From the NCBI GenBank assembly GCA_937899725.1, contig CALCCA010000058.1, positions 1 to 43,409 on the forward strand: a DNA stretch of 43,409 nt. Direction: 5' to 3'. Below the pieces are notes generated by a model, which was not told the DNA's origin, did no database searches, and saw only the letters and a program-made list of their open reading frames with translations. Each line of letters opens with the position of its first letter. Within the stretch, counting starts at the first letter, position 1. The stretch comes from an uncultured Halomicronema sp. (GTDB lineage Bacteria > Cyanobacteriota > Cyanobacteriia > Phormidesmidales > Phormidesmidaceae). The position numbers and the translations under genes were made by a program. Of this stretch, positions 1 through 43,409 are shown one piece after another.

Positions 1-30
1 TCCCTGCGGCGCTCTGAATTTAATCAGGCC

Positions 31-426
31 CTAAAACTTTTGTCCCTGTACTGAGCGTGGTATGTCTTGTGCGAACCAATCGACTGTCCGCGCATGAAAA
101 AATGGGCTTGGGCTGCTTGGAATGTGTTTGTAGCTGCCCGTTATTTTGCCAAAATGAATAGATGCTTTCTTTTTGCTTGGTAAGACTATCCAATCACCAA
201 TTTGCATTTTCTTAGCGAATGGCCAGATTTGGCTAGCCCAGTTTTTTACCGTAGCTGGCTTGGCATCTGGATACTGCAATGCAAGAGAGTTCCGAAGTGA
301 TTCAGGAGAGTCAAGCTCGGCAAGATTGGTATTGAAATTGTCCCAAGTGATATAGACACAACCTTCATTCAGAAACTTTGACTCATATTCTCCAGAGCCA
401 CCTGCTCGCACTAGCCATATACTCAC
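31..426 (-). CDS. Restriction-endonuclease-like protein, N-terminal part only (truncated)
   Basis: The product begins SIWLVRAG...GEYE.KFL and contains ...DWIVLPSKKK and ...DWFAQDIPRS, which I recognise as the N-terminal module of Mrr-type restriction-endonuclease-like proteins. Those are normally about 300 residues with a C-terminal Mrr nuclease domain. Here the frame stops after about 131 residues, just after DIPRS, where family members continue into the nuclease domain, so this looks truncated. The start is probably the GTG at 426, preceded by GGGAGGA about 8 bases upstream; a TTG at 432 and another GTG at 429 are in frame. Only 30 bases lie beyond the stop inside the window, so the missing part cannot be examined further. 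The catalytic domain is absent, so activity is doubtful. The family call is from memory of the motif and is moderately sure. Confidence 0.5.
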   Translation of the reverse strand: MSIWLVRAGGSGEYESKFLNEGCVYITWDNFNTNLAELDSPESLRNSLALQYPDAKPATVKNWASQIWPFAKKMQIGDWIVLPSKKKASIHFGKITGSYKHIPSSPSPFFHARTVDWFAQDIPRSVQGQKF

Positions 427-432
427 CACCAA

Positions 433-860
433 ATCCTCCCATGCAACTAACGTTTCTAGTCGGCGGTAGCAGATTGTCTTTCATCACCACTAAGCTCCCC
501 ATACCCGTTCTCAGAGATCGTTCTTCTAGGAGAGAATTTACGACAATCTGACACTGTGATCTCAATCGATGTTTTCCATCCAGCTTGACTGCTATAGCAA
601 TCCGCAGTTGGTTCGGACAGCCTGAAATCGCTGAAAGACCCTTGAAACAGGCTTTTCAATTCCGCATTCCGAACTCTACATTCCGCATTCTGCTATATTT
701 TGCGATCTTGACTTGGAGTAACAACTCCTAACTGGACAACGCAGGGAGCGATCAACATGGTTATCTTCAAAACTCTAAACTTGTGTTGTCCGTAAAGACC
801 GGTACCAGTGTCTATTCTTAAACTAGTGAATAGTCCCTGGCCGCTGATGCCCCATCCACT
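433..860. other. Gene-free stretch upstream of Uma2 gene
   Basis: No convincing gene. A 67-codon minus-strand frame (456-659) has no family signature and looks like chance. The undecamer ATTCCGCATTC occurs twice at a 21-base interval (659-669 and 680-690). A weak inverted repeat CTATTC...GAATAG lies near 812-834, just before the Uma2 start. Promoters for the two divergent flanking genes probably lie here, but I see no clear -35/-10 pair. Confidence 0.4.
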
Positions 861-1469
861 ATGACCCTCGCCACTAACCCACCCACAACCCATACCCCAG
901 AGGAATATCTCGCGCTAGAGGTTATGTCTGATAGTCGCAGCGAGTATCGCAATGGAGCCATCATCCCGATGACCGGAGGCACCCCAGCTCACAATGAAAT
1001 TGCCGCAACGCTGATTTTTCTCCTCAAGTCTGCTCTACGAAAACAGCCCTACAGCATTTTTGTGACCGATCAGCGATTGTGGATTCCAGGGCGAGATCTC
1101 TACACCTATCCCGACGTCATGGTGACGCCACGCCCGGTTGACCTCAAGCCGGGTCGCACAGACACGGTGATGGCTCCCGTTTTAATCGCAGAAGTGCTCT
1201 CGGAATCCACTCAGGGATATGACCGAGGCGACAAGTTTGAGGCTTACCGCACGATGCCGACCTTGCAGGAATATCTGTTGATCGACCAGTCGAGTCCCCA
1301 CGTTGAGCAGTATGCAAAACAGGCCGCAAACCAGTGGTTGTTTACGGAACATCGCGGGCTGGAGCAAGCTTTCACGCTACAGTCAATAGCCGTTACCCTT
1401 GCCCTGACTGATCTCTACGAAGCAGTCTTTAGTCAGTCGCAATCAGCTAAGGAGAGCGATCCAAAATAA
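861..1469 (+). CDS. Uma2 family protein (DUF820, PD-(D/E)XK nuclease fold)
   Basis: A 202-residue protein matching the cyanobacterial Uma2/DUF820 family in full. Visible signatures are the N-terminal TPEEYLALE, YPDVMV with the conserved Asp, LIAEVLSESTQGYDRGDKFEAY carrying the Glu and Lys of the PD-(D/E)XK-like site, and the EYLLID strand. The family has a restriction-endonuclease fold; its biological role is not settled, and these genes are multi-copy in cyanobacteria. The last codons and the TAA stop lie at the edge of a dispersed repeat (1469-1576, similarity starting at 1461), so insertion of that repeat may have set the C-terminus. It converges on thrC. Other Uma2 loci in this window are at 18539, 32392, 37582 and 38785. 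No strong ribosome-binding site is seen. Confidence 0.9.
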   Translation: MTLATNPPTTHTPEEYLALEVMSDSRSEYRNGAIIPMTGGTPAHNEIAATLIFLLKSALRKQPYSIFVTDQRLWIPGRDLYTYPDVMVTPRPVDLKPGRTDTVMAPVLIAEVLSESTQGYDRGDKFEAYRTMPTLQEYLLIDQSSPHVEQYAKQAANQWLFTEHRGLEQAFTLQSIAVTLALTDLYEAVFSQSQSAKESDPK

Positions 1470-1576
1470 AAAATATCCCACCTGAAGAACCCGATTTCTA
1501 CGAAAAACTGGTCGGAGACTGTTGACCTGTTTCCAGAAACCGGGTTCTTGAATACATGATTGCGTGGAATATTCTT
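1469..1576 (+). repeat. MITE-like dispersed repeat A, copy 1
   Basis: This 108-bp element has imperfect 12-bp terminal inverted repeats (AAAAATATCCCA at 1469-1480 and TGGAATATTCTT at 1565-1576) and an internal 15-bp inverted repeat (1485-1499 and 1535-1549, one mismatch) that would form a long hairpin. A same-length, same-orientation copy lies at 41210-41317, with about 15 differences by my count. Similarity between copies begins 8 bases earlier, at 1461. It fills the whole space between the convergent Uma2 and thrC genes and touches both stop codons, so it may act as a bidirectional terminator. No transposase is encoded. Confidence 0.8.
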
Positions 1577-2960
1577 AATGACCGAGGCGTTTTTCAATTT
1601 CGGCTTTCACGGCATCCGCATCGGCAGGCAAATGCACCGCAGGGTTAGGATATTCGCTGGTGACATCCTTCAGCGTTGATTCGTGATAGCCCACCTTGAA
1701 ATCGGTGAACTTCAGGCCGTGAGCCGTGCTCACCACCACCGTTTTGTCGCTGGATTTGATCACGCCCCGCTGGATCAATTTGGTCATCACGGCCAGGGCG
1801 ACGCCGGTGTGGGGGCAGGTGAACATGCCGGTCAAATCTGCATGGGCAGCGGCGGCGGCGAGTTCGTTTTCGGTGGCCTGTTCGACGATGCCGTCTGTTT
1901 CGGCGATCGCCTTCGTCGCTTTGGTATAGCTCACTGGGTCACCAATGCGAATGGCGCTGGCCAACGTGTCTTGGGCGGTCACGGTGTTCTTTTCTTTGAA
2001 GCCGTTTTTGAAGGATTCATAAAAGGGATTGGCCTTGGCTGATTGAGCGGCGACGAGTCGGGGCATGCGCGTGATTAAGCCTAGATCCATCATCAGCTTG
2101 AAGCCTTTGTGCAGGGCGCTAATGTTGCCCAAGTTGCCCACCGGGATGATGATCCAGTCGGGGACGGCCCAATCAAACTGCCGCATGATTTCAATGCCGA
2201 CGGTCTTTTGGCCTTCGATGCGCAGGCTGTTCATTGAGTTGGCCAGGTAGATCGAATTATCCTTAGTGACCTCTTTGACGATTTTCATGCAGCCGTCAAA
2301 GTCGGTATCGAGGGCGAGCACATGCGCCCCATTGGCTACCGGTTGAATCAACTGGGCGGTGCTGACTTTACCTGCCGGTAAAAAGATGACGGCGGGAATG
2401 CCGGCGTAGGCGGCGTAGGCAGCGAGGGCGGCGCTGGTATCGCCAGTGCTGGCGCAGGCCACGGCTTTGACAGTACTGCCCTGGGCCATCATTTGTTTAA
2501 CGACGCTGACCAATACCGTCATGCCAAGATCTTTAAAGCTGCCGGTGTGGCTGTTGCCGCAGAGTTTGATCCACAGGTCGGGGACGCCGAGCTGCTGGCC
2601 GAGGCGTTCAGCCCAAAATAAGTTGGTGTTGCCTTCAAACATGCTGACGATGTTTTCGTCCGCCAGGTCAGGAATTACCCACTCTCGCATGCTCCAGACG
2701 CCGCTCCCGTAGGGCCAGGTGGTCGTGCTGGCGCGCGAGCTGAAAAGTTGCTTCCACTCTTGGGCGTTGCGCTGTTTGAGCGGTTCGCGGTCATGGTGTA
2801 CTTCGAGCAGACTGCCGCAAATGGGACAGGTGTAGATCACGTCGTAGATGGAGTGTTTGCCAGGGCAGCCGGCGCTGCAGCGAAAATAGGTAGTCTGCTT
2901 ATCGGTATCAGCTTTGGACGCGATCGCGGACAACATGAGAGGAACCTCGTAGTGGGTCAT
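1575..2960 (-). CDS. thrC: Threonine synthase
   Basis: Threonine synthase converts O-phosphohomoserine to threonine in a PLP-dependent reaction, the last step of threonine synthesis. The 461-residue product has an N-terminal zinc-ribbon-like region (Cys28, Cys32, Cys45, Cys48), the PLP lysine in [10 protein letters not shown] (Lys143), [19 protein letters not shown], and the cofactor-phosphate loop IPVGNLGN. Length and order fit the PLP fold-type II threonine synthases. The ATG at 2960 has no Shine-Dalgarno sequence, whereas the in-frame ATG at 2933 has GAGG 7 bases upstream and may be the true start. The TAA stop touches the end of repeat A. The gene stands alone, with no hom or thrB neighbour. 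The identification is firm. Confidence 0.96.
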
Positions 2961-3350
2961 AAGTTGAGATTAGGTTCATAGCCATCGCTGAGGCAAGGGG
3001 CGAGCGCTACTTTCTGGGCGAGGTAGCGGCGATTCCACGACACCGGCCAACTAGCTGGGGATGGTCTAGTTGTATCAAACTCAATTATGGCGCGATCGCG
3101 CGGTGGCCAGCGGGCTGCTCAATTAATATCAGTTCTACAAATTACCGCTACACAGACAAGTCGGCGTTCTCCCAGTAAGAGACATTGCCCGTAGGGCTTA
3201 TGACTCCGCTCAGCCGACGTTCCTTGAGCGGAGTCGAAAGGAAGATCTGTAGTCCAGTTTCAGAGAATTGGTATAAGCTCCGGGCGATGCCAGTGTGATC
3301 TGGATGGCGGTGAAAGTTGCCATGCCTCTTCGTTCGGCTCCAATGCTGGG
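2961..3350. other. Gene-free stretch upstream of thrC holding a MITE-like element
   Basis: There is no coding potential here. The stretch must hold the thrC promoter, but no clear -35/-10 pair was seen. A MITE-like element occupies 3126-3274. The remainder to 3350 lies at the 3' end of the peptidase remnant and shows nothing recognisable. Confidence 0.5.
3126..3274 (+). repeat. MITE-like dispersed repeat B, copy 1
   Basis: A 149-bp element with terminal inverted repeats (ATATCAGTTCT at the left, AGAATTGGTAT at the right; consensus ATACCA(A/G)TTCT) and a perfect 11-bp internal hairpin stem, GACTCCGCTCA (3202-3212) and TGAGCGGAGTC (3225-3235). A second copy lies at 43014-43174 in the opposite orientation. 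Copy 1 lacks roughly 12 bases, net, from the middle relative to copy 2. There is no open reading frame, so it would need a transposase in trans. Confidence 0.8.
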
Positions 3351-3898
3351 TTAGGCAGTTGTCATGCAGTGCGCAACCGAGGTGATCAAAGTTTGCATGA
3401 TCGCAAGTTGAGTGTCTAAGTTAATTGCTCGCAACGGATACTGGGTATGGCCTGTTTGTATGAACTCACGATTGCATGGCTCAGTCTCTGATAGTGCAGT
3501 CTGTTGCAAAGCTGGACAAATGGCTAAGGGCATCGCTGAGGCTGCCACAAACTGAGGCTGAAAAGATGAGACACAAAAGCCAGAGAACTCCCTGGATTTT
3601 GCTGGTTCAACGTTTGGATCTGAGGAAGTGCTAGTTCAAAAAAGCCTGGAGAAACAACAGTTTGAGAGAGTCCGGTGGGATCATGAGATAACAGCGGTAT
3701 GTAGTCGGGCAATGCTGCGGTAACGCCACTCATCACCTGATTGACGCAGCGTGAGTTCGCCCCACTACCGACAGAGAAAAATAGCCCCGGCGCAATCAGA
3801 CCGGCTGAGTGCAGAGAAAAATAAGCATCAATTCGGTCAAATCGTTGCATCCACTGACGAATAGCGATGCACTCAGGGTAAGTATCTGTCGTATTGAC
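3351..3898 (-). pseudogene. M14-type (zinc carboxypeptidase-like) peptidase remnant
   Basis: Two overlapping minus-strand frames together read like the C-terminal part of an M14-type metallopeptidase. The upstream frame (readable from 3898 to 3524) includes YPECIAIRQWMQRFDRIDAY, then FSLHSAGLI, where the His resembles a zinc ligand. The second frame (3548-3351) carries ALSETEPCNREF, with an ETEP-like catalytic Glu, and a C-terminal helix. Joining them needs a frameshift near 3524-3548. The frame is closed upstream by TGA at 3899-3901 and the N-terminal half is missing. Frameshift plus 5' loss indicates a dead gene. The family call rests on motif resemblance, not on an alignment. Confidence 0.55.
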
Positions 3899-4006
3899 TC
3901 AGCTGCCTCATGCCTCCAATCAGCGGCAGCCGATCAGATAGCAATGCCGAATCAGGACTGTCGTGATCTGCTGCATTTGCTTGGTTAGCCTGTCACGAAT
4001 CACCTG

Positions 4007-4486
4007 TCAGTGGCGTTTCATCGTGAGTGACTCATCGCTCTGGCTGACAATCGCAAACCCGAAACGCTCATAAAGCCGTACTGCCGGATTATTGGCCGAG
4101 ACGCTCAACGAAATCGACGATCGCCCACCCTCAGACGCCAACAAGTGAGTGAGCAATTGGGTGCCGACGCCTTGGCCCCGATACTGAGGTAAAACTGCGA
4201 TGCTGAGTTCTGGTGTGTTGTCATCCACATAACCGTAACCTTGGTTCTCGCCGATCAATAAGCGCAACCAGATGGCACCGATAGATTGATCCGCGATCGC
4301 ATCACTGGCCAAGAAACCAAAATCGCCTTCACGTCCCCAACTTTTCACATAGCGCGCCAGCTCAGGCAGGCGAACGATTTCGCGAGGAAGTGCCGCACAT
4401 CCTTTTGGCACATACAGAGCCTGGTATAACATCTCCCAGAGAAATGGTTCATCTTCTAACGTGAGGGGGCGAATGATGCAGTTCAT
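4007..4486 (-). CDS. GNAT family N-acetyltransferase
   Basis: A 159-residue protein of the GNAT fold, which transfers acetyl from acetyl-CoA to an amine. Visible features are the N-terminal IRPLTLEDEPFLWEML, the beta-4/motif A segment LSIAVLPQYRGQGVGTQLL with the R/Q-x-x-G-x-G/A pyrophosphate loop, and the C-terminal NPAVRLYERFGFAIV. The length is typical of a single-domain GNAT. The substrate cannot be deduced. It follows the hxlR-type gene on the same strand with a 130-bp gap, and the spacing does not suggest tight co-transcription. A second, different GNAT gene is at 41543-42022. Confidence 0.9.
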   Translation of the reverse strand: MNCIIRPLTLEDEPFLWEMLYQALYVPKGCAALPREIVRLPELARYVKSWGREGDFGFLASDAIADQSIGAIWLRLLIGENQGYGYVDDNTPELSIAVLPQYRGQGVGTQLLTHLLASEGGRSSISLSVSANNPAVRLYERFGFAIVSQSDESLTMKRH

Positions 4487-4616
4487 AGTCTCAGTGTGCT
4501 AGAGCTGTGCGCGGTAGTACAGCGATGAAGTTGGGAGGCGATGGCATCCTCGAAGCTCCTATCAAAGGCTTTGGTCGCCACGCCAACGAAGATTGGGCAA
4601 GCCAATAGATAACAGT

Positions 4617-4979
4617 CTAAATCTGGTGCTTCTCTACCCAGTGTTTGAGGGTTTCCAGAAAGTCCAAGGTCGTTTTGCCAAAATCAGTGATTTTGTAGAC
4701 GACGGCAATCGGGCGATCGCTCACCACCTCACGGGTCACTAAACCGGCCTCTTCCAGTTCGCGGAGTCGCTGCGTCACCATCTTTTTGCTCGCCCCTCCC
4801 AGTTGCCGGGCTAAATCATTGAACCGGACTGGGCCATCTTTGAGATGCCAGAGAATCGATCCTTTCCATTTACCCCCCAAAACTCTCATGCCTCGCTCAA
4901 TGGGGCAAGGTTCGAGACAGGGCTCCATAGCGTGTTTGCGGCCTTGGTCGTCAGTGGTGATGCCTAAAAATGTACTCAT
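4617..4979 (-). CDS. HxlR/DUF24 family transcriptional regulator
   Basis: A 120-residue winged-helix regulator of the HxlR (MarR/DUF24) family. The signature CPIERGMRVLGGKWKGSILW is present, followed by VRFNDLARQLGGASKKMVTQ (recognition helix), RLRELEEAGLV and the wing REVVSDRPIAVVYKIT. Two cysteines, in CLEPCPIE just before helix 1, sit where YodB/HypR-type members carry the redox-sensing Cys; that a thiol switch operates here is inference. The gene is divergent from gst-mdaB-ltrA, and two palindromes lie between them, so autoregulation and control of the divergent genes is the simplest reading. Family assignment is firm; the inducer (quinone, hypochlorite, other electrophile) is unknown. 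Confidence 0.93.
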   Translation of the reverse strand: MSTFLGITTDDQGRKHAMEPCLEPCPIERGMRVLGGKWKGSILWHLKDGPVRFNDLARQLGGASKKMVTQRLRELEEAGLVTREVVSDRPIAVVYKITDFGKTTLDFLETLKHWVEKHQI

Positions 4980-4990
4980 GGGATACCTGG

Positions 4991-5037
4991 TTACTAAAAG
5001 TAAACTGGTTGACTCTAGTGACTAGTCTGATTATGTT
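4991..5037 (+). promoter_or_regulatory. Divergent hxlR/gst control region: two palindromes and a sigma-70-like promoter
   Basis: TTACTAAAAGTAA (4991-5003) is a perfect 5+3+5 palindrome 12 bases upstream of the HxlR-type start codon. CTAGTGACTAG (5015-5025) is a perfect 11-bp palindrome. On the plus strand TTGACT (5009-5014) and TATGTT (5032-5037) are separated by exactly 17 bases, a plausible sigma-70-type promoter for gst, with the second palindrome in its spacer. A repressor bound there would block polymerase. TACT...AGTA half-sites resemble operators known for DUF24-family regulators. Promoter use and binding are inferred. Confidence 0.5.
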
Positions 5038-5140
5038 AAATCACGGCAGCAGCCAAGGTCACTCGTCCTGATTGCTGTTGGACTATGGGCGACTGGGCCG
5101 CCCGGCCAAAGTTTGAGTCATCGCCAGTCAGGAAATCCCT

Positions 5141-5839
5141 ATGCCTACCCCCGATATCCATCTCTATACTGCCTCCACGATGAATGGCTGGAAACCGGTC
5201 ATTTTTCTTGAAGAAGCCGAGGTCGAGTATGAACTGACCTCTATCGACTTTGGCAAAAAAGAGCAGAAATCGGACTGGTATATGCGGCTCAATCCCAATG
5301 GTCGCATTCCGACGATTGTCGATCGCGGCAACGACGATTTGGTTGTGTTTGAGTCAGGGGCAATTCTCTGGTATTTGGCTGAGAAGTACCAAAAGTTTTT
5401 GCCCAGCGGCGACAAGGCGCGATCGGAAGCGCTGCAATGGCTGATGTTCCAAATGTCTGGCATTGGTCCCATGATGGGCCAGGCTATGTATTTCCAGCGC
5501 ATTGCGGCTCCGAAAGGTAACGAAGATCCCTACGCCATTGATCGCTATGTGACGGAGTCGCGGCGACTGCTGGAGGTGTTGGATCAGCAATTGGCAGGCA
5601 AAGCCTATTTGCTCGGGAACGACTTCACCATTGTCGATATGGCGACGTATCCCTGGGCGCGTTCTTACCCCTGGGCCAAGGTTTCGATCCAGGATTTGGA
5701 CAACTTAAAAGCCTGGTTTGAGCGCCTTGATGTTCGCCCCGCCACCCAAAAGGCCATCACCATTCCCAAACCCTTTCCGGCATTTTTCGGTAAAGGCGAT
5801 GAAGCCGCCTCCGAAGCTGAGAATGCCTCCCGTTTCTAA
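5141..5839 (+). CDS. Glutathione S-transferase
   Basis: A 232-residue GST of the Ure2p-like/YfcG type. The N-terminal thioredoxin-like domain has HLYTASTMNGWKPVIFLEEA, the cis-Pro stretch NPNGRIPTIVD (51-61) and the glutathione-binding ESGAILWYL (71-79). The C-terminal helical domain includes MFQMSGIGPMMGQAMYF and the N-capping/hydrophobic staple segment FTIVDMATYPW. It should conjugate or reduce electrophiles with glutathione in the cytoplasm. The start ATG has AGGAAA 6 bases upstream. It is the first gene of a likely operon with mdaB (57-bp gap) and ltrA (25-bp gap), facing a HxlR-type regulator, which suggests an electrophile or quinone stress response. Confidence 0.94.
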   Translation: MPTPDIHLYTASTMNGWKPVIFLEEAEVEYELTSIDFGKKEQKSDWYMRLNPNGRIPTIVDRGNDDLVVFESGAILWYLAEKYQKFLPSGDKARSEALQWLMFQMSGIGPMMGQAMYFQRIAAPKGNEDPYAIDRYVTESRRLLEVLDQQLAGKAYLLGNDFTIVDMATYPWARSYPWAKVSIQDLDNLKAWFERLDVRPATQKAITIPKPFPAFFGKGDEAASEAENASRF

Positions 5840-5896
5840 GTGCTGACGCTGCGAATTCTTTTCCCCTGACACACCATCTTTGCCGAGAATTTTGCC

Positions 5897-6487
5897 ATGA
5901 AGAACGTTTTTATCATCAATGCTCACGAAGCCTATCCCTTCTCCGAGGGCAAGCTCAATGCCACGTTAGTAGATAAAGCTAAAACCAATCTGACCCAGAA
6001 AGGCTATGACGTCAGAATCACCACAATGAAGAATGAATATGACGTTGAGCAAGAATTAGCAACTCATCAATGGGCTGATGTGGTGATTCTGCAGAGCCCA
6101 GTGAACTGGATGGAAGTGCCCTGGAGCTTTAAGCGCTATATGGATTTTGTCTACTCTGCCGGTATGGGAGGGCAGCTTTGTGAGGGTGACGGAAGAAGTC
6201 GTCAAGACCCGAGTCAGCAATACGGCACCGGGGGGACATTAACCGACGCAAAATATATGCTTTCGCTCACCTTGAATGCGCCCAAAGCAGCGTTTGACGA
6301 TCCCAATCAGGGGTTCTTTGAGGGGAGGGGGTTAGACGATCTCTTTTGGCCGATGCACTTGAACTTTAAATTCTTTGGGATGCAACCAATGGCGACCTTT
6401 GCCTGTTTCGATGTGATGAAAAATCCAGATATTGCAAACGACTTCATGCGGTTTGAAGCTCATCTGAATCAACATTTCCCAGCCTGA
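5897..6487 (+). CDS. mdaB: NAD(P)H:quinone oxidoreductase, MdaB-like flavodoxin-fold protein
   Basis: A 196-residue protein resembling MdaB (modulator of drug activity B) over its whole length. Visible pieces are [20 protein letters not shown] for the FMN/FAD phosphate loop, [40 protein letters not shown], and the C-terminal [20 protein letters not shown]. MdaB is an FAD-containing two-electron quinone reductase that avoids semiquinone formation and protects against quinone toxicity. Its place between gst and ltrA, divergent from a DUF24-type regulator, matches known arrangements in which such regulators control quinone or azo reductases. No catalytic segment seems missing. Confidence 0.9.
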
Positions 6488-6512
6488 TAGAAAGTCACCC
6501 TGAGGTCATCCC

Positions 6513-7289
6513 ATGCCGGAGCTGAAATATTTTGTGGAAGACCGCCATGCAACCTGGCTAGAACTATTTTTCGATCTGGTGTTCGTCGCTAGCATCAGCG
6601 TGATCACTCATCATCTGACCCATGTCCATGGGGGGCATCTAGCAGGGCAGCAGGTGATGCTATTTATCAGTGAGTTCATTCCTGTGTGGTGGATCTGGGC
6701 AACCCATACCCTCTATGCCAACCGCTTCGACACGGACAGCAAAACCCATCGCGTGACGAGTCTGGTCATCATGTTTTTGATGACCACGTTGTCGGCCTTT
6801 TTAGGGGCAGGGTTGTTTGACGGTTCCACCCGCTTCATTAGTTTCTATATCGCTATTCGTCTGGTGCAGGCGGGGATGTATTTTTCGACCAGCTATCGGC
6901 TACCGGAATCCCAGCCCTATGCCAAGTGGATGGGCATGACCGTGCTGGGAGGAATGGCGATCTCGCTTTTGGCCCTCTTTTTCAGTAGCCCCCTCCGGCA
7001 ACTGATCTTCTTGGGTAGCATTGGCCTGGAAATGATCGCGATCGCTCAGATCAGCACCCAGAGAACAGTCATGCCAGTGCATTGTAGCCATCTGGTAGAG
7101 CGCATTGGCCTGCTGTCAATTATTTTGCTGGGTGAGTCAGTGATTAGTCTGGTGTCGGGTTTAAGCGGGCTGGAGTGGAACCAGTACGATCTGTTTGCCG
7201 CCGTCACCGGATTCTTGATGATTGGCGCGATCTGGTGGATTTACTTCGATAGCTTCAACATCCCGGAGCGAGCCAAACGCATTCAATAG
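6513..7289 (+). CDS. Low temperature requirement protein A (LtrA) family membrane protein, C-terminally truncated
   Basis: The protein starts like LtrA-family proteins (YFVEDRHATWLELFFDLVFVASIS), then has the WWIWATHTLYANRFDTDS segment and ERIGLLSIILLGESVISLVSG, with about seven hydrophobic helices. LtrA proteins are usually about 370-400 residues, but this frame ends at 258 with TAG straight after ERAKRIQ. The lost sequence continues past the stop and needs one more frameshift to read (separate entry). The function of the family is poorly known; the name comes from a Listeria cold-growth phenotype. It is the third gene of the gst-mdaB run, 25 bp after mdaB. The truncated product may be non-functional. 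Confidence 0.8.
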   Translation: MPELKYFVEDRHATWLELFFDLVFVASISVITHHLTHVHGGHLAGQQVMLFISEFIPVWWIWATHTLYANRFDTDSKTHRVTSLVIMFLMTTLSAFLGAGLFDGSTRFISFYIAIRLVQAGMYFSTSYRLPESQPYAKWMGMTVLGGMAISLLALFFSSPLRQLIFLGSIGLEMIAIAQISTQRTVMPVHCSHLVERIGLLSIILLGESVISLVSGLSGLEWNQYDLFAAVTGFLMIGAIWWIYFDSFNIPERAKRIQ

Positions 7290-7444
7290 GGGTTTGTGCT
7301 GCTCTACTCCATCTCCTCTTTTTGCTGGGACTCGGAGTCCTGTCGAGCTTGATTGGTTATGCCATTCTCAATGACTTAGCAATCACGGATTTTCGGATAT
7401 TGGCGATCGAGTTGAGAGCTATAGGTTCGAATCTAGGCTGCTAG
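7290..7444 (+). pseudogene. Severed tail of the ltrA gene
   Basis: After the TAG at 7287-7289 the same frame reads GFVLLYS. A one-base shift then gives HLLFLLGLGVLSSLIGYAIL and NDLAITDFRIL, a hydrophobic helix of the kind expected downstream in LtrA proteins, before stopping at 7442-7444. One nonsense change (for example CAG to TAG) and one single-base deletion explain the break. Nothing recognisable of the rest of the C-terminus follows, so the end is also lost. Confidence 0.6.
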
Positions 7445-7462
7445 TTTTGTTATCAAAAGAAT

Positions 7463-8143
7463 TTATTTGTTATTACCTAGGCAACGATCCAACCAATCCT
7501 CGTACCAGGCCAGCAAGCCCATACTCTTACCTTCTCTACTGATGACTGGAAACCAGTTCATATCGCAGCACCAGACTAAACCTCGTTGTTCGCCAGCAGT
7601 TACGAGGACATCAAAAACACCACAGCCATGGTGAGTCAGGGGGATAAAACCTGCCCCTGCTGGGTAGTCATCATCCTCATCATCGTCATAGTAGTAATCG
7701 TCATCTGGCATATCAAGGGTTGCCCATCGGTTAGTTCCGCTTGTGCGCGCCTTGATGACTTGTTCGGCCATCGCGGAATTGAAAGGAAACGGTCGTCTAC
7801 GACGGGTAAGCGGTTTGGGGTCAGGATAGACGTAAAAACCATACCCAGGACCGAGGCCACCGCCATGGATATGGGTAAGGAAGAGTTTGAGCTCCTCAGG
7901 AAGCGATACCCCAAAGTTTTGTTCAAGCTTATTGACAGCCTCTGCAGACAGGACAGGTTTTCGTTTATAGCGATGTCCGTAGGGGGCTGTGGCCCCGAAT
8001 ATATCCCAGAAGATCCAACGTCTTCGTTGATATCGTAACAGCGTATTTAACTTGGACTTGATCCTATCGATGGCTGCAAATGCTTCATTGTGAGTCTGCA
8101 TAAATAGATATTCGATGTCAGCTTGGCTGGACGAGACTCGCAC
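7463..8143 (-). CDS. SMI1/KNR4 (SUKH superfamily) protein
   Basis: A 226-residue protein with the SUKH pattern. VNKLEQNFGVSLPEELKLFL THIHGGG is the characteristic beginning of the SMI1/KNR4 domain (split here by a space), and the C-terminal part SREGKSMGLLAWYEDWLDRC is the typical closing helix. Residues about 145-165 are extraordinarily acidic (DMPDDDYYYDDDEDDDYP). SUKH proteins often are immunity proteins for contact-dependent or polymorphic toxins, but no toxin gene is adjacent, so immunity is only a possibility. The start used is the first ATG; an in-frame ATG 14 codons later is equally plausible. The gene is isolated, facing the decayed ltrA and followed upstream by a long gene-free region. 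Confidence 0.85.
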   Translation of the reverse strand: MRVSSSQADIEYLFMQTHNEAFAAIDRIKSKLNTLLRYQRRRWIFWDIFGATAPYGHRYKRKPVLSAEAVNKLEQNFGVSLPEELKLFLTHIHGGGLGPGYGFYVYPDPKPLTRRRRPFPFNSAMAEQVIKARTSGTNRWATLDMPDDDYYYDDDEDDDYPAGAGFIPLTHHGCGVFDVLVTAGEQRGLVWCCDMNWFPVISREGKSMGLLAWYEDWLDRCLGNNK

Positions 8144-8664
8144 GGCTTGGGCCTGAATCTAGCATTTTTGCGTGATAATTTTCCTCTTCACAAAAGTCAT
8201 ACCGAATTTTGCTTAGTAACTGCTTGATAGTCTCCAACAAGCGGGAAATTATTCAGTATTTTTGATGGTTCAAGCAATCGCTGGAAATGAACATTTTTTG
8301 TGAGTTAGTGTTGAGGAATGCGACCTAAAACCTCCGCAGCCCCTGTGTTGTTAGGCTCCATGTCTCAGAATTAATCAAGTCAGCGAAAAGCCCGGCACAA
8401 TTCAGCAGCCCCGTTATCGACATACTAACGACTGGGGGCAAGAGACCTTGTGCAGATGGGTGATGGTCTAGCGCCCTATCTGCCCGCCCACACCTCAAGT
8501 GTGAACTCAGCCATACTCCTCAAACCTGAGGGGCGGGCTCTGCAAGCTCAATAATTTACGTTAACGGCTTTGTCCTCGACGGATTGGGTGACGGCTGGGC
8601 CGATATTCTGGAGTCACACCAATTTCTCTCACTAGCGATACCGAGTTGGGTCAACTAAACACCG
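8144..8664. other. Gene-free stretch with consecutive hairpins
   Basis: There is no credible gene between the divergent SUKH and glycerophosphodiesterase genes. The notable content is a run of nested and adjacent inverted repeats at 8396-8538 (separate entry). The promoters of both flanking genes must lie here, but no convincing -35/-10 pair was seen. Confidence 0.5.
8396..8538. ncRNA. Candidate structured RNA or mobile-element end (multi-hairpin element)
   Basis: Three consecutive secondary-structure units can be drawn. The first has outer arms CACAA (8396-8400) and TTGTG (8449-8453) enclosing GCCCC...GGGGC and CGTTA...TAACG. The second is GCAGATGGG (8452-8460) pairing with CCC(T)ATCTGC (8474-8483), with one bulge. 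The third is GCCCGCCC (8482-8489) pairing with GGGCGGGC (8531-8538), enclosing CCTCAAACCTGAGG. No U-run follows on either strand, so it is not an ordinary terminator. It could be a small RNA, a leader, or the end of a vanished IS200/IS605-type element. I do not recognise a known RNA family. The strand is undetermined. Confidence 0.3.
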
Positions 8665-9543
8665 ATGACACCTGTGCGATCGCCCCTCTTCAAAGATGCT
8701 CAGCGGCCCCTGATTTTCGGCCATCGCGGCGTGCCCGAAGACCATCAAGAGAATACTCTGGAAGGCTTTCAGCGGGCGGTTGAATTGGGGTTGGACGGGG
8801 TCGAACTTGATGTGTTTTTGACTCGCGATGAACGGCTAGTCGTCTTTCATGACCTGCATACTCAGCGCCTCACCGGTACCCCTGGCAACATTACCCAAAT
8901 GACCTGGCCTGAAATTCAGCAGCTCACGATCAAGCCGATTCTCGACGTGGGCGACAAAATCATTAACTATGGTCGCGAAGCCAAGATTGTCTTGCTAGAG
9001 CAGGTGCTCGAAGAAATGCGCGGGCACCTGATCGTCGATATTGAGATCAAGGCCTATGGTCTCGACTTTGGGCAGCGCCACACCGGCACCGCTGTGGCCC
9101 ACCTGATTCGCCGCATGGGCATGGCAGCGGAGGTGTTTGTCACCTCGTTCAACTTTTGGCCGCTGATCTGGCTAGAGCGGGCCTACCCCGGTTTAGAGTC
9201 AGGCTTTACCTACTCCCCTTTATTTATCAAGAACAAAGCGCTAAGGGGACTGATGGAATCCAGTCTGATGGGGCGGTGGATTGGGGCGACGCAGACGAAT
9301 ATGAGCCTCACCATGTTTGATGACGACACGGTAGAGCGGGTGCATGCTAAGGGGCTGGGCCTGGGTGGCTGGACCGTGTTTTCGCAAGATTCGCGCTGGC
9401 TGGGCGAGGCGCTGTCGCCAGAGCAAGAGCTGCAGATCGTCCATGATTTGGCGGCACGGGGCATTGATTATTTCATTACGGATGATCCGGTGCGGCTGGG
9501 GCAAGTGTTGGGCAAGGGGGAGGAAGTAGAGGGTGGAGCGTAG
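8665..9543 (+). CDS. Glycerophosphodiester phosphodiesterase
   Basis: A 292-residue GDPD (TIM-barrel, PF03009) protein that hydrolyses glycerophosphodiesters to glycerol-3-phosphate and an alcohol. Catalytic and metal-binding signatures are visible: FGHRGVPEDHQENTLEGF (His20, Arg21, Glu29), the VELDV motif (Glu47, Asp49), VFHD (His62), and VDIEIKAYG for the third carboxylate strand. The barrel closes with GLGLGGWTVFSQ and GIDYFITDDPVRL. There is no signal peptide, so it is probably cytoplasmic (UgpQ-like), recycling phospholipid head-group products. The gene stands alone after a 520-bp gap and converges on the EcsC-like gene at 9633. The start ATG lacks a strong ribosome-binding site. Confidence 0.93.
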   Translation: MTPVRSPLFKDAQRPLIFGHRGVPEDHQENTLEGFQRAVELGLDGVELDVFLTRDERLVVFHDLHTQRLTGTPGNITQMTWPEIQQLTIKPILDVGDKIINYGREAKIVLLEQVLEEMRGHLIVDIEIKAYGLDFGQRHTGTAVAHLIRRMGMAAEVFVTSFNFWPLIWLERAYPGLESGFTYSPLFIKNKALRGLMESSLMGRWIGATQTNMSLTMFDDDTVERVHAKGLGLGGWTVFSQDSRWLGEALSPEQELQIVHDLAARGIDYFITDDPVRLGQVLGKGEEVEGGA

Positions 9544-9632
9544 AGGGAGCGAGGGTAAATTCTGGGCATGGGTTCTCCTGCTCTGCGAGAAAGCGGGGCC
9601 GGGGAGCTGAGAGGGCGTTGGTTGCAGGGATT

Positions 9633-11249
9633 CTATGATTGCAAGCGATCGCGCAGGCTTTGGGCGATCGCTGTGGTTTCGGCTGGGGTGTTTTGGGGGA
9701 GGCGATCGCTCAGCTTGGCCAAGATGATTTCCAGTACGGTTTGTTCTTCAGCGGTGACCACGCCATCAAGTTCAGTCAGGCGCTCACATTGGGCTAATAG
9801 GAAGACGGCAAATTCGTTGTTTAACTGATCCAACAGCTGGTCGAGATCAGCTGGGCTGTCGATTTCTTGTTGAATCACCTTTAAGGATGCGGGGCTTAAG
9901 TTGAGCGTGGCCAGCTGGGGCCAGAGGGTTTCCCAGTCAGTTTCGGGATATCCAGCTACCACCACATGGGTCAAAATTTGATCCATCACCATCTGTTGTG
10001 TGGTCCATCCTGCAACCTGGTCAGCTTGGGACAGATCGGCGATCGCCACCGTATCGTCGGGGGCGGCCTGCTTCGCCTCATAGTATTGGGCGGCGGCGTG
10101 GCCCACGGCATAGAGTGCCACTGCGTTGGTACTCGCGCCGACGGCAGCCCCCGCAATAGGGATGCCCCGCGCCAGGTAGGTGAGGCCGGTTTTGAGCACC
10201 TGGTTGCTGCCGAAGGCCAGGCCAAAAATTGTCAAGATTTCCCCTTGACGGTCTTCATCATGGACGTCGAAGCCGTAGGCATAGGCAATTTGATAGCCCA
10301 TTTCGGCTTGCACCGCCGTGGTTGCGGCCAGATCAACGGCGACCATGGCAGCGGCAAAGCCGGGCAAGAGGCTGCTTGCTAAGCCCGTACCGCCGACGTA
10401 GAGGGCCTTACGCGTCATGATGCGCCGAGAGAGGCGAGCGGGTGTGTCTTCGGGATACTGTTCTTGCAGTTGCTGTACCTGCTGGGCGGCTTTGGCGACG
10501 TCAACCTGGTCTAAAATTTGCAACAGCCAATCGACCTGCAAGACTTTGGTCAGGCTCTGCAACTCGGCGTTTTGGTTGACGGCCTGCACTAAATCGCTGA
10601 GTCCTTGAGGCACGTTTGCCGCCGTTTGACCGATCGCTCCCCAGGCATCGACTGAAGTCCGTACCACTTTGCCCCCGGTGCGAACGGCGGCGCTGCTTAA
10701 GGTTTGAGCGGTGTCGGTCACGGCGTCAGAGACCACCTCACCCCCTTGACTCGCCACCTGACCGACCGCACTGGCGGCCGTACCCACCGCCCCCAAGACC
10801 GACTGGAAGCGAGACTGACTCGGTTCCACGGCTGGTTCGTCAGGGCTGTCGGCTGAAGCCGCAGCATCACTGGTCGAATCGGCCGTGGCGGTCCGGGTCT
10901 CGCCGCTCGCCTTGCGATCGCTCGTCACAGCGGCGTCACTCGCTGCGCCTGCCGGAATATCGAGGGTAGTATGCCAAGCGGGAAAGTCGTCGTCCTGCAG
11001 CCAACCGTAGACGTCCACGCGGGTCGCCTGAGGCCGCTGAATTTCACTAAACAAGCTGTTGATAAACTGGCTAGATCGCGACTGATCCGGCATGACCGCG
11101 CCCTCTAGCCGCAGTTTGTAGCCCGCTGTTTGGCGACCAATTTTGACCGTTAGAGCCGGTATTTTGATCTGAGCCTGGATGAGTTCGACAATGGCGTCGA
11201 TTTCACCCTGGCGGGCGGCTTGCAGTAAGGTAGGGCGATCAATAGACAT
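9633..11249 (-). CDS. EcsC-like protein with an N-terminal cyanobacterial domain
   Basis: A 538-residue protein of unknown function. Residues 1-95 resemble a small domain found at the N-terminus of various cyanobacterial proteins (TLLQAARQGEIDAIVELIQ, then VKIGRQTAGYKLRLEG and VDVYGWLQDDDFPAW). About 100-230 are low-complexity Ala/Ser/Asp-rich with an amphipathic stretch. Residues about 280-400 hold two or three hydrophobic helices (YVGGTGLASSLLPGFAAAMV, GIPIAGAAVGASTNAVALYA) with an EcsC/DUF697-like flavour. The C-terminal 130 residues resemble TerB-type helical proteins (DWETLWPQLATLNLSPASLK). It lies 54 bp after the UPF0182 gene on the same strand, suggesting co-expression. Domain calls are resemblance only. 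Confidence 0.6.
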   Translation of the reverse strand: MSIDRPTLLQAARQGEIDAIVELIQAQIKIPALTVKIGRQTAGYKLRLEGAVMPDQSRSSQFINSLFSEIQRPQATRVDVYGWLQDDDFPAWHTTLDIPAGAASDAAVTSDRKASGETRTATADSTSDAAASADSPDEPAVEPSQSRFQSVLGAVGTAASAVGQVASQGGEVVSDAVTDTAQTLSSAAVRTGGKVVRTSVDAWGAIGQTAANVPQGLSDLVQAVNQNAELQSLTKVLQVDWLLQILDQVDVAKAAQQVQQLQEQYPEDTPARLSRRIMTRKALYVGGTGLASSLLPGFAAAMVAVDLAATTAVQAEMGYQIAYAYGFDVHDEDRQGEILTIFGLAFGSNQVLKTGLTYLARGIPIAGAAVGASTNAVALYAVGHAAAQYYEAKQAAPDDTVAIADLSQADQVAGWTTQQMVMDQILTHVVVAGYPETDWETLWPQLATLNLSPASLKVIQQEIDSPADLDQLLDQLNNEFAVFLLAQCERLTELDGVVTAEEQTVLEIILAKLSDRLPQNTPAETTAIAQSLRDRLQS

Positions 11250-11303
11250 CCGAGAGTTCGCACTTGAGGGTAATGGTCAACATTTAACCAAACTGGCGAT
11301 CAC

Positions 11304-14150
11304 CTAGCGTCCATCGTTGAGCTGATTTAACAGGGTTTCCAGTTCCTGTTGGGCTTGGCCATAAGCTTCCCAATCGTTGTTTTGTAGTGCCTGTTGACCA
11401 GCTTCGTAGGCTGCTAACGCCGCCTGAATGCGAGCGGCTTGCTCCGGCGTTAGGGTGGGCGCTGGTGTCTCGGTGGTGCCGGTCGCTGTCGTGGCCTCAG
11501 TGGCGGACTCGGAGGGGCCAGGTGGGGGCAGAGCAGCTTCGGGGGCGCGATCGCCAAAAATAGCGGAGAGCGAATCATCGAGGGTTTCGCGCATCACAAT
11601 ATCGTTGTCATAGGCGACGATGACCCGCTTCAGGGCTGGCAGCTCGCTCTGCTCGGCCCGCAAATAGACGGGTTCGATATAGAGCAGCGACTCCTCAATG
11701 GGAATCACCAGCAAATCGCCTCGAATCACCCGCGAGCCCTCTTGGCTCCACAATGTCAGCTGCTGTGAAATCTCGGGCGTTTGATCAATGCGCGCTTCGA
11801 TTTGACTGGGGCCGTAAACTAGCTGCTGCTTGGGAAATTCATAGACCAGCAGCTTGCCATAATTGTCGCCGTCAGAGCGCCCGGCCAGCCAAGACACCAT
11901 GTTGTCTTTGTTGATCGGGGTAAAGGGCAAAATCTGAATGAACTCTTCCGTCTCCGCGTCAGGCAGGCGCATGATGACGTAATACGGCGACATCTGCTCT
12001 TGCTCGTCTTCATACACCTGAGTCGGAAAGCGCCAGAGATCTTCGCGATTGTAGAAGACCTCAGGGTTGGCCATGTGATAGGTGCGGTACATCTGTGCCT
12101 GTAGGGTAAACAGGTCGTGCGGATAGCGGAAATGCTCCCAAACGGCCTCTGGCGTATCGGCCGCCGCTTTGAATAAGGTCGGGAAGATCTGGCGATAGGT
12201 GGCCAAAATCGGATCGGTTTCATCCACCACGTAATAGGTCACCGTGCCATCGTAGGCGTCGATCACCACCTTGGCGGCATCGCGCACGTAGTTGCTACCC
12301 GATCGCGCCAGACTGCGAATGGTGCTGTTGTCTGTCAGGGAGCCAATGTCGTTGCTGCGGATCAGCGGCTCGGAATAGGGGTAGCGATCGCTGGCGGTGT
12401 AGGCATCCACAATCCATTGCAAGCGCCCGTCGATCACCGCAATATAGGGGTCAATATCGTAGGTCAAAAACGGGGCAATTTGGCGGGCGCGCTCCAGCAC
12501 ATTGCGATGATATTGAATCTGGGAGTCGCCCGTAATGTAGTTCGAGATCAAAACCTTGAGGTTACCCAGGTCAGCGGCATAGGCCAGTCGTCGCCACCAG
12601 GAATTCAGGGACACGCCACCAAGCCCGCTGTAGCGATAGAGGGCGTTATCATCGCCTTCGGGATAGTCAAATTCGTCAGTAGTGGTGCCGGTGAAAATGT
12701 AGTTGTCGGTGGCTTCACCGTAATAAATGCGCGGCTGCTCAATGTCTAAATCGACGGTGGAAACGGGCGGCACGTTTTTGATCATCAGCTCGGGCAGGCC
12801 ACCGGAAGTGATGCGATTGACCGGACTCATGACTAGGCCGTAACCGTGGGTAAATTTGAGCCGCTGGTTGACCCAGGTTTGTGCCTCTGGCGGCGCTTCG
12901 TCATAGTCCATCTCGCGGGCGGAGAGCATCACCTGCCGGTAATCGCCATTGAGAATGTAGCGATCGATATCCACATCTTGAAAGCGATAATACAGCCGAA
13001 TTTCTTGCAGCTGGCGGTAGGTGCTCAGCAGGGGGCGATAGTCCCACAGGCGAATGTTGTCGACTGTGGAGTCGTTATTACTCAACACATCGCGGGTGAT
13101 GCCCGTGGTGGCGGGAAAAGGCTCACTCTGCACCTGATCGAGGGCATAGGCGTCGCGAGTAAAGGCAATGTTGTACTCGATGTAAGGCCGTTCGCGGGTG
13201 AGTTCGTTGGGCTCGACTAAAAACCGCTGCTGAAACCAGGGATACAGGCCGCCCACGACGACCAACACCACCAAGTAGAGGATGATGCCGACCATCGGCA
13301 ACACAAAGCCGCTGCGCCACAGCGACAAAATAAACAGGGTCGCCACGGCGAGCGTGACAAAGGCCATCGTCCAGTAGGCGTGCAGCCGGGCGTGAACGTC
13401 GGTATACCCCGCCCCAAACACGACGCCATCGGCAGAAAAGAGCAGGTCATAGCGACCGTAGAAAAAACCCGCCGCGATCGCGATCGCCAATAGCGCCAGT
13501 AGCCCACAGAGATGCCCTTTGACTTCGCCGGTCAAAAAATATTTCCAGCCGCGTTCGGGCCGCAGTTCACCCTTGAGGGCATAGACGCCAAACGAGAGCA
13601 CGATCGCCCAAATCAACAGCTGCACAATCGCCGTCTGTAACCCTTCATAAACGGGCAGACGAAACACGTAGAAGCTGATGTCTTGTTGAAACAGCGGATC
13701 GAGCTGACCAAACTGACTGGGATTCAAAAACTTGAGAATGCCGTCCCAGGCGGCGGCACTGCTCATGGCCGCATTAAACGAGAGTAAAACGATGAAGGCA
13801 AACGCCACATAACGGGGCAAATAATCGGCCACTGCCGCCAGGTTGCGCTCCTCTAGCAGTCGCCACGGCGATTCGCGGGTGAGCCACAACGCCAACCGAT
13901 AGTTGGCATACAAGAAGGCGGCATAGCCCCCTAGGGCTAAGGCCCAAATCGTCGCTTGCCAGCGAATCCGGGTCCAAAAGATGGTGTCATAGCCGACGGC
14001 ATCAAACCACCAAGATTCTGTCAGTAAGTGCAGTACCGTGCCTGACAGCGCCAGGATGAGGAGCACCGCGATCGCTCCCAGCAAAAACAGCGGCGGGCGG
14101 CGACCAAAGTCAGGTAAGTTTGCGCGTTTCACAATCGATAGGGGTTTCAA
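11304..14150 (-). CDS. UPF0182 family large membrane protein (COG1615)
   Basis: A 948-residue protein matching the UPF0182 family, which is widespread in cyanobacteria and actinobacteria and has no settled function. The N-terminal third has about seven membrane helices (roughly 21-43, 66-86, 113-134, 170-192, 213-231, 258-278, 281-302). A large soluble, presumably extracytoplasmic domain follows, with family-typical stretches such as RDAYALDQVQSEPF, NIRLWDYRPLL, RFTHGYG-like KFTHGYGLVMSP, YPHDLFTLQAQMYRTYHM and the C-terminal PIEESLLYIEPVYLRAE. A Pro/Thr/Ala-rich linker near 870-905 precedes a final helical tail. It sits 24 bp after the lipase gene and 54 bp before the EcsC-like gene, a probable three-gene transcript. 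Confidence 0.93.
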   Translation of the reverse strand: MKPLSIVKRANLPDFGRRPPLFLLGAIAVLLILALSGTVLHLLTESWWFDAVGYDTIFWTRIRWQATIWALALGGYAAFLYANYRLALWLTRESPWRLLEERNLAAVADYLPRYVAFAFIVLLSFNAAMSSAAAWDGILKFLNPSQFGQLDPLFQQDISFYVFRLPVYEGLQTAIVQLLIWAIVLSFGVYALKGELRPERGWKYFLTGEVKGHLCGLLALLAIAIAAGFFYGRYDLLFSADGVVFGAGYTDVHARLHAYWTMAFVTLAVATLFILSLWRSGFVLPMVGIILYLVVLVVVGGLYPWFQQRFLVEPNELTRERPYIEYNIAFTRDAYALDQVQSEPFPATTGITRDVLSNNDSTVDNIRLWDYRPLLSTYRQLQEIRLYYRFQDVDIDRYILNGDYRQVMLSAREMDYDEAPPEAQTWVNQRLKFTHGYGLVMSPVNRITSGGLPELMIKNVPPVSTVDLDIEQPRIYYGEATDNYIFTGTTTDEFDYPEGDDNALYRYSGLGGVSLNSWWRRLAYAADLGNLKVLISNYITGDSQIQYHRNVLERARQIAPFLTYDIDPYIAVIDGRLQWIVDAYTASDRYPYSEPLIRSNDIGSLTDNSTIRSLARSGSNYVRDAAKVVIDAYDGTVTYYVVDETDPILATYRQIFPTLFKAAADTPEAVWEHFRYPHDLFTLQAQMYRTYHMANPEVFYNREDLWRFPTQVYEDEQEQMSPYYVIMRLPDAETEEFIQILPFTPINKDNMVSWLAGRSDGDNYGKLLVYEFPKQQLVYGPSQIEARIDQTPEISQQLTLWSQEGSRVIRGDLLVIPIEESLLYIEPVYLRAEQSELPALKRVIVAYDNDIVMRETLDDSLSAIFGDRAPEAALPPPGPSESATEATTATGTTETPAPTLTPEQAARIQAALAAYEAGQQALQNNDWEAYGQAQQELETLLNQLNDGR

Positions 14151-14174
14151 TCAGGTGTGAGTAATACCTCTACC

Positions 14175-16013
14175 CTAGCGAGCTTTTTCCATTTCTAAAA
14201 TTTCTGCTATCGCTAGGGCATCTTCGCGGCGGGCACGGCGATCAGTTTTTTTGACGTCGAGGTCTTTTTGCAGGTAGCGCACATAAAACTCCATCATGTG
14301 GTCAGCCACAATATCAGCCCCGGGCTGACGCACGCTGACGATAAAGCCCAATAGGCGATCGAGCCAGCGCTGACTGACGTAAGAATTTTCGTGCAGCTTG
14401 CCGCGCCAGTCAAAGTAGCGAAACTGCCCCATGTGGCCATACAGCCGACCCGGATTAACCGGATTGATCTGCGGTGGAATCAACGGCACGACATCATTAT
14501 TGTTGACATAGCGAAACATGCGATCGCCCATGCGGCTATTGACCGCGCGGGTAAACGACCAGTCGCCCACGCGCGGTTGTCCGAAGCTATACAGGCCTGC
14601 CACCTGAAAGCCCTGATATTCCAAAGAAGTGGCGGCTAGGGCGGCTAAGGCACCACCTAAACTGTGGCCCGTGATCCACAGTTGAGTCTTGCCGGGCACA
14701 TACCATTGCTTCAGCCGATAAAGCACGCGCTTTTCGACGCTTTGCCACGCATCATGAAAGCCCCGATGCACTTCACCAGTGGGGATGGCATCGTCTTGAG
14801 GCATGCGAGCGACTGCAAATTGCTTCATCCGAAATTTGAAATTGGTGGCCCAATCAGCGGCCTGTTGACTCCCTCTAAAGACCAGCACGATGTGCTGATG
14901 TTTGCGAAACATAAAGGCCTGGGTATCAGTGGAGCGATTCACTAGATATTTGTAGTCGTCATCCAGATTAACCGCTGTCTGATCTTCCCCTTCTCTGAGC
15001 CAGCTTTTCATCACGGCGACCGTGTAGTCGGCAGGGGGCATTTTCATCCATTTATTGTCGCTATCGGTGCCTAGCCAGAGGCGCACAATGTCTGCAACAT
15101 ATTCGGGATCTTCGTAGACTAGGTGCGATGCCTTGGCCATACACAAGGCCCGAAAGGCACTCATCACTGAGTTGTCGCGCTCAATGTTGGTGAAGTCATG
15201 GGTGGAATAGGGCGGCGGCAAAATTTTGTAGCCGTAGCGTTCAAATAAGTCTTGTACGCCCGTATAGCCCGCCCAATAAATGTAGTGAAAGAGCTGATCG
15301 TAAAATCCCGATCCGCCCTTGCGTCGGTATTGGCGATCGCCCATCACCCGCACCCAGTAAATGATAAACGGTTCGAGATCTTCGGCCGTAACGATGCCCG
15401 CCACAATGGCATTGTCACAGGCTTCTAACGCCCCTAAAAACTCATCAAACCAGTCTCGTAGTGTCAGCTCAATGACAAACTCTTCGTCGCGATATTTTTG
15501 CAACACTCGCGTCATATTTTCCGCCATCTTGCCCGGCTGATTGCTCATGTGAGTCAAGAGGTTGAGCCCTTGCCGGGTTTTGACCATTTGATCATGAGAG
15601 CGTAGGGCGCGCTGGAGCCGTTCATCAGTGGCCTCAAAGCGCACCGACTGATCGCTGTCGGGCAGACGGACCTCGAATTGCCGATATTCTTCAAAATCCA
15701 AAATGTCAGTCACATTGCGGATCGCTGGCTTGCGCGTAAAGTCTTCTACCACGCTGCGGGCCAGTTCGCGGCGCTGCCATTGTTTAGTCTTGAGGTAACG
15801 ATCAATTCCCGCTACTGCTGCGATCCCTCCCATTAGCAGGGCAAATGCGGCCATCCACTGAGCGCCTAATTGTGACTTTGCTAGCAGATCAGGGGTGAGT
15901 TCTGGCAGGGGGGGCGGGGCTACCTCGGGCGGGGAGACCTGGGCCATCAGGGGCGAAATAAAGCTCACAAAAACAGCGGTCAATACCGCGATCGATGCCA
16001 GTTTGATGCGCAT
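14175..16013 (-). CDS. Class 3 lipase family protein
   Basis: A 612-residue protein with the alpha/beta-hydrolase fold of class 3 (Rhizomucor-type) lipases. The nucleophile elbow WITGHSLGGALAALA places Ser451 in GHSLGG. HIVLVFRGSQQ (about 374-384) supplies the oxyanion segment. NNNDVVPLIPP gives the probable catalytic Asp507 and YGHMGQFRYF the probable His527. Residues 1-24 form a signal peptide ending near SPLMAQ, and a second hydrophobic segment lies at about 52-70, so it is likely membrane-anchored with the enzyme outside or in the lumen. About 300 residues of unassigned helical sequence precede the lipase domain. It is the first gene of the lipase-UPF0182-EcsC-like run. The substrate is unknown. 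Confidence 0.9.
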   Translation of the reverse strand: MRIKLASIAVLTAVFVSFISPLMAQVSPPEVAPPPLPELTPDLLAKSQLGAQWMAAFALLMGGIAAVAGIDRYLKTKQWQRRELARSVVEDFTRKPAIRNVTDILDFEEYRQFEVRLPDSDQSVRFEATDERLQRALRSHDQMVKTRQGLNLLTHMSNQPGKMAENMTRVLQKYRDEEFVIELTLRDWFDEFLGALEACDNAIVAGIVTAEDLEPFIIYWVRVMGDRQYRRKGGSGFYDQLFHYIYWAGYTGVQDLFERYGYKILPPPYSTHDFTNIERDNSVMSAFRALCMAKASHLVYEDPEYVADIVRLWLGTDSDNKWMKMPPADYTVAVMKSWLREGEDQTAVNLDDDYKYLVNRSTDTQAFMFRKHQHIVLVFRGSQQAADWATNFKFRMKQFAVARMPQDDAIPTGEVHRGFHDAWQSVEKRVLYRLKQWYVPGKTQLWITGHSLGGALAALAATSLEYQGFQVAGLYSFGQPRVGDWSFTRAVNSRMGDRMFRYVNNNDVVPLIPPQINPVNPGRLYGHMGQFRYFDWRGKLHENSYVSQRWLDRLLGFIVSVRQPGADIVADHMMEFYVRYLQKDLDVKKTDRRARREDALAIAEILEMEKAR

Positions 16014-16215
16014 AACCCCTGTTGTATCCCTGTAATACCGAATGATGTTGATGCTACCGGAAAACTTGTCTGCGGCATCACCCGTTAACGCTTTGTTGAT
16101 CCGGCAATCTCTAGTCTGACGAGGACAAGACTACGATGCTACTGAGCTTCTGTGTTCAGTACTAGAGTGCTGCCAAGTATCCTCAGCAAAGTAGCCAGCG
16201 CTATACTGCGAAGTC

Positions 16216-16947
16216 ATGAATGTGATCATGCCTGAGACGTGGCCCCAGACGCCCGCTGCCGCGATCGCCCTGCAGCAAGCGCTGCGATCGCAGGTGATTT
16301 TTTACGACGATTTATCCCCGACCGTGCAATTTGTAGCGGGGGTGGATGTCGGCTTTGAATCTGCCGGTACGATTACTCGCGCTGCCGTGGTCGTGTTGGA
16401 ATTTCCCTCCCTGCAGCTGGTGGACTATGCTCTGAAAAAGCAGCCCACGACTTTTCCCTACATTCCCGGTCTGCTGTCCTTTCGAGAAATTCCGGCGGTG
16501 CTGACTGCCCTCGCGGCGCTCACGATCACGCCGGATCTAATTCTTTGTGACGGTCAAGGCTTGGCGCATCCGCGCCGGTTGGGCATTGCCTGTCACTTAG
16601 GGCTCTTGGTCAACTGCCCCACCATCGGCGTGGCAAAATCGCGTCTGATTGGTCGTCACGCTAAGCTGCCGCTCGACAAGGGTGCCTGGGTGCCGCTGCA
16701 GGATGGAGCAGAGGTTATCGGTGCTGTACTGCGCAGTCGGACTGGTACGCGGCCTCTTTACATTTCACCAGGCCATCGCATCAGCTTGCCGACGGCGCTG
16801 CACTATGTGCAGGGCTGCACGCCCAAATATCGCCTGCCCGAGACCACGCGCCTGGCGGATCGGTTGGCGTCGAATCGGAGTCGGTTACCACCGCTCAAAC
16901 CCGTGAATATCGACGTTGATGCGCAGTCGGGCAATCAGAGTGACTAA
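16216..16947 (+). CDS. nfi: Endonuclease V (deoxyinosine 3' endonuclease)
   Basis: A 243-residue endonuclease V, which nicks DNA one phosphodiester 3' of deoxyinosine and starts repair of deaminated adenine. The three acidic metal-binding positions are present: VAGVDVGFE (first Asp), the wedge YIPGLLSFREIPAVL (Glu, with PYIPG reading the lesion strand), and LILCDGQGLAHPRRLGIACH (Asp and downstream His). IGVAKSRLIG and the RTGTRPLYISPGHRISL segment complete the family pattern. Two ATGs (16216 and 16228) are possible. It is divergent from the lipase gene across a 202-bp spacer without obvious motifs. Identification is firm. Confidence 0.95.
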   Translation: MNVIMPETWPQTPAAAIALQQALRSQVIFYDDLSPTVQFVAGVDVGFESAGTITRAAVVVLEFPSLQLVDYALKKQPTTFPYIPGLLSFREIPAVLTALAALTITPDLILCDGQGLAHPRRLGIACHLGLLVNCPTIGVAKSRLIGRHAKLPLDKGAWVPLQDGAEVIGAVLRSRTGTRPLYISPGHRISLPTALHYVQGCTPKYRLPETTRLADRLASNRSRLPPLKPVNIDVDAQSGNQSD

Positions 16948-16963
16948 GGCGGTTGGTCGCGGC

Positions 16964-17044
16964 GGCTAGGGGGCGTGAACTGGCGTCGCCGCTGATGAAC
17001 CGCACCTTCTGTCGATCGTGCCTGCTGCTGGCTAGGGGGCGTGA
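16964..17044 (+). repeat. Short direct repeat pair between nfi and the peptidoglycan-binding gene
   Basis: GGCTAGGGGGCGTGA occurs identically at 16964-16978 and 17030-17044, a 66-base spacing. The segment lies between the convergent nfi and peptidoglycan-binding-domain genes. A local duplication is the simple explanation; no function is evident. Confidence 0.5.
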
Positions 17045-17068
17045 GACCTGCCGACTGGACGCGTGACG

Positions 17069-17560
17069 TTAGGCAAAGCCCAATTCGGTGAGGGCATGGG
17101 GCTGCTGTTCTTGCAATAGGTGCATCGCCTCTTGGGTTAACGGCCCCATGATGCCGTCGATCGCACCGTGATAGATGCCCTGACGATGCAGGTACGCCTG
17201 CAAGACTTTGGTGCGGCTTTGCAGGTCGCGCCAGAGGTTGCCAATACGGCCTTGGCCGATAGCGCTGCGAAACTTGTCTTGCTGAGTTTTGATGAAATCG
17301 TTGTCGATCAGGCCCAAATGGTGGGCCACCAGATGGTCACCTTCTTCTAACCAAAAATTCAACACGGGGTCATCGATACCCTGCTGCAAAATCTCGGCCA
17401 TCCGGTCTTGCTGCGCTTCACTCAGCGCTGGTTGGAGCGCGAGTAAGCAATATTCCAAAATCATCGCCTGATAGCGGGGTGATTCACCCAGCAAATCTAG
17501 CAGGGCGCTATCAGGCGGATTAATTTCCAGACTGTCTAGCTCTGGGTGGGCCATGTTCAT
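17069..17560 (-). CDS. Peptidoglycan-binding-domain-like protein
   Basis: About 163 residues with the chosen start. The C-terminal 45 residues (VLQAYLHRQGIYHGAIDGIM followed by GPLTQEAM) match the peptidoglycan_binding_1 repeat, with the hallmark G-x-(I/Y)-x-G-x-I-D-G-x-x-G-P. The N-terminal about 110 residues are helical and unassigned. No signal peptide is visible, which is odd for a wall-binding protein, so the domain may serve another purpose or export may be non-classical. I prefer the ATG at 17560 because GAGGAG lies about 10 bases upstream; the frame also opens 18 codons further out (17614) but without such support. The gene is divergent from the sigma-factor gene at 17807. Confidence 0.75.
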   Translation of the reverse strand: MNMAHPELDSLEINPPDSALLDLLGESPRYQAMILEYCLLALQPALSEAQQDRMAEILQQGIDDPVLNFWLEEGDHLVAHHLGLIDNDFIKTQQDKFRSAIGQGRIGNLWRDLQSRTKVLQAYLHRQGIYHGAIDGIMGPLTQEAMHLLQEQQPHALTELGFA

Positions 17561-17724
17561 TATCCTTATTCTCCTCAGTGCGTTCCTATGGTTCAGGTTG
17601 TGACGGCACAACATGCTGTGTAGTTGTGGCGCTCACCAACGGTCTGTGACAGGGCAATCATCTCAAAGTCACAAAAAAATCACGCAACGTTCAGCAATTT
17701 GATTTTGAGCAGGTGTTTGTAGAG

Positions 17725-17736
17725 TTAACGCGTTAA
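17725..17736. promoter_or_regulatory. Palindrome TTAACGCGTTAA upstream of the sigma-factor gene
   Basis: This perfect 12-bp palindrome lies 70 bases before the sigma-factor start and about 165 bases before the divergent peptidoglycan-binding gene. The same spacer carries several GTCAC/GTGAC words (near 17645, 17671, 17751 and 17770), two of which read GTCACA. A regulator binding site is plausible but unproven; no matching regulator gene can be named. Confidence 0.35.
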
Positions 17737-17806
17737 TTGCGCCGCCTGATGTCACAGAAATCCATCAAGTGTCACTGATTAGTAAGCATTAGCATCGGAG
17801 AGGAAA

Positions 17807-18427
17807 ATGGCCAATTTTCACGGCGATCGCGAGCCTCCATTTCCCGAATTTGTTGACCCTCAGGACTGTTTTGACGAAGCCCTCGAAGAAATTTTAGGGC
17901 CAGATAACCCGACGGCTTATTCTGTCTTTACCGCGATGGAGCGTATGGTCAGACAGTTCAATCTTGATGTTGAAGCCCATGGCCTGCTGTTCGATGCTTA
18001 TCTCTGTGGCAAAAAGGCGCTGCAGCAGGGCAAGGTCATTCGCAATCCCAAGGCTTGGCTTAAGGGCACTGCCTTTAATTTAGCGCGCGAAAAGCATCGT
18101 AAGCGCAGAAAAACCTGTGCCTATGCTCCTAATTTAATGGACGCGATGTTTGCCGACGAAGGTGATAGCCCCATGGACTACGCCATCTTGGATGAAGAGC
18201 TCCGAGCCGTGGTGCGGGCAGTCTGCCGCCTCCAAATCGAACACCCAGACGTTTTTCACCTGATTCATCAAAAAGTGGTGGAAGGACTCTCGTGGCGAGA
18301 GATTCAGGAACGGTATGTGCAGGAAAGCGGTCGGGATGACATCAACGAAGCGGCTTTACGTCAGCGGTTTTCGCGCGGTCGCCGCTATCTGCGCAAGATT
18401 TTCCATGAAGTGATGACGGCTCAGTAG
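17807..18427 (+). CDS. Sigma-70 family RNA polymerase sigma factor (small, two-region type)
   Basis: 206 residues. IRNPKAWLKGTAFNLAREKH RKRRK resembles sigma region 2.3-2.4 (written with a break). LRAVVRAVCRLQIEHPDVFHL then VVEGLSWREIQERYV and NEAALRQRFSRGRRYLRKIF match region 4, including the helix-turn-helix. The length suits an ECF-like or alternative factor. The start ATG has GAGAGGAAA immediately upstream, a clear ribosome-binding site. No anti-sigma gene is adjacent; the next gene on this strand is a Uma2 gene 111 bp away. The target promoters are unknown. The 17725 palindrome may regulate this gene. Confidence 0.82.
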   Translation: MANFHGDREPPFPEFVDPQDCFDEALEEILGPDNPTAYSVFTAMERMVRQFNLDVEAHGLLFDAYLCGKKALQQGKVIRNPKAWLKGTAFNLAREKHRKRRKTCAYAPNLMDAMFADEGDSPMDYAILDEELRAVVRAVCRLQIEHPDVFHLIHQKVVEGLSWREIQERYVQESGRDDINEAALRQRFSRGRRYLRKIFHEVMTAQ

Positions 18428-18538
18428 AAATTGGAGAGGTGGAGGAGTGGGGGAGTGAGTGAGCGATGGAGTAAGGGAGTGGGGGGATGCTCCAGCAGCC
18501 CGCTAAAATAAACAGACCTGCTCAGTTCAGGAGCTGCG
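18428..18538 (+). repeat. Purine-rich G-run spacer
   Basis: The spacer between the sigma-factor gene and the second Uma2 gene holds a G/A-rich stretch from about 18433 to 18488, built of irregular GGAG/GAGTG units with several runs of three or more Gs. It resembles other G-run spacers in this window (21599-21628). There is no coding content. Confidence 0.4.
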
Positions 18539-19270
18539 ATGGTTGCCAGTACAAGCGCTCTGAAGATTCGTTGGGAAAAGCTGCCCGATGACTTCGTTCT
18601 GCCGGATGACCCTGTGGATAATATTGCCCAACCCGCCCTTGCCGCCGCGTTAACCGATGCCCTGACAACGGCTGGGCAGCTGGCGGCGGACGCTTTGATC
18701 ACGACGAACTACGGCATTTGTGCCACGGTTAATGGCCAAGTCGTCGTCAAAGCGCCGGACTGGGCTTTTGTGCCCCACATCACGGTGGCTCGTGCCGAGG
18801 TGCATCGCAGCTATACGCCGCAGCTGCAGGGCGATTTGCCGCTGATCGTGATGGAGTTCCTCTCTGACGAGGAAGGTAACGAATATTCCACCAAGCCCAC
18901 CTATCCCCCTGGCAAATGGTTTTTTTATGAGCAGGTGCTGCAGGTGCCCTACTACGCGCTGTTTGGCTTGGAGAGCAATACGCTGGAGTTTTATCGACGG
19001 GGTGCAGACCAGCGCTACGACCTTGCCGAACCGAATGCGGCTGGTTGCTACTGGATACCCGAAATGTCACTAGCGCTAGGCCGCTGGTCAGGGCAGCGAG
19101 AGAATCGTGATGGCGTCTGGCTCCGCTGGTGGGATGCCGCAGGCCACCTGCTGCCGTGGGCTCAAGAACAGGCAGCAGCTGAGCGGCAGCGGGCTGATAC
19201 TGAACAGCAGCGGGCCGATCGCCTAGCGGCTCGGCTGCGAGAGTTGGGGATTGATCCAGCAAGTCTTTAA
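18539..19270 (+). CDS. Uma2 family protein (DUF820) with C-terminal coiled coil
   Basis: 243 residues. The Uma2 nuclease-like core is seen in PDWAFVPHITVARAEV, LPLIVMEFLSDEEGNEYSTK and LQVPYYALFGLESNTLEFY. VWLRWWDAAGHLLPWAQEQ leads into a 35-residue heptad-rich tail (AAAERQRADTEQQRADRLAA) that ends RELGIDPASL, typical of a Uma2 subtype with a coiled-coil tail. It is useful as an intact reference for the broken homologue at 32392, which shares the WLRW-D-A-x-G-x-LL segment and the tail. It begins with ATG at 18539 without a strong ribosome-binding site. The role of the family is not established. The base composition matches its neighbours. Confidence 0.9.
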   Translation: MVASTSALKIRWEKLPDDFVLPDDPVDNIAQPALAAALTDALTTAGQLAADALITTNYGICATVNGQVVVKAPDWAFVPHITVARAEVHRSYTPQLQGDLPLIVMEFLSDEEGNEYSTKPTYPPGKWFFYEQVLQVPYYALFGLESNTLEFYRRGADQRYDLAEPNAAGCYWIPEMSLALGRWSGQRENRDGVWLRWWDAAGHLLPWAQEQAAAERQRADTEQQRADRLAARLRELGIDPASL

Positions 19271-19328
19271 CAGTTGTCTGACTCTTCTCAGGGGCTGTCT
19301 CAGCCGTCACTCACCAATCCGCCTGATC

Positions 19329-19697
19329 TTAAATAACGTGCTTAAAGCGCTGCAGGCGATCGGAATAGCTGCGCATCACATCGATCGCAAATGTGGGTGA
19401 GTTCTCAATCAAAAATTTGAAGCGCTCTTCATTCAACACGGCCAGTTCACAATCACACTGGGCGATCGCTGTTGACCGCCGCCGCTTATCAGGATGCACC
19501 AAGGCCCCTTCGCCAAATACGTCCCCGGCCTCAATCGTTTCAACGGTATTGCCGTCCACTTGCATGGCCACAGTCCCAGAAATGACGCCATACATCACGG
19601 CCCCGGTGTCTCCGACTTTGAAAATGACGTCTCCAGCTTTGAGCGTTTGGTTTTCATCAATTTTAGAGAAGAGTTCGATTGTATGTTCAGCGCTCAT
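19329..19697 (-). CDS. Stand-alone cyclic nucleotide-binding domain protein
   Basis: About 122 residues consisting of one cNMP-binding (CAP_ED) domain and nothing else. Visible are LKAGDVIFKVGDTGAVMYGV, ISGTVAMQV, EAGDVFGEGALVHPDKRRRS (the phosphate-binding cassette, with Arg in the expected region) and a C-terminal helix. There is no DNA-binding helix-turn-helix, so it is not a CRP-type regulator; such small proteins may act as sensors or partners. The ATG at 19697 is preceded by GGATGG; an upstream in-frame ATG at 19709 would add four residues. The gene converges on the Uma2 gene at 18539. Cyclic nucleotide binding is inferred from the family. Confidence 0.85.
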   Translation of the reverse strand: MSAEHTIELFSKIDENQTLKAGDVIFKVGDTGAVMYGVISGTVAMQVDGNTVETIEAGDVFGEGALVHPDKRRRSTAIAQCDCELAVLNEERFKFLIENSPTFAIDVMRSYSDRLQRFKHVI

Positions 19698-19921
19698 TGC
19701 ACCATCCACAGCAAAGTTTATTTCCCGATTGTGAAGGACACCCTGGCGTCATCGCAACGGGGTGAGTTGCCCTGATGGGTGACCGGTGATTAGCCAGATC
19801 AGGCTGACTGAGCAAGCAGATTAGGTTTGGGCGGGGCGATCGCCAGTTTCATCCCGATGCTCTAAACACAACTACAGATTGCGCCCCATCATCCTTTCAC
19901 CCCCTCATTCACGGTATTGCG

Positions 19922-21523
19922 CTAATCTCCAGAACTGGTCTTAGGCGGCATCATGCGGGCCATTTGCTCCCAGGCGCCGCGACCAAACTCTTTCTCATAT
20001 TCTCGACTGATCCAATCACCGCGCTTGCCCAGCCGTTTGGCGCTGCGGTGCAGATAGGCTAAAAATGCCTGCTGGTGCTCCCAGGTGGGTCGGCGACCAA
20101 AGATAGAGCCCAAGCACCAATCAACCTTTGCGGTTCTGCCGGTGTGTTCAAAAAAGTGGTGCTCTGCTAGCGTGACGGCATAGCCGCTTTTGAAAATGCG
20201 GCGACGGTGACCGTGAAAAATTTCAATCAGGGTGGGAATATCGCGAATGGTATGGGCCTGATCGCGAGAATAGATCTGCACCATATCTTCGAGATTTAGA
20301 GGCCGTTCTGAAACCCAATTGTGTTCGCATTCAGGGCATTGCACGATGAAGCTCAGCACCATGCGGCCACAGTTGGGGCAGGCTTTCATCGGCGGTGGAC
20401 TGCCGCCGCCGCTGCCCTCTTTGCGCATGGGCAGATGATATTCGTCAATATCTTCGGGAAAGCCCAGTCGCTCTAAATTACCAGCCTGATCGAGAATGAT
20501 GCCGCAGGCTTTGCCAGTTTGGGGCGAGATCCGCATCACCCGGCCAATTTGCTGAATGTGCAGGGCGCTGGATTGGGTGGGCCGCAGCAGTAGCCCGACT
20601 TCAACGCTGGGTTCATCAAAGCCGATGCTGATTACGTTGCAAGAGGTCAGCAGCAAAATGCGTTCTTCGCGCAGATCAGCATACATGCGCTGGCGCTCTT
20701 TAATCGGGGTGCCCCCTTCCACCGTGTCAGCGGGAATGCCCGCTCGCCGAAATTCTTCCGCGACGTGGCGAGCGTGCTCGATATCGACGCAAAAGGCGAT
20801 GGTGCGTTTGCCCAGGGTCAGACGCCGCCATTCGCGCACGATTTTGGAGACGAGTTCAGGGCGATCGCAGGCATTTTTTAGTCCGGCCTCGTCATAGTCA
20901 CCGCGCACGGTTTTCACGCCTTTGAGATCGGCAATGCCATCCGGCGGCATGCTGAAATATTTCATTTCTGATAGAAAGCCCATCGCCTGCAGATCTGCTG
21001 GCGGCGGGGCCGAAACCAGCGTGTCTAGATGCTCCCCCAGCTGATCTTTACCCAAGCGCTCGGGCGTGGCCGTCATCGCCAGATGCACCGCTTGGGGATG
21101 AGTTTTGTAAATGACGGACTTGCCGACGCGGCTAAACAGGGTGGTGTGGGCTTCGTCATAGAAAATCACGTCAGCGGGCCAGGTGCGCCACCACTTGCGC
21201 TGCGCCATGGTTTGCACGCTGGCAATCTGAATTGGGGCGGTGCGGTCTTCTTCCCACCCGGCTTTGATGAAGCCGCAGTGCAGCCCAAACGATTTCATCT
21301 TGTCGTAGGTTTGGCCTACCAAGACATCGAGATGCACCAAAAACATTAGCCGCTTACCGGCGGCTTCGGCATGGGCGCAAATTTGGCCGCTGATGATAGT
21401 TTTACCGGCTCCCGTGCCCGCGATGATGGCGATCTTAGTATGACCTTCGTTGATTTTGCGATACAGGTCGTTGATCAGCTCAACCTGATAGGGACGCAGC
21501 TGCGGCATAGAAGGAGCAGGCAT
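19922..21523 (-). CDS. Superfamily 2 DEAD/DEAH-box helicase with C-terminal zinc ribbon
   Basis: 533 residues. Walker A is GTGAGKT (36-42), motif II is DEAH (123-126), motif III is TATP (151-154), and QIGRVMR (325-331) is motif VI. LRPYQVELINDLYRKI is the Q-motif-like start seen in type III restriction/RecQ-like/XPB-like helicases. After the two RecA-like domains comes a zinc-binding pair CPNCG...CPECE (Cys382, 385, 396, 399), then a 130-residue helical tail with a WxxG/HxxF pattern (TWEHQQAFLAYLHRSAKRLG). It resembles phage- and cyanobacteria-borne DEAD/DEAH helicases rather than RecG or UvrB. No nuclease or methylase gene adjoins, so a restriction role is unsupported. The start at 21523 may instead be an in-frame ATG 5 codons later. 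Confidence 0.9.
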   Translation of the reverse strand: MPAPSMPQLRPYQVELINDLYRKINEGHTKIAIIAGTGAGKTIISGQICAHAEAAGKRLMFLVHLDVLVGQTYDKMKSFGLHCGFIKAGWEEDRTAPIQIASVQTMAQRKWWRTWPADVIFYDEAHTTLFSRVGKSVIYKTHPQAVHLAMTATPERLGKDQLGEHLDTLVSAPPPADLQAMGFLSEMKYFSMPPDGIADLKGVKTVRGDYDEAGLKNACDRPELVSKIVREWRRLTLGKRTIAFCVDIEHARHVAEEFRRAGIPADTVEGGTPIKERQRMYADLREERILLLTSCNVISIGFDEPSVEVGLLLRPTQSSALHIQQIGRVMRISPQTGKACGIILDQAGNLERLGFPEDIDEYHLPMRKEGSGGGSPPPMKACPNCGRMVLSFIVQCPECEHNWVSERPLNLEDMVQIYSRDQAHTIRDIPTLIEIFHGHRRRIFKSGYAVTLAEHHFFEHTGRTAKVDWCLGSIFGRRPTWEHQQAFLAYLHRSAKRLGKRGDWISREYEKEFGRGAWEQMARMMPPKTSSGD

Positions 21524-21598
21524 AAAACGGGCGATCGCTCACAGATAACAGTCAACACCCTTTCGATAATACATCGGCACTATCCCTGCTGGCGGGCG

Positions 21599-21726
21599 AG
21601 GGGTGAGGGGCGAGGGGGCAAGGGGGCAGATTTTGGACTTTATTTTCAGAGCATCGACACAATCATCGATGTCTCAAAAGCGAATCGCTGTTTGCCCCCC
21701 AGCCCCCCGGCCCCCCAGCTCCCCGG
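21599..21726. repeat. Paired G-run and C-run tracts (possible G-quadruplex/hairpin)
   Basis: Between the M48 protease and helicase genes the plus strand has a G-rich tract with at least four runs of four or five Gs (about 21599-21628) and, 65 bases on, a C-rich tract with runs of six Cs (21695-21726). The tracts can pair with each other as a long GC hairpin, or each can form a quadruplex on its own strand. They lie between co-directional genes and may attenuate transcription toward the helicase gene. Confidence 0.5.
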
Positions 21727-21769
21727 CTGTTCTCCACCCTCTCAAACTGAGCCTCAATCTCAGAACTGA

Positions 21770-23542
21770 CTACTCCGTCTCCACCTCCGTCTCCGTCTCT
21801 ACCTCCGTCTCCGCCTCGACCTCGCCTGCTGGAGTCTCGTTGGCTCCTGGTTCTGGCTCTTCGGCGGCGGCTGGGGTGAGGCGAGCTACGCGGGTTTGAA
21901 TGGCGAGATGTGAGGCGACCCCTTCATAGGCGTAGCGATTAAAGCCGCCAACCTCGACGATTTGTTTGAGGTAATCGACCCGTTCAGCTGGGGCTGGGTG
22001 TGATGCAAACCAAGACAGACCGCCCGTACCGCTGCTTTCTGCCTGCAGGGTAATCATGAGATTGTGCAGACCGTCAGCGGCGTAGCCTCCGACTGAGAGC
22101 AGCTGAGTGCCTAAAATATCGGCCTGCCGTTCCATCTCGCGCGAGTAGCTGCTAAAGGCCAGGCTGGCGGCAATGCCTCCTACCTGGGGTAACGGAATGA
22201 TGCCCGCCACGCTGCTGATCAGGTTGCCGTTGGTCGCCATTTGAAAACCGTGAGAGAGGACGGCGTGGGCAAGTTCGTGGGCCACGAGGCCCGCTAATTC
22301 CGCCTCTGACTGAGTTTTGAGGATGGCTCCCGAGTTGATGAAAATCTTGCCGCCGGGGAGGGCGAAGGCGTTCAGCTCAGGGTCTTCAATCACATAAAAT
22401 TCGTAGTCAAATTCGTCGCGACCGGCGAGGCTCGCCAACTTTTGCCCCATGCCGTCTAAATAGGCGTTCACTGCTGCGTCCGTCATCATGGGGGCTTGGT
22501 CTTTGATTTGCGCTGCGGCACCGGCGCCAATGGCCGATTCGCCCTGCAGCAAAATCATGGCAGAGTTGAGAGCCGTGTAGGGGCCGATCAGGCCGCCGGT
22601 CAAGATCAGGCCCGCTGCTCCGGTGACGATGTTGCCGATCAGGTTGCCGGTCAACTCTTCATTCATCGCGGCGCGAAACCGATCTAAATTTTCTTGACTC
22701 AGAGTTTCCATACTGGCCTGCTCAGGATGCTCAGGATTAAGCAACACAAACTGTTTGGCGGTGATGGCGGCTTCAATCCACTGTTCCAAAGCCATCTGAG
22801 TTTTGGTGCGTGCCTGCAGTAGGTCGGGCTGGCTGGGATAAATGATCAGTGCCCGGTCGAGGATCTCATCGGCTTCTGCGGCGCGATCGTTCGCAATCAG
22901 ATAATCCGCGTAAAACACCTGCGCCGGAATGAATTCAGGATACTCATCGACTAACAGCTCCAGCGGCACTAACGTGCGGTGGGTCAGGCCCAATTCGTAG
23001 CCTGCTTGAGCTTCTCGCCAATAAACGGTGCCGCCTGGGGGTAAATCAGCTGGGTCGTAAATCGGCAGCGGCCGCAATGTATCGGGGTCGACTTGCCACA
23101 GAGCGTCTTTCACCTGGCGATAGAGAGCCTCAGCGGCGTCGCGATCGCCGGCCAGGTAATACTCATCCGCCGCCATCAAAATCTGCTGTTGCTTGGTAAT
23201 CTTGGGCGGTTCTGCGGTCTCACCGAGCGATTCAATTTCCGCATCGTTCCACGTTTCATCACCTTCTGCCGGCAGGCTGTCAGCCGGGAGCCGGGGCTCA
23301 AAATCAGGCAGATTGAGGGTGTCTTCTGTCGGGTCAGCGTCGGGTGCGGCGTCTTCAGCGGCTGGCCCGCTCAACTCGTCAGCGGCATCAGACTGAGGTT
23401 CAGCGGGGTCGGGCGGCGCTTGTGCGGTCAGCATCGGCTGAGCAGCTTGGACGGCTGATCGAGATAGCCCTCCCAGGTTCAGCCCAGCCGTGATCAAAAG
23501 CCCGACTAGGCTCCAAGCTAAGAAGCGTTTCCGAATCGTCAT
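21770..23542 (-). CDS. M48 family metalloprotease with TPR-like region
   Basis: 590 residues. A signal peptide or anchor (about 1-34, LAWSLVGLLITAGLNLGG) is followed by an acidic Pro/Ala-rich linker, then a TPR-like helical region (about 115-290), then the M48 peptidase domain. The zinc site is LVAHELAHAVLSHG (HELAH at 422-426) with the third-ligand helix SREMERQADILG (Glu471). NAFALPGGKIFINSGAI is the family strand. The domain order is TPR before protease, unlike E. coli BepA, where the TPRs follow. The C-terminus is a Glu/Thr/Val low-complexity repeat (EVETETEVETE). It is probably an extracytoplasmic quality-control protease. The spacer to the helicase gene holds G/C-run tracts. Confidence 0.92.
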   Translation of the reverse strand: MTIRKRFLAWSLVGLLITAGLNLGGLSRSAVQAAQPMLTAQAPPDPAEPQSDAADELSGPAAEDAAPDADPTEDTLNLPDFEPRLPADSLPAEGDETWNDAEIESLGETAEPPKITKQQQILMAADEYYLAGDRDAAEALYRQVKDALWQVDPDTLRPLPIYDPADLPPGGTVYWREAQAGYELGLTHRTLVPLELLVDEYPEFIPAQVFYADYLIANDRAAEADEILDRALIIYPSQPDLLQARTKTQMALEQWIEAAITAKQFVLLNPEHPEQASMETLSQENLDRFRAAMNEELTGNLIGNIVTGAAGLILTGGLIGPYTALNSAMILLQGESAIGAGAAAQIKDQAPMMTDAAVNAYLDGMGQKLASLAGRDEFDYEFYVIEDPELNAFALPGGKIFINSGAILKTQSEAELAGLVAHELAHAVLSHGFQMATNGNLISSVAGIIPLPQVGGIAASLAFSSYSREMERQADILGTQLLSVGGYAADGLHNLMITLQAESSGTGGLSWFASHPAPAERVDYLKQIVEVGGFNRYAYEGVASHLAIQTRVARLTPAAAEEPEPGANETPAGEVEAETEVETETEVETE

Positions 23543-23801
23543 GCTGTTGTCCTGCTATGAGACCGCGTACCCATGCTGTGATTGCTAATATCGTCAATCT
23601 AACAGCATCACTGAGCGGTCGATAGGTGACTATTAAATTTTGATCGAGGGCGGTGGTAAAAAGTTTCTGTCTGCCGAAACGATTCTGCGAAATTGACGCC
23701 TGCCCGGCTGATTGTGGATGAAGCACGGGTTAGGGACACTCTCGGGTTAGTCATGCACCAGACGGTGGGTGCAGACCGGTCACCAGGGAACCGTGAATCG
23801 G

Positions 23802-24512
23802 TTAGCGATCGCCCGCCTCACTACCCCACACCCCTTCTAGTGAAAGCTGCGCGGCAGCTTGGGCCAGGGCGGCTAAATCGTGGGTCGCGGTGAGGTAAGG
23901 TAGGGTGCCTAATACCGGTAGCTGAGTGAGGCGCTCGATCAGCGCCACGGGTGCCCAGTTGGCCTGTTGCTCTGGCGTGAGAGGCACGGCACAGTTGAGA
24001 ATGAGACCCCGAATTGAGAGCTGATGCTGGCGGGCCAGGGCAGTGTTCGCGACGGCTTGGGCGATCGCGCCGAGTTTCACGGGTACCACGAGCACAATGG
24101 GCAGTCGCCAGGCGGCCGCCACGTCGGCCACAGTCCATTCCTCGGTGACGGGTGAGCCCAACCCCCCTAGCGCTTCGATCAGTACAAAGTCCCGCTCAGT
24201 CAGGAGCTGGTTGAGGGTTTGCCAAACGAGGCCCAGATCCACCGTTTTGCCCTCTTGGGCGGCGGCGAGTGGGGGCGCAAGGGGAGCGGCGAACCGCTGG
24301 GGGGCGATCGTCGCCGGCGGCTGGTCTAGATCGAACAGCTGGGTGTAGGTTTCAAAATCGCCGATGCCTGACTGCACGGGTTTTATCAGCCCCAAGGCCG
24401 ACTTCGGCAAGTGCTGCAGCCAATAAGCGGTTAGAGCGGTGGTGACGATGGTTTTGCCGACTTCGGTATCGGTGCCGGTAATCAGCAATCCGTTGGCGAT
24501 CGCGCTGCCCAT
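23802..24512 (-). CDS. bioD: Dethiobiotin synthase
   Basis: 236 residues. BioD makes dethiobiotin from 7,8-diaminopelargonic acid, CO2 and ATP, the penultimate step in biotin synthesis. The P-loop LLITGTDTEVGKT is near the N-terminus, GLIKPVQSG carries the substrate-carboxylation Lys, and FVLIEALGGLGSPVTEEW matches the E-(A/G)-A-GG-x-x-x-P motif around the metal site. ILNCAVPL is the base-recognition strand. The ATG lies only two bases after the stop of the upstream Ser/Thr kinase gene, so translation is probably coupled although the functions are unrelated. No other bio gene is in the window. The downstream spacer to the M48 gene (23543-23801) shows nothing. Confidence 0.94.
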   Translation of the reverse strand: MGSAIANGLLITGTDTEVGKTIVTTALTAYWLQHLPKSALGLIKPVQSGIGDFETYTQLFDLDQPPATIAPQRFAAPLAPPLAAAQEGKTVDLGLVWQTLNQLLTERDFVLIEALGGLGSPVTEEWTVADVAAAWRLPIVLVVPVKLGAIAQAVANTALARQHQLSIRGLILNCAVPLTPEQQANWAPVALIERLTQLPVLGTLPYLTATHDLAALAQAAAQLSLEGVWGSEAGDR

Positions 24513-24514
24513 AG

Positions 24515-26494
24515 CTACTGCACTCCAAACCTCAGGGTGAACTCAGACGCGGCGTCAGCCGAGACGTCGATGATGAAATCGCCTCCTACGGGCACTGTCT
24601 CTTCCCATAGCTGCACCCCATTGGCGAGCGGGTCCCCCGTGGGCAGAGCCACATTGAAGGTGGTCGGAGCGGTGGCGCTGTTGACCTCAACGGTCAGCAC
24701 CTCACCAGCATTGAGATTAATCACATAGCGGCGTACTCGGCCCGGCCCGGCACTGTTGGCCACCAGAGTGTTGTCTTGTCCGCTGGGCAGGCGCACCCGC
24801 TGCTCGGAAACAATGTCTGGCGGTTCCGGTTGAGTGGGTTGCTCCGGTGCTTCGGGCTCGACCGGCGTTTCGGGAGCAATCGGGGTTTCGGGATCAACGG
24901 GCGTTTCCGGCTCGACTGGCGCTTCTGGGTCAGTACCATCTTCCGGCTCGGCGAGAGCAACCTGCAGCTCATAGTTGCCTTGCTCAATCCCCGCGACCGG
25001 GCTGAGCTGAATCACATATTCGCCGGTAAAGTCGAGCGTGCCCTGCCAGCCCAGCACCCGTCGGCCTTGGCTGTCAGGTGGATTGCCATTGGGGGCCAAG
25101 ACTGTCATCAACACGCTTTCGCCTTCTAGCTGCGCCCTCAGCTGGTCGCCCTGACGACCTTGCACAAGATAGTTCACCGTTTCATTCGCTTTGAGGCTGC
25201 CTTCCACCGTGGTCGATTCACCCGGCTCAATATCCAGGTTTTGGCTAAATTCAACCGGTTCGTTCGTCGGTGGTTCGGGTTCGGGGGTGGGCTCTGGAGT
25301 GGGCTGAACGACTGTTTCTTCGGGATTGATTTCGATGGTGGGGACGTCGTTTTCGGGGCGCTCTGGGGTGCGATTGAGTACGGTCACTAAGCCCCAGCCG
25401 CCGAGGCCTGCCACCACCACGAGGGCCAACGCCAACGCTCCGACCGCTAAGGGATTTTCCCAAATTGAAACGGTGTCATCATCCAGCACTGCCGGGGTCG
25501 TCGAACGGGTCGGGTGAACGGTCTGCGGCCCCCCCGCCATCGTGGTGGACTGGTAGGCGCGACCGACGGCTACCGTGCGCATTTGCGAGGGAGGGGCGAC
25601 CGCCGGCGCCGGCGCTGTTGGGTAAACTGGGGGCGGTGTGGTGGCTGCCATCAGGTTATTGGCATTGCCCAGGGCTTGAGCCATTTCACTGACCGACTGA
25701 TAGCGATCGCCCGGTCGATAGCTGGTAGCTTTTTGCAACACCTGAGCCAGTCCGGCGCTGACGCTAGCATATTGCTGCCAGTGCCACGACAGATTCACAT
25801 CGTCAAAAATATCTTGGGGTTCCCGCCCGGTGAGCAGCACGATCGCGGTGACCGCTAAGGAATACAGATCACTGCTGGGATAGGCTCGCCCCGACTGCAT
25901 TTGTTCGCTGGGGGCATAGCCCGGTTTGCCCACGGTGGTGGCGTGGTGGGTGACGTCGGCCATCTGCACTCGCGTCACGACTTCTTTCACAACGCCAAAG
26001 TCGATCAGCACGGGCAGGCGATCGCGGTTGCGTAGCAAGATATTGTCAGGGCTGATGTCGCGGTGAATGATGCCCTTGGCATGAATGTGGGCTAGCACCG
26101 GTAATAGCTGCTGCAGAAACTGTCGCACTTCTGCTTCCGAAAAGCCCAGGTTTTGCGATCGGCGCTGATTGAGCAGCTCCCGGTAGGACAAGCCTTCCAC
26201 GTAGTCTTGTACTAGAAACAGGCGATTCTCGACCTGAAAGGTGGCCCGGAACTGAGGAATTTGCGGATGCTGAATCTGATAGAGAATCGCCGCTTCCCGC
26301 TGAAACAGCTCAGTGGCCTTGCTGGAAAAGTGATCTTCACCCTGCTGCGGCAAAAACTCTTTGACCGCGCAATACTCTTGAAATCTCCCCTGATCTTCAG
26401 CCAGGTAGGTGCGCCCAAAACCACCCTGCCCCAGCAATCGGAGGATCTGATAACGAGATTGCAGCGTCGTGCCGGAGGGAAGGGGAGAATACAT
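24515..26494 (-). CDS. Serine/threonine protein kinase with transmembrane segment and extracytoplasmic PPC-like domains
   Basis: About 659 residues from the preferred ATG at 26494 (the frame is open 48 codons further, but that sequence looks non-coding). The kinase domain covers 1-280: GQGGFGRTY loop (22-30), AVKEF Lys45, HRDISPDN catalytic loop (144-151), DFG (165-167). The HRD-I-S-P-D-N form is common in cyanobacterial kinases. A Pro/Ala linker leads to a membrane helix (about 348-373). Outside lie two pre-peptidase (PPC)-like beta domains (about 420-510 and 570-659) joined by a repeated P-E-T-P linker. It may sense an envelope signal. It lies directly upstream of bioD with a two-base gap. 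Confidence 0.93.
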   Translation of the reverse strand: MYSPLPSGTTLQSRYQILRLLGQGGFGRTYLAEDQGRFQEYCAVKEFLPQQGEDHFSSKATELFQREAAILYQIQHPQIPQFRATFQVENRLFLVQDYVEGLSYRELLNQRRSQNLGFSEAEVRQFLQQLLPVLAHIHAKGIIHRDISPDNILLRNRDRLPVLIDFGVVKEVVTRVQMADVTHHATTVGKPGYAPSEQMQSGRAYPSSDLYSLAVTAIVLLTGREPQDIFDDVNLSWHWQQYASVSAGLAQVLQKATSYRPGDRYQSVSEMAQALGNANNLMAATTPPPVYPTAPAPAVAPPSQMRTVAVGRAYQSTTMAGGPQTVHPTRSTTPAVLDDDTVSIWENPLAVGALALALVVVAGLGGWGLVTVLNRTPERPENDVPTIEINPEETVVQPTPEPTPEPEPPTNEPVEFSQNLDIEPGESTTVEGSLKANETVNYLVQGRQGDQLRAQLEGESVLMTVLAPNGNPPDSQGRRVLGWQGTLDFTGEYVIQLSPVAGIEQGNYELQVALAEPEDGTDPEAPVEPETPVDPETPIAPETPVEPEAPEQPTQPEPPDIVSEQRVRLPSGQDNTLVANSAGPGRVRRYVINLNAGEVLTVEVNSATAPTTFNVALPTGDPLANGVQLWEETVPVGGDFIIDVSADAASEFTLRFGVQ

Positions 26495-27146
26495 AAGCCA
26501 ACTGCTCTGGGCCTTAAACACGGGCAAGCATACCCCAATTACAGTAGCCTGCCGTCGAGATTTCATGATTTTAGACTGTGCCAATCGGACTTGCCAGGCA
26601 GCGGAATTGAAGGCGGTAGGCAGAAGTCTGAAAGCCACCTCTTGCTGGGCTCAGCGGGGAGACCGCTGGCCGCATGAGGCTAACCCTCGGCTTAGAATTC
26701 CTGCTCAATGATGGTAGAAAGCGATCGATTTCTACCATCACCAGCTAAGCCGGTACGATATCAAAAATCGAGGTCTGTAACGATATATCAAGTGATCTTA
26801 GGGTTGACATATTGATTGTATTGCTAGGCAATGCAGCGTCTCGGCTCCAAGCGAGTTCCGGTTCGCTCCTGAATATCATGTCCGCTGAGCTTACCGAGCT
26901 TGAGATCTTCCCCCTCTCCTTCGATAGAATTCACCTGGAAAGAATTAAGTTGAAGAATATTATTGAGCCCTGAAGTTTCCCAGCTAGCCTATTTATGCTA
27001 CGTCACTGGTTTTTGTGGATTTAGCTTAAGCTACTGCTGGGCGAAATCATGCGTATCAGTACCACTTGGCGTCGCACTTCAGTATAAGTGAGATGCCCAC
27101 TAAATAATCTTTTCAACGAGTTAAATTTCCATTTTGGTCAATCAAG
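26495..27146. other. Gene-free stretch between GT61-type gene and kinase gene
   Basis: No gene is visible. The kinase-proximal part contains a perfect hairpin (26710-26739, separate entry). TTGACA occurs at 26804-26809, but a matching -10 at proper spacing is not evident. The composition turns AT-richer toward the glycosyltransferase gene. The frames seen here have no family signature. Confidence 0.4.
26710..26739. repeat. Perfect 11-bp inverted repeat with HIP1-like loop
   Basis: GATGGTAGAAA (26710-26720) and TTTCTACCATC (26729-26739) are exact inverse complements around an 8-base loop GCGATCGA. It is 215 bases upstream of the kinase start. No T-run follows, so a simple terminator is unlikely; a transcript hairpin, a protein site or a small mobile repeat are options. 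Confidence 0.55.
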
Positions 27147-28361
27147 TCAAACTAAGCAATATTGGCTTAAATCTTCGACTAACTCTAGCTCTAAATCTAA
27201 TTCCAGTATTTCCATTAACTCTGTGACGTTGACCTCAAACGCCTTTTCGTTGATATTATTTGAGGCATTAGCGAAGAAAAGTTGATGCTTGTGCCCTAAT
27301 GATTTCGATAGGAAATAATAGTGTGGAATAATTTCTGAGCCCGGAAATATCTCCAAGACATTTGCCTGTTCTGCGAATAAGATATTTGACATGCCAGCCC
27401 CATGCACACCGATAATGTACTCGGCATCGTAGAACAATTCGGCTTGCTCCTCAACGGTTAGATTTTCCAGGCTGTAGCTTTTAAAGCCGTATGGTCTCAG
27501 GCAACTCATCAACTCGCTTTCATTTTTGATATGGCGCTTGGAAGCACTCTTGCGCGAAATAAAAATACGATTTTTTCGATTTCTCGCTCGCTGAGGTAAA
27601 GCTTTCTCAGCAAAATGTTCTAGATATGGTCGGGGTAAATATCCTGACATCCATCGTGTTAAAGGCTGTACAAATATGCACTTTTCTAGATGATAACAAC
27701 AATCTTCTCGAACAAACTTTATCTTGACATTGCTTGGTAGAATCTTAGCCAAGAAAAATTCTTCTGCGCTAGATAATTTGCCACTGATTAATAAGTTGAT
27801 CTCAGGAATACTTCGATATGGCTCTTGATTTAAATGATAAATTTTCGGGAGATTATCTATCAAGCAATGATAGTAATTTTGATTCCTAAAATTCCTCAAT
27901 AGGCATGAATGTCCGGGTATGTATTCATGTTTATTGAGAAATAACTTGATCAAATTTATTTCTTTGATGTACCGCTGTAAAGACCTTTTGGTGACTAATC
28001 CTAAACTTTCGGCGATAACCTTGAATGTCTTGGTTAATAGGATATGACGTCTTGACGAATAATAAAGAGTGTCTGCTAAAGTGATGCTGAACACCGAAGC
28101 TGAAGTATAGTTATATGTATCAGATTCAAGATGTTTGGCCATGCCAACGTATCGACAATGCTTTGTTTCAGAGTTGTCGACAGAAAAATCTTCAAAGAGC
28201 TCTATTTTTTCTGCTTTGGTCTGTTGTGCTAACTCATCGATATCAGTGATGTTGATGAAATTCATCCAGAGATCTTCCCGTAGCCGGTCAAGTAATTTTC
28301 TAACAGCTTTGATATTGTTGTTTTTGAAATCTTTGATGTCAGAAATAAATTTGTAAGGCAT
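27147..28361 (-). CDS. Glycosyltransferase family 61-like protein (DUF563)
   Basis: 404 residues. The central part has YYHCLIDNLPKIYHL, then KNRIFISRKSASKRHI and the signature EYIIGVHGAGMSNILFAE followed by EIFPGSEIIPHYYFLSKSLG, which match GT61/DUF563 proteins of capsule and O-chain synthesis (protein or polysaccharide xylosyl-like transfer in eukaryotic members). The N-terminal 140 residues are unassigned. The gene is clearly AT-richer and uses more Ile, Lys and Asn than its neighbours, and both flanks are unusually long gene-free regions, so horizontal acquisition is likely. No other polysaccharide gene accompanies it. The acceptor is unknown. The C-terminus is Glu/Leu-rich (ELDLELELVE). 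Confidence 0.85.
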   Translation of the reverse strand: MPYKFISDIKDFKNNNIKAVRKLLDRLREDLWMNFINITDIDELAQQTKAEKIELFEDFSVDNSETKHCRYVGMAKHLESDTYNYTSASVFSITLADTLYYSSRRHILLTKTFKVIAESLGLVTKRSLQRYIKEINLIKLFLNKHEYIPGHSCLLRNFRNQNYYHCLIDNLPKIYHLNQEPYRSIPEINLLISGKLSSAEEFFLAKILPSNVKIKFVREDCCYHLEKCIFVQPLTRWMSGYLPRPYLEHFAEKALPQRARNRKNRIFISRKSASKRHIKNESELMSCLRPYGFKSYSLENLTVEEQAELFYDAEYIIGVHGAGMSNILFAEQANVLEIFPGSEIIPHYYFLSKSLGHKHQLFFANASNNINEKAFEVNVTELMEILELDLELELVEDLSQYCLV

Positions 28362-29239
28362 GATGCTATTTGCTATTTAAGCTTGTGAAAATTCGACTAC
28401 GAAGAAGACGCTATGTATTTATCTTCTTAAAAGGGAAGATTGAATCATTGCCCATGAAAATAGTCTGATAGTTGCTTCAAAGCTATAGTCATGGCTGATT
28501 TTGACTTTTTGCGGAGCCTTGTGGCCCTGTCGCTCTGTGATATTTGTTCGTTGCGAAACTGAATCTTGTCCTCTTAACAAAGGATTATGTCAGTTGTTCT
28601 CAGCATTTTTACTGGTGTTGTCTCTGGATTTGTCAAAACTTATTTCGAGGCGACGATTGATAAAGCTTGTATGAATTTTGGGTGGTGTTCTACGCATGTG
28701 GAGCTTGCACTGGCTGAAGCAATGAGCTCGAAAAACGATTTGTCTTTCCAGGTTTGGACGCCATAGATGACATCGTGATTGGCTTATTGGTCAATTGACT
28801 TGAGTTCAACAAGGCGATGTTGGGCAACCCGTCCATGCTGAACTATCCGATGAGAAGCCTCTCTCGCTTGTTTGTGTGCGGACAGGGATCGTGAGCTGGG
28901 CTGCATGTCGACGATAGCTAAAACGCGTCAAATGCTTGCGTAACCTGTTTAGGGAAGCGTCAAGCTGGTAGCTGGATGCTCTGCCTAAAATCGGTTCAGC
29001 TCATTGTTGTCGCTGTCTTTCGTCTCTCAGTTGGCTGACTGTCACGGCAACACGATGAAGCCTGAGGGCTGGGCTATCAACTACAGCGGCAGCGATCGCG
29101 ACTGCAATTCTGCAACTGTGTATTGAGTTAGGGCAAAGCCCCCCAGTGTTATTTCATCGCGGATTTTTCAATAGCGAATCGCTAAGTTCTACTTCAAGGT
29201 AGGTTTCCCGTATTCAGCAATCTCCGCCGAGACCGTAAA
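28362..29239. other. Long gene-free stretch between GT61-type gene and GTPase pair
   Basis: The left third is AT-rich like the glycosyltransferase gene and the rest returns to the genome average. One short open frame (28587-28766) is listed separately. The remainder shows no family signature on either strand and no tRNA or clear terminator. It probably marks the border of an acquired segment and includes the promoter for the 29240 gene. Confidence 0.4.
28587..28766 (+). CDS. Possible small hypothetical protein (59 aa)
   Basis: An ATG-started frame of 59 codons beginning MSVVLSIFTGVVSGFVKTYF, with an AAAGGA-like sequence two to seven bases before the ATG. The first 20 residues form a hydrophobic, possibly membrane-inserting helix, and the rest (ATIDKACMNFGWCSTHVELA) is nondescript with two Cys. 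I do not recognise it. The frame is short and could be chance or the tip of a decayed gene. Confidence 0.2.
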   Translation: MSVVLSIFTGVVSGFVKTYFEATIDKACMNFGWCSTHVELALAEAMSSKNDLSFQVWTP

Positions 29240-30841
29240 ATGAAGAGGCTTAGCGTTGGGTGTTGTGAGCAGTCGCGGGGTCTGTCGGTGGTTCAAAAAC
29301 TACTTTCTGAACGTCCTATCTTGGTTGGGGGTCTCGGATTGGCCGCTAGCCTGAGCCTTTTAGGGGGACTGTACGACGGATTGACCGATAGCTCTACTCT
29401 GATCAGTTTGATCGCGACTGGGGCCGGGGTGTGGTGGTGGCGGCGGCAGCGACCGACTGCTCCGCTGACTGATCTCAAGCCTGCCGCGCCTGTCGATCGC
29501 ACCGCTGTCGAGGCCGCGATCGCAGAACTCACCCCCTCTTTAGCCGCACTGCAGCAAGAACTTGTGACGTTTGACTGGGCCGATCGCGATGTCATTATCG
29601 CCGACTTTGAACAGCGCCGCGAGGCCCTCAAGACGGCGCTCGATCGCTCCGTGCTGCAAGTGGCGATCGTGGGCTCGGCCCGCTCGGGCAAGTCAGCCCT
29701 GATGGATCATCTAGAGCAACTATCCGCGTCTGCCCAGCTGATAGCCTTAAACCTGACGGAAGTGGCCCTCACTGCGGCGACGCCCCATCCTGAGGTGATG
29801 GCTGACCTGCTGCTGCACCAAGACGCCACGATTTATCTCATTACTGAAGATTTGACCGACTCGGCCCTGGCTGATGTGCAAATGCTCACAGTAGCGGGGC
29901 AGCGGGTGATGCTGAGCCTCAATAAGCAAGACAACTATTTGCCCGCCGATCGCGAGGCTGTGTTGACTCAGGTGCAGCAGCGGTTGGAGGAGCTGCCGCA
30001 GCCGATTGCCTGCAGCGCGATCGCCACAGCGCCTAAACCCATCAAGGTGAGAACCTATGACGCGGCAGGTCAAGCAGTGGAACGGGTCGAGACGCCGGCC
30101 CCCGCGGTTGATTCAATCGTGGCTGCTGTGACACAGTGGCTGACGGAAGAAACGCCTCATCTGGTGGTGCAGACAGTGATGCGTCAGGTACAGCAGCTGC
30201 AGCGCGATCTGCAGGCTCAGATCAATCAGGTGCGCCGTCAGCAAGCGCAGCCATTGGTTGATCAACTGCAGTGGACGGCGGCGGCGACGGCCTTTGCCAG
30301 TCCGCTGCCTTCGTTGGATTTGTTGGCTGCGATCGCCATCAACGGTCAGCTAGTGATGGATTTGAGCCGCGTCTACCAGCAGCCCCTAGCGCTGGATCAG
30401 GCCAAAACCATTGCCTCGGAGCTGGCGAGCGTCGTCGTCAAATTGGGTATTGTCGAAGCCTCTACCCAGCTGTTAACGGGAGCGCTCAAGAGCCATGCGG
30501 CGACCTTTGCCGTCGGCGGTAGTGTGCAAGCTTTTAGTGCCGCCTACCTGACGCGACTCTCGGGTGAGAGTCTCATGGCCTATTTTGAAGAGCGGGCACT
30601 GTCGGGACAGGCTGAAACGGCGTTGTCGGCGGCAGCGATCGGGCAAAAGCTGCAGGCACTGCTGCCCACTACCCAACGCCGCGAGTTTCTGCAAACTCTG
30701 ATTGCCCAAGGGCGACAAAAATTGTCGCCCCTGACCCAAGCTCTCAGTCCCAGCGTCGCGCCGACGGTAGAATTGGCGGCCAATGGGGTGACGACGGTAG
30801 TGGTGCCCGCTGAACCGATCGCCCCTGGAGAGCCCGTCTAA
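29240..30841 (+). CDS. P-loop GTPase-like membrane protein (DUF697-like C-terminal region)
   Basis: 533 residues. A hydrophobic N-terminus (about 25-66, two short helices ending GVWWWRRQR) is followed by a predicted coiled segment, then a P-loop, GSARSGKS (145-152), and an NKQD G4-like motif (228-231). The G3 DxxG motif expected between them is not visible; the region reads LNLTEVAL instead. The C-terminal 200 residues (SLDLLAAIAINGQLVMDLSR, KLGIVEASTQLLTGALKSHA) resemble the DUF697/YcjF-type membrane-associated domain. It is followed 59 bp downstream by a canonical GTPase with a related C-terminal domain, so the two probably work as a pair, one possibly defective in hydrolysis. A GTG at 29288 is an alternative start. 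Confidence 0.7.
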   Translation: MKRLSVGCCEQSRGLSVVQKLLSERPILVGGLGLAASLSLLGGLYDGLTDSSTLISLIATGAGVWWWRRQRPTAPLTDLKPAAPVDRTAVEAAIAELTPSLAALQQELVTFDWADRDVIIADFEQRREALKTALDRSVLQVAIVGSARSGKSALMDHLEQLSASAQLIALNLTEVALTAATPHPEVMADLLLHQDATIYLITEDLTDSALADVQMLTVAGQRVMLSLNKQDNYLPADREAVLTQVQQRLEELPQPIACSAIATAPKPIKVRTYDAAGQAVERVETPAPAVDSIVAAVTQWLTEETPHLVVQTVMRQVQQLQRDLQAQINQVRRQQAQPLVDQLQWTAAATAFASPLPSLDLLAAIAINGQLVMDLSRVYQQPLALDQAKTIASELASVVVKLGIVEASTQLLTGALKSHAATFAVGGSVQAFSAAYLTRLSGESLMAYFEERALSGQAETALSAAAIGQKLQALLPTTQRREFLQTLIAQGRQKLSPLTQALSPSVAPTVELAANGVTTVVVPAEPIAPGEPV

Positions 30842-30900
30842 AGTCAACCCGCGTCAGAGCATCCACATCACTGCATTCCCTTTGAGAGCTTTTTGGAACT

Positions 30901-32304
30901 GTGTCACCCCCCGCCCATCCTCGGTTTAAGCGCGTGCGGCAGGTCTTGCGACAGACCGTGCAGCGCTATCAGCCGACGCTGCGGCAGCCGCTCTCTGACC
31001 AAACTCAGCAGAGCCAAAAGACGGCGGTGCAGGCTGGAGTCGATGCCCTGAGCGCTTTAGAAACGCGACTGGCCCAGCCGGTGCTGCGGATTGCGGTGTT
31101 TGGGTTGGTCAGCCGCGGTAAATCGGCCGTGATTAATGCTCTGATGGGCGAGGCGATTTTGCCCACTGGCCCGCTGCATGGGGTGACGCGCTGGCCCCGC
31201 TCGGTGTATTGGCAGCCGCCCATTGAGGCGGTACATGATGTGGACGAACTGCCCCAAATTGAACTGATTGATACCCCGGGTTTGGATGAGGTGGCGGGGG
31301 AAGCTCGCGGCGCGATGGCCCAAGAGGTGGCGCAGCAGGCTGATCTGATTTTGTTTGTGGTGGCGGGCGACATCACCCGCACAGAATATGAGGCGCTGGT
31401 GACGCTGCAGGCAGCGCGTAAGCCGCTGCTGTTGGTATTTAACAAAACTGATCTCTATCCCGATACCGATCAGCAGGCGATTTATGAGGCGCTGACTCAG
31501 CTTTGGCGATCGTCCGCTAGCCGCACTCCCAATGCGGCCCTAGCCGTGGATGATGTGGTGATGGTTGCCGCTGCCCCCGCCCCGCTGCAGGTGCGCGTCG
31601 AATGGCCAGATGGCAACGTCACCCACGAATGGGAAAAACTGCCCGCCCAAATAGATCGCCTCAAACAAGCCCTGCTGACTATTGCGCGTCAGGACGGGAC
31701 AGCACTAATTGCGTTGAATGCATTGCGAGAGGCCGACAGCTTAGAAACCGACATGGCCCGGCGGGCGATCGCCCTGCACCACGAAGAAGCCGAAGCCCTG
31801 ATCTGGAAATATGCCAAATATAAAGCTCTCGCTGTCGCGTTGAACCCGATCGCCGTGTTTGATTTGGCCGGCGGTTTTATCACTGACTTGGTGATGATTC
31901 GCGCCTTGGCGAAGCTCTACGGTCTCCCGATTACTCAGCACGAAGCGCGGCAGCTCTGGCAGGCGATCGCCAAAAGTTCCGGTACGCTCTTACTGAGTGA
32001 AATCGGCACGGGACTCCTCATGGGCACGGGCAAAGGGGCCGCTGCGGTGTGGAGTATGTTTGACAGCGCCGGTGGCTTTTCGGCCCTGCTCAGTGTCATG
32101 GCCGCTCAAGCGGGGGCCTCGGGCTATGGCACCTATGCTGTGGGTAAAGCGGCCCAGATCTATCTAGAACAGGGCTGCACCTGGGGGCCGAACGGTGTGA
32201 AAGCGGTGATGCAAGACCTGCTCAGCCAAATTGATTCCGAGTCTACAGTGTCGCGGCTGCGACGAGAACTGGAAGCCCAACTGCTGGCCAGTAGTGCCAA
32301 ATAG
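30901..32304 (+). CDS. Era/dynamin-like GTPase with DUF697-like C-terminal domain
   Basis: 467 residues starting at GTG. G1 is GLVSRGKS (68-75), G3 is DTPGLDE (124-130), G4 is NKTD (181-184), and VMVAAAPAP is a candidate G5, so the GTPase is complete. A helical linker is followed by FDLAGGFITDLVMIRALAKL and IGTGLLMGTGKGAAAVWSMF, then ASGYGTYAVGKAAQIYLEQG, a DUF697-like membrane-associated segment. It is downstream of the P-loop protein at 29240 with a 59-bp gap and the same orientation. The family is bacterial GTPases linked to membrane or stress functions; a specific role is not known. The GTG start is chosen because the next ATG would remove the N-terminal helix. Confidence 0.85.
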   Translation: MSPPAHPRFKRVRQVLRQTVQRYQPTLRQPLSDQTQQSQKTAVQAGVDALSALETRLAQPVLRIAVFGLVSRGKSAVINALMGEAILPTGPLHGVTRWPRSVYWQPPIEAVHDVDELPQIELIDTPGLDEVAGEARGAMAQEVAQQADLILFVVAGDITRTEYEALVTLQAARKPLLLVFNKTDLYPDTDQQAIYEALTQLWRSSASRTPNAALAVDDVVMVAAAPAPLQVRVEWPDGNVTHEWEKLPAQIDRLKQALLTIARQDGTALIALNALREADSLETDMARRAIALHHEEAEALIWKYAKYKALAVALNPIAVFDLAGGFITDLVMIRALAKLYGLPITQHEARQLWQAIAKSSGTLLLSEIGTGLLMGTGKGAAAVWSMFDSAGGFSALLSVMAAQAGASGYGTYAVGKAAQIYLEQGCTWGPNGVKAVMQDLLSQIDSESTVSRLRRELEAQLLASSAK

Positions 32305-32391
32305 CTGACTGGACGACAGCAACGGGCACCCTAGCCCGGCCTTAAAGATTGAGTACAATACAACTACCTTCAGTGCTGATCGGAGGCGCTT

Positions 32392-33124
32392 ATGGTTAAC
32401 CAGCTTTCTCTGCAGGAAGAAGACGTCGTTTTTCCAGATGCTGATCAACTCGTCACCGAGGATGATACACCGGTGGACAATTTTGCCTCTGAAAAACAGC
32501 AGCGCCTGTTGACCTCTAGCTTCTTTAGTAGCTGGAAAGACCGGCTCCCCTTTATTGCAGCGGCGAATGTCGGCATCTACTACACCGCTCAGCAACCGGC
32601 GATCGTGCCCGATGTGTTTGTCAGTTTTGGGGTTCAAGTGCCCAAAAATTGGTGGGACAAGCAAAATCGCTGCTATCTGGTGTGGAAGTTTGGTAAACCG
32701 CCAGAAATTGCGATCGAAGTGGTTTCTAACAAAGTTGGTAATGAACTTGCTAACAAGCTCGCGATTTATGAACGAATGCGGGTGAGTTATTACGCTGTCT
32801 ATGATCCGCGTCAGCAACTCAGCCCCACCCCGCTCCGACTTTTTGAACTCCGGGGAACACAGTATAGCGAAATGGCTCAACCCTGGATGGCGCAAGTCAA
32901 TTTAGGAAGGTAGCCAAAATACCTGGCTCCGTTGGCAAGATGCCCAGGGTAATCTCTTGCTGACTGGCGATGAACAAGCCACGCAGGCCCAAGCGCAGGC
33001 TGAACAGGAACGAGAACGGGCTGAGCAAGCCCAAGTGCAAGCTGAACAGGAACGAGAACGGGCCGATCGCCTAGCGGCCTATTTGCGATCGCAGGGCATT
33101 GACCCCGACCAACTGCCGGAGTAA
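32392..33124 (+). pseudogene. Uma2 family gene, frameshifted
   Basis: The first frame (32392-32913) gives 173 residues with a good Uma2 core: IVPDVFVSFGVQVP, PPEIAIEVVSNKVGNELANK and VSYYAVYDPRQQL. It ends prematurely at QVNLGR-stop. In the +1 frame the expected continuation follows at once: TWLRWQDAQGNLLLTGDE, a coiled-coil tail of AEQERERA units, and ending LRSQGIDPDQLPE-stop (33122-33124). Compared with the intact homologue at 18539, about ten residues between LGR and WLRW are missing, so a small deletion caused the frameshift. ATG 32392 has GGAGG-like GATCGGAGGCGCTT upstream. The nuclease core is intact, so a tail-less product could still be made. Confidence 0.8.
32999..33062 (+). repeat. 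42-bp tandem repeat in the Uma2 coiled-coil tail
   Basis: The 22-mer beginning GCTGAACAGGAACG recurs exactly at 32999-33020 and 33041-33062, a 42-base period equal to 14 codons or two coiled-coil heptads (AEQERERAEQAQVQ-type unit). It lies downstream of the frameshift, and its perfect identity suggests a recent duplication. Confidence 0.7.
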
Positions 33125-33134
33125 CGTCATTTCT

Positions 33135-33623
33135 ATGAATTATCAATCTCTACCGGTTCGAGCCTGGGTGTTGACGCTGCTAATCGCGGCGGTTGTATTT
33201 GTTAGCGGTGTGGCGGTTCCAGATGTGGCCTACTCTGCTGAGGCGATCGCAGGTGAGATGACCGTTTACCGCGACCCGAGCTGTGGCTGCTGTGGCAAGT
33301 GGATTGAGCATATGGCAGCGGCTGGATTCACCGTTCGCGATGAGGTGACGGACGACATGACGGCAATCAAAACCCAGTACGGTGTGCCTGAAGAGTTGTC
33401 GTCTTGCCACACCGCTATTGCCAACGGCTACCTGATTGAAGGACACGTCCCAGCGGCGGATGTGCAGCGCTTACTAACTGCCGAGCCCAATGTGGCGGGG
33501 CTGACCGCGCCGGGTATGCCCATCGGCTCTCCTGGCATGGAGATGGCGGAAGGCAGCGAGCCTTACACGGTCTTTGCGTTTACGGATGATGGGGCGGCAG
33601 CGGCTTTTGCGAACCACGACTGA
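33135..33623 (+). CDS. DUF411 domain protein, exported metal-binding
   Basis: About 162 residues from the ATG at 33135 (an upstream frame adds 12 codons that overlap the Uma2 tail and look spurious). A signal peptide, AWVLTLLIAAVVFVSGVAV...AYSAEA, precedes the DUF411 domain: MTVYRDPSCGCCGKWIEHMA with its CxxC-type cysteines, SSCHTAIANGYLIEGHVPA, and GLTAPGMPIGSPGMEM with the Met-rich loop. These features fit a periplasmic or lumenal copper/metal-binding protein; DUF411 genes are often linked to copper or heavy-metal resistance. No efflux gene adjoins here. It stands alone between Uma2 remains and the DUF433/DUF5615 pair. Confidence 0.92.
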   Translation: MNYQSLPVRAWVLTLLIAAVVFVSGVAVPDVAYSAEAIAGEMTVYRDPSCGCCGKWIEHMAAAGFTVRDEVTDDMTAIKTQYGVPEELSSCHTAIANGYLIEGHVPAADVQRLLTAEPNVAGLTAPGMPIGSPGMEMAEGSEPYTVFAFTDDGAAAAFANHD

Positions 33624-33747
33624 TGCTTGCTGAAGGTTTAAGTGCTCGGTTCAGGGCCAAAATCGTGGTGGATGTTTGTATTCTGGCCAGGAGCATCAGG
33701 GACGGGTGGCGATCGCTGCCTGAGTCGGCTCGAAATTCCGGGCCAGC

Positions 33748-33788
33748 GCCTTTTACAATACCTGCACATCATTAATCCGCGATCGCGC
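33748..33788 (+). repeat. Upstream copy of a 41-bp polA-leader repeat
   Basis: This 41-base segment matches 34606-34646 at 35 of 41 positions, and all six differences are transitions. It begins GCCTTTTACAAT and ends GCGATCGCGC, and abuts the stop codon of the DUF5615 gene (33789). The other copy lies 10 bases before the polA start. The pair therefore brackets the toxin-antitoxin cassette. Confidence 0.75.
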
Positions 33789-34139
33789 TCAAAGCGGTAG
33801 TTTTGCAATCCGATTGAGCCATTCTTCGGCAGTAGAAATTTCCCAAATTGTGAGCAACTCTGTGATCACAAGCGCTAGAGTCAACTTGCGAGAAACGATG
33901 ATGACACCAGCGCTTTGGTGTTTGCTGATAAATTGCCCAAACTCCACCGGCATCGTTCTGCGATCGTGGCTGACTAAAATGCGATGATGGCGAGCTGCGA
34001 TGGCTAACACCTCAGCATCAGAAACTCCTTCCAAGTTCGCTGTATTTGCCGTTTGGAAATCAACTTGAGGGTCACGTCGCAGAGTGCCAGTCACGATCGC
34101 TTGATTGAGATCAGCATCGGCTTGAAAGCGAACGATCAC
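33789..34139 (-). CDS. DUF5615 PIN-like toxin-type protein
   Basis: 116 residues of the DUF5615 family (PIN-like fold, often the partner of DUF433). Features: MIVRFQADADLNQAIVTGTL with the N-terminal Asp-rich strand, GVSDAEVLAIAARHHRILVS with the acidic helix, HDRRTMPVEF as the central Asp motif, and GVIIVSRKLTLALVITELLT. Acidic residues typical of PIN RNases (D8, D10, D58-like) can be seen, which suggests ribonuclease activity, not shown here. The ATG overlaps the stop of the DUF433 gene (ATGA, 34136-34139), the standard coupled toxin-antitoxin arrangement. The whole pair lies between two copies of the polA leader repeat. Confidence 0.88.
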   Translation of the reverse strand: MIVRFQADADLNQAIVTGTLRRDPQVDFQTANTANLEGVSDAEVLAIAARHHRILVSHDRRTMPVEFGQFISKHQSAGVIIVSRKLTLALVITELLTIWEISTAEEWLNRIAKLPL

Positions 34140-34465
34140 GATGTGGCTGTCCGCTGGGCATTTCTAGCCCTCATCAGCTTTTCATAAAGAGCCGGATTGT
34201 CTGTGGCTAAAGGCTGAGGCATCGTGGCAAAAGCCGCTTCTTCACTGGCTAAATAAGCGTCAATATCGGCCTGGTTAGCCAGATAAAATGCGATCGCCCC
34301 ATAGACCTGCTCTAGGGTCAGAAGTGGGAAAGACTGCACGATACTTTCTGGAGAGAGGCCATTCTGAAAAGCGTAAACTACCGAATCGAGGGAAATACGA
34401 CTGTTTTGAATCCAATATCCATGGTTGCGAAGTTGGATGTAAGTTTTAGCGGTAACGACTGACAT
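34136..34465 (-). CDS. DUF433 antitoxin-type protein
   Basis: About 109 residues from the ATG at 34465, preferred because TGAGGATAAGTTG (GAGG about 8 bases upstream) precedes it; the frame opens at 34495 but without a site. The DUF433 winged-helix core is clear: SRISLDSVVYAFQNGLSPES, then IVQSFPLLTLEQVYGAIAFY LANQADI (broken here). The family usually supplies the antitoxin/DNA-binding partner of DUF5615. The N-terminal YIQLRNHGYWIQN resembles the family beta strand. The overlap with the DUF5615 gene is four bases. Its own promoter must lie in the 34466-34605 spacer. Confidence 0.88.
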   Translation of the reverse strand: MSVVTAKTYIQLRNHGYWIQNSRISLDSVVYAFQNGLSPESIVQSFPLLTLEQVYGAIAFYLANQADIDAYLASEEAAFATMPQPLATDNPALYEKLMRARNAQRTATS

Positions 34466-34605
34466 CAACTTATCCTCAGGGGGTGACTCCAGCATTACTT
34501 TCTAGTTTAGTCTTCCGCCCGTTTGAGCGCTTAAAGGCCCCTAAACAGAACAGTTTGTCTATCCGGAGCGATTCCTCCCGTCTAGATCTCTGATTTGCAT
34601 CGTCG

Positions 34606-34646
34606 GCCTTTTACAATGTCTGCATGTTATTAATCTGCGATCGCGC
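34606..34646 (+). repeat. Downstream copy of the 41-bp repeat, in the polA leader
   Basis: This is the copy next to the polA gene, 10 bases before its GTG start. It contains TACAAT (34612-34617), which looks like a -10 box, although no -35 at 17 bases is clear. It matches 33748-33788 with six transition differences. Confidence 0.7.
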
Positions 34647-34656
34647 CTGAGAACCT

Positions 34657-37560
34657 GTGGCTGACCAATCTCCCCTGCTGATGCTCGTCGATGGGCATTC
34701 CCTAGCTTTTCGTTCCTACTACGCCCATGCCAAAGGGCCAGAGGGCGGCTTGCGCACTTCCACCGGCATTCCCACCAGCGTTTGCTATGGCTTTCTCAAG
34801 TCACTGCTCGACACGATCGAAGCTGAACAGCCCCAGTACGCCGCGATCGCCTTTGACCTTGATCAGCCCACGTTTCGTCACGAGATGGCCGACGACTACA
34901 AAGAGGGCCGGCCCGCAGCGCCCGAAGACTTTGTCGAAGATGTGAACACCCTGCAGGCGCTGCTGCAGATGATGGGCTTTTGTGTGGTGACCGCGCCTGG
35001 GTTTGAGGCCGATGACGTGATTGGCACGCTCTCGACCCTGGGTAAAAATGAAGGCTACCGCGTCAAAATTTTGAGCGGCGACCAAGACCTGTTTCAGCTA
35101 ATCGATGAAGATCAGGAGCTAGTCTCGGTACTGTATCTCAGCAGCATTTTTGCCAAAGGGCCGGGCAAAGGGGGCGCGCGCGAGTTTCATGCCGAGCAGG
35201 TCAAAGAGAAGCTTGATATCTTGCCCTCTCAAGTGGTGGATTACAAAGCCCTCTGCGGCGACTCGTCCGACAATATCCCTGGCGTAAAAGGGATTGGGGC
35301 AAAAACGGCGGCGAAGCTGCTCAATCAGTACGGTAACCTGGCAGCGGTTTATGCCGACCTGGACAACATCAAAGGGGCCACGCAAAAAAAGCTGCGTGAG
35401 GGGCAAGACAGCGCTAACCATTCGCAAACGATGGCGCGCATCATCACCGATGTGGCCCTAGAGGCGGAATTAGATACCTGTAAGCTCACGGGGTTTGATG
35501 TGCCGACAGTCACCACTGAGCTGAAGCGACTGGAGTTTCACCAGTTCATCAATCGTCTACCCAAGATTGAGGCGGCGCTGAAGGGAGAAGCCCCCCCAGC
35601 CAAGGCAGCGAAGGAAAGTAAATCGACTGCAACCTCCTTTGATCCCGATCTCGACTTTTTCTCTGCTGAGGAAACCGATCAGGCCCAGACGGTGAAGCCG
35701 GTGGAAATCACGCCGCAGGTGATCACCACCGCTGCCAGCCTGTATGAACTGCTGGATCTCCTAGGGGAACAGATTGACCCTGCCCAGCCCGTTGCTTGGG
35801 ATACCGAAACCACTTCTCTGACGCCGCGTGACGCAGATCTGGTGGGCATTGGCTGCTGCTGGGGGGCGGGGCTGACCGAGCTGGCCTACATTCCCGTCGG
35901 GCACAAGGCAGGTACCCAGTTGGATGTGGCCACCGTGCTCGAAGCGCTGCGCCCGATTTTAGAAGGGGCCGAGTACCCCAAGGTGCTGCAAAACGCAAAA
36001 TATGATCGCCTGGTGCTGCGATCGCAGGGCATCAGCCTGGCAGGAGTCGTATTTGACACCATGCTGGCGAGCTATGTGCTCAACCCCGATACCAATCACA
36101 ATCTCAGCGATCTCTCGCTGCGCTATCTCAACGTTTCGGCGCTGAGCTATAAAGACCTCGTGCCCAAGGGCAAAACCATTGCCGATTTAGACATTGCGGC
36201 AGTGGCGGAGTATTGCGGGGCCGACGTGCACACCACCTATCGGTTGACGCCCCTGCTCAAGGCGGAACTGGCTCAATATCCTGACCTCGAGCAGCTGTTC
36301 ACTACTGTTGAACTGCCACTAGAGCCGGTGCTGGCCGAAATGGAATATCAGGGCGTGCGCATTGACACCGACTACCTGGGCAACTTTTCGCGGCAGCTAG
36401 AGACCGACTTGGCCAAGATCGAAGCCAAAGCCTACGAACTGGCAGGGGAAACCTTCAACCTGGGCTCGCCGAAACAGCTCAGCACCCTGCTGTTTGACCA
36501 GCTCGGGCTCGATAAACGCAAGTCGCGCAAAAATAAGTCAGGTGGCTATTCTACCGATGCCTCAACGCTGGAAAAGCTGCAGGGTGATCATCCCGTGGTG
36601 GATCTGATTGTCGAGAACCGCACGCTCTCGAAGCTGAAGTCTACCTATGTCGATGCCCTACCCGAACTGGTGCGCCTGGATACCCATCGAGTGCATACGG
36701 ATTTCAACCAGGCAGTCACCGCGACGGGGCGGCTGTCTTCTTCCAATCCCAATCTGCAAAACATTCCTATTCGCACCGCTTTCAGCCGCCAGATTCGCGC
36801 CGCGTTTATTCCCGAATCGAGCTGGAAGCTGGTAGCCGCTGACTATTCGCAAATTGAGCTGCGGATTTTGGCCCACCTCAGTGAGGAACCGGTGCTGGTG
36901 CAGGCCTACAACAATCGTGAAGATGTGCACGCGCTCACGGCTCGCCTGCTGTTTGACAAGGACGACATTTCTACTGAGGAGCGCCGCCTCGGCAAGATCA
37001 TCAACTTTGGCGTGATCTACGGCATGGGCGCCGCCCGCTTTGCCCGCGAGGCGAATGTCGATCGCACTGAGGCCAAAAGCTTTATCGATCGCTACTACGA
37101 ACGCTACCCGGCAGTCTTTGAATATCTACAGCAGATGCAGCGTGAGGCGATCGCCCAGGGCTATGTGCAGACGCTGATGGGTCGGCGGCGCTATTTCAAT
37201 TTCACGACGACCAAGCTGCGCGATCTGCTCGGCAGCGACCCTAATCAAATTGATCTGGATAGTCTCAAACGGATGAGCGGCTATGATGCGGCTTCCCTGC
37301 GGGCGGCGGCCAATGCGCCCATTCAAGGGTCGAGTGCCGATATTATCAAGGTCGCGATGATTCGTTTGCATGAGGTGCTGAAGGGGTATCAAACCCGCCT
37401 GCTGCTACAAGTGCATGACGAACTGGTGTTTGAAGTGCCGCCGGAGGAATGGACAGAGCTGGAGCCGAAAATCACTGAGGTGATGGAATCGGCGGTGGTG
37501 CTCAAGGTGCCGCTAGTTGTCGATGCCAGCAGCGGCCCCAACTGGATGGAAGCTAAGTAA
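34657..37560 (+). CDS. polA: DNA polymerase I
   Basis: 967 residues with all three domains. The 5'-3' exonuclease/flap domain (1-300) begins LLMLVDGHSLAFRSYYAHA and has the metal-binding GFEADDVIGTLS and GDQDLFQL plus the helix-hairpin-helix GVKGIGAKTAAKLL. The 3'-5' proofreading domain keeps its first motif, WDTETTSLTP (Asp382, Glu384), and YCGADVHTTYRL, so it is active-looking, unlike Taq polymerase. The polymerase domain has motif A DYSQIELRILAHLS, motif B RRLGKIINFGVIYGMG and motif C LQVHDELVFEVP. It replaces RNA primers and fills repair gaps. The start is a GTG, chosen because no earlier in-frame ATG exists and the next ATG is inside the fold. Downstream is a Uma2 remnant. Confidence 0.97.
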   Translation: MADQSPLLMLVDGHSLAFRSYYAHAKGPEGGLRTSTGIPTSVCYGFLKSLLDTIEAEQPQYAAIAFDLDQPTFRHEMADDYKEGRPAAPEDFVEDVNTLQALLQMMGFCVVTAPGFEADDVIGTLSTLGKNEGYRVKILSGDQDLFQLIDEDQELVSVLYLSSIFAKGPGKGGAREFHAEQVKEKLDILPSQVVDYKALCGDSSDNIPGVKGIGAKTAAKLLNQYGNLAAVYADLDNIKGATQKKLREGQDSANHSQTMARIITDVALEAELDTCKLTGFDVPTVTTELKRLEFHQFINRLPKIEAALKGEAPPAKAAKESKSTATSFDPDLDFFSAEETDQAQTVKPVEITPQVITTAASLYELLDLLGEQIDPAQPVAWDTETTSLTPRDADLVGIGCCWGAGLTELAYIPVGHKAGTQLDVATVLEALRPILEGAEYPKVLQNAKYDRLVLRSQGISLAGVVFDTMLASYVLNPDTNHNLSDLSLRYLNVSALSYKDLVPKGKTIADLDIAAVAEYCGADVHTTYRLTPLLKAELAQYPDLEQLFTTVELPLEPVLAEMEYQGVRIDTDYLGNFSRQLETDLAKIEAKAYELAGETFNLGSPKQLSTLLFDQLGLDKRKSRKNKSGGYSTDASTLEKLQGDHPVVDLIVENRTLSKLKSTYVDALPELVRLDTHRVHTDFNQAVTATGRLSSSNPNLQNIPIRTAFSRQIRAAFIPESSWKLVAADYSQIELRILAHLSEEPVLVQAYNNREDVHALTARLLFDKDDISTEERRLGKIINFGVIYGMGAARFAREANVDRTEAKSFIDRYYERYPAVFEYLQQMQREAIAQGYVQTLMGRRRYFNFTTTKLRDLLGSDPNQIDLDSLKRMSGYDAASLRAAANAPIQGSSADIIKVAMIRLHEVLKGYQTRLLLQVHDELVFEVPPEEWTELEPKITEVMESAVVLKVPLVVDASSGPNWMEAK

Positions 37561-37581
37561 GTCGGTGTTGCGGACAATGGA

Positions 37582-37842
37582 GTGAAGATTGGGAGCGATC
37601 GCCTGCCATCCCTGCGCGCCAAAATGCAGGAATATCTTGATAGCAGACTGCAACTCGACTGGCTGATCAATCCTCAAGATCACCAGGCAGATGGGTATCG
37701 ACCTAATAGCGCACAGATCGCGATCGACCTGCCGACGACACTGCCGGGCGAAGCGGTTTTGCCAGGGTTTGAGCGATCACTCTGCCAGCAACCCCTTCAT
37801 TGGTTTACCCATAGCCAACAGGCTGCTGGCAGATTACCCTGA
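37582..37842 (+). pseudogene. Uma2 family remnant A (C-terminal piece)
   Basis: The open frame has the Uma2 C-terminal signature: LRAKMQEYLDSRLQLDWLIN, PQDHQADGYRPNSAQIAI, and PTTLPGEAVLPGFERSL. Only about 75 residues remain; the nuclease core is missing and polA ends 20 bases upstream, so this is a stranded fragment without a valid start. A second, further deleted relative lies at 38785-38874, on the other side of the HigBA pair. Confidence 0.75.
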
Positions 37843-37885
37843 GGGCGGAAATACCTCTTGCACCAAAAAAGGTACAATAGTTTAT

Positions 37886-38236
37886 ATGAGTGCAAAGCGT
37901 GTACCTGCTAGGTTCTATCAAACCGAAGCGGGTAATGAGCCGGTTCGGGAATGGCTCAAGCAGTTTAATCTCTTGGAGAGAAAGATAGTAGGGACTGATA
38001 TTAAGACAGTCGAGTATGGATGGCCAATTGGCATGCCGACCTGTCGCTCCATGGGAAAAGGGCTTTATGAAGTTCGGTCTAATTTGCCTGGTGGCAAGAT
38101 TGCCCGAGTCTTTTTCTGTATTTTTGAAAATCACATGATTTTGTTGCATGGATTCATTAAAAAAACTCAGAAGACCCCAGCGAAAGAGCTGGATCTAGCG
38201 CTCAAGCGGAAAAGTATCTTGGAGACAAAGCGATGA
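37886..38236 (+). CDS. HigB/RelE-type toxin (phage-derived Gp49-like)
   Basis: 116 residues from the ATG at 37886 (the open frame starts earlier inside the Uma2 fragment). The Gp49-like/HigB pattern is present: VPARFYQTEAGNEPVREWLK, KTVEYGWPIGMPTCRSMGKG LYEVR (broken), RVFFCIFENHMILLHGFIKK TQKTP with the basic tail KELDLALKRK. This family comprises ribosome-dependent mRNA interferases of type II toxin-antitoxin systems, with the toxin gene first, as here. Its TGA overlaps the ATG of the next gene. TACAAT at 37873-37878, 8 bases before the ATG, could be a -10 of a near-leaderless transcript. The cassette is flanked by two Uma2 remnants. Confidence 0.9.
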   Translation: MSAKRVPARFYQTEAGNEPVREWLKQFNLLERKIVGTDIKTVEYGWPIGMPTCRSMGKGLYEVRSNLPGGKIARVFFCIFENHMILLHGFIKKTQKTPAKELDLALKRKSILETKR

Positions 38237-38589
38237 CCAATAATCCTCATGTCGGCTCTTCTCTAGATGATTTCTTGGAAGAAGATGGAGTTTTGGCTGA
38301 AGTGAATGCTCTGGCCCTCAAGCGCGTCATTGCCTGGCAGCTTCTTCAAGAGATGCATCAAAGAGGGGTGAGTAAATCTCAGATGGCAGCTTCTATGAAG
38401 ACTAGCCGCTCTTCACTTGATCGGTTGCTGGATCCTGACAACACATCGGTCACGCTCAAAACGATGGATCGGGCTGCGGCAATCTTGGGAAAACGTCTGC
38501 GGATAGAATTAATCGATGTTCAGGAGTCTAGAGCTGAAGTATCGATTGCCCAAGAGTCAGCCCGTACAACGAGTGTCAATTCAGCGTAA
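38233..38589 (+). CDS. XRE-type antitoxin (HigA-like)
   Basis: 118 residues with a lambda-repressor-like helix-turn-helix: VIAWQLLQEMHQRGVSKSQM, AASMKTSRSSLDRLLDP, TVTLKTMDRAAAILGKRL-like end (here SVTLKTMDRAAAILGKRLRI). The position after, and four-base overlap with, the HigB-type gene fit the antitoxin of a type II system, which binds its own promoter. The C-terminal 25 residues are polar and variable. RNA or protein-level regulation cannot be read from the sequence. Together with 37886 it forms a complete, apparently intact module. Confidence 0.9.
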   Translation: MTNNPHVGSSLDDFLEEDGVLAEVNALALKRVIAWQLLQEMHQRGVSKSQMAASMKTSRSSLDRLLDPDNTSVTLKTMDRAAAILGKRLRIELIDVQESRAEVSIAQESARTTSVNSA

Positions 38590-38928
38590 TCGTTCATGTG
38601 AGTCCAGTGCAGGAGAGAGCGGCAACCAAGGGGCCAACCTCATCACTAAAGTGGGTGTTTGGAACGAGCAAACTCAGCTCGGGTACGTCTTTAGCTCATC
38701 AACGATCTTTAGTTTGCCTCAGGGGTCAATCGCCTGAGGTGGCCTGAATTCCCAAGCTCGTTGGGAAGCGTTGCCTCTCGCCGCGATGGCCTGCCGCCCC
38801 TGCGCGCCAAGATGCACGAATAGCTCGACAGTATGGGAGAAGCAATTTTGCCAAGGTTTGAGTTGTCGATCTGACTAATGGCAAAATCTGAGCTGAAACA
38901 TTTCTGATGACAAGAGTGGGATATCTAC
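38590..38928. other. Spacer after HigBA, mostly Uma2 scar
   Basis: This gene-free stretch contains an inverted repeat CCTCAGG (38717-38723) and CCTGAGG (38733-38739) with no T-run, and Uma2 remnant B (38785-38874). The start of the alpha/beta hydrolase gene follows. Nothing else is recognised. Confidence 0.4.
38785..38874 (+). pseudogene. Uma2 family remnant B (deleted)
   Basis: The frame reads DGLPPLRAKMHE, a TAG stop, LDS, then MGEAILPRFELSI-stop. Compared with remnant A (37600-37785), which has LPSLRAKMQEYLDS...PGEAVLPGFERS, about 45 codons between LDS and GEA are deleted in frame. It is a scar, not a gene. Confidence 0.65.
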
Positions 38929-39759
38929 ATGTCTTGGCACCTTGATCAACGCGTGGCAACCAGCGCCGGAGTGGTAGCGGCAGGGGCCGAGGGCGATGGC
39001 CCTGATTTGGTCTTGGCGCATGGCTGGCCGTGGTCTTCCTTTTCGTGGCACCGCGTTATCCCCGAACTGGAAAACTATTTCCGAGTCCATTGGTATGACA
39101 TGCCGGGCTATGGCAGATCGGCCAAAACGACAGGTCAGCGGACATCGCTGGATGTGCAAGGTCAAATTTTTGCCGAAATGCTGGAGCACTGGGGGCTGGA
39201 GCGACCGTTAGTGGTGGCGCATGACTTTGGGGGCGCGACGACGCTGCGAGCCCACTTGCTGCATGCCTGTGAATTTGACCGATATGTTTTGATGAATGTG
39301 GTGGCCATGAGGCCGTGGGGCTCAGAGTTTTTTGATCACGTCGGACGTCACGTCGAGGCGTTTCTGAAACTGCCGCCGCATATTCATCAAGCGGTGGTCA
39401 GAGCTTATATCGAAGGTGCGCTGGTGAACGACCTTGATCGCGCCGATCTTGAACGCTTGGTTGAGCCTTGGCTTTCGGAAGAGGGGCACAGGAGTTTCTA
39501 TCAGCAATTTGCGCAGGCTGATGAAAAATATACGGCGGAAATCGAGCCTTCGTTTGGAGCAGTGCGTTGTCCGGTGAAGATCATTTGGGGCAGAGACGAT
39601 CCTTGGATTCCTCTGGAACGAGGAGCAGCGCTGAATAGGCTCATTCACCACGCCTCATTTAAGCCCTTGGCAGACGTGGGTCATCTGCCACAGCTGGAGG
39701 CACCAAAACTCGTCTTAGAAGAACTTGTGGGATTTTTATTGGAAGGGGGAACCGATTAG
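38929..39759 (+). CDS. Alpha/beta hydrolase
   Basis: 276 residues of the epoxide hydrolase/haloalkane dehalogenase-like branch. AHGWPWSSFSWHRVIPELE is the HGWP oxyanion segment, YDMPGYGRS follows, VVAHDFGGATTLRAHL is the nucleophile elbow with Asp as nucleophile (HDFGG), IWGRDDPWIPL holds the acidic member and DVGHLPQLEAP supplies the catalytic His. An Asp nucleophile indicates a hydrolase acting on C-Cl or epoxide bonds rather than a serine esterase. The cap (FFDHVGRHVEAFLKLPPHIH) is about 80 residues. The substrate is unknown. It begins with ATG at 38929 and stands alone between the HigBA/Uma2 scars and the TSUP gene. Confidence 0.93.
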   Translation: MSWHLDQRVATSAGVVAAGAEGDGPDLVLAHGWPWSSFSWHRVIPELENYFRVHWYDMPGYGRSAKTTGQRTSLDVQGQIFAEMLEHWGLERPLVVAHDFGGATTLRAHLLHACEFDRYVLMNVVAMRPWGSEFFDHVGRHVEAFLKLPPHIHQAVVRAYIEGALVNDLDRADLERLVEPWLSEEGHRSFYQQFAQADEKYTAEIEPSFGAVRCPVKIIWGRDDPWIPLERGAALNRLIHHASFKPLADVGHLPQLEAPKLVLEELVGFLLEGGTD

Positions 39760-39879
39760 CAAGAATATCAAGGTGGGGTGAGCCTGATTTTGAGTGGTCG
39801 TGAATAGGCACGGTGCGATCGCTACTCCGTAAATCTAAGCTATTCAAAGTTGGGCGATCGCTGAGTTCAGTCGTGGCGC

Positions 39880-40635
39880 TTAGTTGGCATCCCACAAGAG
39901 CTTGATGGCCATCACAAAGCAGACCAGGGTGATGATCGGGCGAATGAGGCTGGCTCCTCGGGCCACGACCAGTTGGGCACCCACATACGAGCCTAAAAAT
40001 TGGCCGCAGAGCATCGTCAGGCCAACGAGCCAGTAAATCTGCCCAAACAGCAAAAAATAGAGCAATGCTGCCACATTGCTGGTGCAGTTGAGCAGCTTGG
40101 TGTGAGCGGTCGCCTTGGTGAGGTTGTAGCCACAGAGGCTGACAAAAGCCAGCGCCATAAACATGCCAGCGCCAGGCCCAAAGAACCCATCATAAAATCC
40201 TAATAGGGGAGCCACCCCTACTGAGAACTTGCCGTAGCTCAGACGTTGCTGGCTATCCACAGTGCCCAGCTTGGGCGACAGGGCAAAATAGCCGCCCAAC
40301 CCCATCAGCAAAAAGGGGATGATTTGGGCCAGGGTGGTCGCGTTCAGCTTGAGGACGAGCCACCCCCCAACGACCGAGCCGATAAACGTCATCAGCATTG
40401 CCCAGCGGTTGGGGCGCAGACGAATCGCCCCCTGCCGTAGAAAGTAGAGAGACGCTGTTAAAGTGCCGCCGCTGCCCTGAAGCTTGTTGGTCGCGATCGC
40501 TGCTGCCGGGGGTACGCCGACCATCAGCATGGCCGGTAGCGCGATCAGACCGCCACCCCCCGCCAGGGTATCGATGCAGCCCGCGATCGCCGCTACGGCA
40601 AACAACAGAGCGGCGACTGCAAAACTGACTTCCAT
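39880..40635 (-). CDS. Sulfite exporter TauE/SafE (TSUP) family permease, YfcA-like
   Basis: 251 residues, about eight membrane helices, with the duplicated TSUP signature: CIDTLAGGGGLIALPAMLMV GVPP (broken) in the first half and LGFYDGFFGPGAGMFMALAF in the second. TNKLQGSGGTLTASLYF and TAHTKLLNCTSNVAALLYF are matching NK-type motifs of the two halves. The length and motifs fit the YfcA branch. TSUP proteins move small organic or inorganic sulfur-containing anions, but the substrate here cannot be told. The gene is convergent with the hydrolase and 51 bp downstream of the NTF2-like gene on the same strand. Confidence 0.94.
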   Translation of the reverse strand: MEVSFAVAALLFAVAAIAGCIDTLAGGGGLIALPAMLMVGVPPAAAIATNKLQGSGGTLTASLYFLRQGAIRLRPNRWAMLMTFIGSVVGGWLVLKLNATTLAQIIPFLLMGLGGYFALSPKLGTVDSQQRLSYGKFSVGVAPLLGFYDGFFGPGAGMFMALAFVSLCGYNLTKATAHTKLLNCTSNVAALLYFLLFGQIYWLVGLTMLCGQFLGSYVGAQLVVARGASLIRPIITLVCFVMAIKLLWDAN

Positions 40636-40686
40636 AGCGAATTGCTCGGTTTCATGGGCGACGCGGGCTCATCTCTCTAGCGATCG

Positions 40687-41067
40687 CTAGGCCGTGACCA
40701 CGCTGGCATGACCGGCGACAATTTGCCAAACCCCGGCAGACGAGACGGCCCACACTCGAGTAAAGCGGATGTGCTGATCAATCGGTGTGCCGTCATAACT
40801 TCCTACCAGATGCATTTGCACTGCAACCACGGCCCAGCGATCGTGGAGCTGAATGTGCGGGTCAGAGGGGGTTAACTCCGTTAGCTTCAGCACTTGAGAA
40901 CGGTGCATCTCTAGGTCTTGTTGTTTGGTAATCAGTTGACCCAGGTAACTAGTGAACAGGAGTTCTGGCGCAATCAGGACGTCTAGCTCGGCCACATCAG
41001 AGGTCAACATGGCTTGCCGGAGCCGTTCTTCTACTTCGACAATCGGCGCTGCGGCATGGGAGTTCAT
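40687..41067 (-). CDS. NTF2-like/DUF4440 family protein
   Basis: 126 residues with an NTF2-like fold pattern: VEERLRQAMLTSDVAELDVL, IAPELLFTSYLGQLITKQQD, then HDRWAVVAVQMHLVG and IRFTRVWAVSSAGVWQIVAG HASVV (broken). The DUF4440/SnoaL-like class includes small ligand-binding or hydrolase-like proteins of diverse use. No signal peptide is seen. It precedes the TSUP gene with a 51-bp gap, so both may be co-transcribed. No active-site residues can be assigned, so function remains open. Confidence 0.85.
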   Translation of the reverse strand: MNSHAAAPIVEVEERLRQAMLTSDVAELDVLIAPELLFTSYLGQLITKQQDLEMHRSQVLKLTELTPSDPHIQLHDRWAVVAVQMHLVGSYDGTPIDQHIRFTRVWAVSSAGVWQIVAGHASVVTA

Positions 41068-41542
41068 GACAAATCCTCACAGTGGATGCGGGTACGTCAT
41101 TAGGGGCTGATCAAAACCGGGTGGGACAAGCATTACTGTGCCTGCTCTACAAACCCAGCTAAGGGGCTGAAACCGTTGCGGTACCCATAGTTTAGAGTGA
41201 GCCAAAATAAAAAATATCCCACCTGAAGAACCCGGTTTCTACGAAAAGTTTGTCGAAGACTGTTGACCGGTTCCCAGAAACCGGGTGCTTGGACACGTTA
41301 TTTCTTGGAATACTCTTCACTACCTATTTAATGGTAACTTCCAGGGTGATGCCAACCTCTAACACTCGGGTAAGCAGTCGCGTGGGTCACACCACCTGTG
41401 ATCCGCAGAGTTGAGCTAGAGACTGTCATCATTTAGCGGCTGAGTCCTGATGCTGAAAGCGGTTCAGCCTCTAGCCAGTTTTACAGAACGGGCGCGGTAA
41501 TGTCCATAACGTAAGGCTTTCGAGTTTAATTGATGACGCGCC
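41068..41542. other. Gene-free stretch with MITE-like repeat A copy 2
   Basis: It holds repeat A copy 2 (41210-41317) and otherwise nothing coding on either strand. No tRNA or terminator was seen. It separates the NTF2-like and GNAT genes, which are both on the minus strand. Confidence 0.5.
41210..41317 (+). repeat. MITE-like dispersed repeat A, copy 2
   Basis: Same length and orientation as 1469-1576. Terminal inverted repeats are at 41210-41221 and 41306-41317. The internal hairpin arms are at 41226-41240 and 41276-41290, also with one mismatch, but in the other arm than in copy 1. The outer similarity starts at 41202 (CCAAAATA). About 15 differences from copy 1 by my count. Confidence 0.8.
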
Positions 41543-42022
41543 TTAAGGGAATTTCAGTGCTTCCGCAGCATCGGTGCCGTGCTTGATGAACTTCATCTCT
41601 CCCTGGTAGTCGCCCTCAGATACCACGCCTACGGGCATCCAGCCCAGATGTTGATAAAAGCCGTAGGCTCTCAGATGGGGGTCGTTGCCGGTCACGAGCC
41701 AAATTTCCTCAAGGTGGTTTGACCATAACCAGGCCTCAGCCGCCTGCATTAAAGCGCGACCGGCTCCCCGACCTTCAGCGCTGGGCAGAACGAATAGACC
41801 CAAAATAGTGGCTGCCGTCGCGTTGGCGATCGCAAATCCCACGGGGCGATCGTCAACCTCAGCGAGCCAAGCTTGGCAGTCCGTCGCTAGCATAGCGGCG
41901 ACGGAGTCGGGGGTAATGCCGAGGGCGGCGATTTCCTCCCGAGACTGATAGTTTTCGGTCACGCTGGTGCGAATGTCAAAGAGCGTTTCGATATCGTTGG
42001 GTCGAGCTGTCCGAATCAGCAT
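41543..42022 (-). CDS. GNAT family N-acetyltransferase
   Basis: About 159 residues from the ATG at 42022, chosen because MLIRTARPNDIETLFDIRTS is the usual GNAT start; the open frame extends to 42067 but that part overlaps the start of the divergent crcB gene. IANATAATILGLFVLPSAEG RGAGRALMQAA contains the motif A loop (GRGAGRAL), and HLRAYGFYQHLGWMPVGVV is the C-terminal motif. Substrate unknown. It lies head-to-head with crcB, 28 bases apart, so the two starts share a short promoter region. It is not a close copy of the GNAT at 4007. Confidence 0.9.
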   Translation of the reverse strand: MLIRTARPNDIETLFDIRTSVTENYQSREEIAALGITPDSVAAMLATDCQAWLAEVDDRPVGFAIANATAATILGLFVLPSAEGRGAGRALMQAAEAWLWSNHLEEIWLVTGNDPHLRAYGFYQHLGWMPVGVVSEGDYQGEMKFIKHGTDAAEALKFP

Positions 42023-42050
42023 AGTGTTTCTCAGTGGGTGGTTATTTGAA

Positions 42051-42467
42051 ATGTTAGAAAATCCCAATATTCGTACCCCGATAACGATTGGCTTGGGCGC
42101 GATCGCGGGTGCATTATCGCGGTATTACCTTGGGCAATGGCTGACCCTGCTGACCCCTCTGACCTTTCCGATGGGAACATTTTTAGTGAATATCAGCGGC
42201 TGTTTTTTCATGGGGTTGATCACCACATTGATGATCAGAAGATTGTCTTTAAAGCCTGATCTGGTGCTCCTAATCACAACCGGCTTTTTAGGGGCTTATA
42301 CGACGTTTTCATCTTATGAACTTGAGGCTGAACAGTTACTGGACTTCAAAAACCCACAAATCGGGTTGCTCTACTGGGTCAGCAGCCCACTGCTGGGATT
42401 TCTCAGCTTTGGTCTCGGCGTTGCGCTGGCAAAAACTACTCAGCCAATAGAGCAGGTGGATGAATAG
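42051..42467 (+). CDS. crcB: CrcB (Fluc) fluoride channel, first copy
   Basis: About 138 residues from the ATG at 42051. Four membrane helices fit the Fluc fold. Signatures: GLGAIAGALSRYYLGQWL, FPMGTFLVNISGCFFMGLIT (Asn and Gly of the pore) and LITTGFLGAYTTFSSYELEA with the TTFSSY Phe-box. Fluc channels export fluoride from the cytoplasm, working as antiparallel dimers. The frame opens earlier at 41967, but that part antisenses the GNAT gene and is not convincing. It converges on a second crcB (42471) with only a three-base gap. No fluoride riboswitch was recognised upstream. Confidence 0.94.
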   Translation: MLENPNIRTPITIGLGAIAGALSRYYLGQWLTLLTPLTFPMGTFLVNISGCFFMGLITTLMIRRLSLKPDLVLLITTGFLGAYTTFSSYELEAEQLLDFKNPQIGLLYWVSSPLLGFLSFGLGVALAKTTQPIEQVDE

Positions 42468-42470
42468 GGT

Positions 42471-42848
42471 TCATCCTAAATTCTGTGCTATCCAAATGCC
42501 CAACTCGACACAGACTAATCCTAAAATGGGGCTGCCCAGCCAGTAAAATAAGCCAGGTAAAATTTGACGGCTGCGAAATAAATTGGCAGCATCTAACGTG
42601 TAAGACGAAAAGGTCGTGTACGACCCTAAGAAGCCCACCAGAATCAGCTTTTGCATGGCAATGGCAAGGGTGATTTTAGTTGCTACGATTGACAGAAAGC
42701 CAATCAATAAGGAACCCGTTAAATTCACAAACAGCGTTCCATAGGGAAACCGTTGACCACGCTGTGCAATCCAAAATAAGGTGACATAGTAGCGGCTCAA
42801 CGCCCCGAAGACAGCGCCAATACTGATCATCAGTGGAATCCAGGTCAT
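42471..42848 (-). CDS. crcB: CrcB (Fluc) fluoride channel, second copy
   Basis: 125 residues, four membrane helices, with GAVFGALSRYYVTLFW, FPYGTLFVNLTGSLLIGFLS and KLILVGFLGSYTTFSSYTLD. It is a diverged paralogue of the crcB on the opposite strand. The pair is likely one functional unit: many bacteria encode two Fluc subunits that form a heterodimer, although usually co-directional rather than convergent. A nested inverted repeat lies upstream at 42895-42956 and a MITE-like element at 43014. Whether each subunit works alone cannot be told. Confidence 0.93.
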   Translation of the reverse strand: MTWIPLMISIGAVFGALSRYYVTLFWIAQRGQRFPYGTLFVNLTGSLLIGFLSIVATKITLAIAMQKLILVGFLGSYTTFSSYTLDAANLFRSRQILPGLFYWLGSPILGLVCVELGIWIAQNLG

Positions 42849-42894
42849 ACGGCAATGCTCATGATGGCCCTCTGTCTGGGCGATCGGTCATTTG

Positions 42895-42956
42895 GTGATA
42901 TCAACTAAGCATGAGCCGCCATGAGGCGGAGACGGTTAAGTGCCGGTTGATCTCAC
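42895..42956 (-). promoter_or_regulatory. Nested inverted-repeat leader candidate upstream of crcB2
   Basis: Outer arms GTGATATCAAC (42895-42905) and GTTGATCTCAC (42946-42956) pair with one mismatch across 11 positions; inside is a CCGCC-atga-GGCGG hairpin (42916-42929). Read on the minus strand it would sit 47 bases before the crcB2 start. It does not show the conserved fluoride-riboswitch core I know. It may be a leader structure, an operator or a small mobile repeat. Confidence 0.35.
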
Positions 42957-43013
42957 TCTCGCAGCCACATCACCGAACCGGTCGAATGCCAGATTATATC
43001 CTGCTTGGGACTA

Positions 43014-43174
43014 ATACCAATTCTCTAAAACTGGACTGCAGATCTTCCTTACGATTCCGCTCAAGGAACGTCGGCTGAGCGGAGTCGTCAGCCCGACGGT
43101 CAGGCCAACCTGCAGTGTCTCCGACTGGGAGAAAGCCGACTTGGATGGGTAGCGGTAATTTGCAGAACTGGTAT
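43014..43174 (-). repeat. MITE-like dispersed repeat B, copy 2
   Basis: A 161-bp copy, inverted relative to 3126-3274. Terminal inverted repeats ATACCAATTCT and AGAACTGGTAT; internal stem 43053-43063 with 43076-43086, one mismatch. It is longer than copy 1, mainly in the region next to the internal hairpin. No target-site duplication is certain (a TA next to the left end only). Confidence 0.8.
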
Positions 43175-43306
43175 GACGTGTCTGTTTGATCGGCTGGTGC
43201 GATCGCTCAGCCGCAGTCAGATAGCTCGTAGGTCGAGCGCTATCCCTGGGTTAAATCATGGGTGGGTGCGGCAATGATGATTTGGCAAACCTGACGGGTC
43301 TGACTG

Positions 43307-43333
43307 CCAAACGCCCCATTTCGTTTGGTTTTT
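43307..43333 (+). terminator. Rho-independent terminator-like hairpin
   Basis: CCAAACG (43307-43313), an 8-base loop, CGTTTGG (43322-43328) and then TTTTT (43329-43333) on the plus strand. The stem is short but perfect. The nearest plus-strand gene ends 840 bases upstream, so it has no evident client and may be chance. Confidence 0.4.
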
Positions 43334-43409
43334 CTCTTGCCAAAGGAGATGTCGTTATAGAACCCATTTGAGATCTTTTGAATTTTGAGTGAATCTGTGA
43401 GGAGTGTCG

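Follow-up and report, generated by a model that had tools for sequence, protein, structure and literature searches.

A cysteine-pair HxlR/DUF24 regulator beside gst and mdaB, and a predicted 23-bp operator common to cyanobacteria and distant bacteria

Layout of the locus

The window analysed here is the whole 43,409-bp stretch of contig CALCCA010000058.1 from an uncultured Halomicronema sp. On direct reading, hxlR, gst, mdaB, the divergent region and the promoter were all found where the original prediction had placed them. The features are as follows.

4617..4979, minus strand: hxlR, HxlR/DUF24 winged-helix regulator of 120 aa with CxxxCPIE; Pfam HxlR (PF01638) 88.8 bits, cut-off 20.8
4980-5140: divergent region between hxlR and gst, 161 bp
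4989..5011, plus strand: predicted operator, 23 bp, GGTTACNAAAAGTAWACTGGTTG / GGTTACTAAAAGTAAACTGGTTG in the gst direction; contains palindrome 1 and overlaps the -35 box
4989..5005, plus strand: primary half-site pair O1, GGTTAC-N5-GTAAAC, a putative dimer site; alignment columns 0-16, half-site centres 11 bp apart
4991-5003: palindrome 1, TTACTAAAAGTAA, within the 23-bp element
5007..5023, plus strand: putative, weak secondary site O2, GGTTGACTCTAGTGACT; GTNAC core conserved, overlaps palindrome 2
5009..5014, plus strand: -35 box TTGACT (direct reading), overlapped by the predicted operator
5015-5025: palindrome 2, CTAGTGACTAG, inside the 17-bp spacer between TTGACT and TATGTT
5032..5037, plus strand: -10 box TATGTT, spacer 17
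5141..5839, plus strand: gst, glutathione S-transferase related to YfcG-type disulfide-bond oxidoreductases; Pfam GST_N and GST_C
5897..6487, plus strand: mdaB, flavodoxin-fold NADPH quinone reductase, MdaB family by sequence; PF02525, 101 bits
6513..7289, plus strand: front part of a broken ltrA; it matches positions 1-234 of the 356 in the PF06772 profile
7328..7411, plus strand: ltrA remnant of 28 codons in another frame; it aligns with residues 301-328 of the LtrA frame at the Leptolyngbya locus L053 (68% identity, E 0.004)

The Pfam score bears out the proposed membership of the regulator in the HxlR/DUF24 family. The neighbouring genes that were scanned are gst, mdaB and ltrA, together with genes for a GNAT and a SUKH protein. 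The gst product matched PDB entries 6tum (1.9e-64) and 3gx0, which is YfcG (3.8e-46), and scored 167 bits against NCBIfam PRK13972, the YfcG equivalog, below the cut-off of 332. On these scores we call it a relative of YfcG rather than an orthologue. The mdaB product matched 4s24 over residues 1-193 (E 4.9e-53) and also 3rpe and 2amj, all named 'Modulator of drug activity B'.

The operon had been proposed to include ltrA as well. This part of the prediction has to be dropped, since the gene is broken here by an in-frame stop; homology continues past the stop to 7310, and beyond the 28-aa remnant no more C-terminal match was found. LtrA-like frames lie near 7 of the 95 loci examined (L053, L054, L110, L120, L121, L150 and, as fragments, L115). 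We therefore regard ltrA as a weak recurring neighbour and do not count it in the functional unit.

In 55 of 77 promoters, the -10 box has an A at position 2 and a T at position 6 at spacer 17, while at spacers 12-16 and 18-22 the same pattern occurs in only 2 to 13 of the 77. The strongest pair of half-sites is immediately 5' of the -35 box, where an activator as well as a repressor could sit.

The 23-bp element and its link to the regulator

Both palindromes of the original prediction are present, but on their own they do not exceed chance: we counted 3 inverted repeats (arms of at least 5, spacer of at most 5) in the 161 bp, where shuffled sequence is expected to give 0.90; the probability of 3 or more is 0.086. 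When sought in orthologous promoters, palindrome 1 proved to lie inside a strongly conserved predicted operator and was perfect in only 11 of 77 promoters, whereas palindrome 2 fails as a palindrome. Only 3 of 77 promoters, and 2 of the 27 cyanobacterial ones, keep all five of its arm pairs, and only the GTNAC core recurs, so it was rejected as an independent operator. An arrangement of tandem sites 18 bp apart was also set aside as suggestive only; self-similarity at lag 18 was 0.467, with 0.379 as the next best value and 27 rows assigned as cyanobacterial by hand. As far as comparison of sequences can tell, it is conservation, rather than the palindromes alone, that makes the predicted site real.

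Of 80 promoters, 70 carry the 23-bp element within 3 mismatches and 77 within 5, versus 0 of 400 shuffles within 5; the pattern was derived from these very promoters, the count omits L072 (contig edge) and the L089 promoter is truncated by the chosen upstream boundary. No element was found in the promoter of L096, where the divergent frame may be spurious, and L084 gave only a weak reversed match. The hosts are cyanobacteria, alpha- and gammaproteobacteria and others, the distant ones being mostly marine. Xenococcus PCC 7305 is one of the cyanobacteria with the locus. Conservation is weak on the left flank (columns -6 to -2, 0.06-0.35 bits). The right flank is partly conserved (columns 23, 25, 27 and 29-34 at 0.4-1.2 bits), so that the right edge of the element is not sharp; within it, columns 29-34, the O2 region, reach 0.43-1.2 bits.

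The element follows the regulator. Among 388 cyanobacterial genomes, a set that overlaps the 80 promoters, the regulator is found in 14 and the element in 13, all within the 14 and each time at most 30 bp from the hxlR match. It is absent from the 374 others. The sole regulator genome without the element, G004, has a broken hxlR. In the control, 19 HxlR paralogues, the best element match had 7-10 mismatches.

An independent test came from plasmid relatives that were not used in deriving the element. All 13 relatives with CxxxCxIE, which include two closely related pairs, carry it (12 at no more than 2 mismatches, 1 at 4), compared with 0 of 2 more distant plasmid relatives, and mdaB at 56-66% identity lies nearby in 13 of 13 and 0 of 2, respectively. 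At five of these loci (L143, L144, L145, L147 and L153) mdaB stands in line ahead of hxlR and the element precedes mdaB; L143, L144, L145 and L153 have in addition a weaker element (3-4 mismatches) before a redoxin gene. L151 has two elements, which are not obviously placed before mdaB.

With a limit of 3 mismatches, there is no second element in the regulator's own genome. At the same limit, 21 regulator-bearing genomes or records have one site in 17 cases, none in 2 (L084, L113) and three in 2. The reversed-pattern control matched in 5 of the 21, and extra sites at 3 mismatches are therefore not claimed.

The genes divergent from the regulator were classified at 76 loci as Flavodoxin_2 (35), GST (18), aldehyde dehydrogenase (9), AhpC/TSA (7), Oxidored_FMN (3), zinc ADH (2), CAT (1) and no match (1); L071, L072, L105 and L112 are left out. 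The first divergent ORF listed was taken, sometimes with a later start, and at L098, L113, L116, L117 and L123 an overlapping later-listed ORF, each of which was checked afterwards. Detoxification-type enzyme families account for 74 of the 76. The electrophile detoxification of the original prediction is thus supported across phyla, as a theme of electrophiles and oxidants. The cross-phylum comparison likewise supports the pairing of regulator and targets with a (predicted) operator in the divergent promoter. With this element beside it, the regulator stands out as a promising candidate sensor of reactive chemicals that cyanobacteria would share with distant bacteria. Transfers between lineages are not proved by a tree of the 81 regulators, which uses few columns: Cyanobacteriota need 4 changes, and the starred branches force only 1.

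The cysteine pair and the proposed switch

CLEPCPIE was confirmed in the hxlR product and contains its only cysteines, Cys21 and Cys25. This CxxxC pair, one Cys beyond the usual HxlR/DUF24 cysteine, is invariant in 81 of 81 regulators (the window protein counted), while only 1 of 19 more distant cyanobacterial HxlR paralogues has CxxxC. The best reading of these alignments is that the regulator belongs to a distinct CxxxC subfamily of HxlR/DUF24. In the structure model helix 1 starts at residue 26, directly after Cys25, which aligns with HypR Cys14; a cysteine at the N-terminus of helix 1 is a trait of the YodB type. The fold matches include HxlR, HypR, YodB and QsrR among many MarR-type chains. 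In HypR the partner cysteine is Cys49, and this position is Leu60 in the window regulator. A second, C-terminal cysteine like YodB Cys101, which forms an intersubunit disulfide (PMC8063818, in excerpt), is missing too, and the disulfide geometries described for these proteins therefore cannot be carried over.

With a probability of roughly 60%, the regulator is a repressor from a distinct HxlR subfamily that acts locally on a detoxification operon, responds to electrophiles and probably controls its own gene. What comparison establishes is the protein family, the invariant Cys pair, the conserved operator element and that it goes with the regulator, its place in the promoter and the detoxification type of the linked genes. 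A dimer would bind the element at 4989-5011, covering the edge of the gst-mdaB -35 box and ending 9 bp before the hxlR start codon, and for this reason would most likely repress both the detoxification operon and hxlR itself. The signal would be an electrophile or an oxidant, such as a quinone, an aldehyde or a hypohalite. It would react with Cys25, where helix 1 begins, and Cys21 would serve as the resolving cysteine or as a second one. The modified dimer may then release the DNA, allowing production of the glutathione-dependent GST and of MdaB for two-electron quinone reduction. That the regulator represses and does not activate, that Cys25 does the sensing, which compounds induce and that hxlR is under its own control are inferences.

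It is possible, if unlikely, that the modified regulator instead binds next to the -35 box and turns gst-mdaB on. HypR (PMC10458429, in excerpt) and B. subtilis HxlR (PMC7835342, in excerpt), both close family members, are activators, and the primary half-site pair would be suitably placed immediately upstream of the -35. However, both promoter boxes come close to consensus and stand 17 bp apart, which favours repression, and the element extends over the first -35 bases, with a weaker GTNAC core in the spacer.

The cysteine pair fits a thiol switch and also a ChlR-like iron-sulphur site. Somewhat less probable still is an iron-sulphur or other metal sensor: as has been proposed for ChlR, Cys21 and Cys25 of both subunits would bind a cluster, and its loss under oxidants, NO or electrophiles would alter DNA binding. 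Both cysteines are invariant, also in the 13 of 13 held-out plasmid relatives, and the best PDB sequence match, 7kd3, likewise has two N-terminal cysteines, which in its case are five residues apart. ChlR is reported to carry a [4Fe-4S] cluster on the dimer, with N-terminal Cys-X4-6-Cys-Pro as the likely ligands (PMC4500134 and PMC13421787, in excerpt). Here the spacing is X3, the Pro after Cys25 becomes Ala, Ser or Leu in some relatives, and the linked genes are of the detoxification type and not of low-oxygen metabolism. We consider equally doubtful the wider proposal of a cross-phylum CxxxC HxlR subfamily, recognisable by a 23-bp operator of its own, in which four cysteines at the dimer interface form an iron-sulphur or metal centre that detects oxidants or electrophiles. 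It would be a portable sensor-operator cassette that keeps its operator and swaps the enzymes it controls, among them GST, MdaB, aldehyde dehydrogenase, redoxin and old yellow enzyme.

It is very improbable that the conserved DNA is just inherited promoter sequence of a gene-transfer block and no binding site. In its favour, only 14 of 388 cyanobacterial genomes, patchily spread, have the regulator, copies that are related have a common origin, and there is some conservation on the right flank. Against it, the left flank is not conserved, the element is kept while the divergent gene varies among six enzyme families, and at the five plasmid loci it stands ahead of an mdaB that does not diverge from hxlR. 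Least credible is a formaldehyde sensor of the B. subtilis HxlR type with a Cys-Lys methylene bridge: fold and family are shared, and in some lineages the gene divergent from the regulator encodes an aldehyde dehydrogenase or an aldehyde reductase, but the sensing Lys (Cys11 and Lys13 in HxlR; PMC7835342, in excerpt) is replaced by Ile27, which is invariant in 57 aligned members.

The electrophile-responsive repressor, if true, adds a one-component switch to cyanobacterial redox regulation. In searches of open-access literature, no title or abstract start among the papers listed described the CxxxC subfamily or its operator, and MdaB together with HxlR gave no paper. The word DUF24 is absent from a 2026 review (PMC13421787), and ChlR is the only MarR-type regulator in the passages covered. 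With the element there is an exact operator candidate for a cysteine-pair HxlR subfamily that cyanobacteria have in common with proteobacteria, mostly marine ones, and targets can be predicted from it in the host genomes. The usually single site per genome (17 of 21) and the swapping of cargo would suit a biosensor part.

Comparison with known systems

ChlR, a cyanobacterial MarR-type, HxlR-like regulator, resembles the window protein in its host and in its two N-terminal cysteines, but the motif here is CxxxCP. ChlR activates chlA2-ho2-hemN from a TTMCC-N3/4-GGWAA site (PMC4500134 and PMC13421787, in excerpt); reading the 161-bp region along its printed strand turned up no TTMCC, and chlA2-ho2-hemN is not among the scanned neighbours. 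B. subtilis HxlR shares the fold (Z 13.1 to 7bzg, with many MarR-type chains scoring alike), whereas the window regulator lacks the Lys of its formaldehyde switch. HypR (B. subtilis YybR) is the second-best sequence match of known structure (2.4e-21) and has the aligned helix-1 cysteine, but it is an activator and differs at the partner position.

YodB, CatR and QsrR, the electrophile-sensing MarR/DUF24 repressors of Firmicutes, share the family, the helix-1 cysteine (YodB Cys6 precedes helix 1; PMC8063818, in excerpt) and reductase-type targets. They differ in that the second cysteine here lies four residues upstream of the helix-1 cysteine and not near the C-terminus, in their operator, in the GST and MdaB targets, and in the hosts, which here are cyanobacteria and mostly Gram-negatives. 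YodB is reported to prefer TACT-N7-AGTA, two half-sites in consecutive major grooves (PMC8063818, in excerpt). GGTTAC-N5-GTAWAC has the same 11-bp spacing between its centres, with the half-sites one helical turn apart in both.

Gene layout in the window

The layout in the original prediction, hxlR divergent from gst and an MdaB-like gene across a 161-bp gap, was borne out by Pfam matches and, for MdaB, by similarity to 4s24 (E 4.9e-53).

4617-4979, minus strand: hxlR (Pfam HxlR), divergent from gst
5141-5839, plus strand: gst (Pfam GST_N/GST_C)
5897-6487, plus strand: mdaB, flavodoxin-fold protein (Pfam Flavodoxin_2; MdaB by sequence)
6513-7289, plus strand: ltrA reading frame (Pfam LtrA, profile positions 1-234 of 356 only)
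7328-7411, plus strand: displaced ltrA remnant, found by comparison with the longer frame in two Leptolyngbya relatives

The gst product is closest to solved bacterial GSTs, with YfcG lower in the match list, and it scores under the cut-off of PRK13972, its best NCBIfam model. The third gene, ltrA, is broken here. Compared with the longer frame of the two Leptolyngbya relatives, it shows an in-frame stop and then the displaced remnant, past which no further match to the C-terminus was found. Longer LtrA frames occur near the same switch in these two relatives, some Rhodobacterales and one Pseudoalteromonas plasmid. Downstream of the remnant, the window encodes a SUKH/SMI1_KNR4 protein (7463-8143).

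A conserved element and promoter

The palindromes by themselves are not above chance: with arms of 5 or more and a spacer of no more than 5, the 161-bp region has three inverted repeats, and dinucleotide shuffles give 0.90 (P = 0.086). One of the three, GGCCGCCCGGCC at 5096, does not figure in the original prediction.

Comparison reveals a stronger feature. Regulator relatives were sought in genome contigs and the best 80 of 152 retained (60–88% identity); the DNA upstream of them carries a 23-bp element, GGTTACNAAAAGTAWACTGGTTG. In an alignment of 80 usable promoters (the window and 79 loci, L072 left out), 45 match it exactly, 64 with at most one mismatch, 70 with at most three and 77 with at most five, while the best of 400 shuffled controls had six. 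The best match in L084 has six mismatches and lies on the opposite strand, the site in L089 is cut by the upstream boundary of the extracted DNA with its final part visible, and no element was found upstream of the regulator in L096. Element columns carry 1.3–2.0 bits, except positions 6 (0.46) and 14 (0.89). The left flank is at 0.06–0.35 bits, except position -1 (0.86); the right flank fades unevenly, the rest of the -35 box and a GTNAC core reaching at most 1.2 bits and columns 36–43, ahead of the -10 box, 0–0.41 bits.

Both palindromes had been proposed as regulatory sites to be looked for in orthologous promoters. The first, TTACTAAAAGTAA, is the window's version of the conserved site and shares in its conservation, although all five arm pairs are present in only 11/77 promoters (10/27 in the cyanobacterial subset), most others reading GTATAC. 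Palindrome 2 did not hold up, being intact in 3/77; what persists is its GTNAC core (columns 29–33, 0.43–1.2 bits). Together with GGTTGAC, this core may make up another, weaker site offset by 18 bp, a suggestive reading.

With the -35 box fixed at alignment positions 20–25, A at position 2 and T at position 6 of the -10 box occur together in 55/77 promoters at a spacer of 17, and in 2–13/77 at spacers of 12–16 and 18–22. The predicted TTGACT-N17-TATGTT is therefore a conserved promoter. The element overlaps its -35 edge and, on the other side, stops 9 bp short of the start codon of hxlR, a placement suggesting that hxlR may be autoregulated.

The betaproteobacterial loci L112, L113, L116 and L117 have a variant operator with AAAATACYAC replacing AAAAGTATAC, possibly through co-evolution with the regulator; in the last three, an old-yellow-enzyme family gene is divergent. 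Six gammaproteobacterial plasmids (L141, L142, L143, L144, L145 and L147) repeat a GGTTAC-like sequence close to the -10 region, some 36 bp downstream of the initial copy.

The element follows the regulator and tends to follow its predicted targets

Since the element pattern was derived from the same 80 sequences, two further tests weigh more. Among 388 cyanobacterial genomes, the regulator (E ≤1e-25) was found in 14 and the element (R at one place, at most one mismatch) in 13, all within those 14; the same search found none in the remaining 374. The 13 genomes hold 14 sites, none with a mismatch and each within 30 bp of the hxlR match, G019 having two regulators and two sites. In G004, the genome with a regulator match and no site, hxlR matched only from residue 36 and has an internal stop; no operator, gst or mdaB was found near this broken gene (L042). 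G005 (L038/L054) has two extra short C-terminal hxlR fragments beside an intact copy.

The held-out set comprised 15 plasmid records found by tblastn. All 13 relatives with CxxxCxIE (56–66% identity, including two pairs of near relatives, L141/L142 and L144/L145) have the site, 12 with at most two mismatches and L150 with four; two Novosphingobium relatives (43–44% identity) have neither CxxxCxIE nor a site at up to five. Among 45 shuffled loci, one reached five mismatches and five reached six. mdaB (56–66% identity) is present in 13/13 and 0/2 of these loci, respectively. In L143, L144, L145, L147 and L153 mdaB comes first and hxlR follows in the same orientation, with a site in front of mdaB; the Vibrio plasmids among them (L143, L144, L145, L153) have a weaker site (3–4 mismatches) before a convergent redoxin gene, whose identity was checked for L143. 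The element thus tends to follow the target genes. L151 has two sites, which do not obviously lie in front of mdaB.

The divergent gene was scanned in 76/80 loci (L071, L072, L105 and L112 left out): Flavodoxin_2 in 35, GST in 18, aldehyde dehydrogenase in 9, AhpC/TSA in 7, Oxidored_FMN in 3, zinc ADH in 2, CAT in 1 and no match in 1 (L096). NADPH-dependent aldehyde reductase Ahr is divergent in L059 and L106 (above cut-off) and N-ethylmaleimide reductase in L113 (below cut-off). By their general family roles, these enzymes would serve detoxification. That the operator stays constant while enzymes of this kind are exchanged gives the strongest hint that the signal is an electrophile or oxidant. 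Acanthopleuribacter pedis (L084) has a divergent gene of the chloramphenicol acetyltransferase family (5129-5800) opposite the regulator. Judged by names, the hosts and plasmid sources of L045-L124 and L141-L155 give a mostly marine impression. Halogenated quinones or hypobromite would be natural candidate inducers.

Regulator and comparison with known systems

Cys21 and Cys25 are present in 81/81 regulators, a sample biased by the CxxxC stretch in one of the six search seeds; members without that exact seed (e.g. CEQPCLIE) still have both. Among 19 cyanobacterial paralogues, CxxxC occurs in one (L014), and none of their loci has the element at up to six mismatches. L102, recorded as Oceanobacillus sp. 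HTM 045, groups within alphaproteobacterial sequences and is possibly a mislabelled or mixed assembly.

Cys25 aligns with Cys14 of HypR and lies immediately ahead of modelled helix 1 (residues 26–34), in a model with mean pLDDT 80.6 and 59–75 over the first three ten-residue blocks. Most likely, the regulator is a repressor that would be freed by modification of Cys25. On the output side, the main alternative is activation, as HypR and B. subtilis HxlR are described as activators in PMC10458429 and PMC7835342, respectively. On the input side, it is an iron-sulphur site like that of ChlR, a comparison drawn from PMC4500134 and PMC13421787. A formaldehyde Cys-Lys switch, as PMC7835342 describes for B. 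subtilis HxlR, is unlikely because the window regulator has Ile27.

The HxlR family is already known; for the CxxxC subfamily, its operator and the gene pairing, we found no description in the open-access literature searched. In GGTTAC-N5-GTAWAC, the half-sites are centred 11 bp from each other, the spacing expected if a dimer contacts one major groove and then the next, and the YodB site, given as TACT-N7-AGTA in PMC8063818, likewise has an 11-bp spacing.
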